This document shows positions 1 through 33,295 of a stretch of DNA of 33,295 bases, one piece after another. The notes under the pieces are model-generated. The model was not told the DNA's origin. It worked only from the letters and a program-made list of their open reading frames with translations, and did no database searches. Every line of letters begins with the position of its first letter. The first letter of the stretch is position 1. Both the position numbers and the translations under genes were made by a program. The DNA is from an uncultured Acidimicrobiales bacterium (GTDB taxonomy: Bacteria > Actinomycetota > Acidimicrobiia > Acidimicrobiales > SZUA-35). The DNA is taken from NCBI GenBank assembly GCA_937922045.1, contig CAKZXA010000121.1:1-33295 (forward strand), given 5' to 3'.

Positions 1-37
1 CACCCTTGAGTCGTACCGAACGTGGGCTGCCGAAGCG

Positions 38-916
38 TTGCATGCTGAGCCCTTCTACTCCGTTGTGGTGCCTACCTACAACGAGGAGAGGCGCATCGTG
101 CCGACGGTCGGTGCCATCGCCGCCCATCTCTGCTCGCTGGGGCGGCCGTGGGAGTTGATCATCGTCGACGATGGTTCGACCGACGAAACAGTCGATGTTG
201 TCCGTCGGCTCGGCCTGGTGAACGCTCGAGTACTCGCCGGTCGTTCGAATCGGGGCAAGGGGAGCGCTGTCCGGCGCGGCATGTTGGCTGCACGGGGACA
301 GGTGATTCTGTTCGCTGATGCCGATCAGTCCACCCCGATCGAGCAGCTGTCAGCGCTCGAAGCCGTTCTGGACAAGGGCTTCGATGTGGTCATTGGATCG
401 AGAGCGGCAGCCGGAGCCCTCGTCGATAACAAGTCGCTGCAACGCCGGGCGGTGACGGCGGGGCTTCGTCTCTTCGTTCGTTCCACCTTGCGTTTGCCGA
501 TCGCCGATACACAATGCGGCTTCAAGGTCTTCACCCCGCGAGCCGTCGATGAGCTCTTCACTCGCCAGCGAATCGACGGGTTTGCCTTTGACCTCGAGGT
601 TCTCTACCTGGCTCGAAAACGCGGTCTGCGGGTTGTCGAGGTGCCGGTTGCGTGGTTCGACGCACCGGGATCGAAGGTTGCTCATCTACGCGTCGCGCCG
701 CGATTTGTTCGCGACGTTGGACGGATCATTCTCAACCAGATGGTTGGCCGCTATCACCAACCTGTTACCACCCGCACCCGGCCGGTCGAATCGGCGCCAC
801 CCCGCCGGATGGCGCAGCGGAGGTCGATGAGGAATACTAAGGGGCGTGTCGAACAAGCCGTCCGATCCGGAGATGTTTCGGGCCGAAGCGGCCCAGTTCA
901 TCGACAGCGCAGCTGA
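38..916 (+). CDS. GT2 glycosyltransferase, dolichyl/polyprenyl-phosphate glucosyltransferase-like (5' end uncertain)
   Basis: GT-A fold family 2 glycosyltransferase resembling ALG5/DPM-type enzymes, which move a sugar from a nucleotide donor onto a polyprenyl-phosphate lipid at the membrane. Visible: N-terminal VVVPTYNEE, the nucleotide/metal region IIVDDGSTDET (about residues 41-51), FADADQS (about 91-97, DxD-like), IGSR, and the family-typical DTQCGFKVF followed by GFAFDLEVLYLARK. No transmembrane segments are evident. The listed start is TTG with no clear Shine-Dalgarno sequence, and the frame stays open to the window edge (from base 2), so the true start may lie outside. The last ~45 residues are Arg/Pro-rich and unlike the family, and the frame overruns the next gene by 71 nt. 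A neighbouring frame stops at 838-840, just before that gene, so a frameshift near the 3' end is possible. The acceptor and sugar are unknown. Confidence 0.85.
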   Translation: MHAEPFYSVVVPTYNEERRIVPTVGAIAAHLCSLGRPWELIIVDDGSTDETVDVVRRLGLVNARVLAGRSNRGKGSAVRRGMLAARGQVILFADADQSTPIEQLSALEAVLDKGFDVVIGSRAAAGALVDNKSLQRRAVTAGLRLFVRSTLRLPIADTQCGFKVFTPRAVDELFTRQRIDGFAFDLEVLYLARKRGLRVVEVPVAWFDAPGSKVAHLRVAPRFVRDVGRIILNQMVGRYHQPVTTRTRPVESAPPRRMAQRRSMRNTKGRVEQAVRSGDVSGRSGPVHRQRS

Positions 917-1979
917 CGCCGGGGTCGCCTGCCCCGCCTTCGGGGCCATCATGCCCCCGGCTTTCTACGAGCCAGCCAAGCGTTGGCAGCGACATTGCTA
1001 TGAGCACGGCTTTGCTGGTCTGCACTGGCCCGCCGCCTTCGGCGGCCAGGGGCTCAGCGTTGAACACAATCAGGTTTGGAACGCCGAGTGTGCCCGGCGC
1101 GGGGTTACCCCCTACATGAACTTTCAGGGTGTCGTGTTGGCCGGAGGCGCCCTCGTTCGTTTTGGAACCGACGAGCAGAAGGCCCGCTTTCTACGCTCCA
1201 CCCTCTCGGCCGACATCGTGTGGTGCCAACTGTTCAGCGAGCCCGAAGCTGGGTCCGACCTGGTCAGCCTGCGAACGAGGGCTGAGGCCGACGGCGCCGA
1301 CGGCTGGCGGGTGACCGGGCAGAAGGTTTGGTCGTCGACCGCTCAGCTGGCCGACTGGGCCATCCTGCTGGCTCGCACCAATCCGGACCAGCCCGGCCAT
1401 CGTGGCATTTCGTTTCTGCTTCTCGACATGAGCGACCCCGGCGTCGAGGTTCGCCCGCTGAAGCAGATGACAGGCGACACCGAATTCTGTGAGGTCTTCC
1501 TCGACGGTGCCACGGTCGCCGCCGACGGACTGCTCGGCACGTTGGGGGAGGGGTGGGGCGTTGCAACCTCGGTGCTTTCCGATGAGCGAGCGGCTGCAGC
1601 CGCTGCTGGCATCGGTCTGCGTCGCGAGCTAAACCGGCTCCACCAGCACAGCGAGACCTTGAGTCGGGCCGAGCGTGATCGTGTCCTCGATCTGATGGTG
1701 CGGGGTGATGCCTTGGCCCACCTCCTCGATCGGTCGGGCGGCGATCCCCGCCTCGGCCCGCTCACCAAACTTGGTCGCAGCGAACTGGGGATGGATGTGG
1801 CGGCGGCCCAATTGCACGGGCATGGCCCCGCAGCCATGCTCTCCGCCGGGGAAGCGGCCGGCGACGTCGACGCCTTTCTCTACGCTCCAGGTATGAAGTT
1901 CGGCGGCGGCACCAGCGAGATCCAACGAAACCTCGTCGGTGAACGGCTTCTCGGCCTGCCACGCGAACCTCGGGCCTGA
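846..1979 (+). CDS. Acyl-CoA dehydrogenase (FadE-like)
   Basis: FAD-dependent alpha,beta-dehydrogenation of an acyl-CoA, passing electrons to ETF. The full-length 377-residue protein shows the family order: helical N-domain, beta-domain with WCQLFSEPEAGSDL (126-139) and GWRVTGQKVWSS (153-164), and helical C-domain ending in GGGTSEIQRNLVGERLLGLPRE (352-373, the FAD/CoA contact region). The usual C-terminal catalytic Glu (the E of YEGT in medium-chain enzymes) is Gly353 here. A Glu sits at E247 in LSDER, the position used by isovaleryl- and long-chain-CoA dehydrogenases. Substrate is therefore plausibly branched or long-chain, which fits the bkd operon elsewhere in the window, but it is unproven. 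The start is GTG; a GAGGA lies about 11 nt upstream. An ATG at 873 (residue 10) is the alternative. The flavoenzyme gene follows after 5 nt. Confidence 0.92.
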   Translation: MSNKPSDPEMFRAEAAQFIDSAADAGVACPAFGAIMPPAFYEPAKRWQRHCYEHGFAGLHWPAAFGGQGLSVEHNQVWNAECARRGVTPYMNFQGVVLAGGALVRFGTDEQKARFLRSTLSADIVWCQLFSEPEAGSDLVSLRTRAEADGADGWRVTGQKVWSSTAQLADWAILLARTNPDQPGHRGISFLLLDMSDPGVEVRPLKQMTGDTEFCEVFLDGATVAADGLLGTLGEGWGVATSVLSDERAAAAAAGIGLRRELNRLHQHSETLSRAERDRVLDLMVRGDALAHLLDRSGGDPRLGPLTKLGRSELGMDVAAAQLHGHGPAAMLSAGEAAGDVDAFLYAPGMKFGGGTSEIQRNLVGERLLGLPREPRA

Positions 1980-1984
1980 CGCTG

Positions 1985-3094
1985 ATGACGGAGGCCGCCA
2001 CGACCGCTGAGGTTGTGATCATCGGGGCTGGCATCGTTGGCGCCGCTCTCGCTTCTGAACTTGCGGTGGATCACGACGTGCTGGTGGTGGAGGCCGAAGC
2101 TCAGCCGGATCGTCATTCGACCGGACGTTCCGCCGCGGTGTGGCGCCTGATCTATGGCGACGCCGAGATCAGCGAACTGATCGCCGCGGGTCGAGACTTC
2201 CTCGAGTCGCCCCCGTTCGATTTTTCCGAGCACTCGTTTCTCCGGCCTCGCCCGGTGCTCTATGTGGCTCAGAACGATGAGTTGGATGCGTCGTCCTCCC
2301 TCTACACACTGGGTGAGCGGATGCAGCCGGCGCTGCATCGGATCTCGGTTGACGAGGCCTACCGGATGTGCCCTGCCCTGCGTTCGACGGTGGCCGAGGC
2401 CTTTGTCGACCCGACCGGGGCCGATATCGACGTAGCTGGTCTGCATCAGGCCTACCTTCGTCGGGCGAAGCGCCGTGGTGGGCGCGTCGAGTTATCGCAT
2501 CGTGTCGACGGGCTTCGCCGGTTTAGAGGTGCCTGGCAGGTGTCCACATCGCAAGGCTTGGTGAAGGCCCAGAGCGTGGTGAATGCGGCTGGCGCCTGGG
2601 GCGATGTGGTCGCGGCGATGGCCGGTGCGGCGCCGGTCGGCCTGACCCCGATGCGTCGAACCGTCATCACCTTCGATCCGGGCGAGCTGCGAAACGACGA
2701 GGGTCCGATGGTCGTGAGTGTGAGCAACCGCTACTACTTCAAACCGGAGACGGGTACGGTGCTGGCCTCGCCGATGGATGAGCACCCCGACGATCCCCAC
2801 AACGTGAAGCCCGCCGAGCTCGACGTGGCCAGGCTGCTCGATCGGCTCTCGCAGGCGACCGCCTACCCGACCCGTTCGATCCAGTCGTCGTGGGCGGGCC
2901 TACGCAGCTTCTGTCCCGATCGTCGCCCCGCCCTTGGATGGGATGACGACCGGCCAGGATTCTTCTGGGCGATTGGGCTGGGCGGGTTCGGCATCGAGAC
3001 CTCTCCCGGCGTTTCCCAGCTGTGCAGTCGGCTGTTCAACGACCCGAGTGCACTGTCGCCGCCAGCGTTCGCCCCCAATCGCTTCGCCGACTAG
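1985..3094 (+). CDS. FAD-dependent D-amino-acid dehydrogenase, DauA/D-arginine dehydrogenase-like
   Basis: DAO-superfamily flavoenzyme, 369 residues. It begins with the dinucleotide motif VVIIGAGIVGAALA (10-23), then HSTGRSAA (44-51), DPTGADID (142-149), VNAAGAWGD (199-207), YYFKPETG (250-257) and SSWAGLRSF (301-309). This order and wording closely follow Pseudomonas DauA, which oxidatively deaminates D-arginine and other D-amino acids to 2-oxo acids. Residues matching DauA Tyr53, Arg222, Tyr249 and Arg305 are kept (Tyr57, Arg224/225, Tyr250/251, Arg307). The residue matching DauA His48 is Val52, from memory of that numbering, so substrate preference may differ. No signal peptide; probably cytosolic or peripheral. 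It sits 5 nt behind the acyl-CoA dehydrogenase and 10 nt ahead of the SDR. Glycine/sarcosine-oxidase-like activity is the main alternative. Confidence 0.85.
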   Translation: MTEAATTAEVVIIGAGIVGAALASELAVDHDVLVVEAEAQPDRHSTGRSAAVWRLIYGDAEISELIAAGRDFLESPPFDFSEHSFLRPRPVLYVAQNDELDASSSLYTLGERMQPALHRISVDEAYRMCPALRSTVAEAFVDPTGADIDVAGLHQAYLRRAKRRGGRVELSHRVDGLRRFRGAWQVSTSQGLVKAQSVVNAAGAWGDVVAAMAGAAPVGLTPMRRTVITFDPGELRNDEGPMVVSVSNRYYFKPETGTVLASPMDEHPDDPHNVKPAELDVARLLDRLSQATAYPTRSIQSSWAGLRSFCPDRRPALGWDDDRPGFFWAIGLGGFGIETSPGVSQLCSRLFNDPSALSPPAFAPNRFAD

Positions 3095-3104
3095 CGTTGC
3101 TCGG

Positions 3105-3878
3105 ATGACGACAGGAGATGCCACAAAACCGGTAGCGGTAGTCACGGGCGCGAGCCGTGGGCTAGGCGCCTCCATCGCCAGACGGCTGGCCGATGATGGA
3201 TGGGCTGTTGGGTGCCTGGCCACATCCGCAGAAAGCGCCTCGGCGATCTCGACCGAGATCGAAGCATCAGGGGGTTCGGCCGTCGCAGTGGGAGCGAGGG
3301 TCGAAGATCGCGATGCACTGGAGGCCGCCCTGGATCAGGTTGAGTCTGGGCTCGGCCTGATCTCGCTGATGGTCAACAATGCAGGGATCTCCCAAGTTGC
3401 ACCCTTTCTCGAAACCGACCCGGCTGACTTTGCCCGCATCATCGACATCAACCTGCTCGGGGTCTTCCACGGGTCACAGGCTGCGGCTCGGCGGATGGCG
3501 GCCAACGGCTTGTCCGGCTCGATCATCCAGATGGGCTCGATGGCTGGCCGCGTCGGTTTCCCAAAGCGGGTCGGCTACTGCGGAACGAAGGCGGCCGTTC
3601 ATCACATGACCAAGGTGATGGCTGTTGATTTGGCCCCGCACAAGATACGGGTGAACGCGGTTGCGCCCGGCTATATCCGAACCGACATGATTCAGAACCT
3701 GTTCGACACCGGCACCCTCGACGAAGCTCCGCTGCAAGCGCGGGTGCCACAGGGGGAGCTGGGAGATCCTGATCACATCGCAGCTGCCGTGGCCTGGCTG
3801 GCCTCCGACGAGTCGAGCTACGTGACCGGCGAGGTGTTGACCGTTGACGGCGGCTGGACCGCCTACGGGCACATTTAG
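3105..3878 (+). CDS. Short-chain dehydrogenase/reductase (FabG-like)
   Basis: Classical SDR of 257 residues using NAD(P)(H) for alcohol/ketone interconversion. Visible: TGASRGLG (14-21), NNAG (91-94), the catalytic Ser in MGSMAG (Ser145), YCGTK (Tyr158, Lys162), and the C-terminal SSYVTGEVLTVDGGW typical of FabG-type SDRs. The frame extends upstream to 2934, but that part lies over the previous gene; the ATG at 3105 gives the normal SDR N-terminus. The upstream stop codon is part of TAGCGT, 7 nt from the ATG. The desaturase-like gene begins 3 nt downstream. Substrate cannot be read from sequence; 3-oxoacyl or a hydroxylated-lipid/sterol substrate would suit the neighbours. Confidence 0.93.
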   Translation: MTTGDATKPVAVVTGASRGLGASIARRLADDGWAVGCLATSAESASAISTEIEASGGSAVAVGARVEDRDALEAALDQVESGLGLISLMVNNAGISQVAPFLETDPADFARIIDINLLGVFHGSQAAARRMAANGLSGSIIQMGSMAGRVGFPKRVGYCGTKAAVHHMTKVMAVDLAPHKIRVNAVAPGYIRTDMIQNLFDTGTLDEAPLQARVPQGELGDPDHIAAAVAWLASDESSYVTGEVLTVDGGWTAYGHI

Positions 3879-3881
3879 AGG

Positions 3882-4859
3882 ATGCGACCGGAGCGGGCTG
3901 TCTGGGGATACAAGCCAACGATCCCGGTCCAGGTTGCACCCTGGTTTCGGTGGCCTCCACAGCTTGGAGCGATCGCTCGTTGGACGTGGTTCACCTGGAA
4001 TCCGTTGAGCGAGCGCACCCTCCTGGTGGTCTTGGCGTGGGTGTCGTGGCGCTGGCTTCAGCCAGGTCCCGAGGTGGCACGGCAGCTCGAGGTCGGCTGG
4101 ATTGGAGCCATGTACCTCCGGAACCTCGGCCTGATGATCCTCGTCGCCGGGGGGCTGCACCTGTATTTCTATCGGCGGAAGGGGCAAGGCGAGAAGCTGC
4201 GCTATGACCCGCGTGATCTCCGTCGATCCAGCCGGCTATTCACCTTCTCCAACCAGGTGTGCGACAACGTCTTCTGGACGTTGGTTAGCGGCGTAGCGTT
4301 TTGGACCGCCTATGAAGTGCTGATGCTCTGGGCCCAGGCCAACGGTCGCGTGCCAACGATGGCGTGGTCTGAGCACCCGGTGTGGTTCGTCGTTGTTTTG
4401 TGGGCGACGCCGGTGTGGATCTCGTTCCATTTCTATTGGGTGCATCGATGGCTCCATCAGCCGCGCTTGTACCGGCTCGCTCATGCGCTGCACCACCGCA
4501 ACACCAACGTGGGACCGTGGTCTGGCCTTTCCATGCATCCGCTCGAACACCTCGTGTTCTTCTCGTCGGTTCTGGTGCACCTCGTCGTGCCTACTCATCC
4601 GTTGCACATCCTTTTTCATATGCAGCACCAGTCGCTCACGGCGGCCACTTCCCATACGGGTTATGAGGCACTCCTCGTAAAGGATCGAAAGCTCATAGCG
4701 CTCGGCACCTTCCATCATCAGATGCATCATCGCTATTTCGAGTGCAACTACGGCAATCTGGAAGTGCCATGGGATACGTGGTTTGGCTCGTTTCACGACG
4801 GGACCGACGAAGCTCACGAGCGAATGATGGAGCGTCGCAGGCGAGTTTCGGTGCGCTAG
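3882..4859 (+). CDS. Sterol desaturase/fatty acid hydroxylase superfamily membrane protein
   Basis: Integral membrane di-iron oxygenase of 325 residues. It has the family's histidine clusters: HRWLH (188-192), HALHH (201-205) and HHQMHH (278-283), plus HPLEH (219-223) between them. Hydrophobic segments lie near residues 46-60, 74-95, 128-150 and 166-186, and again around 224-250. Family members (C-5 sterol desaturase, ERG25/C-4 methyl oxidase, fatty acid and carotenoid hydroxylases) use O2 and an electron donor to hydroxylate or desaturate lipids at the membrane. The start codon is 3 nt after the SDR stop, so the two are probably co-translated, and the SDR could oxidise the alcohol this enzyme forms (inference). 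The lipid substrate is unknown. Confidence 0.88.
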   Translation: MRPERAVWGYKPTIPVQVAPWFRWPPQLGAIARWTWFTWNPLSERTLLVVLAWVSWRWLQPGPEVARQLEVGWIGAMYLRNLGLMILVAGGLHLYFYRRKGQGEKLRYDPRDLRRSSRLFTFSNQVCDNVFWTLVSGVAFWTAYEVLMLWAQANGRVPTMAWSEHPVWFVVVLWATPVWISFHFYWVHRWLHQPRLYRLAHALHHRNTNVGPWSGLSMHPLEHLVFFSSVLVHLVVPTHPLHILFHMQHQSLTAATSHTGYEALLVKDRKLIALGTFHHQMHHRYFECNYGNLEVPWDTWFGSFHDGTDEAHERMMERRRRVSVR

Positions 4860-4862
4860 TTT
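4857..4862 (+). promoter_or_regulatory. Candidate -10 box for leaderless start of the gene at 4869
   Basis: TAGTTT (TANNNT type), then exactly 6 nt, then ATG. It uses the TAG stop of the preceding gene, so chance is a real alternative. The spacing is the same as for five other starts in this window. Confidence 0.3.
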
Positions 4863-4868
4863 TGGCCT

Positions 4869-5216
4869 ATGGCCAAGAGTGAGAAGGCATCGGATCGGCA
4901 GGAGTCAAAGGACGAAATCCTGTTCTGGGACTTGATAGGCGAGCTCCAAGAAGCCGATCCTCGGGTCGATGAAGGCACCATCATGGGTAGCCGTTGCGCC
5001 CGAGTCGGCGACGAGTTTCTCGGACTGGTTGATTTCAAAGGCTCCGGGCTTGTCGTGAAGTTGCCAAAGGAGCGCGTGGCCGAGCTGATCGAGCAGGGGC
5101 ACGGCCAGGCCTTCGCTCCAGCAGGAAAGGTCTTCAAGGAGTGGGTGTCGATTCCCAAGCGTGACCGACGCCGCTGGCGCAAACTCCTTACCGAAGGTAT
5201 TGCGTTCGTGGGATAG
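4869..5216 (+). CDS. Small TfoX/YjbR-like conserved protein
   Basis: A 115-residue soluble protein. The pattern GTIMGSRCARVGDEFLG, then a short strand stretch (VDFKGSGLVVKLP), ERVAELIEQGHGQAFAPAGKVFKEWVSIP and a terminal basic helix matches small proteins usually assigned to the TfoX N-terminal or MmcQ/YjbR-like fold. I base this on pattern memory only. Biochemical function is unknown. The N-terminal ~20 residues are charged and probably disordered. It starts 9 nt after the desaturase gene. The last codons overlap a degraded copy of the 16-bp repeat that follows. Confidence 0.75.
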   Translation: MAKSEKASDRQESKDEILFWDLIGELQEADPRVDEGTIMGSRCARVGDEFLGLVDFKGSGLVVKLPKERVAELIEQGHGQAFAPAGKVFKEWVSIPKRDRRRWRKLLTEGIAFVG

Positions 5217-5236
5217 GGCTTTCGCTGGCACCCATC

Positions 5237-5280
5237 GTGGGATCGGGCCTTTGTGGGATGGGGCCTTTGTGGTGTCGGGC
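5237..5280. repeat. 16-bp tandem repeat, about 2.75 copies
   Basis: Units GTGGGATCGGGCCTTT (5237-5252) and GTGGGATGGGGCCTTT (5253-5268) differ by one base. A partial third unit follows (5269-5280), and a diverged copy lies at 5208-5222 over the stop codon of the upstream gene. It occupies most of the 86-nt gap before the dioxygenase gene. Replication slippage is the simplest origin. Confidence 0.85.
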
Positions 5281-5302
5281 GGCTTGGCGCGATGATGGGT
5301 TG

Positions 5303-6175
5303 ATGCTCAGCCTTGCACCCTTGCACGAAGACTTCGGTGCCCGGGTCACCGGTATCGATCTGACCAAGCCCTTGTCGTCACAACAGGTGGAAGCCCTCCA
5401 CGATGCCATCGACACCTACTCGGTCCTTCACTTCCCCGACCAGGCCATGACCGACGAAGCGCAACTCGCACTTACTCGGTCCTTGGGTGAACCCGAGCCC
5501 GAACATGTGCACTTTGGCAAGACGGGTCAGGTCGCCTATTTCGGCACGATCGGCAATGTGGTCGACGCCGAGACCAAGCGAGATGGCGATCATCCCCACA
5601 GCGTGAGCCAGCGCGGCAACAATATGTGGCATTCGGACTCGTCGTTTCGGCTGGTGCCGTCCTATGTGTCGATCCTGCACGCCTACGAGGTCCCGGGCGA
5701 GGGAGGTGAAACCGAGTTCGTGAGCCAGCGGGCCGCCTACGCCCGCCTCGACCCGGCCGAGCAGGCGGAGATCGATGGACTGCATGTGCTGCACGACTAC
5801 GTCTTCTCTCGGACCAAGGTCGCCCCTGTCGACCCCAATCACGCCGCCTCACTCCCCCCGATCGAGCAGAGGCTGGTCCGCAGAAATCCTGCCAACGGTT
5901 TGAAGAACTATTACGTTGGTTCGCATGCGCGCTCGATCATCGGCTGGTCGGGCGTCGATTCACGGCGGCTTATCGACCGATTGAACGAGGCCGCAGCCCG
6001 CCCCGAAGACGTCTACTCCCATCGCTTCACTGAAGGTGACACTCTGTTCTGGGACAACCGCTGTGTTCTCCATCGAGGTGCTGGCTACGACGCCAACCGT
6101 TGGCGCCGCTACATGCGCCAAACCCGGGTTGCGGGCCACGGGCCCACGCTCGATGAGCCGTCGGTTGTCGCTTGA
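5303..6175 (+). CDS. TauD/TfdA-family Fe(II)/2-oxoglutarate dioxygenase
   Basis: Non-heme iron oxygenase of 290 residues that couples 2-oxoglutarate decarboxylation to substrate hydroxylation. The facial triad is visible: MWHSD (His110, Asp112) and VLHRG (His257). The 2-oxoglutarate-binding Arg lies in RWRRYMRQTR (267-275). The surrounding wording (HSDSSFR, YVGSHARSIIGW, LFWDNRCVLHRGAGYD) is closer to TfdA-type (2,4-D dioxygenase-like) proteins than to taurine dioxygenase. The natural substrate is probably some ether, amine or sulfonate; it cannot be told from sequence. The frame runs back to 5237, but that stretch is the tandem repeat, and the N-terminus MLSLAPLHEDFGARVTGID fits family starts. 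Probably the last gene of the catabolic run. Confidence 0.9.
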   Translation: MLSLAPLHEDFGARVTGIDLTKPLSSQQVEALHDAIDTYSVLHFPDQAMTDEAQLALTRSLGEPEPEHVHFGKTGQVAYFGTIGNVVDAETKRDGDHPHSVSQRGNNMWHSDSSFRLVPSYVSILHAYEVPGEGGETEFVSQRAAYARLDPAEQAEIDGLHVLHDYVFSRTKVAPVDPNHAASLPPIEQRLVRRNPANGLKNYYVGSHARSIIGWSGVDSRRLIDRLNEAAARPEDVYSHRFTEGDTLFWDNRCVLHRGAGYDANRWRRYMRQTRVAGHGPTLDEPSVVA

Positions 6176-6239
6176 CCCCAAACCACTCGACTGCCCCGAG
6201 GTGAAATAAGGGTAATCCCCCAGTGCGGATGGCGCCCCC

Positions 6240-7190
6240 ATGAGCGACACTGACCAGGTGACATCAACCGCCTCGCCACCTGTTATCTCAGCCCGTAGCG
6301 TCACAAAGTCGTGGGGGTCCGCCCACGTCTTCTCCGATCTAACCGCCGAAGTCGGCCCTGGCATCACCGGCCTGCTCGGTTCCAACGGTTCGGGCAAGAC
6401 AACGTTGTTGGGCATGATGCTCGGGCTTCACAACCCCACCTCGGGAGAGCTTCGGGTGCTGGGCGAGGATCCTGCTGCGGCCGGCCCTGACCTGCGTCAG
6501 ATGATCGGGTATAGCCCGGAACATCACAACCTCCCGTCCGATATGGCGGCTCATGATTTTGTGAGGCACCTGGCCGAGGTTCACGGTCTGCCCCGACGGG
6601 AGGCCACCACCCGGTCGAGTGATGCGCTCTGGCTCGTCGGCCTGGGTGAGGAACGAGGACGGCCGGTTGGCACGATGTCGACCGGGCAACGCCAGCGGGT
6701 CAAGCTCGCTCAAGCGATCGCTCACGGGCCGAAGCTGGTCCTGCTCGACGAGCCCACCGATGGCCTCGATCCGGTGCAGCGCGACGACATGCTGGCCTTG
6801 ATCCGACGTATCGGTACCGAGTTCGAGATCGATGTGGTGCTTTCCTCTCACCTCTTGGAAGAGGTTGAACGCATCGCCGACAACGTGTTGATCGTCTCAG
6901 ACGGGGAGGCTCTGGCCTCCGGCACCATCGACGACTTGCGCACCTCGAACGATGTAGGAGTAACCGTTGAGATCGAACGTGGGTTGGAGGAAACGGTCGC
7001 CCTTCTCACCGCCCAGGGCTATGACGTGCGTCGCGACCGTCGTCGCTTGCACGTAACCGGCGCCGACAATGATCGTCTCCTGCTGGCCATTCGAGATGCG
7101 GTGGCTGACGCCGACGCTGAGATGCGGCGACTTAGCCCAGCTCGAAACTCCTTGGAAGACATCTTTCTCACGGAGGTCTACGGTCGATGA
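6240..7190 (+). CDS. ABC-2 type transporter ATP-binding protein (first of two)
   Basis: Nucleotide-binding subunit of an exporter, 316 residues. Walker A GSNGSGKT (47-54), signature STGQRQ (147-152), Walker B LVLLDEP (166-172), H-loop SSH shortly after. The Q-loop position reads YSPEHHN, with Glu where Gln is usual; this is common among NatA/DrrA-like ATPases. A ~85-residue C-terminal extension after the ATPase core is typical of that group. The stop codon overlaps the next gene's start (ATGA), so it should be translationally coupled to the permease. The start at 6240 has no evident Shine-Dalgarno. Cargo unknown. Confidence 0.93.
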   Translation: MSDTDQVTSTASPPVISARSVTKSWGSAHVFSDLTAEVGPGITGLLGSNGSGKTTLLGMMLGLHNPTSGELRVLGEDPAAAGPDLRQMIGYSPEHHNLPSDMAAHDFVRHLAEVHGLPRREATTRSSDALWLVGLGEERGRPVGTMSTGQRQRVKLAQAIAHGPKLVLLDEPTDGLDPVQRDDMLALIRRIGTEFEIDVVLSSHLLEEVERIADNVLIVSDGEALASGTIDDLRTSNDVGVTVEIERGLEETVALLTAQGYDVRRDRRRLHVTGADNDRLLLAIRDAVADADAEMRRLSPARNSLEDIFLTEVYGR

Positions 7191-8110
7191 GCGAAATCTC
7201 AGCCACGAACCCACGACAATCACAAGCCGTTGCTACCGCGGCGACTCCATCGGCTGCGGCCGAGATATTCGACCAGGGGTACCGCTCCTACGACGGCCCT
7301 CGACTTGGAGTCACCGCTGCGGCCCGCAGCGTGTACAAGGTGTCGATCCAGCGGGCGCTGGGCCTGCGGCGAAAGTTCCGCTACAAGATTGTGCCGATGA
7401 TTACCGTCGGCATCGCCTACGTGCCAGCCATCATCTTTGTCGGCCTGGCCGCTCTGCTCGGTGATTTCGCCGAAGGTCTGGTGGTCGAATATGCCGGCTA
7501 CTTTGCGATGCTGAGCGTAGTTAACCTTTTGTTCTCGGCCTTCGTTGCCCCCGAGCTTATGAACTCGGATCGGCAGAACGGGATGTACGGCCTCTATATG
7601 GCTTCGCCGCTCAATCAAGCCTCCTACCTGCTGGCCAAGGCTGCCGCTCTCATGACCGTCTTGGTGCTCGTCACCTCGCTGCCAGCGCTCCTTTTGCTCG
7701 CCGGCTATCTGCTGACCGGCCTCGGTCCGAGCGGACTCAGCATCCTCACGACGGTGGGCAAGATCCTCCTGAGTGGTTTGGTGGTCTCGCTGTACTTCTC
7801 GCTGGTGGGTATGGCGATCTCGTCGATCACGAAACGCCAGTCGTTTGCGTCGGCCGGGATCGTGCTCTTCTTCCTCGTATCGAGCATCGTGAGCGGTGCC
7901 TTGCTCGACCTCGACAACGCCTCGCCCCTTCTCGGCTTACTGGCTTTGCTTCAGATACCCCTCGATCTGGTGGCCAGGATCTTCAACGAGCCGATCGAAC
8001 AGATCTCTGCGGTCTCCACCTTTTCGACGTTGGCGGTTTGGCTTGGGATTTGCCTCGTTTCTCTCGCCACGATTGTGTTTAGCTACCGCCGACTGGAGGT
8101 GACGAAATGA
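7187..8110 (+). CDS. ABC-2 type transporter permease (first of two)
   Basis: Membrane subunit of 307 residues, about six transmembrane segments (roughly 65-90, 105-125, 150-175, 185-215, 225-250 and the C-terminal 275-300). The cytosolic N-terminus carries YRSYDGPRLG and RRKFRYK, a pattern I associate with actinobacterial ABC-2 permeases paired with NatA-like ATPases. ATGA overlaps join it to both flanking ATPase genes, so the two ATPases and this permease probably form one translational unit. Confidence 0.88.
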   Translation: MSEISATNPRQSQAVATAATPSAAAEIFDQGYRSYDGPRLGVTAAARSVYKVSIQRALGLRRKFRYKIVPMITVGIAYVPAIIFVGLAALLGDFAEGLVVEYAGYFAMLSVVNLLFSAFVAPELMNSDRQNGMYGLYMASPLNQASYLLAKAAALMTVLVLVTSLPALLLLAGYLLTGLGPSGLSILTTVGKILLSGLVVSLYFSLVGMAISSITKRQSFASAGIVLFFLVSSIVSGALLDLDNASPLLGLLALLQIPLDLVARIFNEPIEQISAVSTFSTLAVWLGICLVSLATIVFSYRRLEVTK

Positions 8111-9051
8111 TCGGTTCTGATGCGCCCATGCCGCCGCCTCCTACCCAGGTTGTTGAGGTGGCTCGCGTCTCGAAGTGGTTCGGTGATGTGGTCGCCGTCT
8201 CCGACGTGTCATTCAGCGTCGGCCCCGGGGTTACCGCCCTGCTGGGACCGAATGGTGCCGGTAAATCCACAATGTTGCGGATGATGGCTGGGGTGACCCC
8301 ACCATCGCAGGGAACGGTCCAGATCCTTGGCTCCAATCCTCGCAAGAACCTCGCGATCCGAGGCCAGATCGGACTCGTCTCGCAAGAGGAAAACCTGTTC
8401 GACACGATGCGAGCCGTCGACTTCGTTGCGCTGGCGGCCACGCTCAACCATCTCGACGATTCCGAGGGGCGAGCTCGTGCTGTCTTGTCGGTCGTCGAGC
8501 TCGATCCTGATGATCGTCGGCCGATCGCCACCTACTCGAAGGGTATGAAGCAGCGGGTGAAGGTGGCCCAAGCCCTGATCCACGAACCCAACGTTCTGCT
8601 GCTCGACGAACCCCTGACCGGGCTCGACCCCCGACAACGGCTGCACATGATCGAACTGATCTCCAACCTGGGAAGCCAGGGTGTGTGCGTCATCGTGTCG
8701 TCCCATGTCCTGGAAGAGGTTGAGCGTTTCGGCAGCCGAGTCCTGGTGATCGCCCAAGGGCGTTTGGCCGCCCACGGCCAGTTCGACGAGATTCGCGAGC
8801 TGATGGACGATCGCCCGCACCGCGTCAGCATCCGCAGCGATGAGCCTCGGCGTCTTGGCGCTGCTCTTCTTTCCGGCGGAGTCTCCGGTGTATCGATCGC
8901 AGACGACACCTTGATCGTCGAAACCAACGATGTGTCCGCCTTCCGCCGCGGTATTGCGCGAACGGCCAGAGACATCGACGTACGGCTTGACGAAGTCAAA
9001 CCTCTCGACGACGACCTCGAGAGTGTCTTCAAATATCTCGTGGGACGGTGA
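8107..9051 (+). CDS. ABC-2 type transporter ATP-binding protein (second)
   Basis: 314 residues. Walker A GPNGAGKS (47-54), Q-loop LVSQEEN, signature YSKGMKQR, Walker B NVLLLDEP, H-loop SSH, then a C-terminal regulatory extension. It keeps a standard Q-loop Gln, unlike the first ATPase, so the pair may form an asymmetric heterodimer or two related pumps (inference). The start overlaps the permease stop (ATGA); the next permease begins 7 nt after its stop. Confidence 0.93.
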   Translation: MIGSDAPMPPPPTQVVEVARVSKWFGDVVAVSDVSFSVGPGVTALLGPNGAGKSTMLRMMAGVTPPSQGTVQILGSNPRKNLAIRGQIGLVSQEENLFDTMRAVDFVALAATLNHLDDSEGRARAVLSVVELDPDDRRPIATYSKGMKQRVKVAQALIHEPNVLLLDEPLTGLDPRQRLHMIELISNLGSQGVCVIVSSHVLEEVERFGSRVLVIAQGRLAAHGQFDEIRELMDDRPHRVSIRSDEPRRLGAALLSGGVSGVSIADDTLIVETNDVSAFRRGIARTARDIDVRLDEVKPLDDDLESVFKYLVGR

Positions 9052-9058
9052 GTAGGCG

Positions 9059-9769
9059 ATGAAAAGCATCCTTTCAATGACACGCCAGATGGTTCGGTCG
9101 GTCGCAACCAGAGGTCGGCTCGTCGCCCTGAGCGCGCTTGGGCTTATCGGCGTCTTTCTGGCTGGTGTCCTGCGCTGGTCGGAAGGGGCCAGCGCCATCG
9201 ACGGCGCCTTCTTGATCGACCGGTTCGCGCTCACCTTCTACATCCCGCTCACCGCTCTGGTCATCGCCACCAGTACGCTCGGCGCCCACCTGGAGGACAG
9301 CACGCTCGCCTACTTCTGGCTCCGGCCGATTCGGCGAATAGAAATCGCGATCTCCGGGCTGCTGGCCAGCTGGCTGGTCTTGCTACCCCTGGTCATGGTG
9401 CCGGTTGCGGTGATTGCCGCTATCGCCGGAACGGGAACCACGGTCACCGCGGCGGTGACGGCTGGTGTGCTTAGCGCCCTGGCCTATGGAGCAGTCTTCA
9501 CCGTGCTTGGCCTGCTAACCCGCCGAGCCCTCGTTTGGGGCCTGGTTTATGTGATGCTGTGGGAAGGGGTCGTTGCCGGGTTGAGCCGGGGGGCTGGACG
9601 CCTTGCCTTGAGCAGCTACTCGAGCTCGATGCTGTCCCGCCTGACCGATGTGAAGGGCATCATCGCCGAACCGTCGACCCTGGCTACCTGCGTGGCCGTT
9701 GCTGTTGGTGTTGTTGTCGTGGCCGTAGGGGCGACGACCTTCCGGCTGGAGACGATGGACGTCGACTAG
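9059..9769 (+). CDS. ABC-2 type transporter permease (second)
   Basis: 236-residue polytopic protein with about six hydrophobic segments (near 19-37, 59-78, 100-125, 128-155, 157-175 and 208-230). It lacks the long cytosolic N-terminus of the first permease and is shorter. By position, preceded by its own ATPase, it is the second membrane subunit of the four-gene exporter. Sequence alone cannot separate one heteromeric pump from two pumps. The gene ends inside an 11-bp tandem repeat. Confidence 0.85.
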   Translation: MKSILSMTRQMVRSVATRGRLVALSALGLIGVFLAGVLRWSEGASAIDGAFLIDRFALTFYIPLTALVIATSTLGAHLEDSTLAYFWLRPIRRIEIAISGLLASWLVLLPLVMVPVAVIAAIAGTGTTVTAAVTAGVLSALAYGAVFTVLGLLTRRALVWGLVYVMLWEGVVAGLSRGAGRLALSSYSSSMLSRLTDVKGIIAEPSTLATCVAVAVGVVVVAVGATTFRLETMDVD

Positions 9770-9806
9770 GTGTCGACTAGGTGTCGAGTAGGGATGTTGA
9801 CTAGGG
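9761..9806. repeat. 11-bp tandem repeat at convergent gene ends
   Basis: GTCGACTAGGT at 9761-9771 and 9772-9782, a variant GTCGAGTAGGG at 9783-9793, and a more diverged copy at 9796-9806. Each unit contains TAG; because 11 is not a multiple of 3, the copies put a stop in all three forward frames, beginning with the permease's own stop (9767-9769). It lies between convergent genes. Confidence 0.85.
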
Positions 9807-9823
9807 GCGTTAGCGTCCCAACC

Positions 9824-11239
9824 TCAGCCGTGTAGCCCGTGCCCGAGGGCGGTCATGGCCGCTTCGGTTACGCCTTCACCAACGGTGGGATGGGCGAAGA
9901 TCGTGTCGCCCAGGTCTTCGAGCCGAGCCCCCATCTCGATGGCCAGCGCCATGGCGGCCGACAGTTCGGAGACCTGCTGACCTACCGCTTGCATGCCGAC
10001 CACAAGGTGGTCTTCGGCTCGGGCCAAAACCCGGATGAAACCAGCGGAAGCGTCGAGGGTCATCGTGCGCCCGTTCGACGCCAGCATGAAGCGACCCTCA
10101 ACGATGCTGCCATGCTGAGAGGCGGCTTCATCCGGACCGAGCCCAACCGAAACGATCTCAGGATCAGTGAAGACGATGGCCGGAATAGCGGTCGGGTCAA
10201 ATGCGGATGTTTTGCCAGCGATGGCTTCGGCCGCCACCTCGCCTTGCTTCATGGCTCGGTGGGCCAGCATCGGTTCACCGGTCAGATCGCCGATCGCCCA
10301 AACGTTACGCATCGAGGTTGCACACCGAGCGTCGACGGCGACCGCATCACCATCCATCGCCAGGCCAAGGGCGTCGAGCCCGAACCCGGTGGTGGTTGGT
10401 CGTCGACCGACGGTAACGAGGATCTTGTCGGCTGGGATCACGCGCCGACCCTTGTCGTCGTCCTCGACGACGAGCCCAGACCCGCCGTCTTCGATCGCCC
10501 GAGTGGAGGTCAGCACCTTGATGTCGAGGGAGGCGAGCGATCGTTCGACGAGACGCGTCAGTCGCTTGTCGTACTGGGCCAGCACCCGGTCGAGCGCTTC
10601 CACGATCGTCACCCTCGAACCAAGCTTGGCCCAGGCGATACCCAGTTCCAAGCCGATGTAGCCGCCACCAACCACGGCCAGCCGTTGGGGAACCTCGGTC
10701 AAGGCCAGCGCCTCGGTGGATGAGAGCACCCGATCGCTGAACGGCAGCAACGAGATCTCGATGGGCGCTGATCCTGTGGCGAGCACGAGATGATCGGCGT
10801 TGATCCTGAAGGTGCTATCGGCGGTCTCGATGTCGGCCGACTTCCCATCGACCAGCGTGGCCGAGCCATCGATCCATTCGGCGCCTGCGGCCGCCAACAA
10901 GCCAGCGACCCCCTTGTTGAGGCGACCGACGATCGAGTCCTTCCAGGCCATCGTCTCGGTCATGGTGAGGGTGGGAGCGCCAGCATGAATGCCGAGATGG
11001 CCAGCGGGGGAGGCCTTGGATGCTGCCGCAGCGAATTCATCGGCGGCGTGGATGATCGCTTTCGACGGGATGCAACCGACGTTGAGACAGGTTCCCCCCG
11101 GCGGCTGTCGGTCGACGATGATAACCCCGAGCCCGAGTTGGGCCGCTCGGATGCCACACACATAGCCGCCGGGTCCGCCGCCGATGATGAGCACATCGGT
11201 CGACCGTTCAGCACGGGCCTGGGTGGAGATCTCGGTCAT
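9824..11239 (-). CDS. lpdA: Dihydrolipoyl dehydrogenase (E3) of the bkd complex
   Basis: FAD enzyme of 471 residues that reoxidises dihydrolipoyl-E2 with NAD+. FAD motif LIIGGGPGGYVCG (17-29), redox disulfide CLNVGC (Cys51, Cys56), NAD motif VAVVGGGYIGLELG, VGRRP, AIGDL, and the C-terminal AHPTVGEGVTEA carrying the His/Glu base pair. Its start codon overlaps the E2 stop (ATGA on the minus strand), so it is the dedicated last gene of the branched-chain dehydrogenase operon. It could also serve pyruvate or 2-oxoglutarate dehydrogenase. Confidence 0.95.
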   Translation of the reverse strand: MTEISTQARAERSTDVLIIGGGPGGYVCGIRAAQLGLGVIIVDRQPPGGTCLNVGCIPSKAIIHAADEFAAAASKASPAGHLGIHAGAPTLTMTETMAWKDSIVGRLNKGVAGLLAAAGAEWIDGSATLVDGKSADIETADSTFRINADHLVLATGSAPIEISLLPFSDRVLSSTEALALTEVPQRLAVVGGGYIGLELGIAWAKLGSRVTIVEALDRVLAQYDKRLTRLVERSLASLDIKVLTSTRAIEDGGSGLVVEDDDKGRRVIPADKILVTVGRRPTTTGFGLDALGLAMDGDAVAVDARCATSMRNVWAIGDLTGEPMLAHRAMKQGEVAAEAIAGKTSAFDPTAIPAIVFTDPEIVSVGLGPDEAASQHGSIVEGRFMLASNGRTMTLDASAGFIRVLARAEDHLVVGMQAVGQQVSELSAAMALAIEMGARLEDLGDTIFAHPTVGEGVTEAAMTALGHGLHG

Positions 11240-12633
11240 GATGGTCGGCCTTCCGTCGGGTGCTCGTCGACGAAGAGAAGAGCTGGCTGTTCGAGAGAGG
11301 CCTTGATCGCTTGGATGAATGAGGCTGCGTCGAACCCGTCGACAACGCGATGATCGAATGAGGACGACAAGTTCATGATCTGGCGAGGTTCGAAACCGCC
11401 AACATCAGCATTCCACACCGGTCTGGTCGCAATCTTGTTGACACCGACGACGGTGGTCTCCGGCTTGTTGATCACCGGGGTTGAGACAAGACCGCCGAGA
11501 CGGCCAAGGCTCGAAATCGTGATTGTCGAGCCGCTCAGATCACCAGCTGATGCGTGGCCGGTGCGGGTGGCGTCGGCCAGCTCGGCGATGCGTTTGGCTA
11601 CCGTCCAGATGGTGTCGGCCTCCACGTGGCGCAACACCGGCACGATAAGACCGGTGTCGGTCTGGGTCGCTATTCCCATGTGTACAGGGGCAAACAACGT
11701 GAGCGTGTCGGTGCCGTCGTCGCTTTCGAGCACGTGAGCATTGATCATCGGGAACGCGGGTACGGCGTTAACAATGGCGCGAATGAGGAAGGGCAACATG
11801 GTGAGACGAGCCGAGCTGTCGCCAACGCTCTGATTCAGGCTGGCCCGAAGCCGCTCAAGATCAGTGACATCGACCTCCTCCACATAGGTGATGTGGGGGA
11901 TGGTCGAAACGGCGTGCACCATGCGTTGGGCAATCTTGCGCCGGAGACCAATGATGGGCTGTTCGGTGATCTCGGTCCGCTTAGTCAAACCTGCACCCCG
12001 CAGGGTTCCCCCTGAACTGCCGCTTGAACGAGGAGCGGCCAGATATCCGTCGAGATCTTCGTGGGTGATCCGGCCGGACGGGCCGGTGCCGACCACGGTG
12101 CGCATGTCGACGCCTGCCTCGCGTGCCCGCCGGCGAACCGCTGGCGTTGAGCGAGGTCTGTCTGGGCGATCGACGTGATGGGCGGACGCAGATCGTGCCG
12201 ACGGTTCGGTTCGTGGAAGGGCGGGCCGGTCGGCGGCCGGGGTCTCGCCGGTGGTATGAGGACGCCCGTCAACCCCGGCTGGTGGATCGGGGGCGACGAC
12301 GACCGGTGGTGTCGGTGGCGAAACAGTGCCAACTGCGCCGTCAACATGCAAGACGAACAGCACCGAGCCGACGGCCAGGACATCGCCGACCGTGCCACCG
12401 AGGGACGCGATCGTGCCGTCGACCGGCGACGGCACTTCCACTGTGGCCTTGTCGGTCATGACCTCGGCCACCATCTCTCGGCGGCGGATCGTCTGGCCGA
12501 TCTCGACCTGCCAACTAACCAGCTCCACCTCGGCAACTCCCTCGCCGACGTCGGGCACCTTCACCTCATAGGAGGATCCGGCTGCTGATGCAGCGTTGTC
12601 ACCGGGGGACTCGTTGCCTGGCTGGCCGCTCAT
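11236..12633 (-). CDS. bkdB: Dihydrolipoyl acyltransferase (E2) of branched-chain 2-oxoacid dehydrogenase
   Basis: 465 residues. One lipoyl domain (22-98; lipoyl Lys62 in MTDKATVE), a Pro/Ala-rich linker, a peripheral subunit-binding domain (161-198, TPAVRRRAREAGVD...GRITHEDL), a second linker, and the catalytic acyltransferase domain with SFDHRVVDG near the end (His428, Asp432). It moves the acyl group made by E1 to CoA. The frame continues to 12768, but only through the E1beta gene; the ATG at 12633 overlaps the E1beta stop (TGATG) and gives a clean lipoyl-domain N-terminus. Confidence 0.94.
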   Translation of the reverse strand: MSGQPGNESPGDNAASAAGSSYEVKVPDVGEGVAEVELVSWQVEIGQTIRRREMVAEVMTDKATVEVPSPVDGTIASLGGTVGDVLAVGSVLFVLHVDGAVGTVSPPTPPVVVAPDPPAGVDGRPHTTGETPAADRPALPRTEPSARSASAHHVDRPDRPRSTPAVRRRAREAGVDMRTVVGTGPSGRITHEDLDGYLAAPRSSGSSGGTLRGAGLTKRTEITEQPIIGLRRKIAQRMVHAVSTIPHITYVEEVDVTDLERLRASLNQSVGDSSARLTMLPFLIRAIVNAVPAFPMINAHVLESDDGTDTLTLFAPVHMGIATQTDTGLIVPVLRHVEADTIWTVAKRIAELADATRTGHASAGDLSGSTITISSLGRLGGLVSTPVINKPETTVVGVNKIATRPVWNADVGGFEPRQIMNLSSSFDHRVVDGFDAASFIQAIKASLEQPALLFVDEHPTEGRPS

Positions 12634-13673
12634 CAGTAGGCCATCGCTTTCTTCATGCCGTCGCCGACCCTCTTCGGACCGGGAAAGTAGATCCACTCCA
12701 AGCCAACGGGGTAGGGGGTGTCGAAGCCGGTGACCCGTTGAATCGGCGCTTCGAGAAAGTCGAAGCATCGTTCTTGCACTTGGGCCGACAGCTCGGCGCC
12801 GAATCCGCTGGTTCTTGTCGCTTCGTGGGCGATCACACAGCGCCCGGTCTTGCGGACCGAGGCCACGATGGTGTCAACATCGAGCGGTAGCAGGGTGCGC
12901 AGGTCGATGATCTCGGCATCGATGCCGGTCTCCTCAACCGCGGCCTCGGCGATGAAGGTGAGGGTGCCGTAGGCCAGCACGGTCAGATCTTCACCCGGCC
13001 TCACGATGGATGCCTTGCCGAGTGGGATGGTGTAGTAGCCGTCGGGCACATCGCCGAGAGCATGGTTGGACCAGGGTTGCACCGGCTGGTCGGGACGTCC
13101 ATCGAAGGGACCGTTATAGAGCCGTTTCGGTTCGAGAAAGATCACCGGGTCGGGATCTTCGATGGCTGCGATCAGCAAGCCTTTGGCATCGACCGGGTTC
13201 GAGGGGATGACGGTCTTCAGGCCGGCCACATGGGTTAACAGTGCCTCAGGGCTCTGGGAGTGGGTTTGACCGCCGCGGATCCCGCCCCCAACCGGCATGC
13301 GGATCACGAGTGGAGCGGTGAAGCCGCCAGCTGAGCGAGACCGGAGCCGGGCCGCTTCGGAAACGATCTGGTCGTAGCCGGGGTACATGTAGTCGGCGAA
13401 CTGGATCTCGGCCACCGGGCGCAGACCGTAGGCGGCCATGCCGACGGCCGCGCCAACGATTCCACTTTCGGAGATCGGCGTATCGAACGAACGGTGAGGG
13501 CCGAACTCCTGCTGTAGCCCTTCGGTGCAGCGAAAGACGCCACCGAAATAGCCGGCGTCTTCGCCGAACGAGACGACTCGATCGTCCCGAGCCATCATCA
13601 CAGCCAGGGCATCGCGGATTGCTTCGATCATGGTCCGGCGTGTGCTCGAACCGGTTTGGGGCCGTTCGCTCAT
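12633..13673 (-). CDS. bkdA2: Branched-chain 2-oxoacid dehydrogenase E1 beta subunit
   Basis: 346 residues with transketolase-type pyrimidine and C-terminal domains. The N-terminal FGEDAGYFGGVFRCTEGL is diagnostic of the branched-chain class rather than pyruvate dehydrogenase; SESGIVG, EIQFADYMYPGYDQIVSEAA and SQSPEALLTH follow, with the family Glu in SESGIVG near TPP. With E1alpha it decarboxylates 2-oxoisovalerate, 2-oxoisocaproate and 2-oxo-3-methylvalerate from Val, Leu and Ile. It starts 2 nt after the E1alpha stop and overlaps the E2 start. Confidence 0.95.
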   Translation of the reverse strand: MSERPQTGSSTRRTMIEAIRDALAVMMARDDRVVSFGEDAGYFGGVFRCTEGLQQEFGPHRSFDTPISESGIVGAAVGMAAYGLRPVAEIQFADYMYPGYDQIVSEAARLRSRSAGGFTAPLVIRMPVGGGIRGGQTHSQSPEALLTHVAGLKTVIPSNPVDAKGLLIAAIEDPDPVIFLEPKRLYNGPFDGRPDQPVQPWSNHALGDVPDGYYTIPLGKASIVRPGEDLTVLAYGTLTFIAEAAVEETGIDAEIIDLRTLLPLDVDTIVASVRKTGRCVIAHEATRTSGFGAELSAQVQERCFDFLEAPIQRVTGFDTPYPVGLEWIYFPGPKRVGDGMKKAMAY

Positions 13674-13675
13674 GG

Positions 13676-14929
13676 TCAGTATCCCAGTTCCTGGCGTTGT
13701 TCGATCAGATGTGGCGGCATCTCGGCGTAGACATGGCGAAACATCTCAACCGGTGAGGCCTTAGGGCCGCTGTTGATCGTGCCGAGGTTCTCGGCCTGGT
13801 CGATCACGTCCATCACTTCGCTGCGGCAGGCCTCATGGAGCTCGGCCAGCGTGGTTTCCGTGGCGGATCCGGTGACGATGAGATGCTGGCTTAGTCGTTT
13901 GACCGGGTCGCCTAGCGGCCATGCCGCTGCGGCATCGGCGGGGCGGTATTTGGTGGGATCATCGGAGGATGAGTGGGAGGCTGCGCGGTAGGTCACCCAC
14001 TCGATCAGCGTTGGGCCATGACCGGAGCGCGCTCGCTCGGTTGCCCACGTGGTGGCCGCGTAGCCTGCGAGCAGATCGTTGCCGTCGACCCGCAAGGTGG
14101 GGAGGCTGTAGCCGATGCCTCGTTGAGCAAAGGAGGTGTCGCCGCCGCCGGCGATTCCTTGAAAGCTGGAGATGGCCCACTGGTTGTTCACCACGTTGAG
14201 GATGACGGGTGGCTGATAGACCGAGGCGAACACGAGGCCCGAGTGGAAGTCGTTTTCTGCGGTTGCTCCCTCGCCGGTCCAGGCCAGGGCAACGATGCGC
14301 TTGTTCTCGATGGCGCCGGCCATCGCCCACCCAACGGCCTGGATGATCTGGGTTCCCAAGTTGCCTGATATCGAAAAGAAGCCGCACTCGGGCACCGAAT
14401 GCAGGCCAGGGAGTTGGGCGCCGTCGAGACGGTCGCCCGAGTTGGACAAGACCTGGCAGGTCATTTCAAACAGGGAGTGGCCGTTGCTGACCAGGAGCCC
14501 GGCCTGCCGGTAGGTAGGAAAGTGCATGTCGAGGCCTGGGCCATAACCGGGAGAGGTTGCGCCGACCGCCATGGCCGAAGAAACCGACACCGCCTCCTCA
14601 CCGAGCGATCGTATGGCGAAGGCAGCCTTGCCCTGGCGCTGGAGCAGCATGAACTGCTCTTCGAGCAGCCGGGTGATGATCATGTGGCGCAGAGCGGTCT
14701 TAAGCGTTGCGGCATCGAGCCCCGGGTCCCACTCGCCCCCGGCACGACCATCGTCGTCGAGGACGCGTATCAGCGTGGTGGCGAGGTCATAGGTGCTATG
14801 AGCCTCGGCCTCGACCGGTGGTCGCCTAGCGTCATGGACCGGTGGCACTACAAGATGCGAGAAGTCGGGGATCTCACCCGGCCTCGCTGATGGTTCGGGT
14901 ACATGTAATTGAACGTGCCGTTCTGCCAC
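13676..14929 (-). CDS. bkdA1: Branched-chain 2-oxoacid dehydrogenase E1 alpha subunit
   Basis: 417 residues. The TPP motif begins TGEGATAENDFH (218-229) and ends VVNN (246-249); the loop YRAASHSSSDDPTKYRP matches the conserved Ser-containing loop of this family. The resemblance to Pseudomonas BkdA1 is end to end, including its N-terminal LHVPEP...RPG...DFS segment, VLDDDG and C-terminal RQELG. The start is GTG with a GGAG 4 nt upstream. It is the first gene of the operon E1alpha-E1beta-E2-E3, the order used in Pseudomonas. No Lrp/BkdR-type regulator is adjacent; two unusual regulators lie upstream in the same direction. Confidence 0.95.
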   Translation of the reverse strand: MAERHVQLHVPEPSARPGEIPDFSHLVVPPVHDARRPPVEAEAHSTYDLATTLIRVLDDDGRAGGEWDPGLDAATLKTALRHMIITRLLEEQFMLLQRQGKAAFAIRSLGEEAVSVSSAMAVGATSPGYGPGLDMHFPTYRQAGLLVSNGHSLFEMTCQVLSNSGDRLDGAQLPGLHSVPECGFFSISGNLGTQIIQAVGWAMAGAIENKRIVALAWTGEGATAENDFHSGLVFASVYQPPVILNVVNNQWAISSFQGIAGGGDTSFAQRGIGYSLPTLRVDGNDLLAGYAATTWATERARSGHGPTLIEWVTYRAASHSSSDDPTKYRPADAAAAWPLGDPVKRLSQHLIVTGSATETTLAELHEACRSEVMDVIDQAENLGTINSGPKASPVEMFRHVYAEMPPHLIEQRQELGY

Positions 14930-15055
14930 ATCACTCCAATCGCTCGTCGAGACCGCTTGTTGAGCGCGCTTGGCTAGCTCTTAACGATATCAGGTCAAGT
15001 ATTGCCGATCGGGCGCCACCCGTGCTCTCAGGTCTCCGTGTGGTTGTCGATGAAG
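14930..15055 (-). promoter_or_regulatory. Candidate promoter region of the bkd operon
   Basis: This 126-nt gap is the only noncoding space ahead of the operon. On the minus strand it holds TTGACC (14998-14993), close to a -35 consensus, with a poor -10 match TAGCCA 16 nt further on (14976-14971). A Shine-Dalgarno GGAG stands just before the GTG start. Read-through from the upstream regulator gene is the alternative. Confidence 0.35.
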
Positions 15056-16078
15056 CTAGCTGCTGACGCGGGCCGGGCTCTGGAGGCGGTGGTAATGCTC
15101 GATCACCGGACGACAGCGACTGTCGCGATGGTGGTGGGCGCGCCAGGACAGCGCTAAGAGCTCTTGACCATAGTTGTCGTCGATGTCGATGATCTCGTGC
15201 AGCTTGTCTTGAGCGAAGTGCTTGTAGGTTTCGCGGATCGACGTTCCCTTTTCGGTGAGATCCCAGCGGATGCGGGAACGACTGCCCGCCTTCTTGGACG
15301 TGTCGGTGTTCTTGACGATCCAGCGCTGCTGCACCATGCGTTCGAGCGAGGTTTGTACGACCTGTCGGTTGACGGCTTCGTTGAGACGGCAGATCGTGCC
15401 GATGTTGAGGCCGCCGTCGACCTCGTGCTTTCGGGCATAGCCGAGTGAGTCGAGCACTCGCCGCTCTATCCGTCCAACGCCGAACGGTTCGATTTCGCGG
15501 CAGATGAGGTCGTTGATGTAGAAGTGGATGCGACGGAGCGCCGACCAGTCGGTGCTTGGCACCGGTGGTAGGTCGACGCCGAGACCACCCTCAAATTCGA
15601 GGACGGGGACCATGCGCTCGTTCATGTAATCGACGGCGGCTCTAGCGCGGGCCAGCAGTGTCTCGGTCAACCCATCGGCGGGACCATAGATTTGTCGGAG
15701 GAGTTGTTCGACCTCATAGCCGTAGTCGTGTCTGGTGGCGCGGCCCTGCTCGGTCAAACGCCAATGTTTGAGCCCTGGGCCGCAGTCGGCCATCTCAACG
15801 AGCCCCCGATCGTTAAGGCGCGTAAGCGCCGAGGCCGCGGTCTGAGGCTTGAGCAGGATCGGAATCATGGCACAAAGGGTTGAGACAGGAACCGATTCGA
15901 GGCCACAGATGCGGGCGTAATCGAGAGCATCGAGTATCCGGCGATCGGTGGTGCTGACCATGCGCTGGTGGAGTCTGTTGGCCACGAGGTCATTCACGTG
16001 GCAGTGGACTCTTCGCATCATCACCCAAACCCGGCTATCCGACATGGTGTCGACGGAGCTTCGTTGAACGGATGACAT
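15056..16078 (-). CDS. Tandem-duplicated MarR-like winged-helix protein
   Basis: 340 residues built from two related halves. Half 1 contains MRRVHCHVNDLVANRL...RRILDALDYAR (about 20-55) and half 2 contains LRRIHFYINDLICREI...RRVLDSLGYAR (about 180-215). Each is followed by a helix-turn-helix-like stretch and a wing with a conserved end (WRLTEQGRATRHDYGY in half 1, WDLTEKGTSIRETYKH in half 2). This looks like two fused MarR-type DNA-binding units, a built-in pseudo-dimer. The ATG at 16078 is chosen because AGGAG lies 6 nt upstream; the ATG at 16081 is next best. The frame runs back to 16159. It follows the atypical receiver gene by 55 nt and precedes the bkd operon, so it could regulate it (inference). 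Function otherwise unknown. Confidence 0.8.
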   Translation of the reverse strand: MSSVQRSSVDTMSDSRVWVMMRRVHCHVNDLVANRLHQRMVSTTDRRILDALDYARICGLESVPVSTLCAMIPILLKPQTAASALTRLNDRGLVEMADCGPGLKHWRLTEQGRATRHDYGYEVEQLLRQIYGPADGLTETLLARARAAVDYMNERMVPVLEFEGGLGVDLPPVPSTDWSALRRIHFYINDLICREIEPFGVGRIERRVLDSLGYARKHEVDGGLNIGTICRLNEAVNRQVVQTSLERMVQQRWIVKNTDTSKKAGSRSRIRWDLTEKGTSIRETYKHFAQDKLHEIIDIDDNYGQELLALSWRAHHHRDSRCRPVIEHYHRLQSPARVSS

Positions 16079-16133
16079 CATTGTCTCCTCATTCTTGTCG
16101 GGCGCAGTTGTGTATCGCTGGTGTGAGGTCTTC

Positions 16134-17096
16134 CTAGGCGGCGACTGGCGGGTAGGCAAGGTGGTGCTCGCAATAGGCTCGTATGAAGCTGCGATGTTCG
16201 GTCACGAAGCGGGTGAATTCGGCGATACGCCAGGTGGGTTGCCCGCCCTTGTTCGGCCGCTGGCGGGGCACGCCCACTTCGGCCCGATCCGGTAGAACCT
16301 CGGTGGTCAGCACCCGACCGATCTTGGCTTTCGTGTTCTTCACGTGGCCTTCAGCGAAGCCGAGGGTTGAGGCCAGATCACCCCATGTCGACCAGTCGGC
16401 GTTGACCGAGGCGGCATAGAGGAGCCGGGCGAAGGTGAGCGAATCGTCCGCTGAGCGGCATTGATCGCTGTTCTCGCTGAGAACCTGTCCGAGTTCTTTT
16501 TCGGCATCGGTGGGGATGAGGCTTGGCGGCAGGTGCCCGGTGGTTCGAACTTGGTGACCGCCGCCATGACCTCGGGCCAGGCGATCCATCTGTCCGATGA
16601 TGTCGGCGGCCTGAACGTTTGGGTTTGGGTAGTGCAGCAGCATTCGGGGATGGCAGCGACCGGCGAGGGCATGGCGGGTGAACATCGTGTGGGAGCTGCC
16701 CAGCGTTGTGAACAGGGCCACGATGACGGTGGATGCGGGGACGATGGCTTGGAGGGCACACGCCCCGTCGATGCCCTGGGGGGTGAGCACCAGGGGGTTG
16801 ATGACGGCCACGTCGGGAGCAAGGTTGAGCTGAGCAACGTGGGCCACGGTCCGAACGTAGTGAACGGAATGACCGCGCTCGGTGTGGACCTTGCGGTAGG
16901 CGAGCTCAACGGTGTCCATGTTGGGGCCTATGTAGACCACACGGAGGGCTTGGCCGGCAACGATCTGGTCGTCGGTGACCTGAATGGTTGCTCGTGCGTT
17001 GGCAGCAGTGTCCGGTGCAAACGGATCGGTGGGTGGGGAGGTGTCTTCGATGGGCGCTGGTTCAGTCGGGATTGTTGGGGCGGCTCGTGAAGGCAT
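16134..17096 (-). CDS. Atypical receiver-domain/HTH regulator (orphan)
   Basis: 320 residues. After a Pro-rich ~48-residue leader, residues 51-175 follow the layout of a CheY-type receiver (LRVVYIGPN, DVAVINPLV, STVIVALFTT, RMLLHYPNP). The phospho-acceptor Asp is Asn100, the N-terminal acidic pair is absent, and the usual Lys is not seen, so phosphorylation is unlikely. Residues 235-265 (TWGDLASTLGFAEGHVKNTKAKIG) resemble the LuxR/NarL helix-turn-helix, followed by a ~60-residue basic and aromatic tail. I assign it as a non-phosphorylated response-regulator-like DNA-binding protein by fold pattern only. AAGGAG lies 10 nt before the ATG. No histidine kinase is adjacent. Confidence 0.65.
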   Translation of the reverse strand: MPSRAAPTIPTEPAPIEDTSPPTDPFAPDTAANARATIQVTDDQIVAGQALRVVYIGPNMDTVELAYRKVHTERGHSVHYVRTVAHVAQLNLAPDVAVINPLVLTPQGIDGACALQAIVPASTVIVALFTTLGSSHTMFTRHALAGRCHPRMLLHYPNPNVQAADIIGQMDRLARGHGGGHQVRTTGHLPPSLIPTDAEKELGQVLSENSDQCRSADDSLTFARLLYAASVNADWSTWGDLASTLGFAEGHVKNTKAKIGRVLTTEVLPDRAEVGVPRQRPNKGGQPTWRIAEFTRFVTEHRSFIRAYCEHHLAYPPVAA

Positions 17097-17375
17097 TAGG
17101 CGGTAACTCCTTCATACAAAACATTTCGAGGGTGGACGGTGGTGAATGGTTCAGCGGAGGGATTGCTGGCATGTGTCCATTCTCGTACGAAATGAACCAC
17201 TTAGGAAAGCCGAAACTATGAAGTACTGCCGAATGGCACATGACGACTGATCTCGTTCGGAACGATTCCGAAAGTTGCCCACCTGCGTGTTTGAGCCTGT
17301 CACGATCAAAACACAGTCCATTCATATGAACGATTAGGAGTAGCAACGGCCTACGGGCCAGAGAGGGGACGTTCG
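17097..17375. promoter_or_regulatory. Palindrome-rich divergent regulatory region
   Basis: 279 nt, visibly less GC-rich than its surroundings, between the divergent atypical regulator (-) and the small membrane protein (+). It contains TTCGGAA-cga-TTCCGAA (17256-17272, perfect inverted repeat), overlapped by TCGTTC-g-GAACGA (17253-17265). It also contains TTCATATGAA (17321-17330, perfect palindrome) and a 15-nt near-palindrome centred on TCGTACGA (17179-17193, one mismatched pair). GAACGATT occurs twice (17260-17267 and 17328-17335). These are good operator candidates; no clear -35/-10 pair was found. Confidence 0.6.
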
Positions 17376-17630
17376 ATGGAATACGTCTTTGGAGCCGTCT
17401 TTTTAGCCTTCGTGTTGGTGTTCGGCGCGTTCTTCGTCGCCGTACTGGTCACCCTCAACTCGGCGGTTGACCGTATGCGCAGCGAAGCCAACCTGCTCAA
17501 CCAGCGGCGTGAACGAAACATGCGAGAGCAGATGACACCTGACCAGGTAGCCGAGCGCGAGCGTCGTCAATCGATCGCTCGTCGCCAGGAGGAACGCAAC
17601 CGAGCCATCTACGATGGCGGCGGTTGGTAG
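17376..17630 (+). CDS. Small single-pass membrane protein, unknown
   Basis: 84 residues: a hydrophobic segment at about 4-30, then a long highly charged, Arg/Glu/Gln-rich helix (about 32-78, probable coiled coil) ending in DGGGW. Topology is probably N-out with the charged helix in the cytosol. GAGAGGGG stands ~7 nt before the ATG. It is transcribed away from the atypical regulator across the palindrome-rich region, so the two may share control. It ends 3 nt from the convergent oxidoreductase gene. No family recognised. Confidence 0.7.
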   Translation: MEYVFGAVFLAFVLVFGAFFVAVLVTLNSAVDRMRSEANLLNQRRERNMREQMTPDQVAERERRQSIARRQEERNRAIYDGGGW

Positions 17631-17633
17631 CGC

Positions 17634-18179
17634 CTACGCGCTTGTAGCCTCGTCGGGGCCTTGATCGAGGCCGGTGCCGGTGTCGGTGCCGGTGTCGGCT
17701 TCGAGGGCGTTGAGGATCGTCGCCACGCTGGTTGGGAAGCCCCCGGTCGCGATCGGACCCCACCGCTCGACGTCGATCGAAATCAAGCACTTGCCCTGGC
17801 GCATCATCGACTCGCGATACTCATCCCAGTTGGGGTGCTCGCCTGATACCGCCCGAAAGTATTCGACCAGGCCCTCTACCGCTTCGGGCACGTCGGTAAC
17901 CGAAGCGGTGCCATCGACCTGGACCCAGGCTCCGCCGAAATGATCGCTCATCACACAGACCGTGACCCGAGGATCGCGCCGTAGGTTATGGCTCTTATCT
18001 CTCTCCGGATAGGTGGCGATGACCAGCTGGCCAGCCTCGCTTACCCCACCGGTAACCGGTGAGGTTTGGGGTCGTCCGTCCTGACGCAAGGTAGCCAGGA
18101 GCCACTGGTTGCGGGGTCGGATGAAATCCAAGAGCTCATCGCGTTCGACGAGATCTTCGGTGGCGAGTTTTCGAGCCAT
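17634..18179 (-). CDS. PPOX-class split-barrel oxidoreductase, F420- or FMN-dependent
   Basis: 181 residues with the pyridoxamine-5'-phosphate-oxidase-like barrel: NQWLLATLRQDGRPQTSPVTGG (N-terminal strands), IATYPERDKSHNLRRDPRVTVCVM (cofactor-phosphate region), WVQVDGTASVTDVPEAVEGL. The order matches the actinobacterial F420-dependent PPOX class that reduces unsaturated or oxidised small molecules; cofactor choice is not certain from sequence. The C-terminal tail repeats Asp-Thr-Gly and is encoded by a 12-bp tandem repeat (17677-17700). It lies 45 nt downstream of the glycosyltransferase gene on the same strand but appears to have its own promoter. Confidence 0.85.
   Translation of the reverse strand: MARKLATEDLVERDELLDFIRPRNQWLLATLRQDGRPQTSPVTGGVSEAGQLVIATYPERDKSHNLRRDPRVTVCVMSDHFGGAWVQVDGTASVTDVPEAVEGLVEYFRAVSGEHPNWDEYRESMMRQGKCLISIDVERWGPIATGGFPTSVATILNALEADTGTDTGTGLDQGPDEATSA
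17677..17700. repeat. 12-bp in-frame tandem repeat in the oxidoreductase C-terminus
   Basis: CCGGTGTCGGTG (17677-17688) followed by CCGGTGTCGGCT (17689-17700). It encodes repeated Asp-Thr-Gly in the tail of the split-barrel protein. Being 12 bp long, slippage would keep the frame. Confidence 0.75.
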
Positions 18180-18185
18180 CCGCTA

Positions 18186-18191
18186 AGGATA
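18186..18191 (-). promoter_or_regulatory. Candidate -10 box for leaderless start at 18179
   Basis: Read on the minus strand: TATCCT, 6 nt, then ATG. TANNNT type with the spacing expected if transcription begins at the start codon; no Shine-Dalgarno is seen. Confidence 0.4.
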
Positions 18192-18224
18192 ACCAGCGAG
18201 ACGATCGCCCAGCGCCGTCGTTGC

Positions 18225-19481
18225 TCAGCCCAGGCTCATGATCCAGGAGCGCAAGTCGGCAGGTGTCATCGCATCCCTGTCGCCTAGTCGATTCGGATCG
18301 ATTTCTGCCAACTGAGGAGGCACCTGCTCCACGACTTTTTCCAGGGTGGCAGCATCGGCCAGGTCATCGACGACCTGGGCCATCTCGGGATCGTGATCGA
18401 CGCCTCGGGCTCGAGCCGCCGCCACCAGGCCGCGTAGGAGAGACTCCCACGTCGTCATCGGGCCTTGGGTGAGCGAAGCCGACTCTTCAAAGGAATCGAT
18501 GAAAGCGAAGGAAACGCTTTCGATCGAATGGCCTGACGAGATTGCCCCGAACAGCCAGTCCGAGTCGAAGGAGAACCCATAGGTCGATGGAGCGGCCAAG
18601 ATCGGGGCGAGGGCCTCGCGGCCGTAGAGCTTGAAGGCTGCTTGGGTATCACGGAGACCGCTGTCGAACAGCTCGCGTCCAACCATGCGTTGCATATGGC
18701 GCAACGCCACGATTCCCGGACCCCACCTCGCCTCGGCCTTGACCAAGACCGAACTGGCATCCTTGCGGTCGCCAACCACCACGGCCGCGCCCCTGGCATG
18801 GGCACCGATAAGCAGACCGATCTGGCCGAGATCGACCGAGTTGTCGGCATCGGTGAGAATGACGGCCTCGTAGTTGTCGTTCATAGCGTTGCTGGCGCCG
18901 TAGACGATCGCGCCGCCCTTGCGGGAATCGTCGACATGAGCGAGGTCGCGTAAGGGGCCATCGTCGGCTGGGATTGCGTCGCTCAATCGAAGGAGGCTCA
19001 CCCGTCCGCCGCTGGCGTGTTGAGCAGCCCGCTCGGCTGCCACTGCGGCGCTGTCGTCAGGATCGCCGTCGTCGACGGCATAGATTCGCCAATCGATGTG
19101 GGTACCGTCGAAGAGCCAGTCGAGCTGATCGAGCTTCACGTGGAGCGAATCCTCGCCGGTCGGATTCTCGGCGCTGTTCGGCCGGAGACGTCTCTGCTCG
19201 CCCCACATCGCCATCACCACGGCGAGCGGTTGGGTCCAACCACTCTCCAGTAGATCTCGCTTCGATCCGGCCAGCTTCGTCGCTACGCGAACATCGAGGT
19301 TGAGTGTGGCATCTTGGGCCAACTGTTCGAGCTGTTCGTCGTCAGTGCCGAGCTTCAGCAGCATGTCGGCGAGGTCTCGGACACGCCGATGATCGGCAGC
19401 TGAGGCGATGTTGTAGTCGGCCTGGCTTTGAGACTGCAGCTGGTCGGTGATGGACTTGATGGTCTGGACGTTGTTTTGCAC
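18225..19481 (-). CDS. GT2-type glycosyltransferase with N-terminal helical extension
   Basis: 418 residues. The first ~85 are helical and unrecognised. A GT-A core follows: LAVVMAMWGEQRRL, WRIYAVDDGDPDDS, KGGAIVYGASNA, AVILTDADNSVD (DxD-like, metal/nucleotide site), VVVGDRKDA, DTQAAFKLYGREAL and FSFDSDWLFGAISSGHSIESV. The core order parallels the polyprenyl-phosphate sugar transferase at the start of the window, but the GSR motif is GDR and the protein is longer. A soluble glycosyltransferase acting on a lipid carrier or a glycosyl-acceptor is likely; acceptor unknown. The start is GTG with GGAG 5 nt upstream. Confidence 0.82.
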   Translation of the reverse strand: MQNNVQTIKSITDQLQSQSQADYNIASAADHRRVRDLADMLLKLGTDDEQLEQLAQDATLNLDVRVATKLAGSKRDLLESGWTQPLAVVMAMWGEQRRLRPNSAENPTGEDSLHVKLDQLDWLFDGTHIDWRIYAVDDGDPDDSAAVAAERAAQHASGGRVSLLRLSDAIPADDGPLRDLAHVDDSRKGGAIVYGASNAMNDNYEAVILTDADNSVDLGQIGLLIGAHARGAAVVVGDRKDASSVLVKAEARWGPGIVALRHMQRMVGRELFDSGLRDTQAAFKLYGREALAPILAAPSTYGFSFDSDWLFGAISSGHSIESVSFAFIDSFEESASLTQGPMTTWESLLRGLVAAARARGVDHDPEMAQVVDDLADAATLEKVVEQVPPQLAEIDPNRLGDRDAMTPADLRSWIMSLG

Positions 19482-19530
19482 GGGTTCTCCGCTGATTGGT
19501 AGACATCAGGGACGGAAGATTAGTGGTCGG

Positions 19531-19536
19531 TATAGT
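19531..19536 (+). promoter_or_regulatory. Candidate -10 box for leaderless start at 19543
   Basis: TATAGT, close to the TATAAT consensus, 6 nt before ATG in a 61-nt divergent gap. No Shine-Dalgarno sequence lies between box and start, so a leaderless message is likely. Confidence 0.5.
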
Positions 19537-19542
19537 CATAGC

Positions 19543-20511
19543 ATGTCCGGCTCGGCTTCCAACGACCCTCGTCCCGATGGACCTGCTGAAGGGTTCGTCG
19601 TGCATATTGTCGATGGAACCTATGAGCTGTTCCGGCAGTACTTCGCCCGCCCCGAACATATCAACGGCGATGGCTTGGATGTGGGAGCAGTGCGTGCCGT
19701 GGTGCGAGGCATGCTGGCCATGCTGGAAGAAGGCGCGACCCATCTCGGGGTCGCCACCGACCAGGTGATCGAGTCGTTTCGCAACGAGCTCTACGCTGGC
19801 TACAAAACGGGCGAGGCTATGGAGCCTGGTATCAAGGCCCAGTTCGCGCCCTTGGAGGATGCCCTGATGGCGGCCGGTATCGCCACCTACCCCATGGTGG
19901 CGCATGAGGCCGACGACGGCATGGCCTCTCTGGCACGGATCGCCGCCGCCGACGGTCGCGTAACCAAGATTTTGATCTGCACGCCCGACAAAGACCTGGC
20001 CCAGTGCGTCACCGACGGTGGCACCGACGATGACGGTCTCTGGCATCCACCCATCATCCAGTTCGACCGTCGGAAGAATGTGATGTACGACGAGGCAGGG
20101 GTGATCGAGAAGTATGGCATTCCGCCAGCGTCGATTCCCGACTGGCTCGGTCTGGTCGGCGACTCAGCCGACGGATTCCCCGGCTTGAAAGGCTGGGGCG
20201 CCAAATCGGCCGCAGCCGTCTTGACCCGCTATGGCCACATCGACCAAATCCCGCTGGCCGCAGGCCAGTGGGACATCACGGTGCGCAGCGGCGCCACGTT
20301 GGCCAAAACACTCGCCGACAATCTTGACGACGCCCTGCTCTTTCGCCGGATCGCCACCCTGGAGCACGACGCCCCGACCGCAGCCTCGATCGATGAGCTT
20401 CGCTGGACGGGCCCGGCCGACAATCTAGCTGAGGCGGCCGCCTTGCTCGACGCCCCCGACCTGCTCGAACGCACAGCCAAGCTGGCCGCGGTTAGAGGTG
20501 ACAAGTCATGA
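19543..20511 (+). CDS. 5'-3' exonuclease (PolI-type FEN/XPG nuclease)
   Basis: 322-residue stand-alone version of the DNA polymerase I 5'-nuclease domain, which removes 5' flaps and RNA primers using metal ions. Visible: HIVDGTYELFRQYF (first metal Asp24), AHEADDGMASLA (acidic cluster), CTPDKDLAQCV, and the helix-three-turn-helix LVGDSADGFPGLKGWGAKSAAAVL. The frame runs back to 19447, but the ATG at 19543 is preferred because of the promoter-like TATAGT 6 nt upstream and because the earlier part overlaps the divergent gene. It overlaps the acetyltransferase gene by 4 nt (ATGA). Confidence 0.92.
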   Translation: MSGSASNDPRPDGPAEGFVVHIVDGTYELFRQYFARPEHINGDGLDVGAVRAVVRGMLAMLEEGATHLGVATDQVIESFRNELYAGYKTGEAMEPGIKAQFAPLEDALMAAGIATYPMVAHEADDGMASLARIAAADGRVTKILICTPDKDLAQCVTDGGTDDDGLWHPPIIQFDRRKNVMYDEAGVIEKYGIPPASIPDWLGLVGDSADGFPGLKGWGAKSAAAVLTRYGHIDQIPLAAGQWDITVRSGATLAKTLADNLDDALLFRRIATLEHDAPTAASIDELRWTGPADNLAEAAALLDAPDLLERTAKLAAVRGDKS

Positions 20512-21005
20512 TCCGTCCCTACGCCGATGGTGACGCTGCCGGTTTCCTGGCCCTAAACGCTGCATGCCAGCCCGAAGTCGGACCTATGGACGAGGCCAAA
20601 TTGGCCAGCTTCGTCGAATGGGCACCGTACCTGCGCGTGGTCGATGTTGGTGGCGAGATCGTTGGTCTGCTCGTCGGCCTCGACGAGACTGCACCCTACG
20701 GCAGCCTAAACTTCGGCTGGTTCACCAACCGGTTTGACCGGATGGCCTACATCGATCGGATCGCCATCGCCGAGTCGCAACGAGGACAAGGCTGGGGCCC
20801 CGCCCTTTACGACGACTTCAAGGCGTGGGCTAGGGAAGCGGGGCTGCCGAGGATGACCGCTGAGGTAAATGTCGAACCGCCCAACCCTCGCTCGGTGCGT
20901 TTCCATGAAATCTACGGGTTTAACCGGTTGGAAGAGTTCGAACCAACCGGTTCATCCGACTACCGCGTCGTGATGATGGAGTGTCTGCTAAAGCAGAACG
21001 GCTGA
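20508..21005 (+). CDS. GNAT-family N-acetyltransferase
   Basis: 165 residues. Acetyl-CoA motif A is seen as IDRIAIAESQRGQGWGPALYDDF, with the R/Q-x-x-G-x-G/A site as RGQGWG, followed by motif-B-like PNPRSVRFHEIYGF. Acetylates an amine on a small molecule or protein; acceptor unknown. Translationally coupled to the exonuclease. The 3' part of the gene contains a perfect 10-bp inverted repeat (20922-20952). Confidence 0.9.
   Translation: MIRPYADGDAAGFLALNAACQPEVGPMDEAKLASFVEWAPYLRVVDVGGEIVGLLVGLDETAPYGSLNFGWFTNRFDRMAYIDRIAIAESQRGQGWGPALYDDFKAWAREAGLPRMTAEVNVEPPNPRSVRFHEIYGFNRLEEFEPTGSSDYRVVMMECLLKQNG
20922..20952. repeat. Perfect 10-bp inverted repeat inside the GNAT gene
   Basis: AACCGGTTGG (20922-20931) and CCAACCGGTT (20943-20952) are exact reverse complements with an 11-nt loop. 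Each arm also contains the palindrome AACCGGTT. It lies ~55 nt before the stop codon. Confidence 0.8.
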
Positions 21006-21170
21006 CGCAACATCCTCAACGGAGAATAAACATCCGGTAGCCATTGTCGAACACTCGGGCATCGCCCTGTGATCGCGGATTATGTTGCGGACATCAACCA
21101 ATGGCGGGTAGATCCGATGGGGTCAACAACTGGTCCGAGGGTCTCGCCATGTCCCAAGGAGCGATACACA

Positions 21171-21890
21171 ATGAGACGGATTAGACGACGAGTAATGGCG
21201 ACTGCCGGTGCCTTCATCACGTTGATGGCATTGGTTTCGGCCGCCCCTGCATCAGCGACCTACGACTGGGGTTCAGAAGACGCCGAAGCGACCTACGTCG
21301 TTTCGTTTGAGAATGTGACGGAGGGTCAGTATTTGACGCCTCCGAATTTTGCGGTGCATAGCCGTTCGGTTGATGTGTTTCAGGTTGGTCATCCGGCGAG
21401 TGCTGGTGTTCAGGCGGTTGCGGAGAATGGTGGTGTGCCGGTGTTGGCTGCGGAGTTGAAGGGCGCGGTTGATGATGCTGGTTTGGGTGTGAGTGGTGTT
21501 GGTGGTGATGGGCCGTTGGCTCCGGGTGAGTCGACGACGTTTGAGGTGACCTCTTCGGAGAATCGTTTGAGTGTTGTTTCGATGGTGATTTGTACCAATG
21601 ATGGTTTTGCTGGTGTGGATTCGCGGCGGTTGCCTCGGTTTGATGGTGGTTCGTGGACTGGTTATGTGCGGGCCTATGACGCTGGTACGGAGGTGAATAC
21701 GGAGTTGAGGGCTGATTTGGTTCCTGCTCCGTTCTGTGGTGAGGGTGATGGTTCGACGGTGTCGGATCCTGCGCTTGCTGAGAATGGTGTTGTTGGTCGG
21801 CATCGGACGTTGCGTGGTGTTGGCGATCTGGATCCGTCGTTGGATTGGCGTGGCCCGGTAGCCAAGATCACCGTCACCCGAAACGGCTGA
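21171..21890 (+). CDS. Secreted spondin-domain protein
   Basis: 239 residues. A Sec signal peptide comes first (basic MRRIRRRVMATAG, hydrophobic core FITLMALVSAA, probable cleavage after ASA near residue 29). It is followed by one Spondin_N-like domain (about 36-170): VSFENVTEGQYLTPP, FQVGHPASAGVQAVAENG, GDGPLAPGESTTFEV. The domain is extracellular and probably binds a ligand or cation; bacterial roles are poorly known. AAGGAG lies 9 nt before the ATG at 21171, which excludes the longer frame from 21069. Codons from about 21301 to 21852 end almost only in T or G, unlike the ends of this gene and its neighbours. A strong hairpin follows the stop. Confidence 0.85.
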   Translation: MRRIRRRVMATAGAFITLMALVSAAPASATYDWGSEDAEATYVVSFENVTEGQYLTPPNFAVHSRSVDVFQVGHPASAGVQAVAENGGVPVLAAELKGAVDDAGLGVSGVGGDGPLAPGESTTFEVTSSENRLSVVSMVICTNDGFAGVDSRRLPRFDGGSWTGYVRAYDAGTEVNTELRADLVPAPFCGEGDGSTVSDPALAENGVVGRHRTLRGVGDLDPSLDWRGPVAKITVTRNG

Positions 21891-21916
21891 TAGAAGACCG
21901 GGTACCCCTCGGGGGA

Positions 21917-21951
21917 GCGAAGCGTGGCGCCGCCGCGGCGCCACGCTTCGC
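21917..21951. terminator. Perfect 15-bp hairpin, terminator-like
   Basis: Arms 21917-21931 and 21937-21951 are exact reverse complements (GCGAAGCGTGGCGCC and its complement) around a 5-nt loop; one more G-C pair can close inside. It lies 27 nt after the spondin gene stop and ahead of the methyltransferase promoter. There is no U-tract, so it may be a GC-rich actinobacterial-style terminator rather than a classical one. Confidence 0.75.
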
Positions 21952-21978
21952 CATTCGGCGGCGACCAGTGCCGGGCAT

Positions 21979-21984
21979 TACGAT
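21979..21984 (+). promoter_or_regulatory. Candidate -10 box for leaderless start at 21991
   Basis: TACGAT, 6 nt, ATG. TANNNT type, no Shine-Dalgarno in the spacer, and placed after the hairpin that should end the previous transcript. Confidence 0.4.
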
Positions 21985-21990
21985 GAGCCC

Positions 21991-22839
21991 ATGTCGGGAT
22001 CGAAGCCATCAGCCATGAAGTCAATGGGGTTGTACAACAACGTCGAACGCATCCTTGCCGATCTGGCTGCGGCTGGGTTGGGCCCGGACTCGCCGCTGAC
22101 GGTTAGCGATCTGACACCCTTCGATCAGTACCACTATGAGGGAACCGTCGCCGTAGATGAAGCCGCCTTCGCCCTTGGAGCGACCAGCGGTTTGGAAGTG
22201 CTCGATGTTGGCGCAGGGCTTGGTGGCCCAGCCCGCTACCTGGCCGAGACCAGCGGAGCGATCGTGACAGCTCTTGAGCTGCAGGCCGACCTCGACAAAC
22301 TTGGGGCCAAGCTCACCGAGCGATGCGGCCTCGCCGAACACGTACACCACGTGAACGGCGACATCCTCACCGACGATCTCGGAGCCGGTCGCTTCGGGGG
22401 CATGATGTCGATGCTGTGCGTCCTACACATCGCCGACCGAGACCAGCTCTTCAGCCGATGCGCGCATGCACTGGCCCCCGGTGCCCGCATTTTCATCGAG
22501 GACTACTACGAGCGAGCACCCATGACCGAGCAGGAAAAGGCCGACCTCGCCCACGACGTGTCATGCCCCTACCTCCCCGATCTCGAAACCTACGTCTCCC
22601 AGGTAGCCAACGCTGGCTTCATCGATATTGATGTGACCGACATGACGCACGATTGGACGGACTTCGTGGCTGAAAGGCTCGGGGCCTTCAGGTCGGCTCG
22701 CACCGAGCTGACCGACCGCTACAATCCGGCGACGGTGGCCTCGCTCGACCGCTTCTACGCAACGGTGGCCAGCCTTTTCGACGGCGGAAATCTAGGCGGC
22801 ATTCGCCTCACCGCCACCAGGGCTGGCTCGAACAGCTAG
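21991..22839 (+). CDS. Class I SAM-dependent methyltransferase
   Basis: 282 residues. SAM motif I is LEVLDVGAGLGGPARYLAE (68-86), with motif II-like TALELQADL and later MMSMLCVLHIADRDQLFSRCAHALAPGARIFIEDYY. The segment YHYEGTVAVDEAA just ahead of motif I and the overall order resemble UbiE/tocopherol- and sarcosine-type N- or C-methyltransferases. Substrate unknown; a lipid, quinone or small amine is plausible. The first ATG (21991) follows a promoter-like box with leaderless spacing; ATGs at residues 9 and 12 are alternatives. The stop codon overlaps the convergent polymerase stop in a shared CTAG. Confidence 0.85.
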   Translation: MSGSKPSAMKSMGLYNNVERILADLAAAGLGPDSPLTVSDLTPFDQYHYEGTVAVDEAAFALGATSGLEVLDVGAGLGGPARYLAETSGAIVTALELQADLDKLGAKLTERCGLAEHVHHVNGDILTDDLGAGRFGGMMSMLCVLHIADRDQLFSRCAHALAPGARIFIEDYYERAPMTEQEKADLAHDVSCPYLPDLETYVSQVANAGFIDIDVTDMTHDWTDFVAERLGAFRSARTELTDRYNPATVASLDRFYATVASLFDGGNLGGIRLTATRAGSNS

Positions 22840-23867
22840 TCGGCCTTCTTGGCTCGACTCGGTGCCACCCTCGGCGGTTCGTTCGGCATCTTGGGATAGA
22901 CGGGCGGCCACGGAGCGTCCATCATGCCGTTGCTCATATCGGCCTCGTGCATTGTTAACAGGGGTTCGAGGGAACACGGGGCGTCATACATCGGCGCCCA
23001 CGGGTCGCCCTCTGCGGCCACCTTGGCCGAGACCACGTCCATCGTGAACGCTTCGGGATCGACCGAGTCGAGCTCGTCCCAATGGAAGGGGGTGCTGACC
23101 TGAGCGCCAACGCGCGATCGCACACTCCAGGCTCCGAAGACCGTCTTGTGTGGAGCGTTCTGATTGAAATCGATGAAGACCCGCTCTCCTCGTTCCTCTT
23201 TCCACCAGGCCGCGGTGAGCTCCTCAGGATGACGGCGTTCCAACTCCCGGGCGAGAGCGACGGCCGCCGCCCTCACCTGGTACGAATCCCAGCGAGGTTC
23301 GAGGGTGGCGAAAAGATGGAGGCCCCGGCTACCCGTGGTCTTCGGGTAGCAAGGCACGCCGACCTCGTCCATGAGATCCTTCACCAAGCGAGCAGCAGCC
23401 CGGATGTCGTCGAAGCCGATGCCAGGGGAGGGGTCGAGATCGATGCGGAGCTGATCGGCATTGTAGGACTCGGGCGAGTCGGCCTGCTGCGCCTTGTAGG
23501 GCCACAGATGGAATCCCAGACAGCCCATCTGTGCCGCCCAGGCGATATGGGCCACATCAGCGGCGACCATGGCGTTCGAGGTCGTGCCATTTGGCGTGGA
23601 AACCACCGTCGTCTGCAGCCACTCGGGGGCACCCTTGGGAACCCGTTTCTGGAAGAACGACTTACCCGATGCTCCGTCGGGGAAACGCTGCATCAGCGTT
23701 GGCCGATCACCCATAGCGGCCATGAGTGGCCCTTCGATCGACTCGTAAAACTCGATGAGGTCGAGCTTGGTGTGGCCCGAACGGGAGAAGAACACCTTGT
23801 CGGGGCTGGAGATCTTCACCTCGTGCCCGGCAATGGTCTTGATGATCGAGTCGGTGGCCTTGGCCAT
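22836..23867 (-). CDS. Stand-alone LigD-type DNA polymerase/primase (NHEJ PolDom)
   Basis: 343 residues of the archaeo-eukaryotic primase fold used in bacterial non-homologous end joining. It fills or extends ends, often adding ribonucleotides. Catalytic acids: LRIDLDPSPG (Asp143, Asp145) and VFIDFNQNAPHKT (Asp233). Also visible are KVFFSRSGHTKLDLIEFY, LQRFPDG-like MQRFPDGASGKSFFQK, and KTTGSRGLHLF (176-186, nucleotide contact). There is no ligase or phosphoesterase domain attached; a separate ATP-dependent ligase is two genes upstream on the same strand. It starts 9 nt after the O-antigen-ligase-like gene; TAGCCT lies 6 nt before its ATG. No Ku gene is in the window. Confidence 0.92.
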   Translation of the reverse strand: MAKATDSIIKTIAGHEVKISSPDKVFFSRSGHTKLDLIEFYESIEGPLMAAMGDRPTLMQRFPDGASGKSFFQKRVPKGAPEWLQTTVVSTPNGTTSNAMVAADVAHIAWAAQMGCLGFHLWPYKAQQADSPESYNADQLRIDLDPSPGIGFDDIRAAARLVKDLMDEVGVPCYPKTTGSRGLHLFATLEPRWDSYQVRAAAVALARELERRHPEELTAAWWKEERGERVFIDFNQNAPHKTVFGAWSVRSRVGAQVSTPFHWDELDSVDPEAFTMDVVSAKVAAEGDPWAPMYDAPCSLEPLLTMHEADMSNGMMDAPWPPVYPKMPNEPPRVAPSRAKKAD

Positions 23868-23876
23868 TAGGCCAGG

Positions 23877-25865
23877 CTAGCCGCCGGTTGCCGACTCGTT
23901 CTGTTGGGCTTCGAAGGCGTCGGCTCTGAGGGTGTCGATCCGCGCATCCCCAGGAAACCGATCCTCGGCTTCGTCGAGTGTGGCTTGAAGCTGTTGCCAG
24001 CGCATGTTCTCCAGATGCACCACCGCCAGGTTGAGCAGAGGTTCGATGGCATCGGGGGCGAGCCTGGAGGCGTGCTGCAGTTTGGCGGTTGCTTCGTCAG
24101 CTCTCCCCGCGAGGGCAAGGGCAACACCGTACTGCTGTTGAGGGAGTGGATTGTTCGGGTCGACCTCGTCGAGGTGGCTTAACGCCGTCAAGGCCACGTC
24201 CAGGTCGGTGGTAGCACCCGTTGAGCGGGCCTTGTCCAGCAGGAGCGATGCCTGCTCGGTGAGCAGGGCTGGATCGCGAGGGGAGCGGTCGAGGCCGCTC
24301 GCAAGATGGTCGAGCGCCCGGTCGACTCCCTCCGGGTCGGGGTGGCGCGACCACAACCGCGAGGCGATGAATCGGTAGCGGATGGAGGCGGGCCGCAAGC
24401 CTACGGCCGCATCCGCTCGGTCGACGGCACGATCCGCATCGGTCGCAGCAACCGCATCGGCTACTCGATGGTCTGCCACCACGTTGAACAGCCCAGCCAG
24501 CAGGCCTGTTCCTGCGAGAGCGGCGGCGAAGAAGCCGAAGAAGCGCTTCATCCCGCTCACCGGGCTGCCCACTGGGTTGTTGCGAACGCCAACCGATGGT
24601 CGGGCCACCAGCAAGCCGGCCACAACCCAAAAGAACGGATCGAGCTCAGCGAGTGGAAACAGAAACCACTGCTGCACGATGTAGGCGATGACCGCGGCGG
24701 CCAACGCCACATCGCTCAACGCCTGTGGTCCGCGAAGGCGTCGGAAGGCAGCAAGCCCAAGGCCGAGGTGAACCACCAAAAGCCCGATGCCAGCGATCCA
24801 TCCACCAGCCAGCGCTGTGTCGAGATAGGTATTGTGGGCGCGGTCGGTGATCGCCTTTCGGCCATGGTCGATCACATAGTGTTCGTCGACGAAGGCACCG
24901 AAGACGGTTCGATACCCCTCCGGGCCATAGCCGACGAGTCCACCGAGGTCGGCCCCAACCAACGCTCGACCGCCCACTTGCCATTCGTCGAATCGTCCGG
25001 CGATGACACCATCGGATAGATCGGCAAGATCGGCGAGCCTCGGCCCGACCGGCGTTATGGCAATGACGATGACGCCGACCAGTACGACACCAGCGGCTGC
25101 CCCCCAGCCCTGGTTCCCGAATCGTTGACCGAACCTCTGAGCCCCGGCCTTGCCGTTTGCCGACAACACCACGAGCCCGGCGACGCCAGCCCCGACCCAC
25201 GAAGCTCTTGTACCCGAGGCCAGCAGCGCAAACAGGCCGCTGAGTGTTGCGACGAACGCAAGGCCGCGGGCCCACGGTGGTTCTTCGGCCGAGAGGGCGA
25301 GCCAGGCGGCCAAAGGCAGACAGAGCAGCATCGCTGCGCCGAGGTAGGCGGGCTGCCCGAAGGCTCCCCCGGCCCGTCCACCAAAGCCGTTGGCCAGGCT
25401 GGCGTCGGTGAGAGCTTCGATGAGAGACCAGACGCCGTTCACGCCAGCCCCGATGGCGCCGGCCCAAGCGATGGGTCGAAGATGTTGTCTTGCTGGTATG
25501 GAGAACAGGAGCGCAAAGAGCAGCCAGGTGAGCAGGCCAAGATTGCGATCGGGTGTGCCGAAGATGGCCATGAACGGATCGTCGGCAGCTCCGCCCAACA
25601 TCGACACGGCTGTCGCAACCACCAAACCGCCGAGCAGGCCGATCCATCCGAAACGAACCATCGGGTCGCACTCTCGCCAGAAGCGAACCGGCAGGCCCTT
25701 TTCGGCGAGTGCACCAACGATAGCGACAAGGGCAAAGGTGGAGACCAGCATCCAACGCAGCGGGCCAACGCGATCCCAACCCCACGGGTCGACGGCCAGC
25801 AAGGATGCCAGCACGAGGCCGGCCAGGAACCAGCCGGTTAGAGAACCAATCTTCAAAGAATTCAT
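23877..25865 (-). CDS. O-antigen ligase/polymerase-family membrane protein with C-terminal TPRs
   Basis: 662 residues. About 10-12 transmembrane helices span residues 10-450. The Wzy_C-like periplasmic region contains GYGPEGYRTVFGAF and RAHNTYLDTALAGGW, as in O-antigen ligases and Wzy polymerases, which join a lipid-linked glycan to its acceptor outside the membrane. After a last hydrophobic segment, residues about 480-650 form TPR-like helical repeats (QYGVALALAGRADEATAKLQ, EPLLNLAVVHLENMRWQQLQATL). In an actinobacterium a role in envelope glycan assembly or protein O-glycosylation is reasonable. Oddly, it is sandwiched between the DNA ligase and polymerase genes with gaps of only 18 and 9 nt. 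Confidence 0.85.
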   Translation of the reverse strand: MNSLKIGSLTGWFLAGLVLASLLAVDPWGWDRVGPLRWMLVSTFALVAIVGALAEKGLPVRFWRECDPMVRFGWIGLLGGLVVATAVSMLGGAADDPFMAIFGTPDRNLGLLTWLLFALLFSIPARQHLRPIAWAGAIGAGVNGVWSLIEALTDASLANGFGGRAGGAFGQPAYLGAAMLLCLPLAAWLALSAEEPPWARGLAFVATLSGLFALLASGTRASWVGAGVAGLVVLSANGKAGAQRFGQRFGNQGWGAAAGVVLVGVIVIAITPVGPRLADLADLSDGVIAGRFDEWQVGGRALVGADLGGLVGYGPEGYRTVFGAFVDEHYVIDHGRKAITDRAHNTYLDTALAGGWIAGIGLLVVHLGLGLAAFRRLRGPQALSDVALAAAVIAYIVQQWFLFPLAELDPFFWVVAGLLVARPSVGVRNNPVGSPVSGMKRFFGFFAAALAGTGLLAGLFNVVADHRVADAVAATDADRAVDRADAAVGLRPASIRYRFIASRLWSRHPDPEGVDRALDHLASGLDRSPRDPALLTEQASLLLDKARSTGATTDLDVALTALSHLDEVDPNNPLPQQQYGVALALAGRADEATAKLQHASRLAPDAIEPLLNLAVVHLENMRWQQLQATLDEAEDRFPGDARIDTLRADAFEAQQNESATGG

Positions 25866-25883
25866 GAGGTTTGCAGCTGCCGG

Positions 25884-27023
25884 CTAGGCACCAGAGGCGG
25901 CGTTGAGCACGATATCGAGGCTGATCGGTTCAGGTTCATCGAGTTGCTCAAAGGTGCACTGTTCGGGTGTTTTGTCGGGGCGCCAGTTCAGCATTTTGGT
26001 GACCTCGCGAAAACGACCGTTGAGGGTGGACCCGTACTTAACTTCGGCTACGCGTTCGATACGCAACGGGACCCACGAGTGATCCTTCTGGCCACTCCAG
26101 CGGTTGGGGGCTCCTGGCATCTTGCCCTCGGCTTTGGCGTGGGCCTCGGCCTCAACCCACGATCGCCAAGGGTGGGTTTCGATCGCGTCCTCCGTGAGAG
26201 GCGCGAGCTCATCGACCAGTTCTGTGCGGCGCTTTGCTGTGAAGCTGGCGGCGACGCCGACATGATGGAGGTTGCCGTCGCCGTCGTGAAGGCCAAGCAG
26301 GAGGGAGCCAACCCCGTTGCCATCCTTGTGCCAGCGGTAGCCGGCCACCACCGCGTCGGCCGAGCGGACGTGCTTCACCTTGAGCTGAGTGCGCTTGTTC
26401 TCGACGTAAGGATCGTTGCCTGCCTTGGCGATGAGTCCGTCGAGCCCTGCTCCCTCAAACACGGTGAACCAATGTTCGGCGGTGGCGTGATCGGTCGTGG
26501 TGGGGGTGAGGTAGATAGGCGGCTCGATCGCGACCAATGCTTCCTCCAGCCGAGCTCGACGCACGGAGAACGGTTCGTTCCGAAGATCGTCGTCGCCGAT
26601 GGCCAGCGCATCGAAGGCGATGAAGGCGGCCGGTGTCTTTTCGGCCAGCATGTTGACCCGACTTTCTGCCGGATGAATGCGCTGTTGTAATGCCTGGAAG
26701 TCGAGCTTCAGTTCGAGAGCAGCGCCGTCTTCGGCCTGTTCGGTAGCAACGATCAGTTCGCCGTCGATGACGCAGCGGTCGGGCAGGAACGCTCGAAGCG
26801 GATCGATCATCTCCGGAAAGTAGCGGGTCAGCGGCTTCTCGTTCCGGGAGCCGAGAATTACCTCGTCACCGTCGCGGAACACGATACAGCGGAATCCGTC
26901 CCACTTCGGTTCGAAGATGAGCCCGGCATCGGCGGGCCAGAACTTGGACTCAGGCCCGGGCACGCCACCGCTGACAGCCTTGGCCAACATCGGTTTCACC
27001 GGAGGGTTGACGGGGAGATCCAC
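25884..27023 (-). CDS. ATP-dependent DNA ligase (LigC/LigD-ligase type)
   Basis: 379 residues. The nucleotidyltransferase motifs are in order: I EPKWDGFR (adenylated Lys40), III IDGELIV, IIIa-like FIAFDALAI, IV GLDGLIAKAG, V RTQLKVKHVRSAD. The OB-fold domain follows (VVAGYRWHKDGNGVGSLLLGLHDGDG ... VAEVKYGSTLNGRFRE). It seals nicks using ATP; small enzymes of this kind work in NHEJ or excision repair beside LigD-type polymerases, as encoded here at 22836-23867. The start is GTG; an in-frame TAG 12 nt upstream leaves it as the first possible start, and TAGCAT sits 6 nt before it. Confidence 0.93.
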   Translation of the reverse strand: MDLPVNPPVKPMLAKAVSGGVPGPESKFWPADAGLIFEPKWDGFRCIVFRDGDEVILGSRNEKPLTRYFPEMIDPLRAFLPDRCVIDGELIVATEQAEDGAALELKLDFQALQQRIHPAESRVNMLAEKTPAAFIAFDALAIGDDDLRNEPFSVRRARLEEALVAIEPPIYLTPTTTDHATAEHWFTVFEGAGLDGLIAKAGNDPYVENKRTQLKVKHVRSADAVVAGYRWHKDGNGVGSLLLGLHDGDGNLHHVGVAASFTAKRRTELVDELAPLTEDAIETHPWRSWVEAEAHAKAEGKMPGAPNRWSGQKDHSWVPLRIERVAEVKYGSTLNGRFREVTKMLNWRPDKTPEQCTFEQLDEPEPISLDIVLNAASGA

Positions 27024-27029
27024 GCCATC

Positions 27030-27035
27030 ATGCTA
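27030..27035 (-). promoter_or_regulatory. Candidate -10 box for leaderless start at 27023
   Basis: Minus strand: TAGCAT, 6 nt, GTG. TANNNT type, no Shine-Dalgarno in the spacer. Confidence 0.4.
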
Positions 27036-27078
27036 GACGTCAGCCGCCCCGGAGTTTGATCGAGGCGCGAGCCTCAAA

Positions 27079-27552
27079 CTACGACGACCCTGTTGGACCA
27101 ACCGCGGCCTGCTCCCACGGGGCGCGCAAGACAGCCAAGTCTTCGCTGGCACGGTCTGCCACCAGCTCGGCGACAATCCAGGCTTCGGCTGCTGCGATCA
27201 GTCCGGGTGGCGGCGCCAGTTTTGCTGGTCCACCAGCGGCGTTGACGGTTGCCCGCCATTGGTCGGCTTGTCGCTCGTCCTGGGATGCCATGGCGGTGGC
27301 GATTCCGCCGAGGAGGCGCCACTTCGATTTCTTCTTCGCCTTCGGCGGCGTCGCTACCTCGATGCCGATGAGGTTTTGTTTCACCGTACGGAGGGTGTCG
27401 CTGAGCGTGGTCTGTTCGTCGGGGCTGAGCGAGTCGCGGTAGCGGCGCAGCAGATCAGCATCATCGAGGTCGACGATCCGGGAAACATGCACTCGGCCGG
27501 GAGCTGTGGCCATCAAGGATTCGACGTGATCGTGGATATCACCGATTGCCAT
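27079..27552 (-). CDS. Hypothetical protein
   Basis: 157 residues, soluble, mostly helical. A charged N-terminal half (LRRYRDSLSPDEQTTLSDTLRTVK) is followed by a Lys-rich patch PKAKKKSKWR and an Ala-rich C-terminal half (AAEAWIVAELVADRASEDLAVL). No signal peptide, membrane segment or motif recognised. It is 42 nt downstream of the kinase gene and 55 nt upstream of the ligase gene. TAGCAT lies 8 nt before its ATG (27566-27561). Confidence 0.65.
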   Translation of the reverse strand: MAIGDIHDHVESLMATAPGRVHVSRIVDLDDADLLRRYRDSLSPDEQTTLSDTLRTVKQNLIGIEVATPPKAKKKSKWRLLGGIATAMASQDERQADQWRATVNAAGGPAKLAPPPGLIAAAEAWIVAELVADRASEDLAVLRAPWEQAAVGPTGSS

Positions 27553-27594
27553 GGTTTGGCATGCTACTCGGTTTATGTCCCTGGGGTTTGAGAC

Positions 27595-28332
27595 CTACGG
27601 GCGCTCGCGGATTTCGGGATGGTCGAACACGGTGTTGTCGACGATGGTGTCGGCTAGGGACTGGGGATCGACCTCATCGATGTAGATCTGTTCGGCTACG
27701 TGATAACGGTCTCGGTGGAGCCGCTCGGCCTCCTCGAGCCCTTCGGCTTCGCGGTCGCGTTCGATCCCTCGTCGCAGTGACAGCTCGGCGGGAACATCGA
27801 GCCAGATGCGGTAATCCCAGAACTCGTTGTACGCCGGGCGGAAAGCGAAAACCGAGTCGACGATGAGTACGGCGTTGGCTGGGGCGTCGACCGCAACATC
27901 TCGATGGTCCACGCTGGTGAGCGGATCGTGGGCACAGAGGACCACCCGGCCCGATCCATGGGGTCCCGATGGTCGAAGGAGAAGCTCTCGGGCCGACTCG
28001 AAATCGGGCGTGTTGCGATAGTAGCCGTCACCCGAGATGCGGTCGTAGCCGTGCTCGCGGGCATGGCGCCACGGGTGCTTGAAGTCGTCGAGCGATGCCT
28101 GCAGCGTTGGGCGACCGAGGCGACGCAAGGCGGCAGCTAGCTCATGGCTGAAGGTGGTCTTGCCCGCTGCGGTAAAGCCGTCGACGGCTACTCGAAGCCG
28201 CTTGGCGCCCCGTCGGTTCACCATCGAGGCCACACGCTCGATGACGCGCTGGCGATCGGCGGTACTGGTTGTTGGAGCTGGCTGGCTCCATGTTGATACC
28301 GAGGTGAATCCCGGTACGGGTTCGCTGTTCAT
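27595..28332 (-). CDS. Uridine-kinase-like P-loop kinase
   Basis: 245 residues from the ATG at 28332. The P-loop VAVDGFTAAGKTTFSHELA (Walker A 52-60) and the LDDF that follows (ASLDDFKHP) match the uridine kinase/phosphoribulokinase superfamily, where that Asp helps catalysis. Later segments LIVDSVFAFRPAYNEFWDYRIWLDVP and RDREAEG...RYHVAEQIYIDEVDP are typical of bacterial uridine-kinase-like proteins of unknown substrate. The frame also opens with a TTG at 28353; I prefer the ATG, with moderate confidence. It is divergent from the membrane protein gene and likely heads the minus-strand run down to 22836. Confidence 0.82.
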   Translation of the reverse strand: MNSEPVPGFTSVSTWSQPAPTTSTADRQRVIERVASMVNRRGAKRLRVAVDGFTAAGKTTFSHELAAALRRLGRPTLQASLDDFKHPWRHAREHGYDRISGDGYYRNTPDFESARELLLRPSGPHGSGRVVLCAHDPLTSVDHRDVAVDAPANAVLIVDSVFAFRPAYNEFWDYRIWLDVPAELSLRRGIERDREAEGLEEAERLHRDRYHVAEQIYIDEVDPQSLADTIVDNTVFDHPEIRERP

Positions 28333-28380
28333 GGGTCCAGGCGCCTCCGCCAAGCTCGCGAGATGGCTCGTTTTTCTTCG

Positions 28381-28389
28381 TGTAATACT
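28381..28389 (+). promoter_or_regulatory. Candidate extended -10 promoter for leaderless start at 28396
   Basis: TGT followed by AATACT (28384-28389), then 6 nt and ATG. It has a TGN extension but not the TA of TANNNT, so it is weaker than the other boxes. Confidence 0.35.
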
Positions 28390-28395
28390 AGATGC

Positions 28396-29445
28396 ATGAC
28401 ATCACTAGGGTTGAGCGGGATCGAGCGGGAGACCATGGTGGTCGGCCGCCGGGCATCGCGCCGCGAACATCTTGTCTTTCTCGGTGCGGGACTGTGGCTG
28501 ATGGTAGGTCTCTGCCTCGATGGCTGGGCCCATCGGCATCAGCCTGAACTCGAATCGTTCTTCACGCCCTGGCATGCCGTCTTCTACGCCGGTTTCAGCG
28601 CATCTGTGGCCACCTTGGCCGTGATGGTGATCCGGCGGCGATCGCAGGCTTCATCACTCTGGGACGCAGTGCCGACCGGCTACGAGCTATCGGTGGTCGG
28701 CTTTGGGATCTTCGCCGTCGGGGGTATCGGCGACGGCTTCTGGCACACGATCTTTGGCGTTGAGACGAGTGTCGATGCCCTGCTCTCGCCCACCCATCTC
28801 CTGATGCTGGTCGGCATGTCGATGGCGGTTGCCGCTCCTGTCCGCGACGCCGAAGCGGAACGCAGCGAAGCAGGCACGTCAGATGCCCTGACGGTGTCTT
28901 CGTTCTTGCCCGTCATCCTGTCGATCGGGCTGCTCACGACGGGAGTTGCGTTCTTCTTTCTCTACGCCAACGGCTTTTCTAACTGGCCGACGACGCGAAC
29001 GTACATCCCTAACGAGAGCGATCTGCTCGCCGGTTTCGGGGTGCTTTCGACCCTGGCCTCAACCGTGATCCTCCTCACGCCGACGCTGTATGTGCTTCGC
29101 CGTTGGCACACCCCGTTCGGCGCCTTCACCGTGATCTACGGCGTCGTCGGTGTCTTCATGGCTGGCCTCGACGCCTTCGCAGAACCGTGGCAGATTCTGG
29201 CCCCGCTAGCCGGTGGTCTCACCGCCGATTTTGTCGCTCGATCACTTCGAGGAAGCCGCCACCTCGGCCTAGGGATCGGCCTGCTGGTGCCACTGATCAT
29301 GTGGAGCGTGTCAACCCTGGCGACCCACCTGGCGTGGACGATCGAGTGGCCCCCAGAGCTATGGGTCGGCCAGGTCGTCATGGCCATGCTCACCGGCCTT
29401 GGTCTGGCTCTGCTGACCCGCCAGCCTGACGCTGGTGGAACCTAG
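28396..29445 (+). CDS. Polytopic membrane protein, unknown function
   Basis: 349 residues from the ATG at 28396, with about eight to nine hydrophobic helices. The most distinctive segment is GGIGDGFWHTIFGVETSVDALLSPTHLLMLVGM (starting near residue 107), which mixes charged and His residues within or next to helices and may be a metal or substrate site. I recognise this wording as recurring in actinobacterial hypothetical membrane proteins but know no function. An ATG at 28435 is the alternative start. The frame's earlier start at 28363 lies upstream of the promoter-like box. A hairpin follows the stop codon. Confidence 0.8.
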   Translation: MTSLGLSGIERETMVVGRRASRREHLVFLGAGLWLMVGLCLDGWAHRHQPELESFFTPWHAVFYAGFSASVATLAVMVIRRRSQASSLWDAVPTGYELSVVGFGIFAVGGIGDGFWHTIFGVETSVDALLSPTHLLMLVGMSMAVAAPVRDAEAERSEAGTSDALTVSSFLPVILSIGLLTTGVAFFFLYANGFSNWPTTRTYIPNESDLLAGFGVLSTLASTVILLTPTLYVLRRWHTPFGAFTVIYGVVGVFMAGLDAFAEPWQILAPLAGGLTADFVARSLRGSRHLGLGIGLLVPLIMWSVSTLATHLAWTIEWPPELWVGQVVMAMLTGLGLALLTRQPDAGGT

Positions 29446-29448
29446 CAC

Positions 29449-29504
29449 GGCACGGCCCCAGCGTTCGAACGCCGCTGCTTCATCGCTGGGCTTGGCCCTG
29501 TGCC
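29449..29504 (+). terminator. Possible terminator hairpin after the membrane protein
   Basis: CCCAGCG (29457-29463) pairs with CGCTGGG (29484-29490), and outside it GGCAC (29449-29453) pairs with GTGCC (29500-29504). It begins 4 nt after the stop codon; no U-tract. The loop is long (20 nt) and the two stems are separated by an internal loop, so it is only moderately convincing. Confidence 0.4.
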
Positions 29505-29516
29505 CCCGTCGAACGG

Positions 29517-29522
29517 TACGCT
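29517..29522 (+). promoter_or_regulatory. Candidate -10 box ahead of the carboxylase gene
   Basis: TACGCT, 7 nt, GTG. TANNNT type with leaderless-compatible spacing, one base longer than the others. Confidence 0.3.
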
Positions 29523-29529
29523 GTGAGCC

Positions 29530-31080
29530 GTGGCTGACCACTCTTTAAGCGAACGCATCGACGACCTGAATCGCAGGAAGACCGAGGCACTCAACGCAGG
29601 GCCCGAGCGCTCGGTGCAACGCCAGCACGACAAGGGCAAGATGCTGGCTCGTGAGCGGCTCGACTACCTGCTCGACGAAGGCTCCTTCAATGAGCTCGAC
29701 ATGCTGGCTCGAACCCGGCACGCCGACGCGGCCGATCGGCCCTACACCGATGGCATCGTCACCGGCTGGGGCACGATCGATGGCCGCAAAGTCTTCATCT
29801 TCTCTCAAGACTTTACGATCATGGGTGGCTCGCTCGGCGAGGTCTTCGCCGAGAAGGTGCACAAGATCATGGATCTGGCCGCCTCGGTGGGTGCACCCTT
29901 CATCGGGTTGAACGACGGCGCAGGTGCCCGAATCCCCGAAGGCGTTGTGAGCCTCGACGGTTACGGCGGCATTTTCTACCGCAACGTGCAGGCCTCCGGT
30001 GTCATTCCTCAGATCAGTGTGATCATGGGTCCGTGCGCTGGCGGTGCCGTCTATAGCCCGGCTATGACCGACTTCATCTTCATGGTGCGTGAGACATCCC
30101 ATATGTTCATAACCGGACCAGACGTGGTCAAGACCGTTACCGGTGAAGAGGTAACGCTCGAAGAGTTGGGTGGCGCCGGCTCACATTCATCGAGATCAGG
30201 TGTGGCCAACTTCGTAGCCGCCGACGAGAAGGCCGTGCTCGACGAAGTTCGCTACCTGTTGGGCTTTCTTCCCTCGAACAACATGGAGGAAGCCCCCCAT
30301 CTCGACAGTGGCGACGATCCAAACCGTCGCTGTGAGGCCCTCAACGATCTCATGCCGGCCAGCCCCAACATGCCCTACGACATGAAGGCCGTAATCAGCG
30401 AGGTCGTCGACGACGGTGACTTCATGGAGTATCACGCGAACTGGGCCCGCTCGATCGTGTGTGGGTTCGCCCGGATGGATGGTCGAGCCGTCGGTATCGT
30501 CGCCAATCAGCCCATGGTGTTGGCTGGCGTGCTCGATATCGAGTCGTCATCAAAGGCCGCTCGATTCGTTCGCACCTGCGATGCCTTCAACCTGCCCATT
30601 CTGACCTTCGTCGACGTGCCGGGCTTCCTGCCCGGTGTCGACCAGGAGTATGGCGGCATTATCCGGCATGGGGCCAAGCTCCTCTACTCCTACTGCGAAG
30701 CCACCGTGCCCCGCATCCAGATCATCACTCGCAAGGCTTACGGTGGCGCCTACGTGGTGATGGACTCGAAGTCGATTGGCTCGGACCTGTCGTTCGCATG
30801 GCCGTCAGCCGAACTGGCCGTGATGGGCCCTGAGGGTGCGGCCGAAATCGTGCACCGGCGCGAGATCCAGTCGGCGGCTGATCCCGAGGCCCGCCGCAAC
30901 GAGCTGGTCGAGGACTACAAGGAGCAATTCGCCAATCCGTGGATAGCGGCCGAACGAGGCTACATCGATGATGTAATCGACCCGGCCGAGACCCGCATCA
31001 AGATCATCGCCGGGTTGAATATGTTGGCCTCGAAACGAGAAGAGCTTCCTCAGCGCAAGCACGGCAACGTGCCGCTTTAG
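29530..31080 (+). CDS. Acyl-CoA carboxylase beta (carboxyltransferase) subunit, propionyl-CoA carboxylase-like
   Basis: 516 residues with N- and C-terminal crotonase-fold carboxyltransferase halves. Carboxybiotin and acyl-CoA sites are seen in IGLNDGAGARIPEGV (125-139), GPCAGGAVYSPAMTDFIFMV (167-186) and, in the second half, FVDVPGFLPGVDQE and RKAYGGAYVVMDSK (401-414). It ends RKHGNVPL like PccB proteins. It transfers CO2 from biotin to acyl-CoA (propionyl-CoA to methylmalonyl-CoA, or acetyl-CoA to malonyl-CoA). Residue 409 is Val where classical propionyl enzymes have Asp, a known specificity position. The biotin-carrying alpha subunit is not in the window. A small epsilon-like gene follows after 20 nt. 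The start is GTG. Confidence 0.94.
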   Translation: MADHSLSERIDDLNRRKTEALNAGPERSVQRQHDKGKMLARERLDYLLDEGSFNELDMLARTRHADAADRPYTDGIVTGWGTIDGRKVFIFSQDFTIMGGSLGEVFAEKVHKIMDLAASVGAPFIGLNDGAGARIPEGVVSLDGYGGIFYRNVQASGVIPQISVIMGPCAGGAVYSPAMTDFIFMVRETSHMFITGPDVVKTVTGEEVTLEELGGAGSHSSRSGVANFVAADEKAVLDEVRYLLGFLPSNNMEEAPHLDSGDDPNRRCEALNDLMPASPNMPYDMKAVISEVVDDGDFMEYHANWARSIVCGFARMDGRAVGIVANQPMVLAGVLDIESSSKAARFVRTCDAFNLPILTFVDVPGFLPGVDQEYGGIIRHGAKLLYSYCEATVPRIQIITRKAYGGAYVVMDSKSIGSDLSFAWPSAELAVMGPEGAAEIVHRREIQSAADPEARRNELVEDYKEQFANPWIAAERGYIDDVIDPAETRIKIIAGLNMLASKREELPQRKHGNVPL

Positions 31081-31100
31081 GCGTGAGAGGGTCTGAACCA

Positions 31101-31280
31101 ATGGATATCACACCAACCCCTACCGACGAGGAGGCGGCCGCTATCGTCGCCGCCTTGGCCATGACAATGCTCCGACCCGGCATGGCCGAGTCGGAGCAGG
31201 TGTCTTCACGTTGGCGGTTCAGTGGGCGGTGGTGGCATCGCGGCCACCAGCTTCAGCGCAAGCGTCCATCGGTTCGCTGA
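31101..31280 (+). CDS. Acyl-CoA carboxylase epsilon-like subunit
   Basis: 59 residues from the ATG at 31101 (the frame is also open from 31083). The helical core TPTDEEAAAIVAALAMTML, then SRWRFSGRWW and a basic tail, fits the tiny epsilon subunits that stabilise actinobacterial acyl-CoA carboxylases. It is placed directly behind the beta subunit gene, where such subunits normally lie. The assignment rests on pattern plus position. Confidence 0.72.
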   Translation: MDITPTPTDEEAAAIVAALAMTMLRPGMAESEQVSSRWRFSGRWWHRGHQLQRKRPSVR

Positions 31281-31291
31281 CGCTACCCACC

Positions 31292-31322
31292 GGCCGTCAT
31301 TTACCCGCCGTTGTGACGGGCC
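31292..31322. terminator. Possible bidirectional terminator
   Basis: GGCCGTCA (31292-31299) can pair with TGACGG-g-CC (31314-31322) around a 14-nt loop with one bulged base. It lies in the 49-nt gap between the convergent epsilon-subunit and beta-propeller genes. Confidence 0.35.
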
Positions 31323-31329
31323 CTAGCTC

Positions 31330-32334
31330 CTAGCGGATCGAGGCGAGCCCGAACGGGTTCGCGCCGACGGTTACGAGTTGTGTCTCCCCGGTATCAGCAT
31401 CGATGACCGAAACAACATTGTTCGGTCCCGAGTGGGTGGCGAAGATTGTGCCCGAGGCGGTGACGGTGACGTTGTGAGCGACGGCAGCGTCGGTGCTGAC
31501 AGGATCGGCTGTGGTGTCCAGCGATCGGTTGAGCTGCCAGATGGCGTCAACGCCACCGCCGGCGATGTTGGTGACAACAACATTGTTGTTCCGGGTGACG
31601 AAGATGCCGTGGGCGGTAGGCACGCTGGTCTCGCCGACTTTGCGCAGGGTGGCCGGTACGTAGCTAGAGACCGAGTTGGCCTCCTGGGAAGCGACGTAGA
31701 GGCGTCCGCCCTGTACGAACAGGTGAGGATCGCCGCCGGTCTCAATCTGGCCGGTGAGTTCGAAGGTGCGGGTCGAGTAGCGCAACACAACGCCGTAGCC
31801 GTCGAGGCCAACGAGGCTGACGAAGGCGTTGTTGCCCTTAACGAACACATCGTGGGTTATGCCACCGGCCTCGATCAGTTCGGCTGGAATCGTGATCGTG
31901 GTGGTCGCCTCTGCCGTCTTGGTGTCGACGATGGTGACCGTGCTGGCCGCCGTGCCGACGACCCAGAGCTGGTCGCGTGCTGGGTCTAGCCATTGGTGGA
32001 AGACACCGTCAGCGACATCGACGGTGGCTACGACCTCGAAGGTTTCATCATCGAGCGCAACGACAGTGCTGGAGGCTCGATCGCCGATCCAGACCACATC
32101 GTTGTCGGGGTCGTGGTTGACATACATCGGCTCGGCATCGCCGGGTAGGTCGTAGTTGGTGACGCTCAGGTCGGTGGTATCGATGACGGAAACATCGCCC
32201 GACCCCCGGTTGGCGACGACGACGGCTGACGAATCAGCGCTCGACGCCGAAGCTGAGACCGACAGGCCGGCCACCACCATAAGAATGGTTGCTACAACGA
32301 CGACAACGCGACGTGGATTGATAGATCGAAACAC
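31330..32334 (-). CDS. Secreted YVTN/YncE-like beta-propeller protein
   Basis: 334 residues. The signal peptide (basic FRSINPRR, hydrophobic VVVVVATILMVVAGLSV, cleavage near ASASS at about 30) is followed by six or so ~40-residue blades. Recurrent pieces include GDVSVIDTTDLSV, STVVALDDETFEVV, STVTIVDTKTAEAT, GVVLRYSTRTFEL and NNVVSVIDADTGET. This is the seven-bladed propeller pattern of YVTN/NHL-type proteins: extracellular binding or scaffold, sometimes lyase-related; function unknown. The GTG at 32334 is chosen over the longer frame (to 32475) because GGAG stands 5 nt upstream and it opens the signal peptide. An IS110 element lies upstream on the opposite strand. Confidence 0.85.
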   Translation of the reverse strand: MFRSINPRRVVVVVATILMVVAGLSVSASASSADSSAVVVANRGSGDVSVIDTTDLSVTNYDLPGDAEPMYVNHDPDNDVVWIGDRASSTVVALDDETFEVVATVDVADGVFHQWLDPARDQLWVVGTAASTVTIVDTKTAEATTTITIPAELIEAGGITHDVFVKGNNAFVSLVGLDGYGVVLRYSTRTFELTGQIETGGDPHLFVQGGRLYVASQEANSVSSYVPATLRKVGETSVPTAHGIFVTRNNNVVVTNIAGGGVDAIWQLNRSLDTTADPVSTDAAVAHNVTVTASGTIFATHSGPNNVVSVIDADTGETQLVTVGANPFGLASIR

Positions 32335-32589
32335 AAGTTCTCCAGTGATGAACTTGGATGGTGGTGAGTGTTGGCTCAGGTCTGACCCACAAGTTTCCCG
32401 ACCACCCGAATGGGTGTGTCTTTCGTAGGACCTGTCGACCTGGCTGATGCTCACCACATCAACCATCGAACCCATTGCCGGGTCCGGCCTCCAGCGTGAC
32501 CTAATAGGAGCCCGAGCTCAAATGCCTCATCACTGGACTGTCCGCCACTGGCTGGTTCCGGCAACGTCACTACAAGGAGAACAAAGAAG
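32335..32589. other. Noncoding region: beta-propeller promoter plus IS110 left end
   Basis: 255 nt. I see small hairpins: CACCC-gaat-GGGTG (32403-32416), TGATG-ctcacca-CATCA (32445-32461), and a larger one with CGGG (32479-32482) and CTCC (32489-32492) pairing with GGAG (32507-32510) and CCCG (32511-32514) around a 14-nt loop. AAGGAG (32574-32579) serves the transposase. The element's exact left boundary cannot be placed; IS110 elements have no long terminal inverted repeats. Confidence 0.5.
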
Positions 32590-33295
32590 ATGGAACCAGT
32601 CGCTGTTGTTGGTGGCGTGGACACCCACGCCGCTACCCACCACGCCGCTGTTGTCGATGTCACCGGAAAACTGCTCGACACACGCTCGTTCATTGCCACC
32701 CAAGCGGGCTACAGGTCACTGTTGGATTGGGCATCATCATTTGGCCCGCTGCTACGGGTCGGGGTTGAGGGAACCGGCACCTACGGAGCCGGGCTCACAC
32801 GCCACCTCAGCCAAGCCCATATCGACGTGGTTGAGGTCCCGCGACCAGACCGCCAACTCAGGCGAGCACACGGCAAATCAGACCCAATCGATGCAGTCGC
32901 TGCAGCGCGCCGCGCTCTGGCCTGTGACGGCACGGTCGTCCCGAAGAAACAAGATGGACCCGTTGAAGCCATCCGAGCGCTACGAACTGCCCGCCTTGGA
33001 GCTATCAAGGCTAAGACTGCTGCAACGAACACGCTGCGATCCATGATCATCACCGCTCCAGAACCACTACGAGCCCAACTCCCAGCGACTGGCCTACCGA
33101 ACAAACTCATCAAAGCGTGCGCCCGACTACGACCCGATCCTGAACGTCTCAACGAACCAACCCAAGCCGCTAAAGCAGCGCTACGCAGCATCGCCCACCG
33201 AGCCCAACACCTCGTCGACGAGATCAAAAAGCTCGACCATCTGATTGGTCGATTGCTCGCGGTCACCGCACCAACGACCTTGGCCGTGTTCGCTA
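32440..33295 (+). mobile_element. IS110-family insertion sequence, left part (runs off window)
   Basis: The transposase is of the IS110 DEDD type, and the ~150 nt before it is structured noncoding DNA of the kind that encodes the bridge RNA in IS110-group elements such as IS621. The left boundary given is approximate. Codons in this part often end in A (CTA, CGA, CCA), unlike the host genes, supporting a recent arrival. Confidence 0.65.
32590..33295 (+). CDS. IS110-family transposase (recombinase), C-terminus beyond the window
   Basis: 235 codons are present and no stop is reached; family members are usually 320-420 residues, so the serine-containing C-terminal domain is outside. The N-terminal RuvC-like DEDD catalytic set is visible: GGVDTHAATHHAAV (first Asp, residue 11), VEGTGTYG (Glu, about 60), and KSDPIDAVAAARRAL (two Asp, about 98-101). 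The family's recombinases cut and paste circular intermediates, guided by an element-encoded bridge RNA that pairs with target and donor DNA. AAGGAG lies 10 nt before the ATG. Confidence 0.92.
   Translation, partial: MEPVAVVGGVDTHAATHHAAVVDVTGKLLDTRSFIATQAGYRSLLDWASSFGPLLRVGVEGTGTYGAGLTRHLSQAHIDVVEVPRPDRQLRRAHGKSDPIDAVAAARRALACDGTVVPKKQDGPVEAIRALRTARLGAIKAKTAATNTLRSMIITAPEPLRAQLPATGLPNKLIKACARLRPDPERLNEPTQAAKAALRSIAHRAQHLVDEIKKLDHLIGRLLAVTAPTTLAVFA

What the first reader, a model, noticed from the sequence alone, without database searches (positions are those of the whole stretch)
32440..33295. IS110 element with a probable unannotated bridge RNA
An IS110-group transposase with intact DEDD residues is preceded by ~150 nt of noncoding DNA that can form a stem with internal loop (32479-32514, 14-nt loop) plus smaller hairpins. 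In IS110-group elements the left noncoding end encodes the programmable bridge RNA. Unpaired loop bases would be expected to match the element's flanks. The element also abuts the control region of the secreted propeller gene.
Basis: partly seen in the sequence, partly recalled or inferred. Interest (0 to 1): 0.5.

Follow-up and report, generated by a model that had tools for sequence, protein, structure and literature searches.

The report
IS110 element with bridge RNA guides
At the window's right edge lies a jumping gene of the IS110 family that carries, just before its recombinase gene, a predicted folded guide RNA whose loops match both the DNA sites it has jumped into and its own ends; this is a clear new example of a recently discovered system rather than a new one.

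Summary
The left end is at 32341-32343, not 32440, and the leader is 249 nt. At least three copies share this end. The window stops inside the recombinase gene; contig C21 carries the rest (352 aa, about 1.32 kb).

The leader holds two hairpins. Loops of the first (32361-32457) match the target flanks; loops of the second (32477-32562) match the element's right end (9 nt) and left end (11 of 11). A covariance model from 12 relatives, window left out, finds only 32484-32555 (E 1.9e-11). Across 12 elements left target guides match their own flanks better than swapped ones (64 of 84 against 30; 0 of 200,000).

So it is a new member of a known kind. In passing, other IS110-type elements were found inserted inside the donor-guide segment of related bridge RNA genes; two paper searches listed no report of it.

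The parts
32341..32342 (+). Probable core dinucleotide TC at the left junction; left end proper starts CAGTGATG at 32343
   Evidence: Three copies converge here; TC also stands at the three right junctions found. Exact core length not settled.
32341..32589 (+). Left noncoding end (leader) holding the predicted bridge RNA gene, 249 nt
32361..32457 (+). Target-binding hairpin: long stem, 13 + 13 nt internal loop, inner hairpin 32400-32420
   Evidence: Fold z -4.63 for 32359-32466; model R2, built without the window, hits 32370-32453, E 3.7e-6; covariation
32388..32398 (+). Left target guide CACAAGTTTCC (in loop 32387-32399)
   Evidence: Exact shared runs with the three left flanks: CACAAGTT (window), AGTTTCC (C99), GTTTCC (C118); tracks the flank across 12 elements
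32424..32431 (+). Right target guide CGTAGGAC (in loop 32421-32433)
   Evidence: Reverse complement against the three right flanks over 10 positions: 7 (C4), 7 (C126), 5 (C21)
32477..32562 (+). Donor-binding hairpin
   Evidence: Model R1 built from 12 relatives without the window: only hit in the window at E up to 10 is 32484-32555, 47.8 bits, E 1.9e-11; fold z -1.81; covariation
32504..32512 (+). Left donor guide ATAGGAGCC
   Evidence: Exact 9-nt match to the right end (C21 copy) of the element; next-best run 7 nt
32527..32537 (+). Right donor guide TCATCACTGGA
   Evidence: Reverse complement identical to the left end TCCAGTGATGA, 11 of 11; 0 of 1000 mononucleotide shuffles
32590..33295 (+). 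IS110-group recombinase, first 235 of 352 codons; continues in contig C21 to its stop at C21:494
   Evidence: Pfam PF01548 here, PF02371 on the C21 part; C21 part matches IS621 (8wt6) and ISCro4 (9t56) recombinases
31330..32334 (-). Neighbour: beta-propeller-like gene; if its start is the GTG at 32332-32334, the element lies 6 bp upstream of it
   Evidence: the mechanical ORF runs on to an ATG at 32475 inside the element; start and secretion are my reading; weak Pfam match Cytochrom_D1 below its cut-off; close homologues in 5 same-genus genomes

Best explanation
Its left end encodes a bridge RNA with a target-binding hairpin followed by a donor-binding hairpin. The two loops of the first hairpin pair with the two sides of the target; those of the second pair with the element's own right and left ends as joined in the excised circle. 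The DEDD/serine recombinase would then exchange the strands around a short core (probably TC), inserting the circle. Shown here: ends, predicted hairpins, guides, their match to target and donor, covariation across relatives. Inferred from the published IS621 work: transcription from the circle junction, recombinase binding, strand exchange.
For: Three left and three right ends define the element. Right donor guide 11 of 11 and left donor guide 9 nt exact. Left target guide shares runs of 6-8 nt with each of three left flanks. Left target guide against own flank in 12 elements: 64 of 84, permuted 30.2 +/- 5.3, 0 of 200,000; right donor guide 110 of 132, permuted 88.3 +/- 3.5, 0 of 200,000. Right target guide in 9 elements: 55.5 of 90, permuted 40.95 +/- 3.8, 48 of 200,000. 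Target-hairpin closing helix 94.9% paired, 22 cells changed on both sides against 7.4 +/- 2.3 (0 of 500), slid controls 24.8-45.3%. Models without the window find it. Uninterrupted homologues of site 1 and of the right side of site 2.
Against: No RNA data. In the window copy the left target guide fits only with a 1-nt offset (2 of 7 in strict register). At site 1 the joined flanks are 1 bp shorter than four of four uninterrupted homologues, so the core is not exactly defined. In single-copy relatives the left end was placed from the right donor guide alone, so bases called flank could partly belong to the element; in N. jabiensis six copies share much of them. The left-end placement was not individually significant for L042 and L046 (0.24 and 0.14 of shuffles). 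The donor hairpin is unremarkable by energy alone (z -1.81), and two of its five covariation measures do not exceed shuffles clearly (97 and 123 of 500). No Rfam family matches the leader convincingly. The full element spans two contigs, so its continuity is inferred from a 141-base overlap.
Confidence: 0.95

Rival explanations
1. IS1111-type layout: the guide RNA lies downstream of the recombinase gene and the leader is only a promoter and untranslated region.
For: [quoted passage not shown]
Against: After the stop codon at C21:494 only about 16 nt remain to the right end; all four guides are found in the leader.
Confidence: 0.01
2. The leader structure is a regulatory RNA (attenuator or translation control) for the recombinase, and the matches to the ends are leftovers of recombination or chance.
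For: Structured leaders can regulate genes (general knowledge); the right donor guide is an inverted copy of the left end.
Against: Target-guide loops match flanks that differ between the three copies of this element and track the flanks across relatives; the guides sit at corresponding places of the hairpins in the 13 elements compared.
Confidence: 0.02
3. A decayed, inactive copy in which the bridge RNA no longer matters.
For: The copy in the window differs by one base in target register; the contig is broken inside the gene.
Against: Leader identical over 138 bp in three copies; reading frame open across both contigs; 11 of 11 donor match.
Confidence: 0.05

Closest known systems
IS621 bridge recombination system (IS110 group; PMC11208160: abstract, passages and section 12 read)
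   Same: Leader upstream of the recombinase; target-binding loop first, donor-binding loop second; left guide before right guide in each loop; DEDD plus serine-domain recombinase; short core
   Different: Core apparently TC, not CT; recombinase only distantly related in sequence (C-terminal part best PDB match 8wt6, E 1.6e-4; no match for the window part at E 0.1); different target and donor
Actinobacterial IS110-group elements in Nonomuraea jabiensis (L033) and Streptomyces (L032, L039)
   Same: 50-53% identical recombinase over the window part, same two hairpins, similar left ends (CAGTGATG or CAGTGAGG); L033 also has the right end ATAGGAGC; right ends of L032 and L039 were not found
   Different: Different targets (for example CATCAACTGA) with correspondingly different guides; core region GAC instead of TCC
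seekRNA of ISEc21 (IS110 type; PMC11187229: passages including part of the abstract, and section 13 read)
   Same: RNA from the upstream noncoding region carries short matches to both target strands
   Different: Different element and target; ISEc21 inserts into IS3-family transposase genes

Membership tests
IS110 family, IS110 group | DEDD (RuvC-like) domain PF01548 and serine Tnp domain PF02371 in one protein | tested here: met
   PF01548 E 2.3e-22 on the window part, PF02371 E 2.2e-17 on the C21 part; one frame across the 141-base contig overlap
IS110 family, IS110 group | Long left noncoding end, short right end | tested here: met
   249 nt against about 16 nt
IS110 family, IS110 group | Insertion without long target duplication, only a short core | tested here: met
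   TC at three left and three right junctions; no long duplication at site 1, the only site with uninterrupted homologues on both sides; exact core length open
Bridge RNA | Two hairpins with internal loops, conserved and covarying | tested here: met
   support for the donor hairpin weaker by energy and by two covariation measures
Bridge RNA | First loop pairs with both sides of the target | tested here: met
   1-nt offset in the window copy
Bridge RNA | Second loop pairs with the element's own ends | tested here: met
Bridge RNA | Core dinucleotide included in all four pairings | tested here: inconclusive
   TC fits the left target, right target and right donor guides; not clear for the left donor guide
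Bridge RNA | RNA is transcribed, binds the recombinase and is needed for recombination | not testable with these tools
   Needs experiment
IS1111 group | Guide RNA downstream of the recombinase gene in a long right end | tested here: not met
   Right end about 16 nt

The most novel reading that the evidence does not exclude
The left donor guide of this bridge RNA family is itself a target for other RNA-guided elements. Some members of a second IS110-type clade have inserted, in reverse orientation, into the segment GTGACCT(C/G)ATAGGAGCC of other elements' bridge RNA genes, splitting the donor-binding loop; their own leaders carry guides resembling that segment. The window's element carries a near-identical site (GTGACCTAATAGGAGCC, 32496-32512). 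If true, guide RNA genes are attacked by guide RNA systems, a form of hyperparasitism or competition between related elements. Evidence. It concerns relatives, not the window itself.
Probability: 0.7. Interest if true: 0.6.

Novelty: new member of a known kind. Interest (0 to 1): 0.38.

Why it matters
The element adds a well-supported predicted bridge RNA with all four guides assigned from sequence, in a recombinase branch only distantly similar to IS621, with a core that appears to be TC and relatives whose core region is mostly GAC. Such orthologues are useful for learning the rules of programmability. The side finding, elements inserted in the donor guide of other bridge RNA genes, would make competition between RNA-guided mobile elements directly testable.

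Tried and rejected
Rfam scan of 31000-33295 at E up to 5: two matches, a miRNA family (E 0.062, 23.8 bits against a cut-off of 80) and Mcr7 (E 2.5), both taken as chance. MAFFT plus RNAalifold on 14 donor hairpins left the outer arms unaligned: 9 pairs, 2 with a change on both sides; replaced by alignments anchored on the conserved TGAC/GTC closure. The 3' partner of the target hairpin was chosen by me from the folds, so pair counts there lean towards the structure. The first attempt to find the right donor guides by pattern picked the wrong motif; corrected.

Element selection: 48 related loci; left donor guide motif in 23 of 48, 18 distinct; L072, L074, L076 (no right-donor-guide end found) and L057 (too little upstream sequence) not used; 14 plus the window analysed; L043, L048, L050 dropped before the 12-element tests because the target-guide motif was missing (L043, L050) or the left end was unclear (L048, L050). 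The motif used to read the left target guide constrained its last three letters, so core agreement there is partly built in. The right-target test used the 9 elements with a right flank found. Arm counts used 13 elements, L048 included.

Negative: the IS110-type genes on C42 and C46 of the same genome (L029, L030) gave no match to either hairpin model at E up to 1.

Pairing of flanks: site 1 (C118 with C21) is supported by uninterrupted homologues; which of C4 and C126 belongs to the window copy stays open. Homologues of the propeller gene did not settle it, and the joined site 3 had no match in 40 relatives. A one-base variation beside the core in the right end (C in C21, G in C4 and C126) is unexplained. 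Second clade: protein search of viral contigs found no relative.

Full report
What is there. The window is contig C121 of an unnamed 4.88-Mb genome in 128 contigs. Its last 955 bases hold the left part of an insertion sequence. Contigs C118 and C99 end in the same 138 bases (window 32341-32478, 100%) with different flanks, which places the left end at 32341-32343. The window's last 141 bases open contig C21, which continues the reading frame to its stop at C21:494. Contigs C4 and C126 share C21:370-510 at 99% and then diverge, which places the right end near C21:510. The element is about 1324 bp with a 352-residue recombinase. Pfam finds DEDD_Tnp_IS110 in the window part and Transposase_20 in the C21 part. 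The C21 part matches the solved IS621 and ISCro4 recombinases (E 1.6e-4 and 3.6e-4); the window part matched no solved chain at E up to 0.1.

Layout. The leader from the left end to the ATG at 32590 is 249 nt, and about 16 nt follow the stop codon. This is the IS110-group layout. The published description that long left ends mark the IS110 group and long right ends the IS1111 group was read in PMC11208160 (section 12) and in passages of PMC11187229, which also notes exceptions.

Structure. The leader folds into two hairpins. The target-type hairpin 32361-32457 has a 13 + 13 nt internal loop and an inner hairpin; the stretch 32359-32466 folds with z -4.63 (0 of 200 shuffles as good). The donor-type hairpin 32477-32562 is weaker by energy alone (z -1.81; 9 of 200). 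Fourteen stretches from relatives gave z between -0.99 and -6.88.

Covariation. I aligned the hairpin arms of 13 elements, the window included, on their conserved TGAC/GTC closure. In the target hairpin 94.9% of 117 cells pair (shuffled 73.2 +/- 3.0, 0 of 500), 22 cells change on both sides (shuffles 7.4 +/- 2.3, 0 of 500), 6 of 9 pairs have such a change (15 of 500 shuffles reach that), and slid versions pair in 24.8-45.3%. In the donor hairpin 79.3% of 169 cells pair (0 of 500), 32 cells change on both sides (shuffles 16.5 +/- 2.9, 0 of 500), and slid versions pair in 31.5-39.1%; but the number of pairs with such a change (9; 97 of 500 shuffles) and of further pair types (20; 123 of 500) do not stand out. 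On an 11-relative alignment without the window the target hairpin gave 93.5% of 154 cells. Two covariance models were built without the window. R1 (donor hairpin, 12 relatives) finds one place in the 33,295 bases at E up to 10: 32484-32555, E 1.9e-11. R2 (target hairpin, 11 relatives) finds 32370-32453 at E 3.7e-6, with one weak second match at 19984-20052, E 0.24. E-values of these models are rough.

Guides. The right donor guide TCATCACTGGA is the exact reverse complement of the left end TCCAGTGATGA (11 of 11; 0 of 1000 mononucleotide shuffles); the next-best inverted run is 8 nt and belongs to the stem of the target hairpin. The left donor guide ATAGGAGCC equals the right end in the C21 copy; the next-best run is 7 nt. 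The left target guide CACAAGTTTCC shares CACAAGTT with the window flank, AGTTTCC with C99 and GTTTCC with C118. The right target guide predicts GTCCTACGAA; over 10 positions it matches the right flanks of C4 at 7, C126 at 7 and C21 at 5.

Guides track their DNA. Locating each relative's left end from its right donor guide alone, I then compared the left target guide with the bases just outside that end. Over 12 elements own matches were 64 of 84; permuted pairs gave 30.2 +/- 5.3 and none of 200,000 reached 64. Right donor guide against left end: 110 of 132, permuted 88.3 +/- 3.5, 0 of 200,000; here the left end was chosen as the best match, which favours own pairs. Right target guide against right flank over 9 elements: 55.5 of 90, permuted 40.95 +/- 3.8, 48 of 200,000. 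In strict register the window copy itself scores only 2 of 7 for the left target guide because its flank carries one extra base. In Nonomuraea jabiensis six copies (L033-L037, L054) have flanks of the form (A/G/C)TC(A/T)ACTGA, and the guide reads CATCAACTGA; since six copies share so much, part of this could belong to the element. The same caution holds for the single-copy relatives, not for the window's element, whose three flanks differ.

Insertion sites. Site 1 (C118 and C21) interrupts a gene that I read as VOC-type (no domain search made). Uninterrupted homologues in three relatives (G016, G018, G024) and a paralogue on C59 read CATGTTGCC(C/T)TC. The right flank of site 2 (C4) lies in a transposase gene (HTH_Tnp_1, E 1.4e-15; I read it as IS3 OrfA) whose homologue in G008 reads ACCAATTTCCCTTCG. 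These sites fit the guide ACAAGTTTCCC with a few mismatches. At site 1 the joined flanks are one base shorter than the four homologues, and at site 2 one base shorter than the G008 homologue, so the exact core remains open; TC is the simplest choice because it stands at the three left and three right junctions. In the window the element sits 6 bp upstream of the GTG that I take as the start codon of the propeller gene, in what looks like its ribosome-binding site; close homologues of that gene (55-69% identical) occur in five same-genus genomes.

Verdict. An ordinary but unusually clear new member of the IS110 bridge RNA elements. How it works is inferred from IS621 (PMC11208160: abstract, passages and section 12 read); transcription, recombinase binding and recombination were not tested here.

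Side finding. In L047, L055 and L038 the target hairpin lies far upstream of the recombinase gene because a second IS110-type element sits inside the donor-binding loop, within GTGACCT(C/G)ATAGGAGCC, in reverse orientation. A pattern search for the second element's end in 396 genomes gave 48 genomes with at most one mismatch, probably chance for the most part since the reversed control pattern also matched often; the three exact matches (two in G336, one in G105) lie at such a site, the G105 one at the variant GTGGCTTGATAG. One G336 match is the L038 locus itself; the other lies in a different host copy. For G105 (L133) only one junction is in the contig, and neither hairpin model matched there, so its host is identified by eye. 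A Streptomyces atratus plasmid (L134) shows both halves, and the models find host hairpins, in whole or part, beside the element in L131, L132 and L134.

Other members of this clade use other sites (for example L135, L138, L144, L153). In 8 members the leader matches the own left flank in 68 of 80 positions (permuted 58.4 +/- 3.2, 170 of 100,000) and the own right flank in 67 of 80 (permuted 54.7 +/- 3.3, 93 of 100,000). Against this: L047 and L055 are near duplicates, and their leaders fit six of the seven other flanks as well as their own on the left side (8 of 10), so for them alone the left match says little; the clearest donor-guide case is L131 (10 of 10 left, 8 of 10 right). Left out of that test: L145 (both ends not found), L132 (=L147, nested insertions), L154 (=L131), twelve loci (L142, L143, L146, L148-L152, L155-L158), and five of eight fetched plasmid loci (L136, L137, L139-L141); the plasmid search itself had 39 records with a match. 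Paper searches (listings only: 12 and 13 papers) and passages of PMC11208160 showed no report of this.

Noticed in passing
L047:1093-2353, L055, L038 (=L132), L131, L134; one junction in L133: A second IS110-type element is inserted inside the left donor guide of other elements' bridge RNA genes, in reverse orientation, with its own leader guides resembling that site.
   Followed up: partly
L028 (own genome C76) 1433-1506 and 1514-1595; L031 (G020) 2050-2131 and 2135-2201: Both hairpin models match next to each other at another IS110-type element of the same genome (upstream of its recombinase gene, C76:39164) and in a same-family genome, where the position relative to a recombinase gene was not checked.
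   Followed up: no
right ends of relatives, for example L033, L038, L045, L046, L049, L059: Right ends carry TTGAC a few bases before ATAGGAGC, which could act as a -35 box completed across the circle junction; in the window's element it reads TTGATC.
   Followed up: no
window 32332-32343: The insertion falls within the probable ribosome-binding site of the propeller gene, and the element's end leaves a GGAG sequence upstream of the GTG that I take as its start codon.
   Followed up: no
L144 and L153: Two related elements in two genomes of one genus differ in one base of the right target guide (TGTTCTAGGC, TGTTCTCGGC) and their right flanks differ in the matching base (GCCTAGAACA, GCCGAGAACC).
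   Followed up: no
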